DNA from: Lacibacter sp. H407 | GTDB lineage: Bacteria > Bacteroidota > Bacteroidia > Chitinophagales > Chitinophagaceae | NCBI RefSeq assembly: GCF_037892605.1 | Contig: NZ_JBBKTU010000001.1 | Location: 1,054,001-1,118,000 of the forward strand | Length of the DNA: 64,000 nt | Direction: 5' to 3' | Part shown: one piece after another, positions 1-64,000 of the stretch | Numbering within the stretch: position 1 is the first letter of the stretch | How the letters are laid out: every line of letters begins with the position of its first letter | Position numbers and translations under genes: made by a program | The notes under the pieces: model-generated | Seen by the model: only the letters and a program-made list of their open reading frames with translations | What the model was told of the DNA's origin: nothing | The model's database searches: none

Positions 1-3000
1 CTGTCGTTGATCAACACCTGCCCATAACTTGCATCGAGCCTGCAGAATTGCGGTAGCATACCAAAGAAATTACCTGCAGCAACAATATCCACAAAGCCAT
101 CGTTGTTGATGTCAATCAATTGAATGGCGTTTACTGATGAGAGTTGTACTTCATACGGAAGTGTTTTTATCGTAAAGTTGCCTTTACCATCGTTATACGC
201 AATGCACGACGCCGTATACTTCACTTGCTTTACCACAGCATCATTCAGTTCTTTGCCAAAAAGTTCCTGAATTGTTTTTGATGCAAAGTCCTGGTGTTTC
301 AAATTGAGTTTTTTTAACGATGGTACCTGATCAGTTACTTCACGTTTCATAAACACCGGTACATCTTTTCCGTTGTAGGTTCGGGTAAGCATTTTGTCAG
401 CAATGCCATTCTGATCAAAATCTTTCATCCATAATTTAACCGGGCTTTCTGTTGTTGCATTGAGATAAAAATTTTCACCGAGATTGCCGAGCACAAAATC
501 AATATCTCCGTCTTTATCAACATCAGCAGCAGCCATTGCTTGCCACCAACCGGGCAATGCTTCCAATCCGGTTTTGAGTTCTGTGAATTGTTTCCCGTTA
601 TATGTAAACACACGTGGGCTTATCCATTCACCTGTAATGATCAGTTCCTTTCGCTGATCGTTGTTAACATCTTCTACAACTGCTGCGGTGATCATACCTG
701 CACCTGAAAAAACAGGAGCTACAGCATCTGTTACATCTGTAAAATTTCCCTGTCCGTCATTTCGCAACAAAAAACTATTAGGGCTCTCTCCATAATTCTG
801 TGGTATGCTTCGGCTGCCAATAAAGAGGTCAATATGTCCGTCGCCATCATAATCAAATGGAACAGCGGCTCCGCAATTTGTATTGATGATAGGAAGTGCG
901 CCACGTTTTAAACTGAAATTCCCTTTTCCATCATTTACAAATAACTGATTCTGATAACCACCTGCGGACGCAGCAGAGAAGTTTCCGCCACCACCTGTAA
1001 AGAGATCTGCATCTCCATCTTTATCGCAATCAAAAAAGAAGGCAACGGTTACATCATTGAAAGCAAATGTTTTAAAATCGGCAGTTTCCTTCTTTACAAG
1101 TCCGTTTGCTGTTTGCAGGTATAATTGTGCGGGTTGATTTCTTGCTCCACCGATATATACATCATCCAATCCATCACCATTTACATCGGCTGTGGCAGCT
1201 TTCGGACCTTGTGTTGAAAGCATGAACGGAATATTTCGTTCATAGAAAAAATCAACATGTTCATCTTCGGTATGTTTTTCAAAACGATGTTGCACTTGCT
1301 CAAAAAGATACTGGTGTGCAACATCAGCAGCCGGAACAAACTGTTTCGTTGCAGCAGCAGAGTAAGTAATGTTGTGAGATTGATTAATTGCCGGTTTGAT
1401 GATCGATGTAGTTGTTCGGTTGGGCCATGTAATTAAAATGGAATCGATCGTTGATTTACCCAAGCCGATGGTTTGCTTGTAATCGATCGATGATTGAAAG
1501 CCGCGGCTGGGAATTACTTCTCTTGTAATGATTTGATCGCCTTGAAAAATCCGGATCGTACTGCCTATACCAAATGTATTGGGTACTTCATAGTTTACTG
1601 AAACAGCTACATAGTTATTTTTATTTTTTTCCCGGCTGCCATTCCTGTAAACCATTGCTTCCTGATTTACATTGTTGATGATAAGATCAAGATCACCATC
1701 GTTATCCAGATCTGCATAAGCAGCTCCGTTAGAAAAGCTTGGTTTGGAAAACCCCCACTCTTCGCCTGCATCATTGAACCGAAGATTTCCTGTATTTCGG
1801 TATGCTTTATTCGGAATTGGATTCGATGGCATTTTACTGATGATGTTACTCACTTCTTCTTTCTTACCTGTCCGCACCATTTGTTGCGCCACTTCGTTTG
1901 CAAAGAAGTCGATAAAATCCTGATCGGTCACATCATAATAAATTCCGTTACAAACAAAAATATCTACCAATCCATCGTTGTCTGCATCAAACAGCAACGC
2001 ACCCCAGCTCCAGTCACTATCCGCTACTCCACTATAAAATGCTGTTTCATAAAATTTACCTTTTTTGTTATTAACCTGTAAAGCGTTTTGTGTGTACTGA
2101 TTGTAAAAACCTTGTTTGAGTTTCAGTTGAAACACGTCATAACTTTCAAAGGAAGAATTTGCACGTAAACGATAGTCATCGCCGGGTAACATATCGGTTG
2201 TAAAAATATCGGGATACCCATCATTGTTGATGTCCTGCATATCGGCACCCATCGATGAAAGGCTGGTGTGTTGTATGCGTTCTTCCAGTTCATCTTTAAA
2301 TGTCCCGTTGCGTTGATTGATGTATAAATAATCCCGTTCAAAAAAATCGTTCGATACATACACATCAGGATACCCATCTTCATTTACATCGCCAACTGTT
2401 ACACCAAGTCCGAGACTGATAAGGCTTCCATGGATGCCTGCTTCCTTGGTTATTTCAATAAACTTCCCACTATCATTCCGATAAAAATGATCGCCGCCGG
2501 GTTTTAAAAAATCTGCAACCTGCCAATCTTTTGCAGGAAGATCACGCATGCTTGCATAGTTGAGTGTATTTACAGGGATGGGGCTGTTGTTTACAATAAA
2601 GCAATCGAGATCACCATCAAGATCGTAATCAAAAAAGGAAGCATGAGTGCTGTATCCATCATTATCCAATCCGTATTCTGCAGCACGTTCTGTAAACGTA
2701 AGATCTTTGTTGTTGATGAATAACTGGTTTCTGCGTAATGAAGAATCGAACATATTACCTGCGTTGCAAACATAAATGTCGAGCCAGCCATCAGCATTCA
2801 GATCAACAAGTACAACTCCGGTGCTCCATTGTTTTTTTTCTGTAAAGCCTGCTTTTGCAGACACATCTTCAAACTGAAAATTTCCTTTGTTGAGATAGAG
2901 TTGATTGTTTCCCTGATTGGACGTAAAGAAAACTTCCGGCAATCCATCATTGTTCAAATCACCAGTTGCAACACCGCCACCATTGTAAAAATTACGATAC

Positions 3001-3157
3001 GTGAAAATGTTGAAGTCTTTGTTATTAGTGAGTTTGTTTTCAAATTTGATCCCTGTGTTGGCCTCTAAGGAAAAGAGTGTATCTGCTTTCCTTTTATTAC
3101 AGGATAGCTGTAGAATAACAAACAAAAACGGTACTACTATTTTTATATTCATCATCC
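1..3157 (-). CDS. CRTAC1-like VCBS/FG-GAP repeat lipoprotein with ASPIC/UnbV domain (3' end outside window)
   Basis: An uninterrupted frame of about 1050 codons runs from an ATG at 3157 to the left edge, so the C-terminus is missing. The N-terminus has a hydrophobic segment ending in LQLSC, a lipobox, so a lipoprotein is predicted. Many Asp-rich loops of the type DxNxDGxxD (for example DLNNDGLPE, DLDGDLD, DVNGDGLDD) mark FG-GAP/VCBS beta-propeller repeats on both sides of an ASPIC/UnbV domain at roughly residues 512-600. Proteins of this type in Bacteroidota are commonly found beside SusCD pairs and are thought to sit at the cell surface; the ligand is unknown. It follows SusD in the same direction but a terminator lies between them. 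ATG at 3154 is an equally possible start. Confidence 0.85.
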
Positions 3158-3229
3158 TTCAAACAAGTTGCTTTAGCAATACAAGATAAAACTGTTCATG
3201 TTGCTATGAACAGGAAGTAAAAAATTTTC

Positions 3230-3260
3230 AAAAAAAGAGGCCGCCAAAATTAGCGACCTC
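3230..3260 (-). terminator. Intrinsic terminator after susD-like gene
   Basis: Read on the minus strand, an 8-bp stem (GAGGTCGC with GCGGCCTC, one G-U pair) with loop TAATTTTG is followed directly by seven T. It sits 25 bases after the SusD stop and about 70 bases before the lipoprotein start, so it may end or attenuate transcription between them. Confidence 0.7.
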
Positions 3261-3284
3261 GTTCCCTATTGATTATGACAAAAA

Positions 3285-4847
3285 CTAATAACCAAAATTC
3301 TGTTTCAGATTAGGATTTGAAGACAACGCAATGTTCGGTAACGGGAATACTACTTTAAAAGCTTCAGATGCATTAGGACGCTCCTGAACAGGGCTATTAA
3401 ATATTCCAAAACGAATCATGTCATTTCTTCTCCAGCCTTCCAGGTACAACTCACGACCACGTTCTGCGATCAAAGTATTTAATGTTACCGATGCCAAAAC
3501 ACTTGCATTACGTTTGGTTCTGATATCATTGACAATTGCCAAAGGAGTTTCAGGTGATGTACCACCTCTTAAGACCGCTTCTGCTTTCATCAAACGAACA
3601 TCAGAAAGACGCAGGAACACAAAATCATTTGTACTTCCAAATCCACCATCGTTGATAGTAGCCGGATTTAATGGAAATTTATTTGTACGGATACCGCTTG
3701 CCTCTCCGTTAAAGAAGATACTTACGTTTCTTGTGAACACCAATGGATTGTTACTTCTGTCTTTCAGATCAACCAGTGGATTACCGATACGCTGTCCCTG
3801 AGGTCCACGAACCTGACCAACGTTAAAACCAGCTTTGGTACCTACCTGATCAGTAAAGCCTGGAAGCGTTGTGCTCTTACGAACATCCGCATCTTCAAAG
3901 CTGTCATAAAAATCAGAAAGTGTTGTAAATCCGTTCCAGCCCGATGGTGTTTGGTTATAATGTCCTCCCATGGCTGTTGCCCATACCACATTTATACCAT
4001 CACTGTTTCTTCTTACAAAAATGTTTTCAGAAGAAGTTGAATTATTCGTCCAAACAAAGTTGTCCCAATAATTTGTTTCGATCTGTAACAAAGGATTAGC
4101 CGCAACATTATTGCAATACTCAATTACTTTGTTCATATCGGCTGCTGCGAATGTGTAAGGACCGGCAGGTGTTTCAGGATTCGCCTTATACACTGCCTTA
4201 TTCAAATACAATTTCGCTAACAATGTCCAGGCCGCTTCTTTTGTAGCAAGATGCCTGTTTGTTCCGGTATAAGCAGGTAAACCGGCAACTGCTGATTCCA
4301 GTTCAAGAATAATTGTATCGATAGCTTGTGCACGTGGAACAACATTTGGAATGCTGCTTGCAGGTGCAGTTGCAGGTCTTGTTTGCATTTGACCAAATGC
4401 ATCGATCATCAAGAAACGGAAGTATGAACGAAGGAATTTACCTTCAGCTTGTGCCTGTCCGGTCAATAATTCAGCAGCAAGCGTTGTTTGGAATAATGCA
4501 CCGTTCAAACCATTCCATACGTTGTTGATCTGGTTGTGATCTCCAGCCCATGTATGAAGGTGCAAACGACGCCATGTACCAAAATCATCCCAGTCGGTAC
4601 CACGTGTTGGTCCTAACAGTTCATCGGTTGTATGCTCATTCAATGCATACCAGTTTTCCTGGCTGATCAATTGGTTCAAGGAACCATAAACAGACGAGAT
4701 GGTTGGAGGTGTTGGTGCACCATCCTGCTTAGGAGGAGCAACAGACTCGTTGCCTCCCAACTCGGGCTCCAGCTTTGTACACGAAGAGGCAAACAAAGCA
4801 AAAGCAACGGCTACACCTGCAACATAACTTTTCATATTTGTTTTCAT
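3285..4847 (-). CDS. SusD/RagB family nutrient-binding outer membrane lipoprotein
   Basis: A 520-residue protein with a signal peptide ending in the lipobox ASSC near residue 23, so it should be lipidated and placed on the outer membrane. SusD proteins form the lid over the SusC channel and capture the ligand. Visible family features include the alpha-helical TPR-like body (the segment around TLLAKLYLNKAVY), the late segment LRLSDVRLMKAEAVLRGG and the C-terminal stretch RGRELYLEGWRRNDMIRFG, both typical of SusD. It lies 24 bases after the SusC stop, so the two are cotranscribed. The substrate cannot be read from the sequence; a glycan is usual for the family. Confidence 0.93.
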   Translation of the reverse strand: MKTNMKSYVAGVAVAFALFASSCTKLEPELGGNESVAPPKQDGAPTPPTISSVYGSLNQLISQENWYALNEHTTDELLGPTRGTDWDDFGTWRRLHLHTWAGDHNQINNVWNGLNGALFQTTLAAELLTGQAQAEGKFLRSYFRFLMIDAFGQMQTRPATAPASSIPNVVPRAQAIDTIILELESAVAGLPAYTGTNRHLATKEAAWTLLAKLYLNKAVYKANPETPAGPYTFAAADMNKVIEYCNNVAANPLLQIETNYWDNFVWTNNSTSSENIFVRRNSDGINVVWATAMGGHYNQTPSGWNGFTTLSDFYDSFEDADVRKSTTLPGFTDQVGTKAGFNVGQVRGPQGQRIGNPLVDLKDRSNNPLVFTRNVSIFFNGEASGIRTNKFPLNPATINDGGFGSTNDFVFLRLSDVRLMKAEAVLRGGTSPETPLAIVNDIRTKRNASVLASVTLNTLIAERGRELYLEGWRRNDMIRFGIFNSPVQERPNASEAFKVVFPLPNIALSSNPNLKQNFGY

Positions 4848-4871
4848 TCTAATGAATTTTTTAATTTAAAA

Positions 4872-7800
4872 TCAGAATCCAACATTTACACCCATTGATA
4901 CAATGCGTGGTCTTGGATAGTTTGTATAATCAAAACCACGTGATGGTACACCACTGATGCTCTTATCAACATTCACTTCAGGATCTATACCGGAATACTT
5001 CGTAAACAAAGCAAGGTTTTGACCCGATACAAAAAGTGAAAGCATTTTCACCACTTTGCTGTTCTTCATGTTGAATGCATAGCTCAGGTTTACGTTTGAA
5101 AGACGGATAAAATCGCCTTTCTCAAGAAAACGGGTTGAAACACTACCGGGGTTGAATGGATTTTCAGGACTTGTTCCGGCAGCATTCGTTACGTTACGCC
5201 CGTTTCTCAAACTTCCTTTTAAGAACAAGGCATTGGCCGTATTGTTATAAACGTAAAAATCAGCTACAGAGTTCATGAAAACACTCAAACTCCAGTTGCC
5301 AAACGTGAAATTGTTTGTAAGACCAGCGTAGAATGTTGGAATAGCAGAACCAACAAGCTGGCTTTGTGCTCCATTTTCGTAGCGGGCATTACCGTTTCCA
5401 TCAAACCCACCAAACACAGGCATCGCCCATGTAAACAATGGTTGGCCGTTTGTAAATGTTTGTGCATATGCACCTGTTAAACCCTGTCCGCTTACGCCAC
5501 CTGTAATTACAGGAACCGGTAAGTCTCTGAGTTCATTCTTCACCAATGTCATATTGTAGTTAACATCCCAGGTGAATTTTGCATTATCAATTACTTTGTA
5601 GTTAATGCTGAATTCCCATCCTTTATTTACTACATAACCTGGCAGATTAATGAACCAGTTTGATGTAGGAGCAAAACCGCCGGGGGTTGGAGCATTAAAG
5701 AGGATGTTTGTACGCTTGGTAAAGAAATAATCAACTGTTACTGATAATCTGTTATCAGCAGTTGTGATATCAATACCTGCACCTGTTGTAGCAGCTTCTT
5801 CCCATTTCAAATCAGGATTACCTGTTTGGATAAATGCTACCTGGTCTGCACCGTTTGCATCTTTGTAAGAGAACTGTCTGTTCACTGATCCGTAAGAAGG
5901 CAAACCATCCTGGCTACCCAATACACCATAGTTGGCTCTTAAGCTGAAATCGCTAAACCATTTGCCAAGGCTGTTGCTTGCAAAATCTTCATTAATGAGT
6001 TTCCATTTTGCAGCAAAGGCAGGGAAAACACCATATCGGTTGTTTGCACCAAACTTAGATGAACCATCGGCCCTTACAGTAGCTGTAAGGAAATACTTGT
6101 TATCATATGAATAGTTTACACGTCCGAATACTGATTGTAATTCATTTTTATCATAGCCGGGAAACATATCAGCATAGTTCTTAAAGTTGTTGAAGTCTTT
6201 CACAAATACATCGGTTGGATTAACAACAGCTGTATTTAAACCCCAACCTACTCTTTGTGCATACTCAGTAATAAAATTCTGGTATGAAAAACCACCTACA
6301 ATATTGAGGTTGTTTTTACCAAAGTCTTTATCATATGTTACAGTATGTTCAACCAATATAGATCTCAGATCGAGATTTTGTTTGGTTGTACGGCCATTGC
6401 CTGCAATCGGATTTTGATAATCTTTTACAGTTGGTCCGTTAGGCACACCCAATACGGTATTACCACCATAAGCATTGGCACTTAACCGTGGATCTGCAAA
6501 CGAAATACGTTCAGATTTCATGTTATCGTATCCAAACAATACTTTGTAAGTAAGTCCCTTTGTAATAAGGTAGCTACCTGAAATACTGGTTAAGAAACGG
6601 TTCACACGGTCGTTGTCATCAAAATAAGCCAGCATCTGAGATGGATTACGTTGATCACCCGGCTGATAAAATGAGCCGTTGGCATTGTAAATAGGATAGG
6701 TTGGGTTAAACTGCAAAGCAGCTCCCAACAAACTTCCCTGGTAACCGGCGTTATTACTTAAAGGAGGATATTGATTTTTTGTATTGGAATAAGTTGTCGC
6801 CAATTCAAATTTCAATTTATCCTTCAAAAATTTCTGTGTAATGTTTGCACGTGCTGTTAAACGTTTCAGCGAACTGTTTTTGATAATACCTTGCTGATCG
6901 TCATAAGAACCACTCAGGCGTAGGTTTGTACCATTTGCACTGAAGCCCCAGCCAAGATTATAGTTTTGTGAAATAGCAGTTCTGAAGATCTGATCCTGCC
7001 AATCAGTATTGGCACCCTTATCTAACAGACCAACGGCAATTGCAGCATCGTTCGGATTAGAACCACCGTCGATATTTGCTTTTTTAGCAGCAAGCAGGAA
7101 ATCCTGTGGGCTCATCATATCATAGCGCTTCGCAGTTGTTGCAACACTTGTGGTTGCGCCGAAATTAAACTGACCTCGTTTTCCGCCCTTACCTGCTTTT
7201 GTGGTAATTAACACAACACCATTTGCACCTCTTGAACCGTAAATAGCGGCAGCCGATGCATCTTTTAAAATGGTAATGCTTTCAATGTCGTTCGGGTTTA
7301 GGAACATCAATGGATTTCGTGGAGTTGTACTTCCTTCCACACCACTGGCACTACCCAATGTACCACCACTGGCAATAGGCACACCATCTACTACATACAA
7401 TGGTTCCTGATTACCTCTGATGGAAGCTGTACCCCTGATGTTGATGGTAGCAGCAGAGCCGGGCTCGCCACTTGCAGGTGTAACTAATACACCGGGCGTA
7501 CGGCCTTGGATCAGTTGATCAGGCGTACCAATTTGCCCTTTATTGAAGTCTTTTGTAGTGATGTTGGCTACAGAACCAGTAAGGTCTTTCACCTTTCTTG
7601 TACCATAACCAATAACTACTACTTCATTTAAGGCAGCATCTTGTGTTTCGAGTGAAACAGCTACATTGTCTTTTCCGGAAATACCAACTTCCTGCGTTGA
7701 AAAGCCAACGGAAGAAATTACTAAAGTTGAAGCATTTGCAGGAACACCGTTTAATGTAAACGATCCATCGGCTGCTGTTGTGGTAGAAACTTTTGTTCCT

Positions 7801-7949
7801 TTTACCAATACTGTTGCTGATGGAACTCCGTCGCCTTTGGAGTCTGTTACCTTTCCACTTACAGTTCGTGTTTGAGCTGATGCAAAAGCCACCAGTACAA
7901 ACAAACTGAGCATAGTGAGAATGCCTCTTGCAAGTTTCGTCAAGATCAT
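4872..7949 (-). CDS. SusC/RagA family TonB-linked outer membrane protein
   Basis: A 1025-residue TonB-dependent transporter. A signal peptide (cleavage after FASA) is followed by a carboxypeptidase-regulatory-like domain (residues about 28-110), then the SusC signature region with VVVIGYGT around residue 112 and a plug domain containing the conserved SITILKDASAAAIYGSRGANG segment in two parts, then a C-terminal beta-barrel ending in an aromatic residue (VGF). It imports the ligand captured by the adjacent SusD using TonB energy. The start ATG faces a 268-base divergent promoter region shared with a LacI-type regulator, which very likely controls it through the palindrome at 8158-8177. Confidence 0.95.
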   Translation of the reverse strand: MILTKLARGILTMLSLFVLVAFASAQTRTVSGKVTDSKGDGVPSATVLVKGTKVSTTTAADGSFTLNGVPANASTLVISSVGFSTQEVGISGKDNVAVSLETQDAALNEVVVIGYGTRKVKDLTGSVANITTKDFNKGQIGTPDQLIQGRTPGVLVTPASGEPGSAATINIRGTASIRGNQEPLYVVDGVPIASGGTLGSASGVEGSTTPRNPLMFLNPNDIESITILKDASAAAIYGSRGANGVVLITTKAGKGGKRGQFNFGATTSVATTAKRYDMMSPQDFLLAAKKANIDGGSNPNDAAIAVGLLDKGANTDWQDQIFRTAISQNYNLGWGFSANGTNLRLSGSYDDQQGIIKNSSLKRLTARANITQKFLKDKLKFELATTYSNTKNQYPPLSNNAGYQGSLLGAALQFNPTYPIYNANGSFYQPGDQRNPSQMLAYFDDNDRVNRFLTSISGSYLITKGLTYKVLFGYDNMKSERISFADPRLSANAYGGNTVLGVPNGPTVKDYQNPIAGNGRTTKQNLDLRSILVEHTVTYDKDFGKNNLNIVGGFSYQNFITEYAQRVGWGLNTAVVNPTDVFVKDFNNFKNYADMFPGYDKNELQSVFGRVNYSYDNKYFLTATVRADGSSKFGANNRYGVFPAFAAKWKLINEDFASNSLGKWFSDFSLRANYGVLGSQDGLPSYGSVNRQFSYKDANGADQVAFIQTGNPDLKWEEAATTGAGIDITTADNRLSVTVDYFFTKRTNILFNAPTPGGFAPTSNWFINLPGYVVNKGWEFSINYKVIDNAKFTWDVNYNMTLVKNELRDLPVPVITGGVSGQGLTGAYAQTFTNGQPLFTWAMPVFGGFDGNGNARYENGAQSQLVGSAIPTFYAGLTNNFTFGNWSLSVFMNSVADFYVYNNTANALFLKGSLRNGRNVTNAAGTSPENPFNPGSVSTRFLEKGDFIRLSNVNLSYAFNMKNSKVVKMLSLFVSGQNLALFTKYSGIDPEVNVDKSISGVPSRGFDYTNYPRPRIVSMGVNVGF

Positions 7950-8157
7950 AATCAGTAGTTTTTAAATTGTTGAGGGTTATAGACTGCAGCTTCGTCTATG
8001 CACAATACACCAAGGGGGAGGTCCAGTTTTGCAGAACTGATCATCCTGAACCATACTTATATGGCAACATGCAATCGATGGGCTGTTAATCTTCTGTGAA
8101 TTTAAACGAAGTTTTCAGCAAATAGTTCCAACAAAACATGTTAAGTTTATGAAACCG

Positions 8158-8177
8158 TTTCGCAAACGATTGCGAAA
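8158..8177. promoter_or_regulatory. LacI/PurR-type operator palindrome
   Basis: TTTCGCAAACGATTGCGAAA is a 20-bp inverted repeat with a single mismatched pair (half sites TTTCGCAAAC and TTTCGCAATC) and the central CG step typical of LacI-family operators such as that of PurR. It lies 40 bases upstream of the LacI-type gene and about 210 bases upstream of the divergent SusC start. A further half-site-like ATTGCGG follows at 8181. Assignment to the adjacent regulator is inference from family knowledge and position. Confidence 0.75.
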
Positions 8178-8217
8178 ATAATTGCGGTGGAAAAATTATC
8201 GACCCTAATCTCTTAAT

Positions 8218-9207
8218 ATGGCGAATGCTACACTCAAAAAAATAGCCCAGGTATTGGATATCAGTATTTCTACTGTATCGAGAGCACTGAAAAATCATCC
8301 CGATATCTCAACCAACACAAAACAAAAAGTAATGGAGTTGGCTGAAACATTGGAGTATGAACCCAACGCAGTGGCGGTGAACCTGCGGAGCAAGAACACG
8401 AAAGTGTTTGGTATCATGATCCCATCTATTACCAATAATTTCTACGATTCATTTATTGCGGCGGTTGAAGAAGAAGTAAAACAATCAGGCTATTCATTGA
8501 TGATCCTGCAAAGTGCAGACAATGCTGAGACCGAAATTGAGAATTTAAAAATTTACCGGCAGAACAGGGTAAGTGGTGTATTTGTATGTTTAGCTAAAGA
8601 AACAACTAATCTCGATTCCTATCATAAAATGAAAGACGCAGGTATCCCGGTAGTGTTTTTTGATAAAGTGCCGGATGATGATACATACAACAGAGTTTGC
8701 CTGGCCGATAAAGATGCAGCGGTAATGGCAGCAGAAGCCTTATTGAAAAAACAGAAGAAAAACATACTGGCCATTTTTGGTGATCCGCAAATATCTATTA
8801 CCAAACGAAGATTACAGGCATTGAACGAAACATTGCAACCCCACAAGAAAATAAAATTAACTGTTGAACATGCAGACACCATGGAGGTAGCAGGAGCAAT
8901 CACCCATCGTTACTTTCAATTGAAGCAACCACCCGATGCAGTGTTTTGTATGAGCGATGAAATATTAATGGGCGTAATGAAATGTGTGCAGCAATTGAAA
9001 CTTGACATTCCAAAGCAAGCAGGAGTGATTGCATTAAGCGATGGCTTTTTTCCAAAGATCTATTTTCCCGAGATCACCTATGTTGAAACAAGTGGTTACC
9101 GTTTGGGAAAACTTGCCTGCGAACGAATGATGCAATGTGTGAAAGGAAAAGAAGAACCAAAAGAGTTGTTTGTAAGTTCCCGCTTTGTAGAAGGTAATTC
9201 GCTATAA
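8218..9207 (+). CDS. LacI family transcriptional regulator
   Basis: A 329-residue DNA-binding repressor. Residues 3-50 hold the LacI helix-turn-helix (TLKKIAQVLDISISTVSRAL) and hinge (ANLRSKNT-like segment AVNLRSKNTKVFG), followed by a periplasmic-binding-protein-like effector domain (FGIMIPSITNNFYDSFI, VCLADKDAAVMAAEALL). The hinge helix and central-CG operator at 8158-8177 fit minor-groove insertion known for this family. It is divergent from the SusC/SusD genes, so it probably senses a sugar derived from their substrate and also autoregulates. Its stop overlaps the convergent O-antigen ligase gene's stop by 6 bases. Confidence 0.95.
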   Translation: MANATLKKIAQVLDISISTVSRALKNHPDISTNTKQKVMELAETLEYEPNAVAVNLRSKNTKVFGIMIPSITNNFYDSFIAAVEEEVKQSGYSLMILQSADNAETEIENLKIYRQNRVSGVFVCLAKETTNLDSYHKMKDAGIPVVFFDKVPDDDTYNRVCLADKDAAVMAAEALLKKQKKNILAIFGDPQISITKRRLQALNETLQPHKKIKLTVEHADTMEVAGAITHRYFQLKQPPDAVFCMSDEILMGVMKCVQQLKLDIPKQAGVIALSDGFFPKIYFPEITYVETSGYRLGKLACERMMQCVKGKEEPKELFVSSRFVEGNSL

Positions 9208-10644
9208 TGCAGCGTTGTTTGTTTGCTGTTGATTGATCTTCACCTGAACACGAATCAATAATCCCAGCAACAGAAAATAAATGCTGCCGATCTTATCGGT
9301 TTCAATTAAATCACTCAACAGGTTTAAGGTTACAACCATACTTAATACAACTGCGCACAACATCGACAGGGATCGTTCAAACTGATCATTCAATACATGA
9401 TATCCTTTTACAGCAATTGCAAACATGCCGAACAATAAAATGATCAACAGTAATAAACCGGGTATGCCCTGTTCAATTGCAATGAGCAGAAAATAATTAT
9501 GAACCGATGACTTTTCCTCATTCTTGCTTACCCATGTTTTAAACGCTGCAACAGTGTATTCTTTGTAATAAATGGTAAACGTATTCGGACCATACCCTTT
9601 CAACTTTTCTTTATTCACCATTTTTATCCCGGCGATCCAGCGGTAAAAACGTTCCATGGTCGACATGTCTTTCAATGTATAGGTTGCTTCCAGGTGTTCA
9701 TTAAAATTTGTATGCTGAGTAGTTGTATTAAAGTCAGGTGCAAATTTGAGATAGTTATCTTCTTGAACCAACCAGAACAAACTTAATGCTGCGAGAATGA
9801 TCACAGCCATTATCAGCGACAGTAAAAATTTCCGTTTTACCGCCACCCACGCAATCACTCCCGATAATAAACAAAGCCATGCGCCTCTTGAATAAGCAAA
9901 AAATAAAGCAGCAAGAAACAACCCCATACAAACAAGTATCCATGTACGTAAACGACCGACTGCAAAATGATGCCATACAAACAGGATCGGGAACAAGCAC
10001 ACCAGCAGCGCCGAATAATTCACATGGTTACGAAAAAACGGATCTAATGTAGAGTTGATCGATTCAAACGTAAATCCTTTTTCTGCATGACGGATCAAAC
10101 TGACGCAGACGGGAAGAAGCATGGAAAAGATGAGGCACTTTGATGCGAGTACAAGATCTTTCTTTGTTCGCAAAAACAATAAGCTACCCACCACAAACGC
10201 AAGAATAAACCAGGTTTTCGCCAGGCTGTATTTTACACTCAACCATACTTCATGCGAAAAGAAAACCGTTACCAACGTCCAGCTAAGTTGCAGCAGCAGC
10301 AAAAAAAATAAACTGCTTTTTTTTAATTCAACCGGAAACAGCGAGGGCTTTATCAGCAGTATACATACAAGTGAACCCGACAGTAACAGCATCATCGGTT
10401 CATCAGGAAGATCGGTGGATAGTGTATCGGTTACTGCAAATTCAGTAGAAAGTGGAACAGCAACCAGCAAAGCAAAAAACAAATAGCGTACGTTGATCGT
10501 AAACAGCAAAATGGCCAATACGGCAAACGGAAGGATCAGCAAGATTTTCTCATCCAATACCACACCCAATACAAAACATGCAATGGCTGCCAATGCCGGC
10601 AACCAATAGTTGATCAACTCCTGTTTTGTAAAGAGGTGTTGCAT
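9202..10644 (-). CDS. O-antigen ligase / Wzy-type polysaccharide polymerase
   Basis: A polytopic membrane protein of about 480 residues with roughly ten to twelve hydrophobic helices and the long outer loop of the Wzy_C family, with FAYSRGAWLCLLSG in a helix and the segment KGYGPNTFTIYY followed by HNYFLLIAIEQGIPGLL, the typical late His-containing motif of O-antigen ligases. It would join or polymerise lipid-linked glycans on the periplasmic side. I start at the ATG at 10644, which is one base after the upstream stop; a longer frame to 10740 exists but would overlap the upstream gene heavily and lacks support. The gene is likely cotranscribed with the Wzz-like gene. No glycosyltransferases or flippase lie nearby, so its glycan is unknown. 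Confidence 0.85.
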   Translation of the reverse strand: MQHLFTKQELINYWLPALAAIACFVLGVVLDEKILLILPFAVLAILLFTINVRYLFFALLVAVPLSTEFAVTDTLSTDLPDEPMMLLLSGSLVCILLIKPSLFPVELKKSSLFFLLLLQLSWTLVTVFFSHEVWLSVKYSLAKTWFILAFVVGSLLFLRTKKDLVLASKCLIFSMLLPVCVSLIRHAEKGFTFESINSTLDPFFRNHVNYSALLVCLFPILFVWHHFAVGRLRTWILVCMGLFLAALFFAYSRGAWLCLLSGVIAWVAVKRKFLLSLIMAVIILAALSLFWLVQEDNYLKFAPDFNTTTQHTNFNEHLEATYTLKDMSTMERFYRWIAGIKMVNKEKLKGYGPNTFTIYYKEYTVAAFKTWVSKNEEKSSVHNYFLLIAIEQGIPGLLLLIILLFGMFAIAVKGYHVLNDQFERSLSMLCAVVLSMVVTLNLLSDLIETDKIGSIYFLLLGLLIRVQVKINQQQTNNAAL

Positions 10645-10645
10645 A

Positions 10646-11488
10646 TCAGCTTGCTTTTGACCGGGAACGCCATTCCACAAACAACAATAACAATACAGAA
10701 AAAATAAACGACACAACAGCCGCCATAATGACGCCTGCAATAATTTTTGGTTTATCTTTTTTCAATGCCGGTAATGCTTCTTCGATCACAAATAAAGAGC
10801 TTACATTGTTTACACTGGTGTTGAATTGCTGGATGAGTTTTTCTGTTTCATTCAGCCGGTTGATGATATCGGTCTTTCTTGCTAACAAAAACGCATCAGC
10901 ACCTAATTGTAACTGCTGTTCAATTTGCTGCAGCGTATCCTTTTGTGTGTTGAAATCATGCTGCAGCTTTTGCAATATTTCCAGCTTCATATTATTGGAC
11001 GATGCTACACTCTTTTGATTGGTGCGTGTAACAATGGCATTGGCAATGGCAGCAGCAAGTTGTTTATCGGTATCCCACACGTTCACTTTTACATGACCAA
11101 ACTCGTTCTTATGAATATGTACATTCTCTTTGTATTCATAATCGGCGAGGTAAGCAGCTCGTACATTGGAAGAATCAATTTTGTAATGCTTCATCAATCG
11201 GAAACTATCTACCATAAACCTGCACATTTCTTCCGAACGTGCAAGCGCCATCAACCGGTCATTATCAAATTCGCCACCGTAATAAAAGTATTGTTCCCAA
11301 AATTCGGTGCGGTAAATATTCGAACGATCGCCAAGATTGGGATTGGCAGCCGTAAAAACAGCGGAGCTTCTGAAATAGGGTTTTTGTATAAACAGAATTA
11401 CACCTGTTGCCAACGAACCAAGCAATACCAGTATAGCTGCCTGCTTCCATCGTTTGCGGATCACTTCAAAAACAATATCTACATTCAT
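10646..11488 (-). CDS. Wzz-like polysaccharide chain-length determinant / co-polymerase
   Basis: About 280 residues with a transmembrane helix near residues 15-35, a periplasmic region rich in heptad-like Gln/Leu (KLQHDFNTQKDTLQQIEQQL) predicting coiled coil, and a second transmembrane helix near the C-terminus. This two-helix arrangement is that of polysaccharide co-polymerases that set glycan chain length. I use the ATG at 11488; a TTG two codons earlier is possible. No tyrosine kinase domain is fused. The neighbour downstream is the O-antigen ligase-like gene, which is consistent with a paired function in surface polysaccharide assembly. Confidence 0.7.
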   Translation of the reverse strand: MNVDIVFEVIRKRWKQAAILVLLGSLATGVILFIQKPYFRSSAVFTAANPNLGDRSNIYRTEFWEQYFYYGGEFDNDRLMALARSEEMCRFMVDSFRLMKHYKIDSSNVRAAYLADYEYKENVHIHKNEFGHVKVNVWDTDKQLAAAIANAIVTRTNQKSVASSNNMKLEILQKLQHDFNTQKDTLQQIEQQLQLGADAFLLARKTDIINRLNETEKLIQQFNTSVNNVSSLFVIEEALPALKKDKPKIIAGVIMAAVVSFIFSVLLLLFVEWRSRSKAS

Positions 11489-11508
11489 AAGCAATTACAA
11501 TTCAAATG

Positions 11509-11529
11509 AAACGAAAGTACAATTCGTTT
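11509..11529. terminator. Possible hairpin terminator between lrp-like and wzz-like genes
   Basis: A 7-bp perfect inverted repeat (AAACGAA, loop AGTACAA, TTCGTTT) lies 19 bases after the Lrp-type stop. A short T run follows only on the plus strand, so termination for the minus-strand gene is uncertain. Confidence 0.35.
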
Positions 11530-11548
11530 TTATACGCACAAATCAAAA

Positions 11549-12025
11549 TCAGGCTACATCCAATGCCACCTGCACTTTGCGGTTAAAACTTTCATCGAGT
11601 GAAATAAAAGTTTCGGTACGTTCGATCCCCTTTATTTTTTGCAACGCATCGTGCAATACATACCGCAACTGATTAATGTCTTTACATACCACTTCAATAA
11701 ACATACTGTAGTTACCGGTAGTATAGTTAAGGCGAACAATCTCCGGTATCTTACGCAGATCCTTTGCCACCGTATCGTACAACGAACTTTTTTCAAGATA
11801 AATACCCACAAAGGCAGTAATGTCGTAACCGAGGGCTTTAATATCTACATTCAACTTTGTACCTTTAACAATTCCATGTTCCTGTAGTTTTTTGATCCGT
11901 ACATGGATGGTTCCCCCGGAAACAAAGAGCTTTTTGCCCAAATCAGCGTAAGAGATCTGCGCATCTTCCATCATTTCTGAAATGATCTGCAGATCGAGTT
12001 TGTCAAGATTTAATTTCGATGCCAT
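11549..12025 (-). CDS. Lrp/AsnC family transcriptional regulator
   Basis: A 158-residue protein with an N-terminal winged helix-turn-helix (LDLQIISEMMEDAQISYADLGKKLFVSGGTIHVRIKKL in outline, residues 8-47) and a C-terminal RAM/AsnC ligand-binding domain (GYDITAFVGIYLEK, VRLNYTTGNYSMFIEVVCKD). Members sense amino acids or related small molecules and act as octamers. It is divergent from the tandem tRNA-like RNA genes, with about 145 bases between its start and the first RNA, and monocistronic. Its regulon cannot be read here. Confidence 0.92.
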   Translation of the reverse strand: MASKLNLDKLDLQIISEMMEDAQISYADLGKKLFVSGGTIHVRIKKLQEHGIVKGTKLNVDIKALGYDITAFVGIYLEKSSLYDTVAKDLRKIPEIVRLNYTTGNYSMFIEVVCKDINQLRYVLHDALQKIKGIERTETFISLDESFNRKVQVALDVA

Positions 12026-12170
12026 TTTTACGATTCGTTTTAATGCTTTTCCAATATTAGTGATTAAATTTTGAATAATATCGAAAGTTTTAAAATTTTT
12101 GTTGAATAATTTGCAATGAATAGGGGATATGGTTTAATATTGCACTGTAATCGTTCTTTGAACAACATAC

Positions 12171-12323
12171 TGTGGAGTGATGAAATTTTCGGCAGACATG
12201 CCCTCTCGTCTCGGGGGTGGAGAAACCAGGATAAACGTAACGTAGGGCAGTAATGCCGGGGTTGACCACCAACCATGCGTTATGGCTAACTGCTCCGTGG
12301 AGGTTCGATCCCTCCCTCTACAG
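12171..12323 (+). ncRNA. tRNA-like structured RNA with giant variable arm, copy 1
   Basis: A class II tRNA cloverleaf can be drawn by eye. Acceptor TGTGGAG (12171-12177) pairs with CTCTACA (12316-12322); D-stem ATG/CAT (12180-12182, 12197-12199) encloses a D-loop with GG; anticodon stem CCCTC/GGGGG (12201-12205, 12213-12217) has a 7-base loop TCGTCTC; T-arm GGAGG, loop TTCGATC, CCTCC (12299-12315) abuts the acceptor as in tRNA; discriminator G follows, with CA but no encoded CCA. The variable region is 81 bases instead of about 15-20: GGAG/CTCC base stem, CAG/CTG, an internal loop GATAAA opposite GCTAA, then CGTAACG (12236-12242) with CGTTATG (12278-12284), capped by a GNRA hairpin (12246-12257). 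Loop position 33 is C, not the near-universal U, so decoding is doubtful. The role is unknown. Confidence 0.75.
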
Positions 12324-12406
12324 CAAAACAATCAGGTGAAGAAACAGACAATTGGCAATGAGCCTTTGAACGAAATCATCTGTTGTTAACGAGTTCTTTT
12401 TTACAC

Positions 12407-12577
12407 TGTGGGGTGATGAAATTTTTGGCAGACATGCCCTCTCGTCTCGGGGGTGGAGATAACAGGATAAACGCAGCATAGAGCCGACGTTACTTTTGGT
12501 AAGGCCGACCGGGGTTGACCACTAAACTTTGTGCTGCAGCTAACTGCTCCGTGGAGGTTCGATCCCTCCCCCTACAG
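12407..12577 (+). ncRNA. tRNA-like structured RNA with giant variable arm, copy 2
   Basis: A second copy 83 bases after the first. Acceptor TGTGGGG (12407-12413) pairs with CCCTACA (12570-12576), a compensatory A-U to G-C change relative to copy 1. D-stem, anticodon stem-loop (12437-12453, loop TCGTCTC) and T-arm (12553-12569) are identical to copy 1. The variable region is 99 bases; its long helix is GCAGCATAGA (12473-12482) with TTTGTGCTGC (12528-12537), fully different in sequence from copy 1 but still paired. Conserved single-stranded pieces include CAGGATAAACG, CCGGGGTTGACCAC and GCTAACTGCTCCGTGGAGG. Both copies are preceded by GTTCTTT 14-18 bases upstream of the mature 5' end, perhaps part of a promoter or processing signal. 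Confidence 0.75.
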
Positions 12578-12753
12578 CATATTTCAATTGCTTAGCAATA
12601 CCAGTTAACGATTTTTTCCGTACAGATTTTCTCATGCTTTTTTTACGATTGCCTTTTGTTTTTACAAAGGGCTCTTTTGTTTTCAGCCCGCTCCCTTAAT
12701 TATTTACTATCATTTTCCATAATCAGTTTGTACATTGAAGCATAAATCAAACT

Positions 12754-13368
12754 ATGCAGGCAACTGATCTTAACCCGTTAGTTGACAGGGTACTCACGGA
12801 GTTACGCACCGGGCTTTCATCGCATCTAACCTATCACAGTGTACAACACACGCTTGATGTAATGGAACAAGCCGATGCCATTGCCAACAGAGAAGGTATT
12901 CTTGATGCCGAGGATTTTTTATTGATTAAACTGGCAGCGCTGTATCATGATACCGGATTTCTGGAAGTATATAAAGGACACGAAGAAGTGAGTTGTGTAA
13001 AAGCTACCCGTGAACTTACAGCGGTTGGATTGGGCGACGCAGCAATTCAACGAATTTGTGGAATGATCATGGCGACAAAAATTCCGCAGCAGCCTCATAA
13101 TTTATTTGAGCAAATTCTTGCAGATGCAGACCTTGATTATCTTGGCCGCACCGATTTCGTTTCCATCAGCAATAAACTACGTACCGAATTTCTTGATCAT
13201 AAAATTGTAGATACGGATACAGCATTTGATGCACTTCAGCTTCGGTTCCTTGAATCGCATAGTTATTTCACCTCATCATCCCGTGCACTCCGTGCCCCTG
13301 TAAAACAACTGCACTACGAAACACTTTTACAACAACATTCAACCGGTACAAACAACCATCCTCTATGA
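12754..13368 (+). CDS. HD domain metal-dependent phosphohydrolase
   Basis: A 204-residue HD-superfamily protein. The metal-binding set is visible: H28/H32 in YHSVQHT, the HD pair H65-D66 in LYHDTGF, H76 in GHEE, and the late Asp in ADADLDYLG near residue 125. Such proteins hydrolyse phosphoester bonds, often in nucleotides or cyclic nucleotides. Its stop overlaps the next start by 4 bases (ATGA), so it is translationally coupled to the transporter-HEAT protein. With a cyclic-nucleotide-binding gene and an adenylate cyclase next door, a nucleotide second-messenger substrate is plausible but not shown. A start of ATG at 12754 is the only good choice. Confidence 0.85.
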   Translation: MQATDLNPLVDRVLTELRTGLSSHLTYHSVQHTLDVMEQADAIANREGILDAEDFLLIKLAALYHDTGFLEVYKGHEEVSCVKATRELTAVGLGDAAIQRICGMIMATKIPQQPHNLFEQILADADLDYLGRTDFVSISNKLRTEFLDHKIVDTDTAFDALQLRFLESHSYFTSSSRALRAPVKQLHYETLLQQHSTGTNNHPL

Positions 13369-16118
13369 GCGGTTTACAACGATTTTTTCAGCTGCTCAAT
13401 ATTCAACCCATTGAATGGCCCATGGTGAGGCGATTGTTTTTGCTTCAGTTTTTCCAGGGAGCAGGTATTGCCTTGTTTTTTACATCAGCACTCTCACAGT
13501 TTCTCAAACGTTTTCCGATCTCCGAACTGGCCTATGTGTTTATCCTATCGGCGTTCCTCTTATGGATCGCAGGCTATGTATGTAACAGGCTCGAACATCG
13601 CTTACCTGTTCGTCAATTAAGTATTGTACTTACGCTCATTATTGCAGGCAGCATGTTGTTTTTCTGGATTGGTCAGTTTTTTGCGATTACGCAAAACTGG
13701 TTTTACTATTTAATGCTGGCCTGGTTCAACGTATTATACCTCATCAACAATCTTGAATTCTGGGGATTAGCTGCACAGTTGTATGATGTACGACAAAGCA
13801 AGCGCCTGTTTGGTGTGATCAGCTCCGGTGACATTCCGGCGAAATTTCTCGGTTACACATTTGCGTTAGTATTGGTGCCTTACATTGGTGCACAAAACCT
13901 TTTACTCACCGGTTTTGTTGGCGTACTCATTTCCCTGCTCTTTATTAATAAAGTATTCAATTCAACAGAGTGGGCCGGTTTTAATAAACACACACATAAA
14001 GTAAAACAACATCACACTGTAAGCGCAGGTGCATTGTGGAAAAACTTTATCAGCAACCGCCTAATCTTAGATACGGCTATTTTATCCATGATTGCCTTCA
14101 CCGGTTTTGTATTGGTTGAATATGCATTTTATGCTGAAATAAAAGAATCAAAAAACTATAAAACCGATGAGGCCTTTGCAACCTTCACTGCCTTGTTTAT
14201 GGGCTGCGCCCGGTTGTTGGCATGGATCTTAAAACTTGGATTAACCAGCAGGTTGGTAACGAATATCGGCAACCGGAATGCCTTACTCATCACACCTATT
14301 GCATTACTTGTTTTCAATATTTCTATTCTTGTGATCTATGAGAACGATGCAAAAAGCAATTTGATCCTGTATGTATTTGGTGCCGCCGCAATTTTGGTTG
14401 ATGCATTGCGTGCATCCATCAACTCACCCGTATTACTTACCATTCTGCAACCGCTTTCAACACCTGAGCGTTTACGGGCACATAATATTGTAAAAGGTGT
14501 GATGGATCCGTTTGCGTATCTCACAATTGGCGTATTACTGTTTGTTTTATATAACTGGAAGCTCTATGAGCTGGCAGTTCTTTCCTGGGTATTGATTGGC
14601 GTTTCTATCTGCTGGATCATTTCAGTAATACAGTTGCAGAAACAATATATCAAAACATTGATTCAAACCATCAGCAGCCGTTATTTCCAAACCGACGATG
14701 TACAACTTACCGGCAAAGCAACCATCGAAAAAATTGCAGCGAAAATGGAAACAGGTACAGAGCTGGAAGTATTGTACCTGTTGAAATTGCTTGAAACGGA
14801 AACAGAAAAAGCACAGGAAGGATTGATCGCAAAAGCACTGCAACATCCATCGGGTGAAGTACGCATTGCAGCATTGGAATTGGTGGGGAAGAAAAAATTA
14901 AATAATCTCGCTGCGGATGTCAGGAAACTGATTGATGAAGAACAGACAGTTGCTGTTCGTGCCAAAGCAATTGAAGTGTTGGCAGCTTTATCGTACGAGC
15001 ATGCTTATTTTCTTCAAATGCTTAATCATGACGAAGAACAGATCCAAATTGCTGCTTTGGAAAGTATTGTTCAATATGCTCCTTCAACAGATAAAGAGCC
15101 GGCACTTACACTGCTGCAACAATGGGCCACATCATCTGTAAAAAAACAACGGATGAATGCTGTGCAGATCTTAAGCAGCGTATCAATTGCATCTTCACAT
15201 ACATTATTGTTTGCCTTGTTGAATGATGCTGATAAAGAGATCCGTTATGCAGCGATCGTTGCAGCAGGCAAATCGGCTGAACCAAAAAACCTTGAATTGC
15301 TACCTGCACTATTTGCATTACATCCGAAACAGGTGTTACAGGCATTGATCACTGCGGGAAGCAAAGGACTTACACAGATACGTTTGCTCTTGCAACAAAC
15401 AACCACAGCGAAAGAACAAAGCAGTTTGATCATAGCAGCCGGACGAATTGGCGGAGAGGAAGCAGAGCAATTACTCATCGAATTATTAGAGCAACAAACA
15501 ACCAACAGTGCTGCTATTCTCAAAGCATTGAACCGGATGAATTATACATCTGATGAAAAACATCAGGCATTGATCGATGAACGAACCAATCAACATTTGT
15601 TACGGGCTGTTGAATTGCTGTTTATGCTGAATCGATTGCTGGCAACAGAAAAAACAAATCTCTTTCTCTATAATTCACTGCAACTGGAATTACTGGAAGA
15701 ACGGGAAACCGTATTAAACCTGTTCTCGTTTTATTCCGAAAAAGAGCAGGTAGATAAGATCAAAAAAGCATTGCAATTAAATCAACGGGAAACGGCTGCT
15801 AATGCGTTGGAGTTGATCGAGCTCACCATCCGCAAAGATTTTGCATTTACGTTCAATACCGTATTTGAAGAAGCAGATATTTCGTTCCGCTGTTCACGGC
15901 TTCGTAAAATGATACCGGACAGTCTGTACAAAAATATTGAGCAGGTGATCACACATATTCTGGAAGAAGAAAAAGAAGAATTTAATCACTGGACCAAAGC
16001 CTGTTCTTTACACAGTTGTAAATTTCATAAGCTGCGGGTAGATCATACCATTTTCCATAAGTATCTTCAATCCGAAAACAGATTGTTGCGGGAAACAGCC
16101 GCCTATGCAGTAACCTAA
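13365..16118 (+). CDS. MFS/Npt-type membrane transporter fused to C-terminal HEAT repeats
   Basis: A 917-residue protein in two parts. Residues about 15-430 contain around twelve hydrophobic helices and resemble the ATP/ADP translocase-like (Npt/AAA) branch of the MFS fold. Residues about 450-900 are soluble, helical and repetitive, with HEAT-like units (PSGEVRIAALELVGKKKLNN, DEEQIQIAALESIVQYAPST, NDADKEIRYAAIVAAGKSAE). In related proteins a cyclic-nucleotide-binding domain follows the HEAT repeats; here the next gene, 17 bases downstream, encodes exactly such a domain on its own. The transported substrate is unknown. The protein probably links a membrane channel or sensor to cytosolic cNMP signalling. 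Confidence 0.75.
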   Translation: MSGLQRFFQLLNIQPIEWPMVRRLFLLQFFQGAGIALFFTSALSQFLKRFPISELAYVFILSAFLLWIAGYVCNRLEHRLPVRQLSIVLTLIIAGSMLFFWIGQFFAITQNWFYYLMLAWFNVLYLINNLEFWGLAAQLYDVRQSKRLFGVISSGDIPAKFLGYTFALVLVPYIGAQNLLLTGFVGVLISLLFINKVFNSTEWAGFNKHTHKVKQHHTVSAGALWKNFISNRLILDTAILSMIAFTGFVLVEYAFYAEIKESKNYKTDEAFATFTALFMGCARLLAWILKLGLTSRLVTNIGNRNALLITPIALLVFNISILVIYENDAKSNLILYVFGAAAILVDALRASINSPVLLTILQPLSTPERLRAHNIVKGVMDPFAYLTIGVLLFVLYNWKLYELAVLSWVLIGVSICWIISVIQLQKQYIKTLIQTISSRYFQTDDVQLTGKATIEKIAAKMETGTELEVLYLLKLLETETEKAQEGLIAKALQHPSGEVRIAALELVGKKKLNNLAADVRKLIDEEQTVAVRAKAIEVLAALSYEHAYFLQMLNHDEEQIQIAALESIVQYAPSTDKEPALTLLQQWATSSVKKQRMNAVQILSSVSIASSHTLLFALLNDADKEIRYAAIVAAGKSAEPKNLELLPALFALHPKQVLQALITAGSKGLTQIRLLLQQTTTAKEQSSLIIAAGRIGGEEAEQLLIELLEQQTTNSAAILKALNRMNYTSDEKHQALIDERTNQHLLRAVELLFMLNRLLATEKTNLFLYNSLQLELLEERETVLNLFSFYSEKEQVDKIKKALQLNQRETAANALELIELTIRKDFAFTFNTVFEEADISFRCSRLRKMIPDSLYKNIEQVITHILEEEKEEFNHWTKACSLHSCKFHKLRVDHTIFHKYLQSENRLLRETAAYAVT

Positions 16119-16135
16119 ACCCCAAATTCCACATC

Positions 16136-16591
16136 ATGAATCCATCGGCTGATAAATTATTGTTGTTTGAAAAAGTGTTGATCCTGAAATCGCTCCGGTT
16201 GTTCAGCGAAACACCTGAAACTATTTTATCGGAACTGGCACCATTGATGGAAGAAACAGAATACCAGGCCGATACTGTTATTTTCAAAGAAGCAGATATT
16301 GGCGACTGTATGTACATCATTTACAAAGGCCAGGTAAAAATTCATAAAAAACAGGTAACGTTAGCTGTGTTAACAGAGAAGGAAGTGTTTGGTGAATTAT
16401 CGTTACTTGATTCAGAAACAAGATCAGCTTCTGCAACCTGTGTAACAGATTGTTTTTTATTCAAGATCGATCAGGAACCGTTTTATGAATTACTGGAAGC
16501 AAGGCCGGAAATTGCAAGAGGATTTATTAAAATACTTTGTCAACGTTTGCGGCAACAAAATGAAAAATCAGTAGCTGCAGCAAATGCTTAG
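16136..16591 (+). CDS. Stand-alone cyclic nucleotide-binding domain protein
   Basis: A 151-residue protein made of one Crp-like cyclic-nucleotide-binding beta-roll. The phosphate-binding cassette is clear: FGELSLLDSETRSASA near residues 85-100, with GEL and the Arg that holds the cyclic phosphate. There is no C-terminal helix-turn-helix, so it is not a Crp-type transcription factor. It follows the transporter-HEAT gene by 17 bases and overlaps the 3' end of the convergent adenylate cyclase by 4 bases. It likely works as a regulatory subunit for the HEAT-repeat membrane protein. Confidence 0.85.
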   Translation: MNPSADKLLLFEKVLILKSLRLFSETPETILSELAPLMEETEYQADTVIFKEADIGDCMYIIYKGQVKIHKKQVTLAVLTEKEVFGELSLLDSETRSASATCVTDCFLFKIDQEPFYELLEARPEIARGFIKILCQRLRQQNEKSVAAANA

Positions 16592-17853
16592 GCAAGCACA
16601 CTGTCTACAAAATACATTTCCAGTTCGCCGCGGTTTTTAATGGCAATTTTTCCCCGCTTTGTAAATACAAACTGATCTTTTGCTTGCAGGTAAGTACTGT
16701 CGGAAATATTGATGCGCCCCGGCTCTGAGCTTTGCTGCAAGCGGGCTGCTACATTTACAGAGTCGCCCCAGATATCGTAGGCAAACTTTTTAGAGCCTAC
16801 CACACCCGCCACTACAGCACCGGAGTTGATCCCAATTCTGATATTGAAAAATGGTTTTTGCCGTTTGGCCCTTTCCTTCTTCGTTCTTTCTATGAACTGC
16901 ATAATATCAAATGCAGCATGTATCATACTCACTGCATGATCATTCCCATCATTTCCGTTCAATCCTGCCACACACATATAACTGTCGCCAATGGTTTTGA
17001 TCTTTTCAATATTATACTTACTGATGATCTCATCAAACTCCCGGAAATAAAAATCAATATCACTTACCAATTCATCGGCCGGAATATTTTCGCTCTGTTT
17101 GGTGAACTCCACAAAATCAGTAAACATCACCGTTACATTTTCATGTCGCTTAGGTTTTGCAATACCAAATGATTTCAACTCCTTTGCAGTTTCTTCCGGC
17201 AAAATGTTCAGCAGCAACCGATCCGAACGTTTCTGTTCTGCTTCCAGTTCATTTTGCTTTTCAACCAATCTTCGTAATGCAAAATTCTTCGTGTTTTCAA
17301 AGGTGTTGGTTATTAAAAAGAAGATGACTACCAATCCTGCAAGCGCCAACGTTAAAAACATTAAATGATAAGTAGGCTCGTATGTAAACGGAAATACTTT
17401 GATGCGTTGTTTTACAATAGCAAACCCAATAACATAAAACACACAAAGCAATGCAAAAACAGAAGCGGTTTTATAATTGGTAAAGATGAGCACCACAGGT
17501 GGTGTAAGAATAATAAACGGTGTAACAGGCGAAATAAATAATCCACCCGAATAATACACAAGTACGGTATTCAACAGGAAACTGTAAATACCAAACACCA
17601 TTCCCATGATGTTAAGATGAATTCCTGATCGCAGTAAATAGGGCTGTAAAAAAAAGAAGATAGCCGAAACGATCATCGCATTCATCCCCACTTTGAAATG
17701 AATAAAATAACTCAGCACTCCATAGCTGATGGCAAAAACTGTGATCAGAAAATTAATGATGATGAACAAACGGTGCCTGCGTATAGAATCCTGATCCTGT
17801 GTAAGCTTTGCAGGTAAAAAAGAATCGAGCCAGTTTGTTAATGATAATTTCAC
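16588..17853 (-). CDS. Membrane-bound class III adenylate cyclase
   Basis: A 421-residue protein with about six N-terminal transmembrane helices (residues 28-190), a short linker helix (LLLNILPEETAKELK) and a class III catalytic domain (about 235-420). Metal ligands D246 (FTDF) and D290 (TIGD), adenine-specifying K286 and D360 (YDIWGD), and transition-state residues N367 and R371 are all present, so ATP to cAMP activity is expected. The start is GTG at 17853, whose GTGA overlaps the stop of the upstream membrane-protein gene, indicating translational coupling. It converges on the cyclic-nucleotide-binding gene, suggesting a local cAMP circuit. Confidence 0.92.
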   Translation of the reverse strand: MKLSLTNWLDSFLPAKLTQDQDSIRRHRLFIIINFLITVFAISYGVLSYFIHFKVGMNAMIVSAIFFFLQPYLLRSGIHLNIMGMVFGIYSFLLNTVLVYYSGGLFISPVTPFIILTPPVVLIFTNYKTASVFALLCVFYVIGFAIVKQRIKVFPFTYEPTYHLMFLTLALAGLVVIFFLITNTFENTKNFALRRLVEKQNELEAEQKRSDRLLLNILPEETAKELKSFGIAKPKRHENVTVMFTDFVEFTKQSENIPADELVSDIDFYFREFDEIISKYNIEKIKTIGDSYMCVAGLNGNDGNDHAVSMIHAAFDIMQFIERTKKERAKRQKPFFNIRIGINSGAVVAGVVGSKKFAYDIWGDSVNVAARLQQSSEPGRINISDSTYLQAKDQFVFTKRGKIAIKNRGELEMYFVDSVLA

Positions 17854-18530
17854 GCCAGGTTTAGTTTACGTCGCTTTTGATACATCAATACAAGAAACAA
17901 GATATCAAATGCTGCCACGACTAAATATACAACTGTTAGAAAATGATTATCGGGATATTTTGATTGAAACATGATACTGATCAAACCTGTGCCTAAAAAT
18001 TTCGACCAGGCCAGTGCAATTGAATGTTCCGGGAAATCAGGTACAAACAACAAACTCAAAAATGCCACCGACATTACCACGTTTACAATGTATGCATCAA
18101 TAACACCCATCGGTAAATCGTATTGCACCATAAAAAAACAAGACAGCGGAATACTGCCTGCCAAACCCAAAGCAATCAACCAACGCAGGTTCTTTCTGAA
18201 AAATTCTGTTGTAAATTGTTTATATCCGTAGCGGAACAGGCTGATCACAATAAATATATCGAGCAACATCCAACCCCAGTAAGCAAGCACCAACGCATTA
18301 CCCATATCGGGCACCCAGAAAATGGCACCGCCCACTTCGTTTCCAAAATTACAGATCACCGCTGCGGCCGGAATGATCACTGTTTTCTTTTTCAGTGCCA
18401 TCCGGATAATGACGATATACGCAACGATCCACAACATGGCACCGGTAAAAAATAATCCGATCTGTAGTGGAGTGTAATGCGTTGTATCAAACCAAGGATG
18501 CGATTCCTGTAAATATTCCCAGATTGTCAT
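17850..18530 (-). CDS. Seven-helix membrane protein resembling Pyr4/PaxB-type terpene cyclases
   Basis: A 226-residue protein with about seven hydrophobic helices. The pattern NFGNE (E65) in helix 2, followed by WGWMLLD (D91) and RYGY, and a late AAFD (D209) in the last helix resembles the transmembrane terpene cyclase family, in which a helix 2 Glu and a last-helix Asp act in proton-triggered cyclisation; family length is similar. This assignment is by eye and uncertain; the usual W next to E in NxxWE is absent here. Its stop overlaps the GTG start of the adenylate cyclase, and an FAD oxidoreductase of the carotenoid/squalene type lies 41 bases upstream, which makes an isoprenoid-modifying role worth testing. 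Confidence 0.5.
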   Translation of the reverse strand: MTIWEYLQESHPWFDTTHYTPLQIGLFFTGAMLWIVAYIVIIRMALKKKTVIIPAAAVICNFGNEVGGAIFWVPDMGNALVLAYWGWMLLDIFIVISLFRYGYKQFTTEFFRKNLRWLIALGLAGSIPLSCFFMVQYDLPMGVIDAYIVNVVMSVAFLSLLFVPDFPEHSIALAWSKFLGTGLISIMFQSKYPDNHFLTVVYLVVAAFDILFLVLMYQKRRKLNLA

Positions 18531-18571
18531 AGCAGTTGTTTTTTACGATAAACGAAGTCTGAATTACTTGT

Positions 18572-20323
18572 TCAGCTTTTCTTTTTTGAAAACAGTCCTT
18601 TGAAAAAATCCCAGATCGACTTCAGCGCATGGAGCACCATCAATATTAATTTCATCCACCACGGTTCATACGATTGCCAGGGCAATCCTTTTTCATACCG
18701 TTTCTGATCGTGGTTACGAAGCGGTGCAAGTATAGAAGGTTCATGCAGATTCCATATTTCACAAAGTTTGGCTTTGCTGCCAGATACACTGATGATGGAA
18801 TTCACAGCACGGCGTGCTGCTTCGTTCGCACCTTCCATAGTTGCCAGGTCGGTGTAAGTGCGTACATAATCCGATGCAAGAAAAAGATTGGGTATCAGCG
18901 TATGTGCATCGGGACGAAGACCCCATGAGTTGATCGTATTCACCAACAAAGGTTCTTCATTTTTTTCACGACTTCCTGAGCCGGGAATCAATTTGATGTC
19001 TCCATCTATATGCCACAACTCAGGTGTTTCATCCTGCACCAGTTTTTGTCCGTTCACATTCAGGCTAGCTTTTATCTGGTGCCATACTTCATCTTTAATT
19101 TCTTCATGTGAACAATCTCTTGCAGGCTTACCGTTGGTACAATCCATTGAGCCGGGTGTATCCCAATCCGATACATCAACCGAAAAAACAGTTCTTATTT
19201 TTCCGTTGCCTTTGGTGCGTATATCGTAATGTTTCCAGAACTGCAGTTGTGAAATAGATGTAACAGCCCATGCAGAATCGGAGTAAATACAATGACCATC
19301 TACTACATTCACTTCATCCGTTAAAAAATATTGCACACCATTCATCCACGCCACACTCGGTGCAAGATTTACCACGCCTTGCAAGGTTGGATCAATTGCC
19401 AGCATTTCGGGTGTAAACAATGGGGCTGCACGTTCAACAGGTACTGCCAGCAAATAATAATCGGCGGTAACAGTTACCGGTTCATTTGTTGTACGGTTAA
19501 GCAGCGTTGCGCCTGTAATTTTTCCTTTCTCCATTTGCAATGCTGTTACTTCATGATGTTTCACATACTTTACGCCTTTTTCTGTTAAGTAGGTGAACCA
19601 TGGATGTAACCATACTTCATTTGTGGGGCCATTCAACACCCTGTCGGTGTGCACACCGGGATTGGTCATATTAAAAATGAGTTGCAGAAAAATATCACCG
19701 CCGGTTTTTGTACTGGCTTTGCGTGCATTGGCAGCTACCAGTGTTCGTGTTAAACCCTGCACCAGTAAAGCACGGTAATCATCACTGAAACGATCGGCTT
19801 CCAGATAATCCCACCAACTGATGCGTTCATAATCGTTGGCCCTTCTGTCGAAACAAGATGTCATCAGTTGCCATACTTTGGTTGCAAAGAATTTCTTTTC
19901 TTCTGCAGTAAGCCCGGTGTTGGCATGCATTGATTCAAGCAGTACATGCAGATCGTTGAACGAATGCGGAAAATTTACCAACGTAGTAATCGATGCTTTG
20001 CCTTCACGTGCCATGCGTACACGCTCGGTTGGTACAAGGTTATCAACCACTCTTGTTGTATCCCCTTCTTTGCTGGTAAAGGGGATACGTTCCATTGTAT
20101 CGATGATGTGTTTGTAAAACCCCGGAAAAAAACGAAATCCATGTTCACCGGGTAACGGCTCTTCCGGTCCGGGACCAACTGTTGGTACATTTACACTCCT
20201 TGCTTTACCGCCGGGGTACTGTTTATGACGATCGTACACTTCCACTTCAAATCCTCGTTCAATCAATTCATGTGCAGCACTCATTCCTGCAACACCTCCT
20301 CCAAGGATCACAACTTTGGGCAT
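18572..20323 (-). CDS. NAD(P)/FAD-dependent amine-oxidase-fold oxidoreductase, phytoene-desaturase-like
   Basis: A 583-residue flavoprotein. The N-terminal Rossmann motif is VVILGGGVAGMSAAHEL followed by the acidic strand end EVYDR and the PGGKA loop typical of phytoene desaturase and hydroxysqualene-type enzymes. The C-terminal region has the FAD-closing segment LFLASDYVRTYTDLATMEGANEAA in outline (about residues 480-505). A hydrophobic amphipathic tail (LILMVLHALKSIWDFFKGLF) near the end suggests membrane attachment. The substrate is not certain; these enzymes desaturate or otherwise oxidise isoprenoid lipids. It lies in a probable operon with the terpene-cyclase-like protein and adenylate cyclase. 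Confidence 0.8.
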   Translation of the reverse strand: MPKVVILGGGVAGMSAAHELIERGFEVEVYDRHKQYPGGKARSVNVPTVGPGPEEPLPGEHGFRFFPGFYKHIIDTMERIPFTSKEGDTTRVVDNLVPTERVRMAREGKASITTLVNFPHSFNDLHVLLESMHANTGLTAEEKKFFATKVWQLMTSCFDRRANDYERISWWDYLEADRFSDDYRALLVQGLTRTLVAANARKASTKTGGDIFLQLIFNMTNPGVHTDRVLNGPTNEVWLHPWFTYLTEKGVKYVKHHEVTALQMEKGKITGATLLNRTTNEPVTVTADYYLLAVPVERAAPLFTPEMLAIDPTLQGVVNLAPSVAWMNGVQYFLTDEVNVVDGHCIYSDSAWAVTSISQLQFWKHYDIRTKGNGKIRTVFSVDVSDWDTPGSMDCTNGKPARDCSHEEIKDEVWHQIKASLNVNGQKLVQDETPELWHIDGDIKLIPGSGSREKNEEPLLVNTINSWGLRPDAHTLIPNLFLASDYVRTYTDLATMEGANEAARRAVNSIISVSGSKAKLCEIWNLHEPSILAPLRNHDQKRYEKGLPWQSYEPWWMKLILMVLHALKSIWDFFKGLFSKKKS

Positions 20324-20593
20324 GATAGTTTGGTTTTACTGTTTGTTAAACGGGCAATGGTGAATCAGTCAGCATGTAATCGAAGGGAAGGATTGAGAAA
20401 CGTTCTGTTTCGTAATTTATTCATTACAAATTAGTGCAGAAAAAATCGATCCACAGAAAGCGTTGGGCTACCAATATAATTCTTTTTGCGGCAAAAAGGA
20501 AGTACCATGTTGTTCATACTCCTGTTCAACAACACATTACAAACAAAAGTTGAAGACGAGCAGTTCCGTTTCTGCTTATTACCTTTGCCCGCT

Positions 20594-21301
20594 ATGGGAC
20601 AAAAAAAGCTCATCCGTTTTGCTGAAATAGAAACCTTCCCGAATGTGTTACAGTATCCGCAAGACATGAAAGGGAAGTGGAAGGATTTTTTTAAGAACGA
20701 TCATCCCATCACATTAGAACTGGCTTGTGGTAAAGGTGAATATGCTGTTGGGCTGGGACGTTTATATCCGCAGCGGAATTTTATCGGGATCGATCTAAAA
20801 GGCAATCGTATTTGGGTGGGTGCGAAAACTGCGTTGAAAGAAAACTTGAGCAACGTTGCATTTGTACGTTCGCAAATAGACCAGGTAACCAATTATTTTA
20901 ATGAAGGTGAAGTAAGTGAAATCTGGATCACGTTTCCCGATCCGCAACTCCGTGCTTCCAAACATAAAAAGCGATTAACGCATCCACGTTTTCTGCGTTT
21001 GTATCAGCAACTCTTGCAGCCCGGCGGAAAAATTCATTTGAAAACGGACTCACCTGTTTTGTACAACTTCACCAAAAAAGCAATTGATCTCTGCGGCTTA
21101 CAAGTACATGCTTCAACCGATGATGTGTACGGGCTGGAAAATAGCAGCGATGAGTTGAAGATCAAAACCCATTATGAAAGATTGGACATTGCACAAAGCA
21201 ACCGCATTCATTATCTGCAATTCAGTTTACCTGCAACCGCTTTACCGCTTGAACCTGACGCCCTGTTAAAACAATGGGTATTTGATACGGAGAAAGACTG
21301 A
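20594..21301 (+). CDS. trmB: tRNA (guanine-N7-)-methyltransferase TrmB
   Basis: A protein of about 235 residues that uses SAM to make m7G46 in tRNA. Motifs visible are the SAM-binding LELACGKGEYAVGLG, FIGIDLKGNRIW, and the TrmB signature ITFPDPQLRASKHKKRLTHPRFL with the catalytic Asp in FPDP. I start at ATG 20594 because a longer frame from 20486 adds 36 residues with no family similarity. The sequence TACCTTTG at 20580-20587 matches the Bacteroidota -7 element TAnnTTTG just before this ATG, although no well-spaced -33 element is seen. Confidence 0.95.
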   Translation: MGQKKLIRFAEIETFPNVLQYPQDMKGKWKDFFKNDHPITLELACGKGEYAVGLGRLYPQRNFIGIDLKGNRIWVGAKTALKENLSNVAFVRSQIDQVTNYFNEGEVSEIWITFPDPQLRASKHKKRLTHPRFLRLYQQLLQPGGKIHLKTDSPVLYNFTKKAIDLCGLQVHASTDDVYGLENSSDELKIKTHYERLDIAQSNRIHYLQFSLPATALPLEPDALLKQWVFDTEKD

Positions 21302-21382
21302 ACGAATTGATTTGTGCAAAAAATAGCTGCAACAAAAACGGTTATTAGTGGTTAAATAGGTTTACTTCGCCCACCGGAAAAA

Positions 21383-21601
21383 ATGAAAAACTTAAAAGAA
21401 GGGATCGACTTTTATTATGATGAGCACGATAACATTGTGCTTACGGCCAAGTACCATCTTGACAAGGGTTATTGTTGCGGCCATGGTTGCCGGCATTGCC
21501 CTTACGATTATGAAGCTGTTCCGGAACCTCGTCGTACCTTGGTAGTAAAAGAGCGTAACGATGCCCTCCAAAAAACAACCTCAACTTCCCAAAACGGGTA
21601 A
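21383..21601 (+). CDS. DUF5522 family small Cys-rich protein
   Basis: A 72-residue protein with the family core: DFYYDEHDNIVLTAKYHL followed by the cluster CCGHGCRHCPYDY. Four to five cysteines and a histidine in this short stretch suggest a metal or Fe-S site. Function is unknown. Its 3' end overlaps the alkyltransferase-like gene by 41 bases in another frame, so the two are cotranscribed. Confidence 0.85.
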   Translation: MKNLKEGIDFYYDEHDNIVLTAKYHLDKGYCCGHGCRHCPYDYEAVPEPRRTLVVKERNDALQKTTSTSQNG

Positions 21602-21935
21602 AGCAAAAGAATATTCTTTTTTTCAGGATGTATATGATGTGGTGCGACAAATTCCAAAAGGTCGTGTAACATCGTATGGTGCAATTGCTGCTTACCTCGG
21701 CACAAAACTTTCTGCACGTATGGTTGGCTGGGCCATGAATGGCGCACATAATGTAAAACCAAAAGTTCCTGCACAACGTGTAGTAAACCGAAACGGCATG
21801 CTTAGCGGTAAGGCTCATTTTGAAACGCCTACACATATGGAAAAACTGTTGAAGAAAGATGGTGTTGCCGTAAAGAATGATACAGTTGTTGATTTTGAAA
21901 AGCGCTTTTGGGACCCCGCGGTGGAACTGGGGTGA
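21561..21935 (+). CDS. Alkyltransferase-like (ATL) MGMT-family DNA-binding protein lacking the active Cys
   Basis: A 124-residue single MGMT C-terminal domain: DVYDVVRQIPKGRVTSYGAIA and MVGWAMNGAHN give the helix-turn-helix with Arg finger region. The methyl-accepting PCHR motif is replaced by PAQR (VPAQRVVNRNG), and no cysteine is present in the protein, so it cannot accept alkyl groups. ATL proteins bind O6-alkylguanine and hand it to nucleotide excision repair. It overlaps the DUF5522 gene and is likely expressed with trmB. The start ATG at 21561 gives the usual ATL length. Confidence 0.9.
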   Translation: MPSKKQPQLPKTGKAKEYSFFQDVYDVVRQIPKGRVTSYGAIAAYLGTKLSARMVGWAMNGAHNVKPKVPAQRVVNRNGMLSGKAHFETPTHMEKLLKKDGVAVKNDTVVDFEKRFWDPAVELG

Positions 21936-22052
21936 TACTTGTTTGGGCTATCTTACTTAATTCGATAATGATTATACAGCCAAACAACCACTAAACAAGA
22001 ATTCCCTAAAAATCTCAGCGCCTTATATTAATTTGGCTCAAAACTAAAAAGT

Positions 22053-25000
22053 ATGAGAAAGACTGCATACCTGTTTGCTCTCCTCGGCATTTCAGGTTCA
22101 CTTGCTGCACAACAACCTGCTAAAGACAGTACAAAAAAAGACACGATGCCTTACACGGCATTTGCAAAACTTCCCCTTAAACCCGAACGCACAGTAAAGT
22201 TCACTGCCAAAGAAGGTACATGGATGAGTGTGGATGTGAGTCCTGATGGACAAACCATTGCGTTTGATCTGATGGGAGATATTTATACCATGCCCATAGC
22301 AGGTGGTAAAGCAACTGCTGTAACCAAAGGCATTGCTTATGAAACGCATCCACGGTTCAGCCCCGATGGAAAGAAAATTCTTTTCACCAGCGATCGCAGT
22401 GGTAGTGATAATATCTGGTACATCGATATGGAGAAGAAAGATACCGTGCAGTTAACAAAGGATCCTACTGAAGATTTTCCTGCTGCCGTTTGGACACCCG
22501 ATGGTAATTACATCATCGCCAGTAAAGGCCGTCGCATTCCAAAGTTGTGGATCTACCACAAAGATGGTGGCGGTGGTACACAACTGTATGATGGGTTTGC
22601 AAAAACAATTGATCCGTTTGTAAGTCCGGATGGTAAAATGGTTTACTACAGTCAGCGCAATGGTTCATGGAATTACAACGCACTGTTACCACAATACCAG
22701 ATCGGCACGTACGATCGTGATAAAGGAATTGCAAACACCATCACTACACGTTATGGTTCTGCGTTTACACCCACGCTCAGTAAAGATGGTATGTGGATGG
22801 TATACGGCAGCCGCTACCAGGATAAAACCGGATTGGTATTACGCAACATGAAAAATGGTGATGAGCGTTGGCTCGCTTATCCGGTACAGCGTGATGAACA
22901 GGAAAGCATTGCACCGCAAGGTGTGTTACCCGGTATGGCGTTTACCCCCGACAGTAAGGTTCTCGTTGCCAGCTATGGTGGAAAGATTTGGCGTATTCCC
23001 GTTGATGCAAACAGTAAAGCAACTGAAATTGCATTTGAAGCAGATATGAATCTGGAAATGGGCCCTCGTTTGTATTTCAACTATGCCATTAAAGATACAA
23101 GCGCAGCACTTGCAACACAAATACGTGATGGCGTTCCCAGCCCCGATGGAAAAAAATTAGCATTCACTGTACTCAACCGTTTGTACGTAATGGATTATCC
23201 AAACGGAACACCCAAGCGTGTAACCAGTAACAACTTTACAGAAGCGATGCCTGCGTGGAGCCCCGATGGAACACAGTTGGCGTTTGTAACATGGAATGAA
23301 GCCGAAGGCGGTCATGTAATGAAAGCAGCATTTGGTAATAAACCAACTGTAACCAAATTAACAACAGAGCCGGGCTTTTTTATGTTTCCCGCCTGGAGTT
23401 ACAACAACCGCATTGCCTTTTTTAAAGCACCGCTTCGTTTATTTAAAGATGCAGAAGATCCGTTTTACAGTGGTGCAGAAGGTGAATTGGTGTGGATGAA
23501 CGCAACAGGTGGCCCCATTACAAAAGTTGATCTTACAGTAAATGCCGGCAATGTACACTTCACAAAAAATACAGATCGCATTTTCTTAAACGGACAGGGA
23601 GGTACTCTGATCTCCTGCCGGTGGGATGGTACCGATCTTAAAACACATGTACGCATCACCGGTATTACAACCTATGGTGCAGTTGCCGATGCACATGATG
23701 ATCATTCAGGTCATGAACATACAGCTGGTACAGCAAATGATGTTACCTATGTAATGGGTAAACCAATCATGAAAACCAGCTCCGTTAATTATTGCATGTT
23801 ACCCGAAGGAGCAAGTAACCGTGAACCACAGAACATGCCATCATCCGCAGGTATTATTTTGATGGCACCCGAAGGCAACCAGGCATTGGCACAAGTAAAC
23901 AACAATGTATATGTGGTAACCATTCCGCAAACAGGTAAACTACCAACGATCAATGTTGCAGATCCATCATTCAGCAGTTTTCCTTCCAGACAACTTACAG
24001 AAATTGGAGGTGAGTTTCCAGCATGGGAAGCCGATGGAAAGAAAGTTCACTGGAGTTTAGGTAATGGCCATTGGGTGTATGATACAGAGCGTGCACAGTT
24101 TGTTGAAGACTCAGTAAAAGCGGCGAAGAAAACCGAAACGCAACGATTGGCTGATAGCGTAAAAGCCTTGTTAGCTCTTGGGCCTGATGCAAAAAAACTG
24201 GCTGATTCATTAGCAAAGAAAAGTGCTGATTCGCTTGCCTTAGTGTTGAAATCAGATACAGCACGTGCAAAGCGTGAAGCATTGGCAAAAGAAGAACTAA
24301 AGAAGAAAGAAAAATATTCACCAGCTGAAACACAGGTGAAAGTGTATTATCAAAAAGATCTGCCAACTGGTACCATGTTGCTGAAGAATGCACGCATCAT
24401 TACCATGAAAGGTGAAGAGGTCATCGAGAATGGTGATGTACTCATCGTTAACAATCGTATCAAAGCAGTGGGCAGAACAGGTACACTTACTGTACCTGCC
24501 GGAGCAAAGGAGATCGATTGTACCGGTAAAACCATTACACCCGGTTTTGTAGATACACATTCACACATGTGGACGTATTGGGGTTTACATAAAAATACTT
24601 CATGGATCTATGCAGCCAATCTTGCATACGGTGTTACAACAACACGTGATCCGCAAACAGCAACCAGCGATGTATTAACGTGGAGCGATATGGTGGAAGC
24701 CGGACAAATGCCTGGCCCACGTGTGTACAGTACCGGTCCCGGTGTTGGTTTCTGGATGTATAATTTAAAAAGCCTTGAACAAACCCGCAATGTGTTGAAG
24801 CAATACAGCAAGTATTACAACACACAATACATTAAAATGTACCTGGTTGGTAACAGGCAACATCGCCAATGGGTGATCATGGCAGCAAAAGAACAAAAGC
24901 TGATGCCTACAACAGAAGGCGGTCTTGATTATAAATTGAACATGACACAATTGTTCGATGGTTATCCCGGTCATGAACATGCCATTCCCATTTTCCCATT

Positions 25001-25637
25001 ATACAGTGATGTAACAAAAACAATCGCAGAAAGTAAAATGGCGTACACACCAACATTGCTTGTTGCTTATGGTGGACCCTGGGCTGAGAATTTCTATTAC
25101 ACAACTGAAAGTCCGGTGAAAGATCCAAAGCTGAATCGCTTTACACCGTATGAAGAGTTAAGTGCAAAAGCACGTCGCAGAGCAGGTGGTTTGGGTGGAT
25201 GGTTTACACCGGAAGATCATGTGTTTAAAAAACATGCACAAGGCGTAAACAGTGTAGTACAGCAAGGTGGCCTGGCGGGTATTGGCAGTCATGGTCAGTT
25301 ACAAGGGCTCGGTTATCATTGGGAGTTGTGGAGTGTAGCAAGTGGCGGCATCAGTCCCATGAATGCATTACGTACAGCAACCATTCTCGGTGCTACAGCA
25401 TTGGGATTAGACAAAGAACTTGGTAGTGTTGAAGAAGGTAAACTTGCAGATATTGTTATCATGGATAATAATCCGCTGCAGAATATCCGCAACACCAATA
25501 CCATTCGTTATGTGGTAAAGAACGGCCGATTGTATGACGGTAATACATTGGATGAAGTGTATCCTACTCCACGTAAACTCGATGTTGGCAGCTGGACGAA
25601 AGAAATTCCGAAGGTGACAACTGACGTGAAAGAATAA
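22053..25637 (+). CDS. Exported TolB/PD40 beta-propeller fused to amidohydrolase
   Basis: A 1194-residue protein with a signal peptide (cleavage after SLAAQ). Residues about 45-660 carry repeated PD40/TolB-type blades such as SPDGKKILFTSDRSGSDNIW and SPDGTQLAFVTWNEA. A charged Ala/Lys/Asp linker (about 690-760) leads to an amidohydrolase domain: PGFVDTHSHMW gives the HxH ligands, QYIKMY the possible carboxylated Lys, GHEH another metal His, and GKLADIVIMDNNP the closing strand. The segment where GTD normally supplies the last Asp reads GIGSHGQ, so the metal site may be altered. It probably hydrolyses peptides or cyclic amides in the periplasm; substrate unknown. A strong terminator follows. 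Confidence 0.9.
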   Translation: MRKTAYLFALLGISGSLAAQQPAKDSTKKDTMPYTAFAKLPLKPERTVKFTAKEGTWMSVDVSPDGQTIAFDLMGDIYTMPIAGGKATAVTKGIAYETHPRFSPDGKKILFTSDRSGSDNIWYIDMEKKDTVQLTKDPTEDFPAAVWTPDGNYIIASKGRRIPKLWIYHKDGGGGTQLYDGFAKTIDPFVSPDGKMVYYSQRNGSWNYNALLPQYQIGTYDRDKGIANTITTRYGSAFTPTLSKDGMWMVYGSRYQDKTGLVLRNMKNGDERWLAYPVQRDEQESIAPQGVLPGMAFTPDSKVLVASYGGKIWRIPVDANSKATEIAFEADMNLEMGPRLYFNYAIKDTSAALATQIRDGVPSPDGKKLAFTVLNRLYVMDYPNGTPKRVTSNNFTEAMPAWSPDGTQLAFVTWNEAEGGHVMKAAFGNKPTVTKLTTEPGFFMFPAWSYNNRIAFFKAPLRLFKDAEDPFYSGAEGELVWMNATGGPITKVDLTVNAGNVHFTKNTDRIFLNGQGGTLISCRWDGTDLKTHVRITGITTYGAVADAHDDHSGHEHTAGTANDVTYVMGKPIMKTSSVNYCMLPEGASNREPQNMPSSAGIILMAPEGNQALAQVNNNVYVVTIPQTGKLPTINVADPSFSSFPSRQLTEIGGEFPAWEADGKKVHWSLGNGHWVYDTERAQFVEDSVKAAKKTETQRLADSVKALLALGPDAKKLADSLAKKSADSLALVLKSDTARAKREALAKEELKKKEKYSPAETQVKVYYQKDLPTGTMLLKNARIITMKGEEVIENGDVLIVNNRIKAVGRTGTLTVPAGAKEIDCTGKTITPGFVDTHSHMWTYWGLHKNTSWIYAANLAYGVTTTRDPQTATSDVLTWSDMVEAGQMPGPRVYSTGPGVGFWMYNLKSLEQTRNVLKQYSKYYNTQYIKMYLVGNRQHRQWVIMAAKEQKLMPTTEGGLDYKLNMTQLFDGYPGHEHAIPIFPLYSDVTKTIAESKMAYTPTLLVAYGGPWAENFYYTTESPVKDPKLNRFTPYEELSAKARRRAGGLGGWFTPEDHVFKKHAQGVNSVVQQGGLAGIGSHGQLQGLGYHWELWSVASGGISPMNALRTATILGATALGLDKELGSVEEGKLADIVIMDNNPLQNIRNTNTIRYVVKNGRLYDGNTLDEVYPTPRKLDVGSWTKEIPKVTTDVKE

Positions 25638-25657
25638 ATTACAAAGAATACTTTTTC

Positions 25658-25690
25658 AAAAAGCTCCATCTTGATCGATGGAGCTTTTTT
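25658..25690 (+). terminator. Intrinsic terminator after amidohydrolase gene
   Basis: AAAAGCTCCATC, loop TTGATC, GATGGAGC then six T. The stem is 12 bp counting A-T pairs, and it begins about 20 bases after the stop codon. Confidence 0.9.
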
Positions 25691-25880
25691 GTTTATACGG
25701 GACAGTTTCATTGCTCATTCGCTGCGTCACTTATAACATAAAAATCAGCCTTTATCAATTTCTTTTCCGCTGGTATAATTGTTATTAAATTTTTTCATTA
25801 TCTGCTTTTAATAAAGATTTTTTCACTCTATCTTGTTAGTATCTCTTAGTCATCATCTCTCTTAAAACCAAAACCAGCGC

Positions 25881-28800
25881 ATGAAAAAATTCAAACTGCT
25901 TAAGCTGCTGCTGAGCCTTTTGCTCATCATTCCATTGTCTATGCAGGGACAAACACGAAAAGTAACCGGCAAGATAACCGATGAAAAAGGTGAGGCGGTT
26001 CCCTTCGCTACTGTTACCATTAAAGGAACACAAAAAGCTGTTGCTTCCGATGCGAACGGTATTTTTTCAATTGAACTCACAGGTACTCAAAAAACACTCA
26101 TCATCAGTTCGGCCGGTTATGAGGACAAACAGGTAGACGTAACTTCTGCCAGCGACATTTCGGTTACGCTTGTATCGGGTACAGCCTTGGGCGAAGTAGT
26201 TGTAACGGCCTTTGGTGTTCGTCAACAAAAAAAATCGCTTGGCTTTGCTGCCACAGAGATCAACAACAAACAGTTGATGGAAAGCCGGCAACCGAATCTG
26301 GTGAATGCAATTCAGGGACGTGTAGCCGGTGTACAAATTAATTCAACCGGTGGTGGTCCTGGCCAAGGTGCAAACATTGTGATCCGCGGACCAAAAAGTG
26401 CACTGGGAAACAATCAACCGCTTTTTGTAATTGATGGTGTTATCGTTGATAACTCTACTGTTACCGAAGGTGGCCAGGCAAACCTGCGGGGAATGAGTAA
26501 CCGCATGGCTGATATTAATCCCGATGATATTGAAAGCATGAGTATACTTCGTGGTGGTGCTGCCACTGCATTGTATGGTTTCCGTGGAAGTAACGGTGTA
26601 ATTGTAATTACTACCAAGAGTGCAAAAGAAGGAAAGATGCGGGTTAGTTATAATGCCACTTATGGTATTGAAGAAGTAAATAAGTTTCCGGATGTGCAGA
26701 TGAAATATACTCAGGGTTATCGCAGCGGTGGACAGATCTATTACAGTGCTACAGATTTCTTTCCTACCTGGGGACCGAGTGTTGAAACTGCAAAAGCATT
26801 GGATCCAACCCACCCAGATAAATTGTTCCATCACTATGCAAGAGCTTATCAGCAAGGAAATCAATTCCGTAATACACTCAATGTAAGCGGTGGTAACGAT
26901 AAAGCACTTGTAAATACATCATTCAGTTACTTTACACATAACGGCGTGTTACCCAATACCAATTACAGTAACTGGAATGCACGTGTAAATGCAGTATTGA
27001 AGCTGAGTGACAAACTGCAATTCAATCCTTCCTTCAACTATATCAACAGCGGTGGTCTTCGTTATAATGCCGATCGTTTTAATGAAGGCCTTTCTTACTG
27101 GAGCCCACGTTGGGATGTAAGAGATTACAAAACTCCCGAAGGTGGACATAAAACCTATCTCAACAACAACCCTGTTTTTGGAGCTTATTACAATGAGTTT
27201 GAAGACAACGTTGATCGTATGCTTTCCAATCTTGCCTTTACATACTCACCGGTAAATTGGTTAGATGTATCGTATCGCTTAGGATTGGATTTTACATCTG
27301 ATAACCGCCGTGCCACAGCACCCGGACAAATTGCACGACCTGGCTTTGTAAACTTTGCTGATAACGCACTTGGCTTTGTAGGTGAATACCGTATTCTCAA
27401 CAAAGTACTCAACAGCAACTTACTTGTAACAGGTAAATTTAATTTAGGCGAAAAAATTACACTCAATGCAAGGGCCGGACATGATGTGGTAGATATTAAT
27501 TACAATTTTCAACAAACACAGGGAACTGAATTAGATATTATCGGGCTAACTACATTGAACAATGCAAGAGTGATCACACAAAACAGTCGTCGTACACAAC
27601 TGCGTACCATGGGTATTTTTGGTGATGCAACAATTGGGTATGATAATTTTCTGTATCTCACACTAACAGGCCGCAACGACTTTGCCAGCTCTGTTGCAAG
27701 TGGCAACAGTAGTTTCTTTTACCCAAGTGTAAGTGTAGCGTATGTATTCAGTCAGCATTTGAAAATGCCCGACTGGATCACGTATGGTAAATTAAGAGCA
27801 TCATTTGCACGCATTGGTATTGCACCGGTAGAACCTTATCTCACCAATACATATTACAACAGTGCATTCGGTCAACCGGTAAATGGTGTAAATGGATGGA
27901 CAAGAGATGATGTAAAAGGATCAGAAGATCTGAAACCTGAGTTTACTGATAACCGTGAGGTTGGTTTAGAGATGCAGTTTCTAAACAACCGTTTGGGTTT
28001 TGACTTCAGTTTATACCAGATCAACAGTAAAGATGTGATCAATCGTGTATTGGTTCCTACTTCCACAGGCTTTTCATCGTATGTGTTGAATTCGGGTGAA
28101 GTAGAAAACAAAGGCATTGAGCTTGCAGTGAATGCAACACCGGTTCGTACAAATAATTTCAGTTGGGAGATCAACGGAAACTTTACTGCCAACCGGAATA
28201 AAGTAGTGCGCCTTGCAGAAGGGTTAAATGAAATTGTAATTGCAACACAGTTTGGATACATCTCCAGCGGTGCCACACAAAAATGGGTGGTAGGGCAACC
28301 AGCCGGTGGTTTGTATGGTATAGCCTACACACGCTACTATGGTACACAAACTGATGATCGTGTAACACTCCGAAACGATTTGCCATTGCTCATTGCAACT
28401 ACCGGAACAAATGCAGGCTTTCCGATTCGTGATGTAACGAATCAACGCCTGTTGGGAAATGCATTGCCACGCTTTATGTATGGCATCGGCAACTCTCTTA
28501 CTTACAAACAATTTAATTTATCATTCCTCTTTGATATGCGTGCAGGCGTACAACGCTTTAATCAGATGGGCAACTTCATGAGTGCGTTTGGTATAGCGAA
28601 GTACACCGAGAACCGTAACGATACAAAAGTATTTGATGGTGTGATTGCAAGTGGTGCGCCTAACACACAGCAAGTTTGGCTGGGCATGGAAACAGGTCCT
28701 GACGGACGGAATTATGGTGATGGGTTCTACAGGAATATTCATCGTGGTGTAACAGAGAATTTTGTGGAAGATGCGGGGTGGGTTCGTTTACGCAACCTCA

Positions 28801-29021
28801 GCTTGTCGTATAATCTTCCGGCAAAAACTCTGGCCAAAACAAAATTGATCAAAGGTGCTTCGGTTACGTTTACCGGAAATAATCTCTGGCTAAGCACACC
28901 ATTCACCGGCTTTGATCCTGAAAACAGTTCAAACCCTTCCGGCAGTAATGCTGATGGTTTTGCAGGCTTCAGCTATCCGGGTGTACGCAGCTATTTTGTA
29001 GGCATTAATGTAAACTTTTAA
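25881..29021 (+). CDS. SusC/RagA family TonB-linked outer membrane protein (second copy)
   Basis: A 1046-residue TonB-dependent transporter with signal peptide (after SMQGQ), carboxypeptidase-regulatory-like domain (TRKVTGKITDEKGEAVPFA, residues about 26-105), the GEVVVTAFGV transition, plug domain with MSILRGGAATALYGFRGSNG, and a C-terminal barrel ending VGINVNF. It differs clearly from the first SusC in the barrel, so it should take a different ligand. It is followed by its SusD partner. No dedicated regulator or sigma/anti-sigma pair is adjacent. Confidence 0.95.
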   Translation: MKKFKLLKLLLSLLLIIPLSMQGQTRKVTGKITDEKGEAVPFATVTIKGTQKAVASDANGIFSIELTGTQKTLIISSAGYEDKQVDVTSASDISVTLVSGTALGEVVVTAFGVRQQKKSLGFAATEINNKQLMESRQPNLVNAIQGRVAGVQINSTGGGPGQGANIVIRGPKSALGNNQPLFVIDGVIVDNSTVTEGGQANLRGMSNRMADINPDDIESMSILRGGAATALYGFRGSNGVIVITTKSAKEGKMRVSYNATYGIEEVNKFPDVQMKYTQGYRSGGQIYYSATDFFPTWGPSVETAKALDPTHPDKLFHHYARAYQQGNQFRNTLNVSGGNDKALVNTSFSYFTHNGVLPNTNYSNWNARVNAVLKLSDKLQFNPSFNYINSGGLRYNADRFNEGLSYWSPRWDVRDYKTPEGGHKTYLNNNPVFGAYYNEFEDNVDRMLSNLAFTYSPVNWLDVSYRLGLDFTSDNRRATAPGQIARPGFVNFADNALGFVGEYRILNKVLNSNLLVTGKFNLGEKITLNARAGHDVVDINYNFQQTQGTELDIIGLTTLNNARVITQNSRRTQLRTMGIFGDATIGYDNFLYLTLTGRNDFASSVASGNSSFFYPSVSVAYVFSQHLKMPDWITYGKLRASFARIGIAPVEPYLTNTYYNSAFGQPVNGVNGWTRDDVKGSEDLKPEFTDNREVGLEMQFLNNRLGFDFSLYQINSKDVINRVLVPTSTGFSSYVLNSGEVENKGIELAVNATPVRTNNFSWEINGNFTANRNKVVRLAEGLNEIVIATQFGYISSGATQKWVVGQPAGGLYGIAYTRYYGTQTDDRVTLRNDLPLLIATTGTNAGFPIRDVTNQRLLGNALPRFMYGIGNSLTYKQFNLSFLFDMRAGVQRFNQMGNFMSAFGIAKYTENRNDTKVFDGVIASGAPNTQQVWLGMETGPDGRNYGDGFYRNIHRGVTENFVEDAGWVRLRNLSLSYNLPAKTLAKTKLIKGASVTFTGNNLWLSTPFTGFDPENSSNPSGSNADGFAGFSYPGVRSYFVGINVNF

Positions 29022-29056
29022 TGCAGTACAATTTTTTCAAGCTTAAATCACACGTA

Positions 29057-30472
29057 ATGAAAAAAAGATTCCAACTATACAAAAGCATACCGGTTGCCTT
29101 GCTCTTACTCATCGGCTTTACCGGATGTAAGAAATATTTAGATATTAACTACGATCCCAACCGTCCAACAGAACCTACGATCAATGGAATTTTGGCGGCC
29201 ACTACACAAAACACCGGGTTGAATGTGTTCAGGGCAGCGAATGTGAGCAACTACTATGTACAGTATTTCGCATCGCCCAATTCAAATTCCCCAACTGATA
29301 TTTACGATCGTGTCGACTTCAGTACCACCTGGCGTTTGTTGTACGATAACATGGCCGACATTTATGACTTGGAGCAATTGGCGATCAAGAATGGAAGTAC
29401 AGCACACTTAGGTATGGCCAAAGTAATGATGGCGATCAACCTCAGTCTTACGCTTAATATGTGGGGCAACATTCCGTTTAATGAAGCATTGTCTGGGAAA
29501 ATTCTGAGCCCGAAGTATGATAATGCGCAGGATCTGCATGCACGTTGTTTGACCTTGCTTGACGAGGGCATTGTTGAGTTGCGAAAAAATCCAACGATCA
29601 CTGTTACTAACAATGCTGATTTTCTACATGCCGGCAACCGTACCTATTGGATACGCACGGCCTTTAGTATGAAAGCAAGATTGCTCAACCAGTTAAGCAA
29701 AACAGCTGCCTATAATGCTGCCAATGTGTTGGCTGCAGTTGACAGTTCGTACACCGCTGCTGCACAGGAAGCAAAAGTTTCTGTGTTTACCTTACGCAAC
29801 CCATGGGCTACGTTAGCACGTAACAATGCGGCACTGGTGCTTGATGCATGGTTAAGCAGCAACTTGATCCAATCAATGAATGGTGTACGCTTTGGTTATG
29901 TAGATCCACGCATCAGTCGCTTTACAGATACAACTCGCTTTGGCGATTACCGTGGCACACGCAATGGCGCAGGTCGTGTAGGCACCGGTACCAACCGGGA
30001 TGAGTGTTATTTAACCACCAATGGCTTTTACAGCGCTGATGCGGCACCGTTATTTGTCATTACACTGGAAGAAATAAAGTTCATTGAAGCAGAGGCGGCA
30101 CTACGTGCCAGTTTGCCTGCCAGAGCTTATACAGCTTATATTGCAGGCATTACTGCCCACATGAACAAGCTTGGAATATCAACAGCAAACAGAGATACCT
30201 ATCTGGCACGGCCGGAAATTGGAGTAGGTCAAGGCAATCTTACATTACCTATCTTATTTCGTGAAAAATATATTATCATGTTCCTGAGTCCGGAAGCATG
30301 GGTGGATGCACGACGTTTCAATTATGCATACACGGGTTTTCAACTCCCACAAAGTTCATTGCTCACCGAACCGATCCGACGCATCGATTATCCTTCCACC
30401 GAACAATCATTGAATTCAACCAATGTACCACAAGTACCTGCTTTAACGCAGAAGTTGTGGTGGGATCAATAA
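29057..30472 (+). CDS. SusD/RagB family outer membrane lipoprotein (second copy)
   Basis: About 471 residues from the ATG at 29057, chosen because it places a lipoprotein signal (lipobox GFTGC near residue 20) at the N-terminus; an earlier ATG at 29021 overlaps the SusC stop by one base but would bury the signal. The SusD_2-like pattern is visible in NYDPNRPTEP near the start and TLEEIKFIEAEAALRASLP and EAWVDARRFNY later. It should cap the SusC channel of the preceding gene. A strong terminator follows, so the pair may form its own transcript. Confidence 0.93.
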   Translation: MKKRFQLYKSIPVALLLLIGFTGCKKYLDINYDPNRPTEPTINGILAATTQNTGLNVFRAANVSNYYVQYFASPNSNSPTDIYDRVDFSTTWRLLYDNMADIYDLEQLAIKNGSTAHLGMAKVMMAINLSLTLNMWGNIPFNEALSGKILSPKYDNAQDLHARCLTLLDEGIVELRKNPTITVTNNADFLHAGNRTYWIRTAFSMKARLLNQLSKTAAYNAANVLAAVDSSYTAAAQEAKVSVFTLRNPWATLARNNAALVLDAWLSSNLIQSMNGVRFGYVDPRISRFTDTTRFGDYRGTRNGAGRVGTGTNRDECYLTTNGFYSADAAPLFVITLEEIKFIEAEAALRASLPARAYTAYIAGITAHMNKLGISTANRDTYLARPEIGVGQGNLTLPILFREKYIIMFLSPEAWVDARRFNYAYTGFQLPQSSLLTEPIRRIDYPSTEQSLNSTNVPQVPALTQKLWWDQ

Positions 30473-30490
30473 CAAAAAAGGGAGAGGGAA

Positions 30491-30516
30491 AAAGCCGCAT
30501 CAAATGATGCGGCTTT
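30491..30516 (+). terminator. Intrinsic terminator after susD-like gene 2
   Basis: AAAGCCGCATCA, loop AA, TGATGCGGCTTT, then further T. The AGCCGCATCA/TGATGCGGCT stem is identical to that of the terminator at 35091-35114. Confidence 0.9.
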
Positions 30517-30585
30517 TTCTTTGTGCAAACGGTTGTCTTCTGCATTCAACATTGATTAACATATTTTCAATATTAAATTAACTGC

Positions 30586-31890
30586 ATGCAACAACAAACA
30601 ATACAGATGGTTGTACCCAAAAAAGAAACAACACTTATTCCAATGATCATGATCTGTGCCCTGTTTTTTATCTTCGGGTTTGTAACATGGGCAAATGGAA
30701 CGTTGATTCCTTTTTTCAAACTGTCATTTGGCTTAACTGATTTCCAGGCATTCTTTGTTACGTTCTCTTCTTACATGGCTTATTTCTTTTTGGCATTGCC
30801 TTCATCGTGGATCTTAAAGAAAACAGGATTTAAGAATGGGCTTGTTCTGGGCATGCTCATATTAGGAGTTGGTTCGTTATTATTTATACCTGCAGCAAAA
30901 TCCAATTCATTTGCATTGTTTCTAACAGGAATATTTATACAAGGTTCGGCGCTTGCATTATTGCAGACTGCTGCAAATCCTTATCTCACTATTATTGGTC
31001 CAATTGAAAGTGCAGCGAAACGCATCAGCTTTGCCGGCATCTGTAATAAAACAGCAGGCATACTTGTACCCATCATCATGGGTACTTTGTTTCTGAAAAA
31101 TGCAGCAGCGATTGAAAAGCAAATTGAAACAGCTACAGGCATTGAAAAAGAACAGCTGTTGCAGGAAGTATTGGGACGTGTTAACATGCCTTACATTGTT
31201 TTGGCAATTGTTTTTTGTTTGTTCGCATTACTCATAAAATTTACACATCTCCCCGAGGTACAAGTTGAAGAAGATGTAGTAGATGCAAGCGGTGAAGTGG
31301 TGCATCATAAAAGTATTTTCCAGTTTCCTCACTTGTTCCTTGGTGCATTTTGTATCTTCGTATATGTTGCCGCTGAAGTGATGGCGGGAGACATCATTGG
31401 TGTTTATGGAAAAGAACTTGGCATTAGTGCCGATATCTCTAAATTCTTCACTGCATTAACCTTAAGTGGAATGCTTCTTGGCTATATCGCAGGCATCATT
31501 GCCATCCCGAAATATATTTCACAGCAAAAAGCTCTGCGTATCTGTGCTGTTATTGGTATTATTTTCAGTATTGCTGCTTATGTTACCGGTGGTTATACAT
31601 CCGTAACTTTTATTGCATTGTTAGGATTAGCCAATTCATTAATGTGGCCGGCTATTTTTCCTTTGGGTATCAGCCAGCTGGGTAAGTTTACCAAAACAGG
31701 TTCAGCTATTATGATCATGGGTATTTCCGGTGGTGCTATCTGGCCAATGATCTATGCGTATTTAAAAGACAACTTGAAACTCGATTTTCAACTGGCCTTT
31801 TTCATTGCAGTAATTCCATGCTATCTATACATCCTCTACTTTGCCGTAAGCGGACATAAGGTTGGTTTAAAAAAGAGAATCACCACATAA
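30586..31890 (+). CDS. Sugar MFS transporter, FucP/GluP-like (FHS family)
   Basis: A 434-residue inner-membrane permease with twelve hydrophobic helices. Features of the fucose/glucose-galactose-proton symporter group are visible: FFIFGFVTWANGTLIPF at helix 1, LQTAANPYLTIIGP in helix 4 to 5, and the later NSLMWPAIFPLGISQLG. It follows the second SusCD locus and could bring in the monosaccharide produced from the imported glycan. The terminator upstream separates its transcript from susCD, although read-through is possible. Confidence 0.92.
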   Translation: MQQQTIQMVVPKKETTLIPMIMICALFFIFGFVTWANGTLIPFFKLSFGLTDFQAFFVTFSSYMAYFFLALPSSWILKKTGFKNGLVLGMLILGVGSLLFIPAAKSNSFALFLTGIFIQGSALALLQTAANPYLTIIGPIESAAKRISFAGICNKTAGILVPIIMGTLFLKNAAAIEKQIETATGIEKEQLLQEVLGRVNMPYIVLAIVFCLFALLIKFTHLPEVQVEEDVVDASGEVVHHKSIFQFPHLFLGAFCIFVYVAAEVMAGDIIGVYGKELGISADISKFFTALTLSGMLLGYIAGIIAIPKYISQQKALRICAVIGIIFSIAAYVTGGYTSVTFIALLGLANSLMWPAIFPLGISQLGKFTKTGSAIMIMGISGGAIWPMIYAYLKDNLKLDFQLAFFIAVIPCYLYILYFAVSGHKVGLKKRITT

Positions 31891-31928
31891 TCTTACAACG
31901 TTCTTTTACTATATAAAAAAATTATGGT

Positions 31929-33164
31929 ATGAATAATGAATTAACCGGGGTAAGCCGTAGAAAATTTCTTGACTCCATAACCAAAGCGGCTGCACTCAGT
32001 ACTGTAAGCCTTACAGGTCTATCATCGGCTGCTTTGGCTGCAGATACAAAAAAAGAAACGCTTGTTGATGACCACAGGTTTCTCTGCAAACCTTACCTGC
32101 ATAGCATTGAACATACCACGATGTATGTACGTTGTATCACAAACAAAAACTCGTATTGCTGGGTGGAGTATGGCGAAGCAGGTAAACCAATTCAAAAAGC
32201 ACATACCTTATCAGATGGTTTGGTAGATGCCAATAACCGTGTACATGAAATTAAACTTACCGGTTTAAAACCAGGCACTACCTACGAGTATAAAATAATT
32301 GCAAAAGAGATCAAAGATTTTCAACCCTATAAACTCACGTATGGGGAAACGATCAATAGTGATGTGTATTCATTTATAACCTATAACCCGGCTGCAAAAG
32401 AAACACAATGGCTGGTGTTGAATGATATTCATGACCGGCCTGCATCGTTTCAACAACTCATACAATTAAACGGCAACGACCCTTATCAATATGTTTTTCT
32501 GAATGGAGATATATTCGATTATCAAACCAACGAACAACAGATCATCGATCATCTGCTCACTCCATGTACTGAATCTTTTGCCACACAAAAGCCGATGTTG
32601 TTTGTGCGTGGCAACCATGAGACAAGAGGAAAGTATGCCCGCCAGTTGAAAGATTATTTTGCTGCACCACAAGGCGCATATTTTTCTTTTCAATCGGGAC
32701 CTGTATTTACTATTGCACTTGATACAGGCGAAGACAAAGAAGATACACATCCTGTATATGCAGGCATTGTTGATTTTGATCAGTTTCGCATTCAGCAAGC
32801 GGTCTGGCTTGAACAACAACTGCAATCAAAAGCTTATAAGAAAGCGAAGTACAAAGTAGTGATGATGCACATCCCGCCTTTTTATACGGAAGATGCGCAT
32901 GGCACCTTGCATTGCAGAAAATTATTTTCTCCCTTATTCGATAAGTATAAGATCGATCTGCTTATTTGCGGACATACACATACATATGGTGTGCATCCAC
33001 CTGTTGCAGGGAAGCATAACTATCCAATCATTATCGGTGGCGGACCAACTGCCGGTAAACGTACACTCATTAAAGTACACGCCGATCAACAGCAATTGAC
33101 CATACGCATGTTGAAAGATGATGGAAACGAGGCAGGTAGTTATACGATCTATTCAAAACGATAA
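31929..33164 (+). CDS. Tat-exported calcineurin-like metallophosphoesterase with purple-acid-phosphatase-type N-domain
   Basis: A 411-residue enzyme with a twin-arginine signal (SRRKFLDSITKAAALS). An N-terminal fibronectin-like domain (about 50-150; LTGLKPGTTYEYKI) precedes a calcineurin-like phosphoesterase: LNDIHDR, LNGDIFDY, VRGNHETRG, MMHIPP and CGHTHTYG give the full binuclear metal set. It should remove phosphate from a small ester or nucleotide in the periplasm. It lies 38 bases after the sugar permease, likely the same operon, suggesting use of phosphorylated nutrient. Confidence 0.92.
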   Translation: MNNELTGVSRRKFLDSITKAAALSTVSLTGLSSAALAADTKKETLVDDHRFLCKPYLHSIEHTTMYVRCITNKNSYCWVEYGEAGKPIQKAHTLSDGLVDANNRVHEIKLTGLKPGTTYEYKIIAKEIKDFQPYKLTYGETINSDVYSFITYNPAAKETQWLVLNDIHDRPASFQQLIQLNGNDPYQYVFLNGDIFDYQTNEQQIIDHLLTPCTESFATQKPMLFVRGNHETRGKYARQLKDYFAAPQGAYFSFQSGPVFTIALDTGEDKEDTHPVYAGIVDFDQFRIQQAVWLEQQLQSKAYKKAKYKVVMMHIPPFYTEDAHGTLHCRKLFSPLFDKYKIDLLICGHTHTYGVHPPVAGKHNYPIIIGGGPTAGKRTLIKVHADQQQLTIRMLKDDGNEAGSYTIYSKR

Positions 33165-33376
33165 TTACTTCATCATACGTTTTGTATTTGTATAATTTCC
33201 CGTATGTCGTGTACAAATTAAAACTGCTGCATCTTCAGTACAGTTTTTCTGTTGATACATGCCCCTGCATTTGCAATTCTTATTTATGTTCACTAATTTT
33301 AACCAGCTCATTATTAAAATCTGAACAAAGCCCACATTGTTGCCTTGCTGTTTTGTCACATTTAAGTAATGAATCT

Positions 33377-35077
33377 ATGAAACTATCGATCAGAACTTCT
33401 ATACGTCTGGCGTTATTGCTTTTTACAATCGTTATTGTATCAATTATTGTTATTACTATACGCCGCACAGTTACACTCAGAGATACAAACCAGGAAGCCG
33501 TTTATTCTGAAGAGATCCGTTACCAGTTACAACAACTTTTATTGGCCGTAATGGAGAACGAGACAGGTGCCCGAGGTTATGTTATTACCGGCAATGAAAG
33601 TTTCCTTGAACCTCTGTATGCATCGGAACGAACATTAAAATCATACAGCAGTCAACTGGAACATCGAATTAAAAACGATGATATCAAATCAATATTCAAA
33701 GATTCATTAAAACCCCTCATCACTAAACGCATCATTTTTTCGAGGCTGATGATCAAAACAAAAATGCTGCATAATGCAGATGAAACACGCCTTTTAGTAG
33801 CAAGTGGTGTGGGCAAAGGTTATACAGACAGTATCCGCCGCTTTGGCACCCGAATAAACTCATTGCAAAATAACTATCTGCAACAAAAAAGAAACGACAA
33901 TGAAGAGGCGTTGCGCCACATGAATATTTTCCTGTTTGTAATGCTCTTTATCATTTTTGCATTACTGGTATTTAATCTTCAATGGATCGTAATGCATCTC
34001 AAACAACAAAAAGAACTTGCGGTAAGGAGCAGTGAAGAAACACGACGGTTGATCATGAACTCATCACTTGATGCAATTATTTGTGTAGATGATTACAACA
34101 ATATTACTTTCTGGAACAGTCAGGCAGAGCGGCTGTTTGGTTGGTCGTTTGATGAAGTGAAGGATAAATTCTTTCATGAAACAATTATTCCTGTGGCCTA
34201 CCGCAGCTATGCGAAGACGGGAATTTTAGATTATTTACAATCGAGAAATGCAGAAAGGTTTGATCATATTATTGAAACAACAGTAGTAAACCGCTTTGGT
34301 AAAGAGTTTCCCGTAGAGTTTTTTGCCATCAACGTTCAGTCGGATAACAACAATTTTACCTGTGCCTATATCCGAGATATTTCAGAGCGTAAAGAACTGC
34401 AGCAACAACTCATTAAACAGGAGAAAAAAATTGCAAGGGAAATTACAGCCACTGCGATTGATGCGCAGGAGAAAGAACGAAACATGTTGGGGCAAGAGTT
34501 ACATGATAATATCAACCAGCTGCTGGCTGGCACCAAGTTGTTTTTGCAAACGATCAGAAGTAATCCGGAAAAATATACCGAGCATATCAGTATGTGTATT
34601 GATGCCATCAACCAGGTAATGAATGAGAACAGGCGTATTGCACACGAGATGGTTACTCCTTATTTAAACATGGAATCGTTTGTCGAGCTCATTTATAAAA
34701 TAGCCAACAATATGCTTACCATCAGTGGTATTAAAGTTGAGTTTGAATTGAACAATTTTGATGAGACCGTACTGAATGAAAAACAAAAACTTACACTGTA
34801 CCGTATTGTGCAGGAACAGTGTACCAATATTGTGAAATATGCAGATGCCTCGGAAGTTGTTTTTTTACTTGAGTCGAACGATGAATCTGTTCGCTTAACC
34901 ATCACCGATAACGGAAAAGGCATGACAGCAAAAGATGCAAACCGGGGCATTGGGTTAAAAAATATTGCCAGCCGGTTAAGTGTGTACAACGGCACAATGG
35001 ATATTGTAACAAGTCCTGGTAATGGATTTATATTATCAGTTGAATTACAGACGGAAGATCTGTATCAAGCTGTTTGA
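33377..35077 (+). CDS. CHASE3-PAS sensor histidine kinase (HisKA_3/NarL-type)
   Basis: About 566 residues from ATG 33377; a longer frame from 33182 adds 65 residues with no membrane logic. Helix 1 (about 8-30) and helix 2 (about 182-205) flank a CHASE3 domain (LLAVMENETGARGYVITGNE). A PAS domain (about 220-350; DAIICVDDYNNITFWNSQAERLFGW) precedes the kinase: phosphoacceptor His in LGQELHDNINQLL and ATP-binding G box DNGKGM with GIGLKNIASRL. This dimerisation type usually works with LuxR/NarL response regulators, but none lies next to it, so it is an orphan here. The stimulus is unknown. Confidence 0.9.
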   Translation: MKLSIRTSIRLALLLFTIVIVSIIVITIRRTVTLRDTNQEAVYSEEIRYQLQQLLLAVMENETGARGYVITGNESFLEPLYASERTLKSYSSQLEHRIKNDDIKSIFKDSLKPLITKRIIFSRLMIKTKMLHNADETRLLVASGVGKGYTDSIRRFGTRINSLQNNYLQQKRNDNEEALRHMNIFLFVMLFIIFALLVFNLQWIVMHLKQQKELAVRSSEETRRLIMNSSLDAIICVDDYNNITFWNSQAERLFGWSFDEVKDKFFHETIIPVAYRSYAKTGILDYLQSRNAERFDHIIETTVVNRFGKEFPVEFFAINVQSDNNNFTCAYIRDISERKELQQQLIKQEKKIAREITATAIDAQEKERNMLGQELHDNINQLLAGTKLFLQTIRSNPEKYTEHISMCIDAINQVMNENRRIAHEMVTPYLNMESFVELIYKIANNMLTISGIKVEFELNNFDETVLNEKQKLTLYRIVQEQCTNIVKYADASEVVFLLESNDESVRLTITDNGKGMTAKDANRGIGLKNIASRLSVYNGTMDIVTSPGNGFILSVELQTEDLYQAV

Positions 35078-35086
35078 AAAGAAACA

Positions 35087-35120
35087 AAAAAGCCGCATCA
35101 ACATTGATGCGGCTTTATGT
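35087..35120. terminator. Bidirectional intrinsic terminator between kinase and OmpA-family genes
   Basis: AGCCGCATCA (35091-35100), loop ACAT, TGATGCGGCT (35105-35114), flanked by A run and T-rich sequence. It serves two convergent genes and has the same stem as 30493-30514. Confidence 0.85.
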
Positions 35121-35134
35121 TTTATTATTTCCTT

Positions 35135-37159
35135 TTATTCTTCTTCTTTCGGTGGATAGGAGATATTGATCAACCCTCTGCGGTTCTTTGCACGGCCATC
35201 AGCATTGTCACGTCCGTTGATGAGTTCCATTTCAACCGGGCAACAGGCGCCAAATGATTCGAACGTAAGTTTTGTTTCATCCACTCCTTTTGCACGTAAA
35301 TAATCAGCACATGCTTTGGCACGCTTATCAGAAAGTATTTTGTTGTACTCTTCTGTTCCTAACCCATCTGTATAACCGCTGATCTGTACATACGCTCCGG
35401 GGTTAGCTACAAGAATGTCATAAATGGAATCAAGCTTAGCTACCGCATCTTCTTTAAGATTGTATTTATCAAAATCAAAATATACTGTTACAACTGTTTC
35501 AGGTGTAAGAATGATCCTGCGCTCCAACACAATATCTTTATTGATAAAGCGGTTGGTGCTCCAGCTGCTTTCGTCGGTACTGGTAATACTGATATCTGTT
35601 TGCTTTTCGTTGTAACGTTGTTTGCTTACAGTTACATTACCGTTAATATCTGTATCTACTTCAACCGAATAACGGCCGGAAGCATCCGTGGTTGCTTTTT
35701 GCTGTTTGCCGCCTACATTCAATAATACAGTTGCATTCGCAACCGGTTGGTTATCTTTTTTATCGATCACCAGTCCGGTAATAATTTTCTTCTTCGGCAC
35801 TTTACTTACTGTATAGGTTTCAAGGCAACATTCAGCACCACGATCTGAACTGAACAGTGCATTTTTTAATACGGATGTTTTATCGTTCGTATAATAATAC
35901 ACATCATCCCGGATAGAGTTAACAGGGTGGCCCATATTTTCTACCGTGTTCCATGCTGTTTCCCAGCCCTTTGCTGTAAAAAGATCAAAGCCGCCCATTC
36001 CCTGTTTTCCATTCGATGAAAAAACAAGTGTGCTGGTATAGCTGTGATAAAAGGGAGCTTGCTCATCGCCTGCTGTATTGATCATCGTTCCGGTATTCAC
36101 CGCTTCACCCGTTGAACCGTCGGCTTGCAGGGGAGCATACCAGATATCGAATCCACCTGCGCCACCTGGACGATCAGATGCAAAGAACAAATATTTACCA
36201 TCGGTAGAAACATAAGGCTGTTGACTACTGTAACCCTCACGGTTAACCGAAGAAAGTGCAACAGGTGTTGTCCATCCGTTTCCGTCTTTGGTTGCATAGA
36301 AAACAGCAGCTGTGTTTTTGCCATTAACAGCTTTCCACTGTGTAAAGTAAATTCGATTGCCGTCAGCGCTCATGCTGGCAGCACCCTGGCTGGCAGATGG
36401 ATCTGTTGACAAAAGTGATTCTGCATCGCCGATTGCAAATTCATTGTTTGCTAATGTAGCTTTGTACACACGACTGTGGTATGGATTTACACCTGCAATT
36501 GCAGCTGTATCTTTTTCTGTACTCGTAATTAAAAACTGATTGCCGCCGATATGCACCGGTGCAAACACGCCTTTACCGGTTCCGTTCGACAGACCTGTTT
36601 TGGTAACGGTGTACATCACTGTATCGGGACGTGCTAATTGTGCTTTAATATAGTTTAAACGTTGCAGTTCATTTTCTGCAGCTGCTTTCAAAGGATCGTT
36701 TGCAGTTACGTTACTGAGAAAACGGTTGAGGCTTTCAGCAGCATCGTCATATTTTCCAAGGCTGCGCTGGCATACAGCTAACCAGTACAAGGCACTTCCA
36801 TAGGTGGAAGGATCATTTTCTGCAACAGCTTTATAACGCTCGGCTGCTTCCGGAAAATAGTTGGCTAAGCGAAAACTTTCGGCCTGCTTATAAAGAATAT
36901 CATTTTTTGTGACCCCCTTTCCCATGCCGCTTCCCTGGCGGTTGCGCTTTGCATTGAGCGGAAAATCAGCTTTTGGTTTTTCGCTGGCAGGTGGTTTCAA
37001 AAACTGCTCATACAATTGTGCGGCAGTATAATAATCGCCGGATGCATAATAGGCATTGGCTTGTACAATACGTTTGTCCTGCGCCTGTGTTTGCAAAAAC
37101 AGTGTACAGGCTACAGCCGACAGGAAAATTTTTCCTGCAGCTTTATAAATAGTGGTCAT
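35135..37159 (-). CDS. PorE-like OmpA family protein (TPR, PD40 propeller, CRD, OmpA)
   Basis: About 674 residues from the ATG at 37159, which gives a clean signal peptide (after LQTQAQ); ATG codons at 37198 and 37222 would add non-signal residues. Order of domains: TPR-like N-terminus (VQANAYYASGDYYTAAQLYEQ), PD40/WD40 propeller with YLFFASDRPGGAGGFDIW, carboxypeptidase-regulatory-like repeat (VIDKKDNQPVANATVLLNV), and a C-terminal OmpA peptidoglycan-binding domain (ISGYTDGLGTEEYNKILSDKRA). This is the PorE architecture linked to type IX secretion. It is downstream of a PorP/SprF gene and the adhesin, so a role in anchoring or assembling that export route is likely. Confidence 0.85.
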   Translation of the reverse strand: MTTIYKAAGKIFLSAVACTLFLQTQAQDKRIVQANAYYASGDYYTAAQLYEQFLKPPASEKPKADFPLNAKRNRQGSGMGKGVTKNDILYKQAESFRLANYFPEAAERYKAVAENDPSTYGSALYWLAVCQRSLGKYDDAAESLNRFLSNVTANDPLKAAAENELQRLNYIKAQLARPDTVMYTVTKTGLSNGTGKGVFAPVHIGGNQFLITSTEKDTAAIAGVNPYHSRVYKATLANNEFAIGDAESLLSTDPSASQGAASMSADGNRIYFTQWKAVNGKNTAAVFYATKDGNGWTTPVALSSVNREGYSSQQPYVSTDGKYLFFASDRPGGAGGFDIWYAPLQADGSTGEAVNTGTMINTAGDEQAPFYHSYTSTLVFSSNGKQGMGGFDLFTAKGWETAWNTVENMGHPVNSIRDDVYYYTNDKTSVLKNALFSSDRGAECCLETYTVSKVPKKKIITGLVIDKKDNQPVANATVLLNVGGKQQKATTDASGRYSVEVDTDINGNVTVSKQRYNEKQTDISITSTDESSWSTNRFINKDIVLERRIILTPETVVTVYFDFDKYNLKEDAVAKLDSIYDILVANPGAYVQISGYTDGLGTEEYNKILSDKRAKACADYLRAKGVDETKLTFESFGACCPVEMELINGRDNADGRAKNRRGLINISYPPKEEE

Positions 37160-37236
37160 TGTTGAATCATTTTGTTGAAGTGAGATAGTGGATTGCATGT
37201 GTGCTTCTTTAGGGTTGATCATTCACTTTTCTGAAA

Positions 37237-38262
37237 TTATAAACGTGGACAACGGATCCAGTCAATAATGCTTCTTGTTCCGCTGCGTTTAACGTACGAA
37301 AGGCTTAATTCAAAACTGTTCACATTTCTCGTCATGGTTCCCAGCTTCGATGCATTCACATCATAACTCAATCCCACAATAAAATTTTTCCAGTCAACAC
37401 CCACAAATGGTGCAATGGCATCTTTGAAACGATAATATCCGCCAAACATAAAATCGGTTTCCTCATTTACATTCAATTGTATATAAGTACCGATCATTGC
37501 TTCAGTGGCTGTTCCCTGGCGCATCAGCAATGCATGTGGTACAATGCTGGTACGTTCTGATAAATTAAAACTCAAACCACCGTGTACTACATAACGTAAC
37601 GGAATAGTATTTAAACTTACACTCTGTGTAGAAATGATGGGATCTTTCGGGCGGTTGAGATGAAAAACAGAAACACCCGCAAACGCATTTGATTTTTTAT
37701 CGGGCGATGCATCGTAATACAAGATACCTGCACCTGCATCAAACGTAGTAGAGTTTGTATTGGCAAATGATTCAGTTGTTGCGTTGTTTGCATTATAACC
37801 GGTGATAGGATTCCATTGATCGCCCCATTTGAATTTGCTTTGATCAACACGACGATTGATGAGACCAGCTTGTATAGCAAGCACCAACCGGTGATTATTA
37901 TCAGTGCCAAACTTTACACCGGTGTAGGCAACAGAACCGTATGCATTGAAGTAATTAAAACCACCATCACCTGCTGATTGGTTCAATACATTTACACCGA
38001 TCGCAAGATTTTTGCTGGTGCGTGTATCAAACGATAATCCGCTTGTACGGTATGGATTGCTTACACTTCCCCATTGACTTCTGTACACAGCCGACACCCT
38101 GTATTCACCATCACTGCCGCCCGTCATTGCCGGGTTGGTGTACATAGGATAGGTATAGTTCTGTGTAAAATGCGGATCTGTTTGCGCAACCGATTGGAGC
38201 ACGCCTGCAAGCAGCAAACATGCTGTGAGTATCCCGGTTTGTATCATCGCTTTATTTTTCAT
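37237..38262 (-). CDS. PorP/SprF family type IX secretion membrane protein
   Basis: A 341-residue outer-membrane beta-barrel protein with signal peptide (after QSVAQ) and the family start TDPHFTQNYTYPMYTNPAMTGG and YRSQWGSV. PorP/SprF proteins pair with type B sorting-domain cargo; a specific SprF-like partner is needed for export or attachment of giant adhesins such as SprB. It lies 51 bases after the stop of such an adhesin and 77 bases before the PorE-like gene, all in one direction, forming a probable operon. Confidence 0.93.
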   Translation of the reverse strand: MKNKAMIQTGILTACLLLAGVLQSVAQTDPHFTQNYTYPMYTNPAMTGGSDGEYRVSAVYRSQWGSVSNPYRTSGLSFDTRTSKNLAIGVNVLNQSAGDGGFNYFNAYGSVAYTGVKFGTDNNHRLVLAIQAGLINRRVDQSKFKWGDQWNPITGYNANNATTESFANTNSTTFDAGAGILYYDASPDKKSNAFAGVSVFHLNRPKDPIISTQSVSLNTIPLRYVVHGGLSFNLSERTSIVPHALLMRQGTATEAMIGTYIQLNVNEETDFMFGGYYRFKDAIAPFVGVDWKNFIVGLSYDVNASKLGTMTRNVNSFELSLSYVKRSGTRSIIDWIRCPRL

Positions 38263-38313
38263 TGTATTTATCAGATATAAGATTTTAAATATGGTTATCG
38301 GGTAGTTGGTTTT

Positions 38314-41300
38314 TTATCTTACAAGTGTAATGGAACCTTTCAGATCAATTGTACGTCCATCATTCATTACGGCACGTAATACGTACATATAAACGCCCAC
38401 CGGTTGTGGCTTGCCGTTATGTGTACCATCCCAACCTTGAGTACGGCTGTTGATCATAGCGATCTGCTGCCCCCACTGGTTAAAGATGCGCATCTCCACT
38501 TTGTTGATATAATTACCATATACCATCAGTACCTCATTCTTGCCATCACCATTTGGTGAGAACACATTCGGCACAAACACATCTTTATTCAATGCTTTTA
38601 CAGTAATGATATAAGTTACCGGTGTACCAATACAGCCATTGATTCGTGGTGTAACGGTAATGGTTGCGGTAATATCTGTGTTACCTGCATTGGTTGCGGT
38701 AAACTGCGGCACATTGCCTGTACCTGATGCAGCTAAACCAATCGCTGTGTTTGAGTTTGTCCAGCTAATGGTTACACCTGTTGAAGGTGTTGTAACAAAA
38801 TTTGTTGCAGGAACAAGTACGCCATCATTCACTGTAATGTTTGCAGGAGCTGTTACAGATGGAACAGGGTTTACTTGAACCGTATATGTTGCTGCAACCG
38901 CACATTCACCCGGGTTTGGTGTAAACGTGTAAGTTCCGTTTGCAGTGTTGCTAACTGTAGCAGGCGTCCATACACCGGCAATACCATTACTGGATGTTGC
39001 TGGTAATGTAGGAACGGTTGCGCCAATACAAATAGATGCAGACGTACCAAAGCTGAACGTTGGTGTAAGTATTGGATTCACTGTTACAGTAAATGTTTGT
39101 GTAGTTGCACAAATACCTGCTGTTGGAGTAAATGTGTATACGCCGCTTGTTGTATTACTTACTGTTGTTGCGGCCCATGTACCTGTTACACCATTATCAG
39201 ATGTAGTTGGTAAAGCAGGAACGGTACCACCAGAACAGATGGTAAGCGTTCTTCCAAAGCTGAATGTTGGAATGGTGTTCGGCGTTACGGTTACAGTAAA
39301 TGTAGTGGTCGTTCCGCACTCTCCGGCATTCGGTGTAAATGTGTACACAGCATCGGCCTGGTTATTCACCGTTGCAGGACTCCATGTGCCGCTGATGCCG
39401 TTGGTTGATGTAGTGGTCAATGTTGGAGCAGTTGCACCGGCACAAATCGTAAGTGTTGTTCCAAAACTGAATGTTGGTGTAAGTATTGGATTCACTGTTA
39501 CGGTGAGTGTAGTTGGTACTGCACACAATCCGGCGGTTGGTGTAAAAGTGTACACATCACTTGCGGTATTACTTATTGATGCAGGACTCCATGTTCCGGT
39601 AATACCATTGGTTGATGTAGTAGGTAAAGCAGGAACTGCAGCTCCGTCACAAACACTGAGTGCTGTTCCAAAACTGAACGTTGGTGTGATGTTCGGATTC
39701 ACTGTTACAGTGAACGTTGTTGTGGTAGCACACTGTCCGCCTGCAGGTGTAAATGTATACACTGCACTTGCTGTATTGCTTACTGTTGTTGCAGCCCATG
39801 TACCTGTAATACCATTGTCGGATGTTGTTGGTAATGCCGGTACACTTCCGCCTGAGCAGATCGTTAACGTTGTTCCAAAGCTAAACGTTGGAGTAATGTT
39901 TACATCAACTGTTACAGTAAAAGTTGTTGGTACTGCACATTGTCCGGCAGTTGGTGTAAATGTATAGGTGCCGCTGGCTGTATTACTTACAGTTGCGGGG
40001 CTCCATGTACCTGTAATATTATTGGTTGATGTTGTTGGTAATGCAGGAACGGTTCCGCCTGAACAAATTGCCAATGCAGTTCCAAAACTGAATGTGGGTG
40101 TGATGTTCGGATTTACTGTTACAGTAAATGTTGCTGGTAATGCACATTGTCCGGCAGTTGGTGTAAATGTGTACACTCCTGAATTTTGATCATCAACTAT
40201 TGCAGGACTCCATGTACCATTAATACCGTTTGTTGATGCAGCAGGTAATGCAGGAACTGTTCCACCGGCACAGATCGTCAAGGTTGTTCCAAAACTGAAT
40301 GTTGGTGTGATATTCGGATTTACTGTTACAGTAAACGTTGTTGTAGTTGCACACAAACCGGCAGTTGGTGTAAATGTATAAACACCACTTGCAGTAGTAC
40401 TTACAGTTGATGGATTCCATGTTCCCGTAATTCCGTTATCAGATGTTGTTGGCAATGCAGGCACACTTCCTCCTTCACAAATTGTCAAAGTTGTACCAAA
40501 ACTGAATGTGGGTGTCACGTTCGGATTGACAGTTACTGTAAATGTGGTGGTGGTTGCACACAAACCGGCGGTTGGTGTAAATGTATACACAGCACTTGCA
40601 GTATTGCTTACGGTTGATGCTGCCCATGTACCGGTAATACCATTGTCGGATGTGGTTGGTAGTGCAGGCACTGTTCCGCCTGAACATATTGTCAGGGTTG
40701 TTCCAAAACTAAATGTTGGTGTAATGTTCGGATTCACTGTTACAGTAAATGTTGTTGGTACTGCACACTGTCCGGCGGTTGGTGTAAATGTGTATACACC
40801 TGAATTCTGATCATCAACTACCGCAGGGCTCCACGTACCATTAATACCGTTTGTTGATGCGGCAGGTAATGCAGGCACAGTTCCACCGGCACAGATCGTC
40901 AATGTTGTTCCAAAACTAAATGTTGGTGTAATGTTGGGATTTACTGTTACCGTAAATGTTGTTGGTACTGCACACAATCCGGCAGTTGGTGTAAACGTAT
41001 AAGTTCCGCTTGCTGTATTGCTTACCGTTGCAGGGTTCCAAGTACCTGTTACCCCGTTATCGGAAGTGGTAGGTAAGGTTGGAACTGCTTCACCCGAACA
41101 GATCGTCAATGCTGTTCCAAAGCTGAATGTTGGTGTTACATTCGGTGTAACAGTAACAGTCAGGCTGGTTGTAGTAGCACACTGTCCGGCGGTTGGTGTA
41201 AATGTATACGTTCCTGAGTTTTGATTATCGATCACTGCAGGACTCCATGTACCTGTAATATTATTGGTTGATGTTGTTGGTAATGCAGGAGCAGCTGCAC

Positions 41301-42636
41301 CCTCACAAAAACTGATAGCAGTACCAAAACTGAATGTGGGTGTAATATTTGGATTTACTGTTACGGTAAATGTTGCAGTAGTAGCACACTGTCCGGCAGT
41401 TGGCGTAAATGTGTATACACCTGAATTTTGATTATCAACTACAGCCGGACTCCATGTACCATTGAATCCGTTGGTTGAATTGTTTGGCAATGTTGGAACG
41501 GCTCCACCTGCACATATCGTTAACGATGTTCCAAAACTAAACGTTGGTGTGATGTTTGGATTTACTGTTACATTAATGGTAACAGGCAAACCACACTGTC
41601 CTGCATCTGGTGTAAACGTATAAGAACCGGATGCCATATTATTAATGATGGCCGGGTTCCATGTACCCGTAAGGCCGTTGTTGGATGTAGTTGGTAAAGC
41701 TGGTGCAGTTGCTCCTGCACAGAAAGCTGGTATAGCAGTAAACGATGGAACAATGATCGGGTTGGAAAGAATAACACCCGAAAACAAATTGGTTGTACAA
41801 CCATTTGCTGTAATTGAGAAACCTGCATACACACCGGCATCTAGTCCGGTAATGATCGCCTGGCCCGATCCGTTGGCAACAATTGTTACAGGGCCAACAG
41901 GATTACCATTGTCAGTATAAGTAATATCATAGCTAACACCCGGCACTAATCCATTGATGGTTACAGAACCTTCGGTTCCATTACAGGTTGAAGGATTATT
42001 ACTTGCTACAGTTGGTGCCTGAATGGAAAACCTTGCTTTATAATTTGCGCCGCTGTTATTGTCGTAGGCAATGTCGCCGCAACCATTGGTTGTGGTGTTT
42101 GATCCAACAAGTTCATAATACACTTCCAGTTCGTAGTTGCCCGGTGCAAAGCCTGTAAGGTTTACAGGTGCGTAGGGAGTGGTTGCGCCGTTAGGAATAA
42201 TGCGTTGCCATTTTTGATCGCCTGCATTGCAAGGCCCGCCTGATGGAAAAGCACCTGCATTACAATCTTCCAGAAATGGAATATCAATTACATTAAATGT
42301 ACCGGAAGGACTTCCTGCAGGGTACACACGATAGTTCAACCGAACAGAACATACATTGGATAATGCTGGGTTCTTGAACGATTTCACTTCTGCACCACGG
42401 AGGATCAGTGTTCCGGAGTTTTGCGTATGTGCACCAAGATTTGCACTCTGAAATACATTTCCGGAAGGACCAATCAAATTGGCACCTGTACCAGATGTAT
42501 TGTAGAAATTACTTTGATTACAATCTGTGATCCAGACTGCAGATGCAAAACTTCCGAACGATTGTGCTTGTGAAAAAAAAGAAAGCAATAAAAACAGGAA
42601 AGTTCCTGCAAGGGAAATTGGATTTTTGGGATTCAT
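38314..42636 (-). CDS. Repeat-rich surface adhesin with T9SS type B (CHU_C) sorting domain
   Basis: A 1440-residue exported protein with a signal peptide (after SFFSQAQ). Residues about 25-270 are a unique N-terminal region with spaced cysteines, then fourteen tandem 69-residue repeats occupy most of the protein, then an Ig-like unit and a C-terminal gliding-motility-associated domain (about 1345-1440) beginning VPNVFSPNGDGKNEVL, with FNQWGQQ and YMYVLRAVM and ending GSITLVR. That C-terminus directs export by the type IX system. The downstream PorP/SprF-like gene is its likely partner. It is probably a cell-surface adhesin or gliding component; ligand unknown. Confidence 0.93.
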   Translation of the reverse strand: MNPKNPISLAGTFLFLLLSFFSQAQSFGSFASAVWITDCNQSNFYNTSGTGANLIGPSGNVFQSANLGAHTQNSGTLILRGAEVKSFKNPALSNVCSVRLNYRVYPAGSPSGTFNVIDIPFLEDCNAGAFPSGGPCNAGDQKWQRIIPNGATTPYAPVNLTGFAPGNYELEVYYELVGSNTTTNGCGDIAYDNNSGANYKARFSIQAPTVASNNPSTCNGTEGSVTINGLVPGVSYDITYTDNGNPVGPVTIVANGSGQAIITGLDAGVYAGFSITANGCTTNLFSGVILSNPIIVPSFTAIPAFCAGATAPALPTTSNNGLTGTWNPAIINNMASGSYTFTPDAGQCGLPVTINVTVNPNITPTFSFGTSLTICAGGAVPTLPNNSTNGFNGTWSPAVVDNQNSGVYTFTPTAGQCATTATFTVTVNPNITPTFSFGTAISFCEGAAAPALPTTSTNNITGTWSPAVIDNQNSGTYTFTPTAGQCATTTSLTVTVTPNVTPTFSFGTALTICSGEAVPTLPTTSDNGVTGTWNPATVSNTASGTYTFTPTAGLCAVPTTFTVTVNPNITPTFSFGTTLTICAGGTVPALPAASTNGINGTWSPAVVDDQNSGVYTFTPTAGQCAVPTTFTVTVNPNITPTFSFGTTLTICSGGTVPALPTTSDNGITGTWAASTVSNTASAVYTFTPTAGLCATTTTFTVTVNPNVTPTFSFGTTLTICEGGSVPALPTTSDNGITGTWNPSTVSTTASGVYTFTPTAGLCATTTTFTVTVNPNITPTFSFGTTLTICAGGTVPALPAASTNGINGTWSPAIVDDQNSGVYTFTPTAGQCALPATFTVTVNPNITPTFSFGTALAICSGGTVPALPTTSTNNITGTWSPATVSNTASGTYTFTPTAGQCAVPTTFTVTVDVNITPTFSFGTTLTICSGGSVPALPTTSDNGITGTWAATTVSNTASAVYTFTPAGGQCATTTTFTVTVNPNITPTFSFGTALSVCDGAAVPALPTTSTNGITGTWSPASISNTASDVYTFTPTAGLCAVPTTLTVTVNPILTPTFSFGTTLTICAGATAPTLTTTSTNGISGTWSPATVNNQADAVYTFTPNAGECGTTTTFTVTVTPNTIPTFSFGRTLTICSGGTVPALPTTSDNGVTGTWAATTVSNTTSGVYTFTPTAGICATTQTFTVTVNPILTPTFSFGTSASICIGATVPTLPATSSNGIAGVWTPATVSNTANGTYTFTPNPGECAVAATYTVQVNPVPSVTAPANITVNDGVLVPATNFVTTPSTGVTISWTNSNTAIGLAASGTGNVPQFTATNAGNTDITATITVTPRINGCIGTPVTYIITVKALNKDVFVPNVFSPNGDGKNEVLMVYGNYINKVEMRIFNQWGQQIAMINSRTQGWDGTHNGKPQPVGVYMYVLRAVMNDGRTIDLKGSITLVR
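38862..41757 (-). repeat. Fourteen tandem 207-bp repeats inside the adhesin gene
   Basis: Thirteen near-identical units and one diverged first unit, each 207 bp (69 residues), follow the protein pattern PTFSFGTxLTICxGG ... LPTTSxNGITGTW ... YTFTPTAGxCA ... TFTVTVNPN. Each unit has two cysteines (in LTIC and GxCA) that could make one disulphide. Units 4 and 7 are nearly the same, as are 5 and 9, which suggests that blocks of several units were duplicated together. The codon pattern also creates long spurious open frames on the opposite strand. Confidence 0.95.
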
Positions 42637-42924
42637 TTTTAAGCTGTTAGTTCAGGTTACTATCGAATTAACGCATAAACATAACACATTCATTATTATT
42701 TTCAGAGCGTTACAGTATTTTCCCTTAAAAATTGTGTGTTTCTACTTACGGTAACGGGGAGACGAAATCAAGGGATTTGTACAGTTAAAACAAACGGATC
42801 TGTATTGCAGAAAACACTTGAATTACAACATGTTCTCTTATTGATATTGTTGTTGTACGCAGGAAAAAATACGAACTATAGCCGATGCAATTAATAATAA
42901 GTAGAAACTCTTAGTGCACAATGC

Positions 42925-43503
42925 TTACGTATAGTAAGGACTCACCATCAGAAATACGATCACACCTGTTACTGCTACATAAAACCATAATGGCCATGTA
43001 ATGCGTGCAAGTTTTTTATGTTTATGGAATTCAGCAGTTAATCCACGATAGGCTGTAAATAAAATAAAAGGAAGAATTAAACCAGCCAATACAATATGTG
43101 TGATGAGAATAAAATAGTAAACAATCTTTACTAACCCACTTCCGCCATAGGCTGTTTCGCCAGTAAACAGATGATGACAGATATAAGAGACAAGGAATAA
43201 AACAGAAAAGCCGATTGCCCATAACATCAGCTTCTTGTGTGTACGGTAACGTTTATCTTTCGCAGCATATAAAGCACCCAACAGCAACAATGCAACAAAC
43301 GTATTGATGAGTGCATTCAGCCGTGCAAAAATATGTTTATCAAATCCAAGATTCACCTTTACCTCAATACGACTAAGAAAAGCAACCGCCACAAATACAA
43401 TTATGCTAACTGTGAATATGAGGATGTAAGCAAGCTTATCATTTTTTTGAATGGATGGAGGTAAGGCTCTCCCACGTCTTTGTCCGCTGCTGCTGTACGA
43501 CAT
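42925..43503 (-). CDS. DUF420 family membrane protein, cytochrome oxidase assembly-associated
   Basis: A 192-residue protein with five hydrophobic helices and conserved His in YICHHLF, ITHIVLAG and RTHKKLM, typical of DUF420 (YozB/CtaM-like) proteins. These are usually encoded beside haem-copper oxidase and SCO genes and are thought to help oxidase assembly. It starts 21 bases after the SCO stop and is likely cotranscribed with it. A strong terminator separates both from the subunit IV gene. Confidence 0.88.
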   Translation of the reverse strand: MSYSSSGQRRGRALPPSIQKNDKLAYILIFTVSIIVFVAVAFLSRIEVKVNLGFDKHIFARLNALINTFVALLLLGALYAAKDKRYRTHKKLMLWAIGFSVLFLVSYICHHLFTGETAYGGSGLVKIVYYFILITHIVLAGLILPFILFTAYRGLTAEFHKHKKLARITWPLWFYVAVTGVIVFLMVSPYYT

Positions 43504-43524
43504 AAGTGATCGTTCTTGGTTTCT

Positions 43525-44223
43525 TTATTTACGAAATAGGTTTCTTTTTTTCTTTTTATCTTTTTCTAAAAACAGCAAGCCAATATCTCTTGCCATTCTT
43601 GCCATTTCCACTGTATCTGTACCACTATACCAGCCACGTATCACTCGGTCTTTATCTAACAGATAAAATTTACTGGTATGCAGGAAGGCGGTATCAATTT
43701 CGCCGCCATCAATCGTGGCTGCTTTAAATTCATTATATGCTAGATCATAGATCGCTTTCTTATCTCCGGTTAAAAACCACCAGTTGCTATGGCGCACTTT
43801 GTATTTATCGGCATAACGTTTCAATGCTTCCACGGTATCTCTTGCCGGATCAACTGAAAAGGAAATAAAATGAACGAGCGAATCCGTTTTTAAAAACGCA
43901 TCCTGCATCTTCTTCATATTACGTGTTAATGTGGGGCATGGATTGGGACAGCGTGTAAAAAAATAATCCACCACCAGTATTTTTCCTTTGAGAGAATCGG
44001 CGCTCACCAACTTTCCAAGTTGATTGGTAAATGTAAAATTCTCCACCTTGTGCCACACTGTATCTTTCACCAACTTACCCTTCACTGTTTTTTCAGATAC
44101 TGAATCGAAAAAATAATGGCGGGGCATGTTGATAGCATCCTCACTTGCATACTTCACGATCATGTAGGCTGCTACCGGAATACCTACTGCCAGCAATAAA
44201 CCAAAAATTCCTTTTTTACTCAT
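43525..44223 (-). CDS. SCO1/SenC family copper chaperone
   Basis: A 232-residue protein with one N-terminal membrane anchor and a thioredoxin-fold domain facing the periplasm. The copper-binding CxxxC appears in FTRCPNPCPT and the third ligand His in AFLHTSKFYLLD. SCO proteins load copper into the CuA site of oxidase subunit II, which is encoded in the same cluster. It is followed closely by the DUF420 gene. A terminator 22 bases upstream of the start suggests it has its own promoter or relies on read-through. Confidence 0.93.
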   Translation of the reverse strand: MSKKGIFGLLLAVGIPVAAYMIVKYASEDAINMPRHYFFDSVSEKTVKGKLVKDTVWHKVENFTFTNQLGKLVSADSLKGKILVVDYFFTRCPNPCPTLTRNMKKMQDAFLKTDSLVHFISFSVDPARDTVEALKRYADKYKVRHSNWWFLTGDKKAIYDLAYNEFKAATIDGGEIDTAFLHTSKFYLLDKDRVIRGWYSGTDTVEMARMARDIGLLFLEKDKKKKRNLFRK

Positions 44224-44244
44224 ACACTTGTTCCTGCTCTGCTT

Positions 44245-44288
44245 AAAAAAATGTCCCGATATTCCTTTTGTGAAAGGAAAACCGGGAC
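44245..44288 (-). terminator. Strong intrinsic terminator after oxidase subunit IV gene
   Basis: On the minus strand a stem GTCCCG/CGGGAC continues with TTCCTTT/AAAGGAA around loop CACA, then ATTTTTTT. It lies 21 bases after the subunit IV stop and before the SCO start, so it should end most transcripts of the act-cta operon. Confidence 0.9.
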
Positions 44289-44309
44289 GAATGAATTACT
44301 GAAACTCTT

Positions 44310-44738
44310 TTATTTCAATCCACCTTCGTGTGTGGCCGGTTCTGCTTTTTGTTCATACTTCACCGGATCCAATGGTCGGTATTCGTTACGGAGATTCTTC
44401 CATGAATTACCATCCCATAAAAACGCAATGATAAACCAAATGAATAAAGCCAATGGCACTACTATGGTCATGATCAGGTTGCGTATTTCATCGCCCAGAT
44501 GCATAAAGATCGAAACGATATAAAATGCTTTTGCCAGCGAAAGGATTACGATCAATCCTTTAATAGCCATGGTTAAGCCATCGCCAAAATCAGTTGCATA
44601 TAGTAAATAACCGAATCCAAGTTCAACGAGTGTGATCCCGGAAAGTATCCAGGTCGTTTTCCAGATCCGCTTTTTTGAATCGTCGCCCGGTGCATCGTGA
44701 GGCATTGTTACTTCACCGCCAAATGTTTGATGTTCCAT
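44310..44738 (-). CDS. Cytochrome c oxidase subunit IV family protein
   Basis: A 142-residue protein with three hydrophobic helices (WILSGITLVELGFGYLLY, GLIVILSLAKAFYIVSIFMHL, IMTIVVPLALFIWFIIAFLW), the layout of prokaryotic COX4/CyoD-type small subunits; the segment AKAFYIVSIFMHLGDE is characteristic. It probably stabilises the oxidase. It is the last gene of the long respiratory operon before a strong terminator. Confidence 0.88.
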   Translation of the reverse strand: MEHQTFGGEVTMPHDAPGDDSKKRIWKTTWILSGITLVELGFGYLLYATDFGDGLTMAIKGLIVILSLAKAFYIVSIFMHLGDEIRNLIMTIVVPLALFIWFIIAFLWDGNSWKNLRNEYRPLDPVKYEQKAEPATHEGGLK

Positions 44739-44774
44739 ATATCAATTATTTCAATGAATGATTTGTGTAAAAGG

Positions 44775-45446
44775 TTAAACGAGGTAGAAGAATAAAAATA
44801 CAAATACCCACACCAAGTCTACAAAGTGCCAGTACAATCCGATCTTCTCGATCATCAGATAATGGCCGCGGCGTTCGAAAACTCCTCTCCATGCCATCAA
44901 TGTTACAATAATATTGATGATAACGCCGGAGAATACGTGGAAACCGTGGAAGCCTGTAATGGTAAAGAAGAAGTTGGAAAAATTACTGGAAGCTACAGTA
45001 CCATCTGCATTCGGAAAAGGATTGCGACCCCACCATGCACCTTCATGATGCAAATGTGTCCACTCCCAAGCCTGGCAACCTAAGAAAGCAAGTCCGCCAA
45101 TAATGGTCCAGATCATCCACTTGATCACACCCTTCTTATTTCCATGATGGCCTTCATGAACAGCCAATACCATGGTAACAGAACTTACGATGAGAATAAA
45201 TGTCATTAAACTCACAAACACCAATGGTAATCCATTACCCAGAAACGGGAACGATTGAAACACAAAGTTTGGATCGGGCCATGAAATACTCGATACACGT
45301 ACAGTTCCGTACGCAATCAGAAATGCGCCGAATGTAAATGCATCACTCATTAAAAAGTACCACATCATCAACTTGCCATACTCCACATTGAACGGGCTTT
45401 TACCACCGCTCCACCATTTTGTGTTTGCTGCTACTGTTTGTGCCAT
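44775..45446 (-). CDS. Cytochrome c oxidase subunit III (copy a)
   Basis: A 223-residue haem-copper oxidase subunit III with seven hydrophobic helices: KLMMWYFLMSDAFTFGAFL at the first, CQAWEWTHLHHEG near the middle, and FFTITGFHGFHVFSGV plus IGLYWHFVDLVWVFVFLFFY at the end, all typical. Subunit III supports proton uptake and turnover stability. It follows a shorter paralogue by 34 bases, so the operon encodes two subunit III-like proteins. Confidence 0.93.
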   Translation of the reverse strand: MAQTVAANTKWWSGGKSPFNVEYGKLMMWYFLMSDAFTFGAFLIAYGTVRVSSISWPDPNFVFQSFPFLGNGLPLVFVSLMTFILIVSSVTMVLAVHEGHHGNKKGVIKWMIWTIIGGLAFLGCQAWEWTHLHHEGAWWGRNPFPNADGTVASSNFSNFFFTITGFHGFHVFSGVIINIIVTLMAWRGVFERRGHYLMIEKIGLYWHFVDLVWVFVFLFFYLV

Positions 45447-45480
45447 TTATCAGTTTTTATTTGTTCTCAATTTACAGTTA

Positions 45481-46050
45481 TCAGGCTACCAGTAAGAAAA
45501 ATACAAACAGGTAGATCCATAACAAATCAACAAAGTGCCAGTACAATCCTGCTGTTTCAACAGGTGCTGTACTATAATATTTTGTTTTGGGATTATACGC
45601 CCTGAAAAACAAAACCGCCAATGCAATAATACCGCCCACTACGTGAAGCGCATGCACACCGGTAATAATATAAAAGAACGATCCCGCAATACTGTCTTTC
45701 AACGTTATCTTGTTTGACCACAATTCTGAAAACCCAATGAACTGTGTTGCTATAAAAGCCAAGCCTAACACCGCTGTTATTGTGATCAACATCCTGTACC
45801 TCGCCATTTCCCTTATGGCCATTGCTCTTTGTGCCAGGTAAATGGTTAAACTGCTTACAACGATCAATGCAGTTGATAAATAAAAGATCTTCGGCACTTG
45901 CACAGCTTCCCAACCTGCCTGGTTACTCTTTACAATGTATGCGCTGGTAAAACCGGCAAACATCATTGTAATACTTCCAATGGCGATCCACAAGGTAAAT
46001 TTATGTGGATGCATTTTTTGTGTTCGTTCGCTACTCATAACCTTCTCCAT
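45481..46050 (-). CDS. Cytochrome c oxidase subunit III-like protein (copy b)
   Basis: A 189-residue subunit III paralogue with about five helices: FTLWIAIGSITMMFAGFTSAY, IITGVHALHVVGGIIALAV and TAGLYWHFVDLLWIYLFVFF. It lacks the extended middle region of copy a. Tandem short and long subunit III genes are common in Bacteroidota oxidase operons; whether both are in one enzyme is not known from sequence. It lies between ctaB and copy a. Confidence 0.9.
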   Translation of the reverse strand: MEKVMSSERTQKMHPHKFTLWIAIGSITMMFAGFTSAYIVKSNQAGWEAVQVPKIFYLSTALIVVSSLTIYLAQRAMAIREMARYRMLITITAVLGLAFIATQFIGFSELWSNKITLKDSIAGSFFYIITGVHALHVVGGIIALAVLFFRAYNPKTKYYSTAPVETAGLYWHFVDLLWIYLFVFFLLVA

Positions 46051-46101
46051 CTTTCAAACGCTTTTTATAAGTAATTGCTTTTGAGCAATTCTGCTTTTCA
46101 T

Positions 46102-47022
46102 TTATTGCTGTGCAATTTTATCGGCAAGCAACGCAAGTAACACGATCGGCAGATAAATGTAACTGCTGAACATAACTCTTCTTGCACTCTTTACATCCAT
46201 GTTGATATACAACCGCACACATTGCATCACCATAAACATGTTTGCTGCAACCAATATCCACATGCTTACAATACCACTCATGTTAAAGAAATAAGGCAAC
46301 ATCCCAACAGGTATCATCAACAAAGAATAAATAACTGTCTGGATGGCTGTAAATTTAGTTGGTCCTTGTTGCGATGGCAGCAATTTGAATCCGGCTTTGC
46401 TGTAATCCTGATGGGCTACCCATGCAATGGCCCAGAAATGAGGGAATTGCCAAAGGAACTGTATGGCGAACAATATCCAGCCACCCGTCCATGAAAACTC
46501 ATCCTCATTGTATGCTGCGGCCCATCCGATCAAACAGGGAAGGGCTCCTGGTATTGCACCTACAAGTACAGCAATCGAGTTTACCTTTTTTAACGGCGTA
46601 TATACAAAGCTGTAAATAAATAAACTCAGCAGCGCTAAACCTGCAGCATACCAACTAAAATATAATCCCAAGATCAAAGAGCCAACGATCGCAGCAATGA
46701 ATGCAAATGCTGTTGCTTCCTGCACACTCATTCTTCCACTTGCCACAGGACGATTGCCCGTGCGCTTCATCACTGCATCTGTATCTTTTTCTGTAATCTG
46801 GTTGATCGCATTGGCGCTTCCTGTTACCAGTAAACCTCCAAGGAACAACAGCAGAATACTTCCAAAATCATACTCCACTACATTTGGCGCCAACATGTAA
46901 GCGATCACACTGCTGAACACCACTGTAAAACTGAGCGTAAACTTGATGAGCTGTTTATAGTCCTCAATTTTGCCCATCACCCCAAACTTCACTGGTTTCT
47001 TATCTTCCGGTTGACTGCTCAA
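46102..47022 (-). CDS. ctaB: Protohaem IX farnesyltransferase (haem O synthase)
   Basis: A UbiA-family prenyltransferase of 306 residues that adds a farnesyl group to haem B for the oxidase. The prenyl-diphosphate binding motif is NAINQITEKDTDAVMKRT and the second acidic region lies near AWVAHQDYSKAG. Nine hydrophobic helices are expected. The listed start is TTG at 47022, with AGGAT upstream; an ATG at 46977 is a reasonable alternative. Its place between subunit I and subunit III genes fits supply of haem to this oxidase. Confidence 0.93.
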   Translation of the reverse strand: MSSQPEDKKPVKFGVMGKIEDYKQLIKFTLSFTVVFSSVIAYMLAPNVVEYDFGSILLLFLGGLLVTGSANAINQITEKDTDAVMKRTGNRPVASGRMSVQEATAFAFIAAIVGSLILGLYFSWYAAGLALLSLFIYSFVYTPLKKVNSIAVLVGAIPGALPCLIGWAAAYNEDEFSWTGGWILFAIQFLWQFPHFWAIAWVAHQDYSKAGFKLLPSQQGPTKFTAIQTVIYSLLMIPVGMLPYFFNMSGIVSMWILVAANMFMVMQCVRLYINMDVKSARRVMFSSYIYLPIVLLALLADKIAQQ

Positions 47023-47060
47023 TTTGTTTTTTATCCTAATGACACCTGGTGTCTGTTCAA

Positions 47061-48875
47061 TTAATGTTTGCTTTCATCAGCGCCAACCGGTGTGGTTTGC
47101 GGAATGAATTCTTGTCCATCTTTTCCGTAATCGTACGCCCAACGATGTACTTCAGGAATTTCACCAGCCCAGTTACCATGGCCGGGGTTGATCGGTGTGG
47201 TCCACTCCAATGTATTGGCGCCCCATGGATTTTGTGTGGTTACTTTTCTTCCTTTCCAGATACTGTAGAAGAAGTTGATGATAAACAGGATCTGCACAAG
47301 GAATACAATGATGGCTACAATACTGATAAACTTATTGAGCGTATCATAATGTTTGAACGATTCCCAAATATCAAATTTGTAATAACGGCGTGGCACACCC
47401 GCTAAACCCTGGTAGTGCATTGGCCAGAAAATGAGGTATGCACCGATCATTGTAACCCAGAAGTGAATATAGCCGAGTGTGTTGTTGAGATAACGGCCAT
47501 ACATTTTCGGATACCAATGATAGATACCTGCAAACATTCCGAACATACTTGCCACACCCATTACGATATGGAAGTGAGCAATTACGAAATATGTATCGTG
47601 CAGATGAATATCCAATGCAGAATTACCAAGGAAGATACCCGTTAAACCACCGGAGATAAACAAACTCACAAAACCCAATGCAAACAACATAGCAGGTGTA
47701 AAGCGGATGTTTCCTTTCCAGATTGTAGTTAACCAGTTAAATACTTTGATAGCACTTGGTACAGCGATCAACAAAGTAAGTAACACGAAGAATGCTCCGA
47801 GGAACGGATTCAATCCCGTAACAAACATATGATGCGCCCATACCAGGAAGGCCAGAATCGTGATCGCAAATAATGATCCGATCATTGCCATATAACCAAA
47901 GATTGGTTTACGGCTGTTCACCGATAAAATTTCTGAAGCCATGCCCATCGCCGGTAACAGAATGATGTACACTTCAGGGTGACCTAAGAACCAGAACAAA
48001 TGTTGATAGAGAATTGCACTACCACCTTCGTTCGGTAAAGCCTGTCCGTTTATATAGATATCACTTAAGTAGAAACTTGTTCCAAAGTGACGGTCAAAGA
48101 TCAATAAGATAAACCCTGAGAACAACACCGGGAATGATAATACACCCAATACTGCTGTAAAGAAGAATGCCCAGATAGTGAGTGGCAACCTTGTCATGCT
48201 CATACCTTTTGTACGCATGTTCAATACGGTTGCGATATAGTTCAAACCACCAAGTAATGATGATACTACGAATAATGCCATTGATACAAGCCATAGATCC
48301 ATCCCCACTTTAGACCCAGGTGATGCTTCACCCAATGCACTCAACGGAGGGTAAGCTGTCCAACCACCACTGAACGGCCCTGTTTGTACAAACAAAGAAG
48401 ACAACATGATGATACTGGCAGTAAAGAAGAACCAGTAAGAAAGCATATTCAAAAATGGTGACGCCATATCACGTGCACCCACCTGTAAAGGAATTAAGAA
48501 ATTAGAGAACGTACCACTCAAGCCTGCTGTTAATACAAAGAACACCAACACGGTACCGTGCATGGTTACCAATGCATAATAAGCTTCTGCCTGCAGTTGT
48601 CCGCCTTTTGCCCACTCGCCTAACAATGTTTCCATCCATGGAAAGCGTGCATCCGGATAACCCAGTTGCAAACGGAAGATAACAGAGAACAAACCTCCCA
48701 GCAATGCCCAGAACATACCAGTGATCAAAAACTGTTTTGCAATTGTTTTGTGATCCTGGCTGAAAACATACTTCGTCAAAAACGTTTCATGGTGGTGACC
48801 ATGATGCACCTCGTCATGCGTTTCATGCGGAACGCTTACTACTGAAGTGTGTACGTGTGATGTCTCGTTACTCAT
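47061..48875 (-). CDS. ctaD: Cytochrome c oxidase subunit I
   Basis: About 604 residues with twelve helices. Active-site features: FLGHPEVYIILLP gives the CuB His, the A-family Glu and the cross-linked Tyr; WAHHMFVTG gives two more CuB His; IAHFHIVMG provides the haem ligands. The Glu in GHPEVY places it in the A1 type of haem-copper oxidases. I start at ATG 48875 because the TTG at 48893 adds six residues only and AAAAAAGAGAT precedes the ATG. A His-rich cytosolic N-terminus (DEVHHGHHHE) is notable. It lies just after subunit II. Confidence 0.95.
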   Translation of the reverse strand: MSNETSHVHTSVVSVPHETHDEVHHGHHHETFLTKYVFSQDHKTIAKQFLITGMFWALLGGLFSVIFRLQLGYPDARFPWMETLLGEWAKGGQLQAEAYYALVTMHGTVLVFFVLTAGLSGTFSNFLIPLQVGARDMASPFLNMLSYWFFFTASIIMLSSLFVQTGPFSGGWTAYPPLSALGEASPGSKVGMDLWLVSMALFVVSSLLGGLNYIATVLNMRTKGMSMTRLPLTIWAFFFTAVLGVLSFPVLFSGFILLIFDRHFGTSFYLSDIYINGQALPNEGGSAILYQHLFWFLGHPEVYIILLPAMGMASEILSVNSRKPIFGYMAMIGSLFAITILAFLVWAHHMFVTGLNPFLGAFFVLLTLLIAVPSAIKVFNWLTTIWKGNIRFTPAMLFALGFVSLFISGGLTGIFLGNSALDIHLHDTYFVIAHFHIVMGVASMFGMFAGIYHWYPKMYGRYLNNTLGYIHFWVTMIGAYLIFWPMHYQGLAGVPRRYYKFDIWESFKHYDTLNKFISIVAIIVFLVQILFIINFFYSIWKGRKVTTQNPWGANTLEWTTPINPGHGNWAGEIPEVHRWAYDYGKDGQEFIPQTTPVGADESKH

Positions 48876-48910
48876 AATCTCTTTTTTATTCAATTCTGTT
48901 GACTATACAA

Positions 48911-50014
48911 TTATTTATTCATGGCTACAACCGGAGTTGCAGGTGCAGGCACTGCAGCAGTTGAATCAGCAGCCGGTTTTACAGCCGATGGATCTTTATC
49001 AGGAAATGCCGCATAATAGTTTGGCTTTTGCTTTGCCATCCACACATCAAATTCTTCCTGTGTAACTACTTCAATAATTCCTTTCATTGAGTAATGGCCG
49101 TTGCCGCACATCTGATCGCAGGAAATTTCAAACGCAAAATTCGGATTGCCCGTACGCTCTTTCATTTCTTTGGTGGTGTACTTCGGTGTAAACCAAAGTG
49201 TGGTTGGAATACCAGGCACTGCATCCATCTTTAAACGGAAATGGTTCAACCCAACATCATGAATTACATCACGGCTACCTATGATCAATTTCACCGGACG
49301 GTCTTTTACGATGTACATGGTTTGTGTGGTTACCACATCATCAAAGTTGGTAGGGTCAGCTTTCAGTTTCAGATCAGCATTGTCTTCCCAGATCTGTCCG
49401 AAAGGATTGCTATTCTCATCACTGATCACTTTGAAATATGTTTTACCGAACGATTTATCTTTTCCGGGGTAACGCATCATCCATCCAAATTGCTTTCCTA
49501 CAATTTCAACTTCTAACGCACCCTTCGGAGCATCGGATGTAATGCGGAACCAAAACTTCAAACCGAATACTACCAACACCGTTAAAAAGATTGCCGGCAC
49601 AACTGTCCAGATCAATTCCAACTTATTATTGTGCGGAAAGAAGTATGCTTTACGACCTTCTCTCTCTTGGTATTTCCATGCAAAGTAGAACAGGAAGAAC
49701 TGCGTAAGCACGAATACGAACCCGGTAACAGCCGTTGTCATCATAAACATAAAATCAATCTCTTCACCTTCAACAGAGGCAGCCCCTTGTGGAAACAACG
49801 TTGTTTTATACAACAGTTTGTTGCAGTAGTACACGCCAATAAAACCAAGGATCATAAAACCCAACAGCAAAAATCCGTTAATACGATTGTTTTGTTTACG
49901 GGCACTCTCTTCTCCCTTTAACACACTTACATACTCGCTGGCCTTTGCGATTTGAAAGATCACAATAAACACCAGAAGGGCTGCTGCTATTACCAGATAT
50001 GTTGTAGTACTCAT
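48911..50014 (-). CDS. ctaC: Cytochrome c oxidase subunit II
   Basis: A 367-residue subunit II with three hydrophobic stretches near the N-terminus, the two helices that anchor the domain among them, and a periplasmic cupredoxin domain. CuA ligands are visible: His in DVGLNHFRL and the set CDQMCGNGHYSM (two Cys, His, Met), with Gln where many homologues have Glu. There is no CxxCH, so no cytochrome c domain is fused, and electrons must come from a separate cytochrome or directly from the ACIII haem subunits. The Ala/Pro-rich tail is variable. Part of the act-cta operon. Confidence 0.95.
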   Translation of the reverse strand: MSTTTYLVIAAALLVFIVIFQIAKASEYVSVLKGEESARKQNNRINGFLLLGFMILGFIGVYYCNKLLYKTTLFPQGAASVEGEEIDFMFMMTTAVTGFVFVLTQFFLFYFAWKYQEREGRKAYFFPHNNKLELIWTVVPAIFLTVLVVFGLKFWFRITSDAPKGALEVEIVGKQFGWMMRYPGKDKSFGKTYFKVISDENSNPFGQIWEDNADLKLKADPTNFDDVVTTQTMYIVKDRPVKLIIGSRDVIHDVGLNHFRLKMDAVPGIPTTLWFTPKYTTKEMKERTGNPNFAFEISCDQMCGNGHYSMKGIIEVVTQEEFDVWMAKQKPNYYAAFPDKDPSAVKPAADSTAAVPAPATPVVAMNK

Positions 50015-50066
50015 AGCTTGCGCAAATTATTTATAGTTCGTCAATTCTTTTTTCTTTGTTCAATCA

Positions 50067-51344
50067 TCAGGTATGATGAATAATACTTTCTTTCACCAAC
50101 GGATGGTTCTTTGGTAACAACGATGCTTTGGTGAGGTAACGGGCCGTAAGGAAAATCACCAATCCTAAAAATCCTGCTGCAATACCAAGGCTGTACACAA
50201 AATGGCTGATGGGATTTGAATCTTTACCCAATTCTTTCAACGGACCCGGTGTGATCATTTGATAGAAATCCAACCAGTGGCCGAAGATGATAATTACTGA
50301 CATCAATGTAACAACTGTATAGCTACGCTTTGATCCACGACGCATTAAAATTAACAACGGCGCCAGGAAGTTGATGATGAGGTTGAGCAGGAACATTGCC
50401 CTGAACGGACCATCACCTTTTCCGCCATAACCCAAACGATCGATGAAGTAAGCGGTTTCTTCCGGTTGGTTACTGTACCAGATCAACATGAACTGTGAGA
50501 ACCAGAGATAGGTCCAGAAGATCGAAAAGGCAAACATGAACTTACCAATATCGTGGATATGCTCTTCGTTCACAAATTCGAGGTAACCATGATTCTTTAA
50601 ATACACCACAAATAACATGATGAGTGAAATACCGGCTACCCATGAACTGGCGAATGTGTACCAGCTGTACATAGTGCTGAACCAATGCGCATCAATACTC
50701 ATCAACCACAACCATGGAAGCGTACTCAATACTGTTAAACCATATGTTACAAGGAAGGCAGCAGAAACAGCTAATGTTTTGTAATAATTCGCTGTTGATT
50801 TCTGCACCGACATATCTTCTGTCATAGAAAGTTTACGGAACCAGTTACGGAACCAGATCCACAAGGAAACCGCAACAATTGAAACAACCGTATAGAAAGT
50901 TGGATTTAAAAATCCACTTTTCGCTTGTAATTTTTCGTCGAGATGCGCTGCATCTTTCCAGTGGTAAATATGATGATCATCGGAGATCCACACATATGCC
51001 AACAGAATAACGAGTGTAACCGGCCCTAATACATTCAAACCACCGGAGATCGCTTCCGGTACACGACGGAACACCAAGGGCCAACCTGCCTGTGCCAATG
51101 TTGTGGCGGCAATAAAGAAAAAGCTGGCTGCAACCACCAGTAACCAATAGATACTGTTATGCATCAGCGCCATCCAGAATTTGGTTGCGCCATAGGCTTC
51201 TTCACCATGTGCTTCGCCATGACCGCCGGAAAACGGATGCAGAAATATAATACCGAGGATGAGTGTTAACACACCCACACCCATCAATGCATAGCTCCAT
51301 TTTTTTAATCCGCCCGGTATTTCAAATTGTTCTTTCAGTGCCAT
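50067..51344 (-). CDS. actF: Alternative complex III subunit ActF, quinol-binding membrane protein
   Basis: A 425-residue protein with about ten hydrophobic helices, similar in layout to ActC but without the NrfD signature at its start. Segments such as FSIFWTYLWFSQFMLIWYSN and IIIFGHWLDFYQMITPG are typical of ActF. It forms part of the membrane arm of alternative complex III, which oxidises menaquinol. It lies between actE and the oxidase subunit II gene, the standard order in this phylum. Confidence 0.92.
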   Translation of the reverse strand: MALKEQFEIPGGLKKWSYALMGVGVLTLILGIIFLHPFSGGHGEAHGEEAYGATKFWMALMHNSIYWLLVVAASFFFIAATTLAQAGWPLVFRRVPEAISGGLNVLGPVTLVILLAYVWISDDHHIYHWKDAAHLDEKLQAKSGFLNPTFYTVVSIVAVSLWIWFRNWFRKLSMTEDMSVQKSTANYYKTLAVSAAFLVTYGLTVLSTLPWLWLMSIDAHWFSTMYSWYTFASSWVAGISLIMLFVVYLKNHGYLEFVNEEHIHDIGKFMFAFSIFWTYLWFSQFMLIWYSNQPEETAYFIDRLGYGGKGDGPFRAMFLLNLIINFLAPLLILMRRGSKRSYTVVTLMSVIIIFGHWLDFYQMITPGPLKELGKDSNPISHFVYSLGIAAGFLGLVIFLTARYLTKASLLPKNHPLVKESIIHHT

Positions 51345-51384
51345 TGAACTTCGTTTATAGTTGAATGTTAGTTTGGTCTATAAT

Positions 51385-52041
51385 TTACTTTGTTGCTGTT
51401 GTTGAATCGGCCGCAGGTGCAGTTGCAGGCGCAGCAGTTTGCGGAGCGCCTCCCGGTTGCAATTGCTTGATATAACGAACGATCATCCAGCGTTGCTTTG
51501 TGCTCAGTTGCGATGCATAACTACCCATCAGGTTTTTACCATAAGTAACTGAGTACATCATTTGACCTTCCGGCATTTTTGATACCACGGGATCAGCCAC
51601 TAAGTTTTTTGGAGCAACAGGATAAGGGCCATTACCTCCATTGTAAATAGGACCGTTACCGTCTAATTTTTCACCGTGGCAAATACCACAGTTGATCTTA
51701 TATAGTCTTGCTGCTTCAATAATTTCTTTATCGTTCAGAGCAGGTAAAGGGTTTTGAACCTGCTTTGATGCTACATAATTGGCAGTATCACCAACTTTGT
51801 CCATTGCTAATGGGAAATAAGCAACATCACCACGCTTTACAGTACCTGCAACCGGAGTTGCATCGTAGTAGATACCGGCATCTTTCAGATGGCTATGATC
51901 AGCATAGGTTTCTACTGCACGGCTGTACGCCATATCGGGCATATAGATCTTACCCGGCTCACGACGTGGACCATTGTTGCAGGACGCTGCTGCCAATACT
52001 ACTGTAACCAATCCAATTGTAACAATCTGTGTTGAACGCAT
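51385..52041 (-). CDS. actE: Alternative complex III subunit ActE, monohaem cytochrome c lipoprotein
   Basis: About 218 residues from ATG 52041, which puts a lipobox AAASC about 18 residues in; the TTG start at 52080 would overlap actD and bury the signal. The single haem motif is INCGICHGEKLDGNGP, with an axial Met later near EGQMMYSVTYG. The Ala/Pro/Thr-rich tail is low complexity. ActE is a lipid-anchored cytochrome that carries electrons from the complex. It is 10 bases after the actD stop. Confidence 0.93.
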   Translation of the reverse strand: MRSTQIVTIGLVTVVLAAASCNNGPRREPGKIYMPDMAYSRAVETYADHSHLKDAGIYYDATPVAGTVKRGDVAYFPLAMDKVGDTANYVASKQVQNPLPALNDKEIIEAARLYKINCGICHGEKLDGNGPIYNGGNGPYPVAPKNLVADPVVSKMPEGQMMYSVTYGKNLMGSYASQLSTKQRWMIVRYIKQLQPGGAPQTAAPATAPAADSTTATK

Positions 52042-52051
52042 TTCAATATGT

Positions 52052-52642
52052 TTATGCTGTAACGATTTCTTCTTTTTCAAATGCTTTTCTTGTTTTGTCG
52101 TAGCGACCTAACCACCAGCCGGTCTCTGCATCTTTCTCAAACACTTCTACTGCGCCCGCACTTTGAAAGAATGCTTTTACTTCTTCGATATTTGTTTTTT
52201 CGGTGATCTCGATAGGCATTACAAACAGATCATCTGTTGCACGCAGGTGGAAATGATCTTTCCGCACAAACGGAGCCAGCTGACAGAGGTAGCAGAAAGT
52301 CAGCACCATACCAACAGCCGCACACAATACCGTTAATTCAAACACGATCGGAATGAAAGCCGGCAAAGGCAAATGTGGTTTACCACCAATATTCATAGGC
52401 CAGTCTTTGGTAAACACCCAGCTCATAAATGTTAAGGCAGTTGTTGTACCGGTCATTGCATAAATAAAACCGGCTGTGTGTAAGCTGGTGTCACGCAAAC
52501 CCATTGCATGATCTAAACCATGGATCGGGAAGGGCGTGTACACATCATGAATCTTGTAACCTGCCTTGCGGGTATTTTTTACCGCAGGGAACAGCGTTTT
52601 TTCATCATCAAAACAGCCGACTACAAATTTTTTTACAGACAT
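52052..52642 (-). CDS. actD: Alternative complex III subunit ActD (DUF3341)
   Basis: A 196-residue membrane protein: a soluble N-terminal part (FVVGCFDDEKTLFPAVKNTR) followed by two hydrophobic helices (FIYAMTGTTTALTFMSWVF and AFIPIVFELTVLCAAVGMVL) and a soluble C-terminus (FFQSAGAVEVFEKD). This is the DUF3341 pattern of ActD, a small structural subunit of the complex. It is between actC and actE. Confidence 0.92.
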   Translation of the reverse strand: MSVKKFVVGCFDDEKTLFPAVKNTRKAGYKIHDVYTPFPIHGLDHAMGLRDTSLHTAGFIYAMTGTTTALTFMSWVFTKDWPMNIGGKPHLPLPAFIPIVFELTVLCAAVGMVLTFCYLCQLAPFVRKDHFHLRATDDLFVMPIEITEKTNIEEVKAFFQSAGAVEVFEKDAETGWWLGRYDKTRKAFEKEEIVTA

Positions 52643-52666
52643 ATTTTTTTCGCTTTTAGCTTTTAG

Positions 52667-52684
52667 CTGTGAGCTGCGAGCTTG
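52667..52684. repeat. Dispersed 18-bp intergenic repeat, copy 1
   Basis: CTGTGAGCTGCGAGCTTG in the actC-actD gap matches 15 of 18 bases of CTGTGAGCGATGAGCTTG at 62002-62019. Degenerate AGCTTTTAGC-type sequence surrounds it. Function unknown. Confidence 0.6.
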
Positions 52685-52732
52685 TGAACCTATTTTCTTA
52701 TCAACGATTATTCTTACTCTTTTCAGATAGGC

Positions 52733-54175
52733 TTAGTGTGAATGCGCATGTTCTTTTGCAAACTCTTCAACCGACTGTTCTTCAATTCCGTCCATTTGTT
52801 CTTTATAGCTTTCACCATTTTTCTTGAGAATGTGTTTGATCTCAGCAATGGCAATTACCGGGAAGTATTTAGAGAACAGGAAATAACAAGTGAAGAACAA
52901 TCCAAATGATCCCATGTAGAAACCAATTTCCCAAATGGTTGGACGATAGTACACCGACCACGATGATGGTAAGTAATCACGATACAAAGATGATACGATG
53001 ATCACAAAACGCTCGAACCACATACCAATATTTACCACCACACTCATTAAGAAAGTGAAGGCAATGTTGCGACGCAATTTCTTAACCCAGAACAACTGTG
53101 GTGTAATTACGTTACAGGTCATCATCAACCAATAGCTCCATCCGTAAGGACCGGCGATACGATATTTAAAGAAGATATCCTGCTCATATTTCACCGCACT
53201 GTACCATGCCATGAACAACTCAGTTAAGTATGCACAGCCCACAATGGAACCGGTCAGTACAATTACCTTGTTCATATTTTCAATGTGGCTGATGGTAATA
53301 TAATCTTCCAGCTGCATCACTTTCCGTGTAACCAACATCAGGGTTTGCACCATGGCGAAACCGGAGAAGATGGCACCCGCAACGAAGTAAGGAGGGAAGA
53401 TGGTAGTATGCCATCCGGGAATAACCGACGTGGCAAAGTCAAACGATACGATGGTGTGTACAGACAATACAAGTGGTGTACTCAAACCAGCCAACACCAA
53501 TGATAAGCTTTCATGACGTTGCCAGTGTTTGGTAGAACCTGACCATCCGAAAGAAGCAACACCATAAAATGCTTTTGCCCATTTCTTTTTTGCACGGTCA
53601 CGCAACGTAGCCATATCAGGTAACAAACCGCTATACCAGAATAAAAGAGAAACTGTAAAGTAAGTAGAGATCGCAAATACGTCCCACAATAATGGTGAGT
53701 TAAAGTTCACCCATAAAGGACCACGTGTATTTGGATAAGGCATTACGAAGAAGGCCATCCACACACGACCCATGTGCCAGATCGGGAACTGGCCCGCACA
53801 AATAACCGCAAAGATGGTCATGGCTTCAGCCGCACGGTTTACACCCGTTCTCCATCCCTGGCGGAAGAGCAACAAGATCGCAGAGATCAATGTACCGGCG
53901 TGACCAATACCTACCCACCATACGAAGTTGGTGATATCCCAACCCCAGCCGATGGTTTTGTTCAGGTTCCACATACCCGTACCGTACACTACTTCTTTAT
54001 AAAGACTCACCACACCAAACAAGAGGAGTGCCACCGAAATAATGAAACCTACCCACCATAAACGTGAGGGCGCAGCTTCCACCGGCTTACAAATATCCTC
54101 TGTAACATCGTGGTAGGTTTTATGACCATCAACCAATGGTTCCCGTACCTGTGATTCATACCTTAGTAATGACAT
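52733..54175 (-). CDS. actC: Alternative complex III subunit ActC, NrfD-like
   Basis: A 480-residue NrfD/PsrC-type membrane protein with about ten helices. Visible features include WVGIGHAGTLISAILLLFRQ and the region IWHMGRVWMAFFVMPYPNTRG, which line the quinol-facing site in this family, and WFERFVIIVSSLYRDYLPSSW late. It binds quinol next to the ActB iron-sulphur domain. The Ser/His-rich C-terminus (AKEHAHSH) is typical in this phylum. It is separated from actB by about 210 bases containing a short palindrome but no obvious promoter. Confidence 0.94.
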   Translation of the reverse strand: MSLLRYESQVREPLVDGHKTYHDVTEDICKPVEAAPSRLWWVGFIISVALLLFGVVSLYKEVVYGTGMWNLNKTIGWGWDITNFVWWVGIGHAGTLISAILLLFRQGWRTGVNRAAEAMTIFAVICAGQFPIWHMGRVWMAFFVMPYPNTRGPLWVNFNSPLLWDVFAISTYFTVSLLFWYSGLLPDMATLRDRAKKKWAKAFYGVASFGWSGSTKHWQRHESLSLVLAGLSTPLVLSVHTIVSFDFATSVIPGWHTTIFPPYFVAGAIFSGFAMVQTLMLVTRKVMQLEDYITISHIENMNKVIVLTGSIVGCAYLTELFMAWYSAVKYEQDIFFKYRIAGPYGWSYWLMMTCNVITPQLFWVKKLRRNIAFTFLMSVVVNIGMWFERFVIIVSSLYRDYLPSSWSVYYRPTIWEIGFYMGSFGLFFTCYFLFSKYFPVIAIAEIKHILKKNGESYKEQMDGIEEQSVEEFAKEHAHSH

Positions 54176-54365
54176 ACTTGTTTTCGCTTTTCGCTTTCAG
54201 CTATTCGCTGCCAGCTTTGGTTTTATGTTTTGTACTTAGCGTCAGATTCTTTGTTCGTCTTCTGTTGCGTCGCACACTTCAACTTTTTAATTCACTTCAA
54301 CAAATCCACCCCTTTCAAACGCTCTTCTGTTTTTATCTAAAAACATTCCATACGGTTAACTTACT

Positions 54366-54377
54366 CCCCTTTAGGGG
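54366..54377. repeat. CCCC-TTTA-GGGG hairpin after actB
   Basis: CCCCTTTAGGGG begins 8 bases after the actB stop. It resembles the TCCCCCAAAGGGGGA hairpin at 59426-59440 and may be a fragment of a dispersed palindromic repeat, or an intercistronic RNA hairpin. Confidence 0.5.
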
Positions 54378-54384
54378 ATGGGGC

Positions 54385-57300
54385 TTAATGTGCTGCTTCA
54401 GTTGCCGCTTCTTTTGCTTCAGAATGTGCTTCACCATGTCCGCCTTCTTCTTCGTGATTACCTACTGTACGATCGGTATTACGCAGTTTCGCCATGTAAC
54501 TTACGTTTGGCAATACGTGTAATTGTTCCAATACATAATAAGTACGGTTGGCTGCTTCTGTTGTACGCACTTTGCGGATCTCACTTTCTTTGTCATTCAC
54601 ATTACCAAACACAATTGCGTTTGTAGGACAAGCCTGCTGACATGCAGTTTTGATATCGCTGTCAACCATCGGACGGCTGTCTTTCTTCGCTGTCAATTTA
54701 GCTTCCTGTAAACGTTGTACGCAGAAAGAACATTTTTCAATTACACCACGGCTACGCACAGTAACATCAGGATTCAACACCATACGTGTTAAGTCTTCGT
54801 TCATATCAAGTGTTACCTCATTAATCCTTCCGCTTTCGATCAATGGATTCTGATTGTCTTTAAAGCTATCCGCACCATTCCAGTCGTGCCAGTTAAAGCG
54901 GCGTACTTTATAAGGACAGTTGTTGGCACAATATCTTGTACCGATACAACGGTTATAGGTCATTTGATTTAAACCTTCGCTGCTGTGGTTGGTTGCTGCC
55001 ACCGGACAAACGTTCTCACAAGGAGCGTTATCACAGTGTTGGCAAAGCATTGGCTGGAACACAACATCCGGGTTTTCCATATCACCGCTGAAATAACGGT
55101 CGATACGTAACCAATGCATGTCATGATATTTTGCCACCTGAGTTTTACCTACAACAGAAACGTTGTTCTCGGCGCTACAGGCAACTACACAAGCACCACA
55201 ACCATTACAAAGGTTTAAGTCTAAACTCATTCCCCATTTAATGCCGGGCTTATCGTACACAGGGTACATGGTACCTTCTGCTTCTAAATTATCTACACCA
55301 CCGTAATCTTTGATCTCAGCCATCCGTTCGTTAATGAAATGCTTGGGATCTTTTTTGAATACAGCGAGACTTGTTTCTTTTACTACTTCCACACGATTAC
55401 CGTACGTGCTGTGCGTTTGCATCTGCGCAATGTCGTACATCTTATCAGTCTTCTCGATAGTTACATCGGCAGCAGTAAGATCATATGTTTGTCCATTAAA
55501 ACTTGCAAACGGATAAATGTTTTTACCAACTCCTTTTGCTGCACGTCCTACTTTTTCACTGCGGCCGTAACCGGTTGCTATCGCAACGGTACTGCTGTTC
55601 ATACCAGGAATAATGAGCAATGGAAGTTCGATCGGCTCTCTTCCGGCAACAGTAATTTTTAATACAGGCTTCGGAGGATTTACTTCGTAATCATCATCTG
55701 CTTTGTAGCCAAATTCTTCAGCTGTTTTAACAGAGATGATCGCATAGTTATCCCAGCATGCACGGGTAATGGGGTCAGGCATTTCCTGCAACCATGGGTT
55801 GTTGGCCATTTTACCATCGCCAATACTAACTTTTTGATAGATCACCAATTCGTGCTTGCCTGTTTTTTTAGCAGCACTGAGTTTTGCAACAGCATCAGCA
55901 ACTGCGCCGCCATTAAAGCTTGCACCTGCAACTACCGGAGTGGCAGGTTCAATTACACCGTCACGCAATGCCTGATCGAATGCAGTTTGTCCACCGAGTT
56001 TCGTGATCCAGTAATTTTTAAAGTATGTTTCGTAATCCGCTTCAGCACTGCCGCTCCATTTCAACAATGAAGTTGCAAACGCTCTTGTTTTAAATAACGG
56101 ATGAATGGTTGGTTGAATGAAAGAGAGATAGCCACTTTTTGCTTCGGCATCGCCCCAGCTTTCGAGATAGTGATGAGCAGGCAATACAAACTGACATTGT
56201 TCAGTTGTTTCATCTTCAATTTCATTGAATGAAACAGTAAGACCTACTTTTTTCCAACCGTCAACAAATTTCTTTTTATCGTAGTACGTGTACACAGGGT
56301 TTGCACCATATACTAACACAGCACCAACTGCACCTGCATTCATATCAGTTACCAGTTGCTCCATATCAGCGTCTACCCCTTTACGGTAGTTCACTGTTGT
56401 ACCGAAGTTGATGGTTTTACCAACAGCACCAATTTGTGCGTTGATGGCATTTACTAAAATTTGTGCATTTACATTGTTACTACGGCTTACTACTAATGCA
56501 TTACCACCTGCAGCCAATAATTCTTTGGCTGCGGCATCAATACCTGCAGCTAAACGTTTATCAGTAATAGCAGGAGCTGTAACTGCACCGCCAACTTTTG
56601 CATATAAGTTCAATAACACTGCGCCGAGTTCACTTGGCTTGTGTGTATAACGCTCATCGGCACTTGCACCCGTCATGCTGAACATCGCTTCAAACTGGAA
56701 GTGACGGCTCATGGTTGGGTTCTTCTCATCGATCTTACGACCCGTAGCATATTGCTTTGCAAATTCTACAGGGCTCAACCAGGTTCCGAGAAAATCGGCA
56801 CCAAAGCTTACGATCACTTTTGCCTGATCGAAATGGTAAGATGGAATTGTACGTTGACCAAACGTTGCTTCGTTGGCCTGCAACATACCACTGTAAGAAA
56901 CCGCATCGTATGTTACATGCTTGAACGTTGGATATTTTGCTTTGAATTCTTCAATGATGGCAGCAACAGAAGGAGAGTTCAGGGTTGAACTTAATAATAC
57001 GATCTGCTTGCCTGCTGCAGTAGCCAATGCTGCTGCAATTTTTTTATCAACTGCTTCGTACGTTGGCGCTTCTTTAAAACCATCTCCCGTTTTTTCCATG
57101 GGGTAACGCAAACGGGCTGTATCGTACAGGCTGAGTACAGATGCCTGTACACGCTGTGAAGTACCACCTTTGGTAAAGCCCATTTCATTTCCTTCCAGTT
57201 TGATGGGGCGACCATCTCTTACTTTCGCCAACACCGGCACTACATCACCATCTAACACGTAGGTAGTTGCATAGTAATTCGCAACACCGGGAACAATATC

Positions 57301-57537
57301 AGCAGGTTTGTTGAGAAAAGGGATGGCCTTTTTTACAGGCATTTCGCAACTGGCAGCCAATGTAGCAGCAGCCGTGCTGAAGCCGAGATATTTTAAGAAA
57401 TCACGGCGTGGCGTTTTGGCTCCGTTATCATCCATTTCAAAAGGCAAGTCCTCTTTAAACTCATTCTCCGCATCATTCACGTATGCCTTTGTATTGTTCA
57501 GCTCTCCGAAACTTTGCCAATATTTTTTCTTACTCAT
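54385..57537 (-). CDS. actB: Alternative complex III subunit ActB, molybdopterin-like and Fe-S fusion
   Basis: A 1050-residue protein with an internal Tat-like signal after an N-terminal extension (TPRRDFLKYLGFSTAAATLAA, residues about 42-62). Residues about 60-720 follow the molybdopterin oxidoreductase fold, although ACIII homologues carry no molybdenum cofactor. The C-terminal part holds the ferredoxin-like domains with four cysteine clusters: CNGCGACVVAC, CQHCDNAPCENVC, CIGTRYCANNC and CSFCVQ, plus CQQAC. These bind [Fe-S] clusters that relay electrons from quinol to the haems. A His/Glu-rich tail ends it. It lies between actA and actC. Confidence 0.95.
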   Translation of the reverse strand: MSKKKYWQSFGELNNTKAYVNDAENEFKEDLPFEMDDNGAKTPRRDFLKYLGFSTAAATLAASCEMPVKKAIPFLNKPADIVPGVANYYATTYVLDGDVVPVLAKVRDGRPIKLEGNEMGFTKGGTSQRVQASVLSLYDTARLRYPMEKTGDGFKEAPTYEAVDKKIAAALATAAGKQIVLLSSTLNSPSVAAIIEEFKAKYPTFKHVTYDAVSYSGMLQANEATFGQRTIPSYHFDQAKVIVSFGADFLGTWLSPVEFAKQYATGRKIDEKNPTMSRHFQFEAMFSMTGASADERYTHKPSELGAVLLNLYAKVGGAVTAPAITDKRLAAGIDAAAKELLAAGGNALVVSRSNNVNAQILVNAINAQIGAVGKTINFGTTVNYRKGVDADMEQLVTDMNAGAVGAVLVYGANPVYTYYDKKKFVDGWKKVGLTVSFNEIEDETTEQCQFVLPAHHYLESWGDAEAKSGYLSFIQPTIHPLFKTRAFATSLLKWSGSAEADYETYFKNYWITKLGGQTAFDQALRDGVIEPATPVVAGASFNGGAVADAVAKLSAAKKTGKHELVIYQKVSIGDGKMANNPWLQEMPDPITRACWDNYAIISVKTAEEFGYKADDDYEVNPPKPVLKITVAGREPIELPLLIIPGMNSSTVAIATGYGRSEKVGRAAKGVGKNIYPFASFNGQTYDLTAADVTIEKTDKMYDIAQMQTHSTYGNRVEVVKETSLAVFKKDPKHFINERMAEIKDYGGVDNLEAEGTMYPVYDKPGIKWGMSLDLNLCNGCGACVVACSAENNVSVVGKTQVAKYHDMHWLRIDRYFSGDMENPDVVFQPMLCQHCDNAPCENVCPVAATNHSSEGLNQMTYNRCIGTRYCANNCPYKVRRFNWHDWNGADSFKDNQNPLIESGRINEVTLDMNEDLTRMVLNPDVTVRSRGVIEKCSFCVQRLQEAKLTAKKDSRPMVDSDIKTACQQACPTNAIVFGNVNDKESEIRKVRTTEAANRTYYVLEQLHVLPNVSYMAKLRNTDRTVGNHEEEGGHGEAHSEAKEAATEAAH

Positions 57538-57550
57538 ATGCTTGGTTGAT

Positions 57551-57633
57551 AGCTAATTTGAAAATTTGAGAATTTGAAAATTTGAAAATGATTTCAATAA
57601 CACATCAGCACATTTTCAAATGTTCAAATTATT
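57551..57633. repeat. TTTGAAAA-type direct repeats in actA-actB gap
   Basis: The gap contains several tandem copies of AATTTGAAAATTTGAGAATTTG-like octamers (TTTGAAAA, TTTGAGAA) and a further CATTTTCAAATGTTCAAATT. It is A+T-rich and low complexity. Function unknown; it may be slip-prone or a remnant of a dispersed repeat. Confidence 0.6.
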
Positions 57634-58870
57634 AGTAGTGACATTTTTGACATTCTGTACCACCGATCTTTTCAACGGTTACACTGTCCATTTTGCCATT
57701 CTTAATATCGTTGTGAAACTTCTCGTACATGCTGTAAAATCCATTTTCCTGGAACTTTACATTTGTTTCACGATGACAGTTGATACACCATCCCATGCTC
57801 AGATTGCTGAACTGGTACACTTCACCCATATTTTGAATTTCACCATGACAGGTTTGGCATTGTACCCCACCTGCTTTGGTATGTTGGGAGTGATTGAAGT
57901 AAACATGGTCAGGCAGGTTGTGGATTTTGATCCACTCGATCGGTTTGCCTTTTCCAGTGTATTTATTAGCAGCAGGATCCCAACCTGCAAAGTCGTATAG
58001 TTTTTGAATTTCCGCAGTACCGTTTACTTCTGTACCATCTTCACGGAACATTTTTTCACCGTTGTATTCATTGATGGCCATGTGACAGTTCATACAAACA
58101 TTCACACTTGGAATATTTGCATGCTTGCCTTCCATTGCACCACCGTGGCAATACAAACAGTTTACCTGGTTTATACCGGCGTGTACTTTATGTGAATAGT
58201 AGATCGGTTGTTCCGGTTGATAACTGGTTTGACGACCCAGTCCAATTGCACCTTGAATAGTAAAGTAACCGCCCACTAAAAACAACAGGATAATACCGGT
58301 AGCGATATAAGCTTTGTTTCTCCAGAAAGCAACCGGCTCACCACGTACCACACCATCTTTCTCGTCGGTTAATTTTTTCAGGTTGCTGTTGATCTGTAAT
58401 AAAATGAGAGCAACGATGGCCAATACCAAAGCAAGGATACCGAAGAGAAGTGAGTTATCTTCTGCCGGTTCGCCACCGCCAGGAGGTGGAGTTGGTGGAG
58501 TTGGGTCTTTGAAATTAATTATATAATCAGCTATAGCGTCAATTTCGGCTTCGGCTAAACTTGGGAAGCCTGTCATCAATACACCATTGTATTCTTTGAT
58601 CAAGTTGGCAGCGTATGCATCTGTTTTCGCATAGCCCGCTGGGTTTTTCACCCAAGCGTAGAGCTTTTTCCGATCACTCCAAGAGCCTCGTTCTTGAAAA
58701 CCTTTCAATGCCGGACCGGTCAATTTCTTACCAACGGCATGACAGCTGGCACAGTTTGTTTGAAACAGTGCTTTACCATCTTGTGCAAATGATTTATTAC
58801 CAATCAATAAGGAAATGAAAACCAGGCAGAGCGTGAACGACTGTCGGAGAAGTAATTTTGGTTGATTCAT
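57632..58870 (-). CDS. actA: Alternative complex III subunit ActA, multihaem cytochrome c with N-terminal monohaem domain
   Basis: A 412-residue protein with a signal peptide (after NKSFAQ), a monohaem cytochrome domain (NCASCHAVG, residues about 38-46), two hydrophobic helices (LLFGILALVLAIVALILLQI and AYIATGIILLFLVGGYFTI), then five more CxxCH motifs (CLYCH, CMNCH, CQTCH, CINCH, CQKCH). The pentahaem part is the usual ActA; the extra N-terminal haem domain gives six in all. It transfers electrons from the ActB clusters to the oxidase. It is the first gene of the operon. Confidence 0.95.
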   Translation of the reverse strand: MNQPKLLLRQSFTLCLVFISLLIGNKSFAQDGKALFQTNCASCHAVGKKLTGPALKGFQERGSWSDRKKLYAWVKNPAGYAKTDAYAANLIKEYNGVLMTGFPSLAEAEIDAIADYIINFKDPTPPTPPPGGGEPAEDNSLLFGILALVLAIVALILLQINSNLKKLTDEKDGVVRGEPVAFWRNKAYIATGIILLFLVGGYFTIQGAIGLGRQTSYQPEQPIYYSHKVHAGINQVNCLYCHGGAMEGKHANIPSVNVCMNCHMAINEYNGEKMFREDGTEVNGTAEIQKLYDFAGWDPAANKYTGKGKPIEWIKIHNLPDHVYFNHSQHTKAGGVQCQTCHGEIQNMGEVYQFSNLSMGWCINCHRETNVKFQENGFYSMYEKFHNDIKNGKMDSVTVEKIGGTECQKCHY

Positions 58871-59116
58871 AACGTTCTGGAACCGTATTGTGATTAGGAA
58901 GAATATCCTGTTATACAGGCTGCAAAAATAGGGGAGGATACTGACATAATATCCACAGTTTCAAAAAAAATTTTACTTAGTTGTGACTTGACAATGAACA
59001 TCTTGCCGAACAATTTGCTTTCAATTCATCCTGAAAATAATGGAAGGCTTTGTTCGATAAAGTTTTTTCGATGCCCGATTGTTGTTAAACAAAGTTTTTC
59101 CCCCGATTTTTGTTTG

Positions 59117-59413
59117 ATGTTTGAAAAGCTGCGAAATAAATGGAAAGTCGGTCCGTTGCAACTGGCGCTGATCCTTTGCACCTTTGCCATTGGCGGCAGC
59201 TTTACCGGTTACCTCGGCAAACGCATTATGCCGCTGTTTGGCATTGAAGCTCCCTGGATCTATATCCCCGTGTATATTTTATTGGTTACCCTTATCTGGC
59301 CGATGATGGTGCTGCTGATCAGTATCCCGTTTGGGCAATTCAAGTTTTTTACGGGCTATTTGAAGAAAATGGGGCAACGGATGGGGTTGAAATCCAAAAC
59401 ACCGGCCCCCTAA
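59117..59413 (+). CDS. Small two-helix membrane protein (DUF6787-like)
   Basis: About 98 residues from ATG 59117, chosen over a longer frame from 58988 because the family begins at FEKLRNKWKVG. Two helices are seen (QLALILCTFAIGGSFTGYLG and IPVYILLVTLIWPMMVLLISI). It then ends in a basic tail (GYLKKMGQRMGLKSKT). Function unknown. Its stop codon TAA and last codons lie inside a C-rich palindromic repeat (59404-59450), so the repeat may have set the C-terminus. Confidence 0.75.
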   Translation: MFEKLRNKWKVGPLQLALILCTFAIGGSFTGYLGKRIMPLFGIEAPWIYIPVYILLVTLIWPMMVLLISIPFGQFKFFTGYLKKMGQRMGLKSKTPAP

Positions 59414-59425
59414 CGCCCCCTCATT

Positions 59426-59440
59426 TCCCCCAAAGGGGGA
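59426..59440. repeat. TCCCCCAAAGGGGGA palindrome of C-rich dispersed repeat
   Basis: A perfect 6-bp-stem hairpin within the C-rich tract at 59404-59450 between convergent genes; it may also terminate transcription. Similar CCCC/GGGG hairpin at 54366-54377. Confidence 0.6.
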
Positions 59441-59519
59441 CTTTGCCACACACAAGGCCAGCTTATTTGAAGAACTTATAAAAGTTAGTCGTAAAAAGTG
59501 TTTGAAACGGAACAGACTC

Positions 59520-60428
59520 CTATTTTTCCAGCGCCACTTCCGCAGCCATATAGGCAAAGCTTCCCCATTGCGGTGCGGCAATTACACGCTGCAGAATATC
59601 TTTCCCTTCCGCTATTTTACCGATGCTCAGGAAATAACTCCCAAGTCCAAAACCAATGGTGGCGTTTGAAAGCGTGCCCGTAAGGTCTCTATCCAGAAAT
59701 TTTGTACGGACGGCCGCAGCATTCTGCTGTTCTTTATAGATCAGTAAGATGGTGAGGTAATCGGTGTTTTCGATCAATTCCATTTCCCGGTTAATCGTTT
59801 GCAACAACGCTTTCGCTGCTTTGTCTTTATCTAACTTCCGCAACGTAAGATAATACCAGTTGGCAGTGGCCACATACATATCTGGGTTATTGGAAACAGC
59901 GAGGCATTTTTTGTAAGCTGCTGCTGCTTTCTGATAATCCTTTGTGAGATAATACGCCAACCCTAAATGATACCAGATATTGGAATGCAAACTGCTCGTA
60001 GGAATATTCTTTGCATTGGGCATTCCATCGGGTTCCATTTCATCTTTTTTCCGTTTGATGAGCGACGCTGCCTGTTCAAAATCTGCAATGGCTTTCCTGT
60101 AACAACGGGTGGTTAAGTAACGATGGCCACGATGGCGATACATTCTTGCATCGTTTGGATGCGTTGCAATTCCCTGAGTGAAAATGGCAATGGCTTCATC
60201 GTAGCGGCCCATATAAGCAAGCCGCCTGCCATACCATATTATATTATCAGCATTGGAACCATCGGCTTCGTAGTTTGTTTTGGCTACTTGCAGATCGGCC
60301 TCCATTTTCTGCATAGCTGCTGCTGAAAAGCTGAGCGGCGGATAAGTCTTACCATTACAAATGACAGGCTGGGCTGAAAGGGTTTGTACAGAAAAGGACA
60401 GAAATAGAAACAGTATCAAGTTTTGCAT
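59520..60428 (-). CDS. Exported TPR repeat protein
   Basis: About 302 residues from ATG 60428, which gives a clean signal peptide (after TLSAQ); the longer start at 60494 adds 22 residues. TPR-like helices run from about residue 45 on: YGRRLAYMGRYDEAIAIFTQGIATHPNDAR, YRHRGHRYLTTRCYRKAIADFEQA, YHLGLAYYLTKDYQKAAAAYKKCL in outline. Function unknown; a periplasmic scaffold is likely. It converges on the small membrane protein gene. Confidence 0.85.
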   Translation of the reverse strand: MQNLILFLFLSFSVQTLSAQPVICNGKTYPPLSFSAAAMQKMEADLQVAKTNYEADGSNADNIIWYGRRLAYMGRYDEAIAIFTQGIATHPNDARMYRHRGHRYLTTRCYRKAIADFEQAASLIKRKKDEMEPDGMPNAKNIPTSSLHSNIWYHLGLAYYLTKDYQKAAAAYKKCLAVSNNPDMYVATANWYYLTLRKLDKDKAAKALLQTINREMELIENTDYLTILLIYKEQQNAAAVRTKFLDRDLTGTLSNATIGFGLGSYFLSIGKIAEGKDILQRVIAAPQWGSFAYMAAEVALEK

Positions 60429-60566
60429 GGGAGAGATGATGGGGTATGAAATTTTCAGGTGTAAGATAATAATTATACGCTTGATATGCGCCAAGCAACT
60501 GTTTCTGTTTGAACAGATACTAATTCACTAATTCTCAGAAGAAAGTTACAATTTTGCGGCTAACGG

Positions 60567-60607
60567 TGATGGTTCAGCCATCAATCGATCGGCCAACCGG
60601 AGCGGCC
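60567..60607 (+). promoter_or_regulatory. Possible structured 5' leader of purN
   Basis: TGATGG, loop TTCAG, CCATCA makes a perfect 6-bp hairpin (60567-60583), followed by GGCC...GGCC (60591-60607). They lie 21 bases before the purN start. No riboswitch class was recognised. Confidence 0.3.
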
Positions 60608-60627
60608 TGACTCAACCAACTATATAC

Positions 60628-61191
60628 ATGAAACAGATCGCCATTTTTGCATCGGGTGCAGGAAGCAATGCACGAAAGATCATTGAACATTTTCAGGATC
60701 ACACGAAAGTGAAGGTAGCCCTGATTGTTTGCAACAAACCGCATGCAGGTGTATTGTTGATCGCCGAAGAACATCATATTCCTACCCTGCTTCTAGACAA
60801 AGAACAATTCTTTCGTGGCAATGCCTATGTAGATGAACTGCAGGCAATCGCCATCGACTTTATTGTATTGGCTGGTTTTTTATGGAAAGTGCCGGCGGCA
60901 TTGATCCAGGCTTATCCGCAACAGATCGTCAACATTCATCCGGCCCTGTTACCAAAATATGGAGGCAAAGGCATGTATGGCCATTTTGTTCACGAAGCAG
61001 TAATTCAGAATAAAGAAACCGAAAGCGGCATCAGTATTCATTTGGTGGATGAGTTGTACGATCATGGCAAAGTTGTTTTTCAGGCAACCTGCAAAGTGCA
61101 GCCCGATGATACGCCTGATACATTAGCTGCACGCATTCATGAACTGGAACACCGGCATTATGCAACAGTGATCGAAGAATTGGTTTCGTAA
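60628..61191 (+). CDS. purN: Phosphoribosylglycinamide formyltransferase (GART)
   Basis: A 187-residue enzyme of purine synthesis that moves a formyl group from 10-formyltetrahydrofolate to GAR. The N-terminal FASGAGSNARKIIEHF binds phosphoribose, NIHPALLPKYGGKGMYG holds the catalytic Asn and His, and the late Asp lies in LVDELYDHG. Length is normal for PurN. It is monocistronic in appearance, with a possible structured leader and a T-rich stretch after it. No other purine genes lie nearby. Confidence 0.96.
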   Translation: MKQIAIFASGAGSNARKIIEHFQDHTKVKVALIVCNKPHAGVLLIAEEHHIPTLLLDKEQFFRGNAYVDELQAIAIDFIVLAGFLWKVPAALIQAYPQQIVNIHPALLPKYGGKGMYGHFVHEAVIQNKETESGISIHLVDELYDHGKVVFQATCKVQPDDTPDTLAARIHELEHRHYATVIEELVS

Positions 61192-61255
61192 AAGCTTCCT
61201 AAAATATCAGCAAGCTCCGCTTTTTTCAGTTTTAGCGATTATCATTGCAGCAGTT

Positions 61256-61993
61256 TTGAAAAAACTTACCCTTTATATCATTGTATTCTTTCTGGCAAAA
61301 AGCAGTGTTGCACAAATTCAACTCAGCGGCACCGTGTACGACAGTACCAAACGCAACCTCGTGATGGATGTGCAGGTGATCTGTACCTGCGGCACCATGA
61401 GTTTTACCGACAGTGCCGGCAACTATTCCATTTATGTAGGCGCCAAGGATTCTGTTTTCTTTTTCTTTAATAATCGTCCTACGCAAAAATTTTCTGTTGC
61501 ATCTATTCGTGATATGGCTGCGTTTGATATTTCCATTCAAATGCATGTGCCCGGCCGTTACAAACAGTTGAAAGAAATTATTGTGTATGGAAAAAACCGT
61601 CGACAGGATTCCATTGACAATCGTGTTCAATATGATAAGGTGTTCAATTTCGATAAAGGCGGGGTCCGTTTCTCCGGTTCCAATCCGGAAGCTGGCATGA
61701 GTGCCGGGATCGATCTGGATGCACTCATCAATGTGTTTCGTTTCCGCCGCAACAAAAGCATGGCCCGTTTCCAGGAACGTTTGATCCGTGAAGAACAAAA
61801 TAAATATGTGGATTATCGTTTTAATAAAACCATCATTCAACGATTGACGACCTTACAGGACGGACCATTGCTCGATGAATTTATCCGGCGTTACAAACCT
61901 GATTATGATATTCTGTCGCAGGTGATCGATATTGAATTGTTTCTCTACATTCAAACGGCGGCAAAAGAGTTTCAGAAAGAGAAGGGATTGTAG
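61256..61993 (+). CDS. Exported carboxypeptidase-regulatory-like domain protein
   Basis: A 245-residue protein with a signal peptide (after KSSVAQ) and a CarboxypepD_reg-like beta-sandwich (residues about 22-105: LSGTVYDSTKRNLVMDVQVI, TDSAGNYSIYVGAKDSVFF). The rest (about 105-245) is basic and helical with no recognised domain. The start is TTG at 61256; no in-frame ATG or GTG upstream fits the signal peptide, so TTG is preferred. It is common in Bacteroidota and its function is unknown. Confidence 0.85.
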   Translation: MKKLTLYIIVFFLAKSSVAQIQLSGTVYDSTKRNLVMDVQVICTCGTMSFTDSAGNYSIYVGAKDSVFFFFNNRPTQKFSVASIRDMAAFDISIQMHVPGRYKQLKEIIVYGKNRRQDSIDNRVQYDKVFNFDKGGVRFSGSNPEAGMSAGIDLDALINVFRFRRNKSMARFQERLIREEQNKYVDYRFNKTIIQRLTTLQDGPLLDEFIRRYKPDYDILSQVIDIELFLYIQTAAKEFQKEKGL

Positions 61994-62001
61994 AAGGCGA
62001 A

Positions 62002-62104
62002 CTGTGAGCGATGAGCTTGGTAAATGCAGTAGCACAGAGAACACGAAGTAATTTGTACAAAGAACACAAAGATGTTTTCTATTTCTCTGCAACTCTGCGT
62101 GAAG
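62002..62104. repeat. Dispersed repeat copy 2 and CACAGAGAACACGAAG-type element
   Basis: CTGTGAGCGATGAGCTTG at 62002-62019 matches the 52667-52684 repeat. It is followed by AGCACAGAGAACACGAAG and AAGAACACAAAGATG, and TCTCTGCAACTCTGCGTG, which are complementary-like halves of a widespread intergenic element. It lies between convergent genes. Confidence 0.5.
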
Positions 62105-62106
62105 CA

Positions 62107-62865
62107 TTATTCCTCTAATGGAACCGCTACAAAATAATAATTCAGCTTCAGGTAATACTGTTCTTCAAACAAAGTTTTTGTAAGCGCTGCTTCCTGTTTC
62201 AGATAATTCTTCAACAACGAAATGGTATAACCCAGCTCTGCAAAAAATGCAAAGAGTTCAGCAGGTGTTGTATCGTACACATCAGTACCACCTAATCCAC
62301 ATTCGAAGATGATGACCGGCCGGTCCCGTTTGATCAACGCTGTTGCACCTTTCAATACGCCCAACTCCGCTCCTTCCACATCGATCTTCATAAAATCGAT
62401 CTTCTTGTTTTGCTGCAACAGCACATCATCGAGTCTCGCTGTTTTTACTTCAATGGTTTCATCGGTTTCGTTGGTACGATCGTAGGTGCGTTTTTTAATA
62501 CCGCTATACGATGGGTTGCTGGTAACATGGTTGAAACTGCTGCTGCCGTTTGCATCACTCAATGCCAGATCGTATAACACAATATTTTTCTGTTGCTGAT
62601 ACTTGGTGCGAAGCGATTGATAAAAAACCGGCAATGGTTCAAACCCATAATGTGTACCGTTGGGCGATTGTTGCAACAGCACATCGAGTATATCGCCGGA
62701 ATGTGTACCTACATCAACCGTGTTACTGTTAGCAGTGCATACTTTCCGGATGATCTGTTTGGTCTGACTGTCGTACTGTTGATTTTTTGTCAACGCAACA
62801 GGCAGTTTTTTTACCAAACGTTTCAATCGCAATAAGATGCCGGTATTGAAAAACGTAACCATCAT
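62107..62865 (-). CDS. FkbM family SAM-dependent methyltransferase
   Basis: About 252 residues from ATG 62865; a longer frame to 63105 would run into the divergent gene and has no family similarity. SAM-binding motif: TVDVGTHSGDILDVLL; Methyltransf_21 motifs YGFEPLPVFYQSL and KIDVEGAELGVLKGA, and a later FECGLGG. FkbM-type enzymes methylate hydroxyls, often on polysaccharides or natural products. It shares an 86-base divergent promoter with a second methyltransferase. Confidence 0.9.
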   Translation of the reverse strand: MMVTFFNTGILLRLKRLVKKLPVALTKNQQYDSQTKQIIRKVCTANSNTVDVGTHSGDILDVLLQQSPNGTHYGFEPLPVFYQSLRTKYQQQKNIVLYDLALSDANGSSSFNHVTSNPSYSGIKKRTYDRTNETDETIEVKTARLDDVLLQQNKKIDFMKIDVEGAELGVLKGATALIKRDRPVIIFECGLGGTDVYDTTPAELFAFFAELGYTISLLKNYLKQEAALTKTLFEEQYYLKLNYYFVAVPLEE

Positions 62866-62951
62866 CAAGCGTAAAAGGTTTTCTTCATTGATCCAAAACA
62901 GCAAGATAACCTCTTTTACAGAGAAAGATTTACTTTGCTGTAAATTCAACC

Positions 62952-63791
62952 ATGCAGCAGCTGAAAAAAATATACAATGCGGTTTTTCGTCCGGCGAAAC
63001 TGGCGCTGCTTGATTATGCGATACAGCCATCACCCGTGTACAGCAAACAACAACCGCATGATGCCTTGTATAAACAGATCGCTGCAAATAATAACAGCTA
63101 TGCACAATTGCTGAAAACAGTATTACACTATCAGCAACAGTTCGTTGCTATTCCAATCAACGAAGGAACAGATCATACAGTTGCTTCGTGGAAGAATAGT
63201 TTTTTTCCCGGGCTTGATATGGTGATGCTGTACAGTTTGCTTACAACACTGCAACCAAAACGATATGTTGAGATCGGCAGCGGAACCAGCACAAAGATCG
63301 CTGCAAAAACAAAAGCCGAACAACAACTTTCGTTTTCCATTACCTGTATCGATCCATCACCACGCAAAGAAATTACAGCCGTTGCGAATGAATGGTTGAA
63401 CGTTCCGTTGCAACAGGTTCCGCTTTCGTTGTTTGAAAATTTAGAACCGAATGATGTGTTGTTCTTTGATGGTTCGCATCTGTTACATGCCAACAGCGAT
63501 GTGCAATGGTTTTTTCTGGAACTGCTGCCACGGTTGAAAAAAGGCGTTGTGGTACAGGTGCATGATATTTATTTACCGTACGATTATCCGCAAAACATGT
63601 GCGACCGATTTTATGCCGAGCAATATATGCTGGCTGCGATGTTGTTGAGTAATCCTGATCGTTACGAAATACTTGCACCGAATTTTTATATGAGTGAAGA
63701 TGCAGAACTGAATAAAATTTTAGAACCCTTGTGGAAAGAGTTACCAGAAGTGGAGAAGCATGGGGGATCGTTTTGGTGGAGGGTGAAGTGA
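62952..63791 (+). CDS. Class I SAM-dependent methyltransferase (Methyltransf_24)
   Basis: A 279-residue protein. The SAM site is PKRYVEIGSGTSTKIAA; ITCIDPSPRKE and NDVLFFDGSHLLHANSDVQWF supply the acidic and metal-type residues of the Methyltransf_24 family, and VVQVHDIYLPYDYP follows. Its target is unknown; such enzymes often act on sugars or secondary metabolites. It is divergent from the FkbM gene. Confidence 0.88.
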   Translation: MQQLKKIYNAVFRPAKLALLDYAIQPSPVYSKQQPHDALYKQIAANNNSYAQLLKTVLHYQQQFVAIPINEGTDHTVASWKNSFFPGLDMVMLYSLLTTLQPKRYVEIGSGTSTKIAAKTKAEQQLSFSITCIDPSPRKEITAVANEWLNVPLQQVPLSLFENLEPNDVLFFDGSHLLHANSDVQWFFLELLPRLKKGVVVQVHDIYLPYDYPQNMCDRFYAEQYMLAAMLLSNPDRYEILAPNFYMSEDAELNKILEPLWKELPEVEKHGGSFWWRVK

Positions 63792-63886
63792 GAAGTAAAT
63801 TAATGTTACAAATTTTGTCAAAGGGATTATTGTTTCGTAAACTAGCGGAAAAGACATTCAATTAAACATAAACGAAATACAGCCGA

Positions 63887-64000
63887 ATGAGTTTTTTAAA
63901 GAAATTTTTTGGTACAAAGGATGAACCGATAAAATCATACGATGACTTTTGGGCTTGGTTTGTAAAAAATGAAGCTGCCTTCTTTACTATAGTTAAAACT
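63887..64000 (+). CDS. Hypothetical protein, 5' fragment
   Basis: An ATG at 63887 opens a frame of 38 codons to the window edge, beginning MSFLKKFFGTKDEP with the later DDFWAWFVKNEAAFF. The Lys/Phe-rich start and a DDFWxWF-type pattern are seen in some hypothetical Bacteroidota proteins. The rest is outside the window, so no function can be given. Confidence 0.6.
   Translation, partial: MSFLKKFFGTKDEPIKSYDDFWAWFVKNEAAFFTIVKT

Follow-up and report, generated by a model that had tools for sequence, protein, structure and literature searches.

What might a bacterium do with a tandem pair of tRNA-like RNAs whose variable regions reach 81 and 99 nucleotides? The pair lies on the plus strand of a 64,000-nucleotide stretch of the Lacibacter sp. 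H407 genome, which as a whole is called the window here. Copy 1 (its positions 1 to 73) occupies 12171–12323 and is followed by a conserved C74 at 12324; copy 2 occupies 12407–12577, with C74 at 12578, and scores 208.7 bits with our covariance model R1. Both are class II cloverleaves at the positions where an earlier note on this DNA had placed them. Each has a 7-bp acceptor stem (12171–12177 with 12316–12322 in copy 1, 12407–12413 with 12570–12576 in copy 2), a 3-bp D stem, a 5-bp anticodon stem and a 5-bp T arm (12299–12315 and 12553–12569). The anticodon loop UCGUCUC (C33, G34 U35 C36, U37, C38) is the same in both copies, as had been claimed, and spans 12206–12212 and 12442–12448. The variable region of copy 1 (12218–12298, 81 nt) contains the stems GGAG/CUCC and CAG/CUG, an internal loop GAUAAA/CUAA, and a distal helix with hairpins; that of copy 2 (12454–12552, 99 nt) follows the same plan with a different distal helix. 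The changes described between the copies, an acceptor pair going from A-U to G-C and a changed variable-arm helix, are correct. The body is Leu-like, with a short D stem, GG in the D loop and two unpaired bases between the variable stem and the T stem, the last being a feature of Leu tRNAs, and the Leu-type class II body was thus borne out. Single-sequence folding of the two copies was unremarkable (z of −1.8 and −0.9, with 9 and 36 of 200 shuffles equally stable). A terminator-like hairpin follows copy 2 on the same strand (12651–12672); note that the consensus scan gave one such site where 0.9 were expected in shuffles, so that alone it is no evidence.

Similar DNA was found in 34 of the 59 genomes searched, with the genome of origin counted. 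When 35 copies were aligned with MAFFT, 98.1% of cells were paired, and 16 pairs were changed on both sides, compared with a mean of 9.0 for shuffled alignments and 2 to 6 with slid partners. A second structure test was performed on 32 copies, 30 of them from families other than that of the window, using 27 pairs that included the variable stems. Here 97.9% of cells were paired, 16 pairs were changed on both sides against 9.7 in shuffles, and the covariation score was 0.424, compared with 0.182 for shuffled and at most 0.124 for slid partners. Four of five measures in this set lay above every shuffle; the fifth, the number of further pair types, was within the shuffle range (32 against 30.0, reached in 101 of 500). 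All six core helices of the 32 copies are kept with compensatory changes, and the variable stems hold across families, as the proposal of a covarying long variable arm had it. Acceptor pairs 4 to 7 vary with compensation and pairs 1 to 3 are constant. This comparative evidence is decisive, and the observation of tandem tRNA-like RNAs is confirmed as real.

We then searched 395 genomes of the phylum with model R1. Matches of at least 84.7 bits and at least 111 nt were obtained in 40 genomes from seven families (f1, 12; f18, 5; f22, 7; f27, 8; f28, 2; f29, 3; f67, 3), and homologues with matching covariation were thereby found. The remaining matches were shorter and scored 58.8 bits or less; two of these were examined, a relative in genome G127 and a match in G096 that proved to be an ordinary tRNA-Leu and was rejected. 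A pattern scan of named genomes, in which GTCTCG was required in the loop, matched at least 120 stretches. Among the matches listed, 80 named loci have titles that all belong to Bacteroidota or related groups (Chitinophaga, Niabella, Pedobacter, Sphingobacterium, Spirosoma, Dyadobacter, Algoriphagus, Saprospiraceae, Ignavibacteriales and others), and the model matches each of the 80, with 102 matches in total. Because the scan required GTCTCG, these loci were kept out of the loop counts given below. Viral contigs contained no exact match to a 27-nt stretch.

Most copies share a recurrent variable domain consisting of a 4-bp stem, a bulge, a 3-bp stem and the internal loop GAUAAA/CUAA, with GAAA replacing GAUAAA in some distant copies. 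Long copies carry a covarying helix and two hairpins beyond the internal loop. Shorter paralogues of about 117 nt have a small distal hairpin only, often GNRA-capped, and since they do without the distal domain, the conserved core is the tRNA body plus the internal loop, with the distal part being optional. No Rfam family, tmRNA included, reached its gathering threshold in the window, as expected for an RNA outside the described families, and a search of six loci gave six Rfam matches, each below threshold; a known Rfam RNA was therefore ruled out. ARAGORN reported no tRNA in the window, and a search of the Lacibacter genome with RF00005 returned 50 tRNA matches, none of them at either RNA. 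An intron-bearing tRNA was likewise ruled out, because the anticodon stem-loop is unbroken and it is the variable region that holds the additional sequence.

Base frequencies were determined for 91 distinct full-length copies drawn from 96 matches, after dropping three duplicates and two partial matches. For the anticodon loop, 90 copies with a seven-base loop were counted, with the copy at L031 set aside because the alignment puts its insertion there. Because of kinship among the copies, many of which belong to the family of the window, the following counts are not independent: U1-A72, G2-C71, U3-A70, G73 and C74 are constant in 91 of 91 copies, and U35, C36 and C38 in 90 of 90 loops, with G34 in 86. 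The four loops in which G34 is replaced have U (genome G372), C (two f28 copies) or A (the G127 relative). Position 33 is U in 56 loops, C in 26, A in 7 and G in 1, so C33 is not the fixed hallmark that it had been taken for. Position 37 is U in 79 loops, C in 7 and G in 4, and is never A. All 50 distinct ARAGORN tRNA sequences of the Lacibacter genome combine U33 with a purine at 37, a rule of decoding tRNAs that both window copies break with C33 and U37. The view that ordinary decoding is unlikely is upheld by the full set, in which 34 of 90 loops have a base other than U at 33 and none has A at 37.

The constant bases resemble those of an aspartate tRNA. According to the available part of PMC9976931, the strong aspartate determinants are G73, G34, U35, C36 and C38, with G2-C71 a lesser one, and bacterial tRNA-Asp has G1-C72, termed crucial. 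Both window copies possess G34, U35, C36, C38 and G73. Among the determinants given in that part of the source, the RNA has all except G1-C72, in place of which U1-A72 stands in 91 of 91 copies; G2-C71 is present in all 91. Bacterial GatCAB recognizes U1-A72, as stated in the accessible sections of PMC4206432. Positions 35, 36 and 38 are fixed while 33 and 37 vary, so the bases read by AspRS are kept and those used in decoding are free. The class II body had suggested a seryl or leucyl acceptor, an idea that was dropped because G73 with U35, C36 and C38 fits aspartate and the A73 of leucine tRNAs occurs in 0 of 91 copies. An ordinary-length variable arm is missing too, the variable regions in the window being 81 and 99 nt.

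The gene divergent from the RNAs encodes an AsnC-type regulator of the Lrp/AsnC group (158 aa, 11549–12025 on the minus strand), with 145 nt between its start codon and copy 1. The shared intergenic region (12026–12170) is similar in copies from the same genus, and its likely function is that of an AsnC operator and promoter. Within it, TTTAATATTGC at 12133–12143 resembles the Bacteroidetes −7 element. The best NCBIfam model for the regulator is that of AsnC, NF008384 (E of 9.6e-48, 161.9 bits), compared with 8.7e-16 for Lrp; the score is below the equivalog cut-off of 227 bits, yet this is by far the best model. The best PDB match is E. coli AsnC (2cg4, 1e-31). In the first comparison, the divergent upstream gene formed the sole large cluster of similar neighbours, in 35 of 49 loci. 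Of the 40 RNA-positive genomes in the phylum set, 30 have a divergent asnC and the other 10, which include all five genomes of f18, have none adjacent. Among the named loci listed, 74 could be assessed, six others being left out for having too little flank; asnC is present in 52 of the 74 and is divergent in all 52. The asnC gene of E. coli K-12 lies divergently to asnA, the gene for asparagine synthetase A, and the two are 151 nt apart. The arrangement of asnC beside asnB or asnA was also sought in other Bacteroidota and rejected, with no asnC-like gene near AsnB or AsnA genes in 20 stretches; 66 loci did yield asnC in this same type of search.

Other features of this neighbourhood were recorded. 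A boxA-like sequence, GTTCTTTGAACA, precedes copy 1 at 12153–12164, and GTTCTTTGAACAAC occurs exactly once in the genome. A GTTCTTT element is found upstream of 16 of 40 copies of f1 and, among the named copies listed, of 15 of 101, compared with 1.7 expected from a mononucleotide shuffle. The idea of a boxA like that of rRNA leaders was dropped because one stretch upstream of a 16S gene contained no such site. An O-antigen ligase-like gene lies near asnC, and genes for HD-domain, HEAT-repeat and cyclic-nucleotide-binding proteins follow the RNAs (9202–10740 and 12754–16591 of the window); none of these forms a large conserved-neighbour cluster.

Asparagine and amidotransferase genes were surveyed in 80 genomes: the 40 RNA-positive genomes, the G127 variant, and 39 RNA-negative genomes that we selected from the matches listed. 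RNA-negative genomes beyond these 39 enter the AsnB count only. AsnRS was found in 80 of 80 genomes, so free asparagine is needed in them. GlnRS was found in 65, GatB in 54 and AsnA in 5. GatB, the subunit of GatCAB that was searched, is present in all 40 RNA-positive genomes. Within the class of the window, and with G127 set aside, it occurs in 37 of 37 RNA-positive genomes versus 1 of 24 RNA-negative genomes; for those with GlnRS the numbers are 34 of 34 versus 0 of 23. The single exception, RNA-negative G096, is without GlnRS and so needs GatCAB for glutamine. Outside the class the link is weaker, with GatB in 12 of the 15 RNA-negative genomes tested. GlnRS is absent from 6 of the 40 RNA-positive genomes (G327, G221, G439 and three of f67), which need GatCAB for glutamine regardless. 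Two genomes of the window’s own family, G074 and G170, have neither RNA nor GatB, and in f22, where nine genomes were tested, G060 and G177 also have neither and the other seven have both; RNA and GatB thus seem to have been jointly lost or gained on more than one occasion.

E. coli-type AsnB, defined as a score over the cut-off of NF006949, was sought in all 395 genomes and found in 62, comprising none of the 40 RNA-positive genomes and 62 of the 355 others. In the same-class set it occurs in 0 of 37 RNA-positive versus 19 of 24 RNA-negative genomes; the 19 include G086 despite in-frame stop codons and leave out G108, which is just below cut-off. Fisher tests gave p of 6e-16 for GatB and 1e-11 for AsnB, values that ignore the shared ancestry of the genomes and so overstate the support; the RNA-negative set was chosen by us. 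Proteins over the cut-off of TIGR01536, an AEB-type asparagine synthase model, are present in 35 of the 40 RNA-positive genomes. Seven that were examined scored low with the AsnB model (258 to 320 bits, with a cut-off of 499). The Lacibacter genome has two, one amid polysaccharide genes and the other beside a Cys/Met PLP enzyme; the latter may make asparagine. AsnA is present in 3 of the 40 RNA-positive genomes, and five of the 40 (G035, G205, G245, G304 and G372) are without AsnA, E. coli-type AsnB or a TIGR01536 protein over cut-off. The U34 of the RNA in G372 is awkward for the explanation given below because that genome has no recognized asparagine synthetase. In the genomes tested, the RNA family and its associations (linkage to asnC, co-occurrence with GatB and avoidance of E. 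coli-type AsnB) are established. With respect to the earlier interpretation, a tRNA-like family outside Rfam that is unlikely to decode in the ordinary way stands; the aspartate identity set, the U1-A72 mark for GatCAB, the AsnC-like neighbour and the GatB and AsnB pattern had been missed.

Two sites in the anticodon domain of AspRS, which we take to control discrimination, were compared in genomes with and without the RNA. One bacterial-type AspRS was found in each of 40 genomes tested (26 RNA-positive, G127 and 13 RNA-negative). The solved enzymes named Asp/Asn (4wj3 and 4rmf) have His and Gly at these sites, E. coli has Leu and Lys, and the Lacibacter enzyme has Phe and Lys. Among 38 AspRS sequences the first site is Phe, Leu or Lys and never His, and the second is Lys in 36; the sites are alike in RNA-positive and RNA-negative genomes. 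On our reading, AspRS in these organisms would be discriminating, and a separate RNA would be needed to put aspartate within the reach of GatCAB.

The explanation that we judge rather probable is that the RNA is a dedicated non-decoding tRNA, charged with aspartate by AspRS and amidated by GatCAB, that supplies asparagine under the control of AsnC. The transcript would be processed like a tRNA and receive CCA, and would then be charged with aspartate by the cell’s AspRS. GatCAB would convert the RNA-bound aspartate to asparagine, aided by U1-A72, which is absent from ordinary tRNA-Asp. Asparagine would be freed, spontaneously or by a putative deacylase, to feed AsnRS, and AsnC would sense asparagine and control the divergent RNA promoter. 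The changes at positions 33 and 37, together with the variable domain, would keep the asparaginyl RNA off the ribosome, where asparagine would enter at Asp codons. The strongest single argument is that GatCAB is retained only together with the RNA, since a genome with AsnRS, GlnRS and a discriminating AspRS offers this enzyme no other substrate that is known. The release of asparagine is the weakest step. Caution is also called for by U1-A72 in place of G1-C72, by the AEB-type paralogues in 35 of 40 RNA-positive genomes and by shared ancestry behind the associations; a long variable arm of Leu type might be an obstacle for AspRS. In a more specific form of this proposal, to which we would give somewhat less than an even chance, the RNA is a tRNA-derived reusable cofactor that never decodes and cycles between AspRS and GatCAB to yield free asparagine, with the variable-arm domain (GAUAAA/CUAA) organizing the cycle or promoting asparagine release.

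The same facts can be arranged differently. An RNA that is charged or amidated in order to report the Asp/Asn state, for example by binding AsnC or another protein, and that is not the main source of asparagine, would suit the conserved divergent asnC linkage, the elaborate and conserved variable domain, and the possible asparagine maker of AEB type in most RNA-positive genomes. Such a regulatory role leaves unexplained why GatB persists only alongside the RNA in those same-class genomes tested in which GlnRS and AsnRS are both present, and why E. coli-type AsnB is avoided, and we consider it unlikely. Somewhat more doubtful still is that asparagine is made by GatCAB on ordinary tRNA-Asn through a non-discriminating AspRS, as in Bdellovibrio, with the RNA having an unrelated role. 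The available part of PMC4206432 lists Bacteroidetes with AsnRS, GlnRS and GatCAB and without asparagine synthetase, and one of the two canonical tRNA-Asn genes of the Lacibacter genome has U1-A72; against this, within the class the presence of GatB follows that of the RNA, and AspRS is without His in 38 of 38 sequences and has Lys at the second site in 36, if the sites mean what we take them to mean.

Donation of aspartate or asparagine from the charged RNA to a non-ribosomal product (a lipid, a peptide or a cell-wall component) has a precedent in the dedicated non-translating tRNAs for cell-wall synthesis of staphylococci. It is improbable here, as the co-occurrence of GatB indicates amidation and the sole large cluster of neighbours is that of AsnC, with no widely conserved transferase beside the RNA. 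If the RNA were a tRNA in decay, or one that decodes despite its odd variable arm, the full cloverleaf, the conserved T and D loops and the anticodon GUC would be accounted for. We give this hardly any weight, in view of the free positions 33 and 37, the covariation across families and the standard tRNA-Asp gene present in the Lacibacter genome.

The carrier RNA proposed here has partial likenesses among known systems. The non-proteogenic tRNA-Gly of staphylococci serves the cell wall, where it feeds the peptide bridge, and has no giant variable arm; the likeness is in a dedicated tRNA outside translation, as proposed here, and the differences are in the amino acid and the variable arm. Class II tRNAs for Leu and Ser share the Leu-type D arm, the two unpaired bases before the T stem and a long variable arm, and differ from the present RNA, which has G73 instead of A73, a GUC anticodon with C38 and, in the window, a variable region of 81 to 99 nt, and is missed by ARAGORN and RF00005. 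The E. coli asnC-asnA pair also has AsnC divergent from a gene for making asparagine (a role only proposed for the RNA), across a gap of 151 nt versus 145 nt here, with the difference that here an RNA gene stands where E. coli has asnA. In tRNA-dependent asparagine synthesis, AspRS and GatCAB act on tRNA-Asn, as the accessible sections of PMC4206432 describe for Bdellovibrio, Deinococcus and Staphylococcus. Our proposal shares with the pathway described there the predicted placement of aspartate on a U1-A72 RNA followed by amidation by GatCAB, and the presence of AsnRS, GlnRS and GatCAB in one genome; that pathway uses an ordinary tRNA-Asn and a non-discriminating AspRS and passes its product to translation, whereas here there is a separate RNA with an Asp anticodon and a non-decoding loop. 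The predicted chemistry is already known, and the proposed dedicated non-decoding RNA belongs to a new family that would carry a variant of it. The RNA did not turn up in our literature searches, whose coverage stops short of preprints (bioRxiv) and most subscription papers. In the part of PMC4206432 available, the asparagine source of Bacteroidetes with AsnRS, GlnRS and GatCAB and without a clear synthetase is left open, with tRNA-Asn supposed. The RNA would be a specific answer to that question and, if the proposal is true, a tRNA kept for metabolism and not for translation.

Several members depart from the common plan. The G127 relative (L075:3337–3415, family f28) is 79 nt long, is without the long variable arm and is called tRNA-Asp(AUC) by ARAGORN; it looks like a decaying member, and its genome has AsnA. 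The RNAs at L064:3570–3687 and L065:3430–3547 (both f28) and at L062:3149–3261 have C34 or U34, giving the Glu-like anticodons CUC or UUC, and the two f28 genomes are without GlnRS; the amino acid charged may be different in these members. The RNA at L031:1360–1569 is 210 nt long, both its D loop and its variable arm containing additional hairpin-like sequence. Stand-alone pieces of variable arm (model positions 62–138, 21 to 26 bits) occur at L047:977–1044 and 1295–1362 near a full copy. Elsewhere in the Lacibacter genome, locus L120 (about 842.9–844.4 kb of contig 1) packs more than 10 tRNA genes of unusual sequence into a dense array that may lie on a mobile element.
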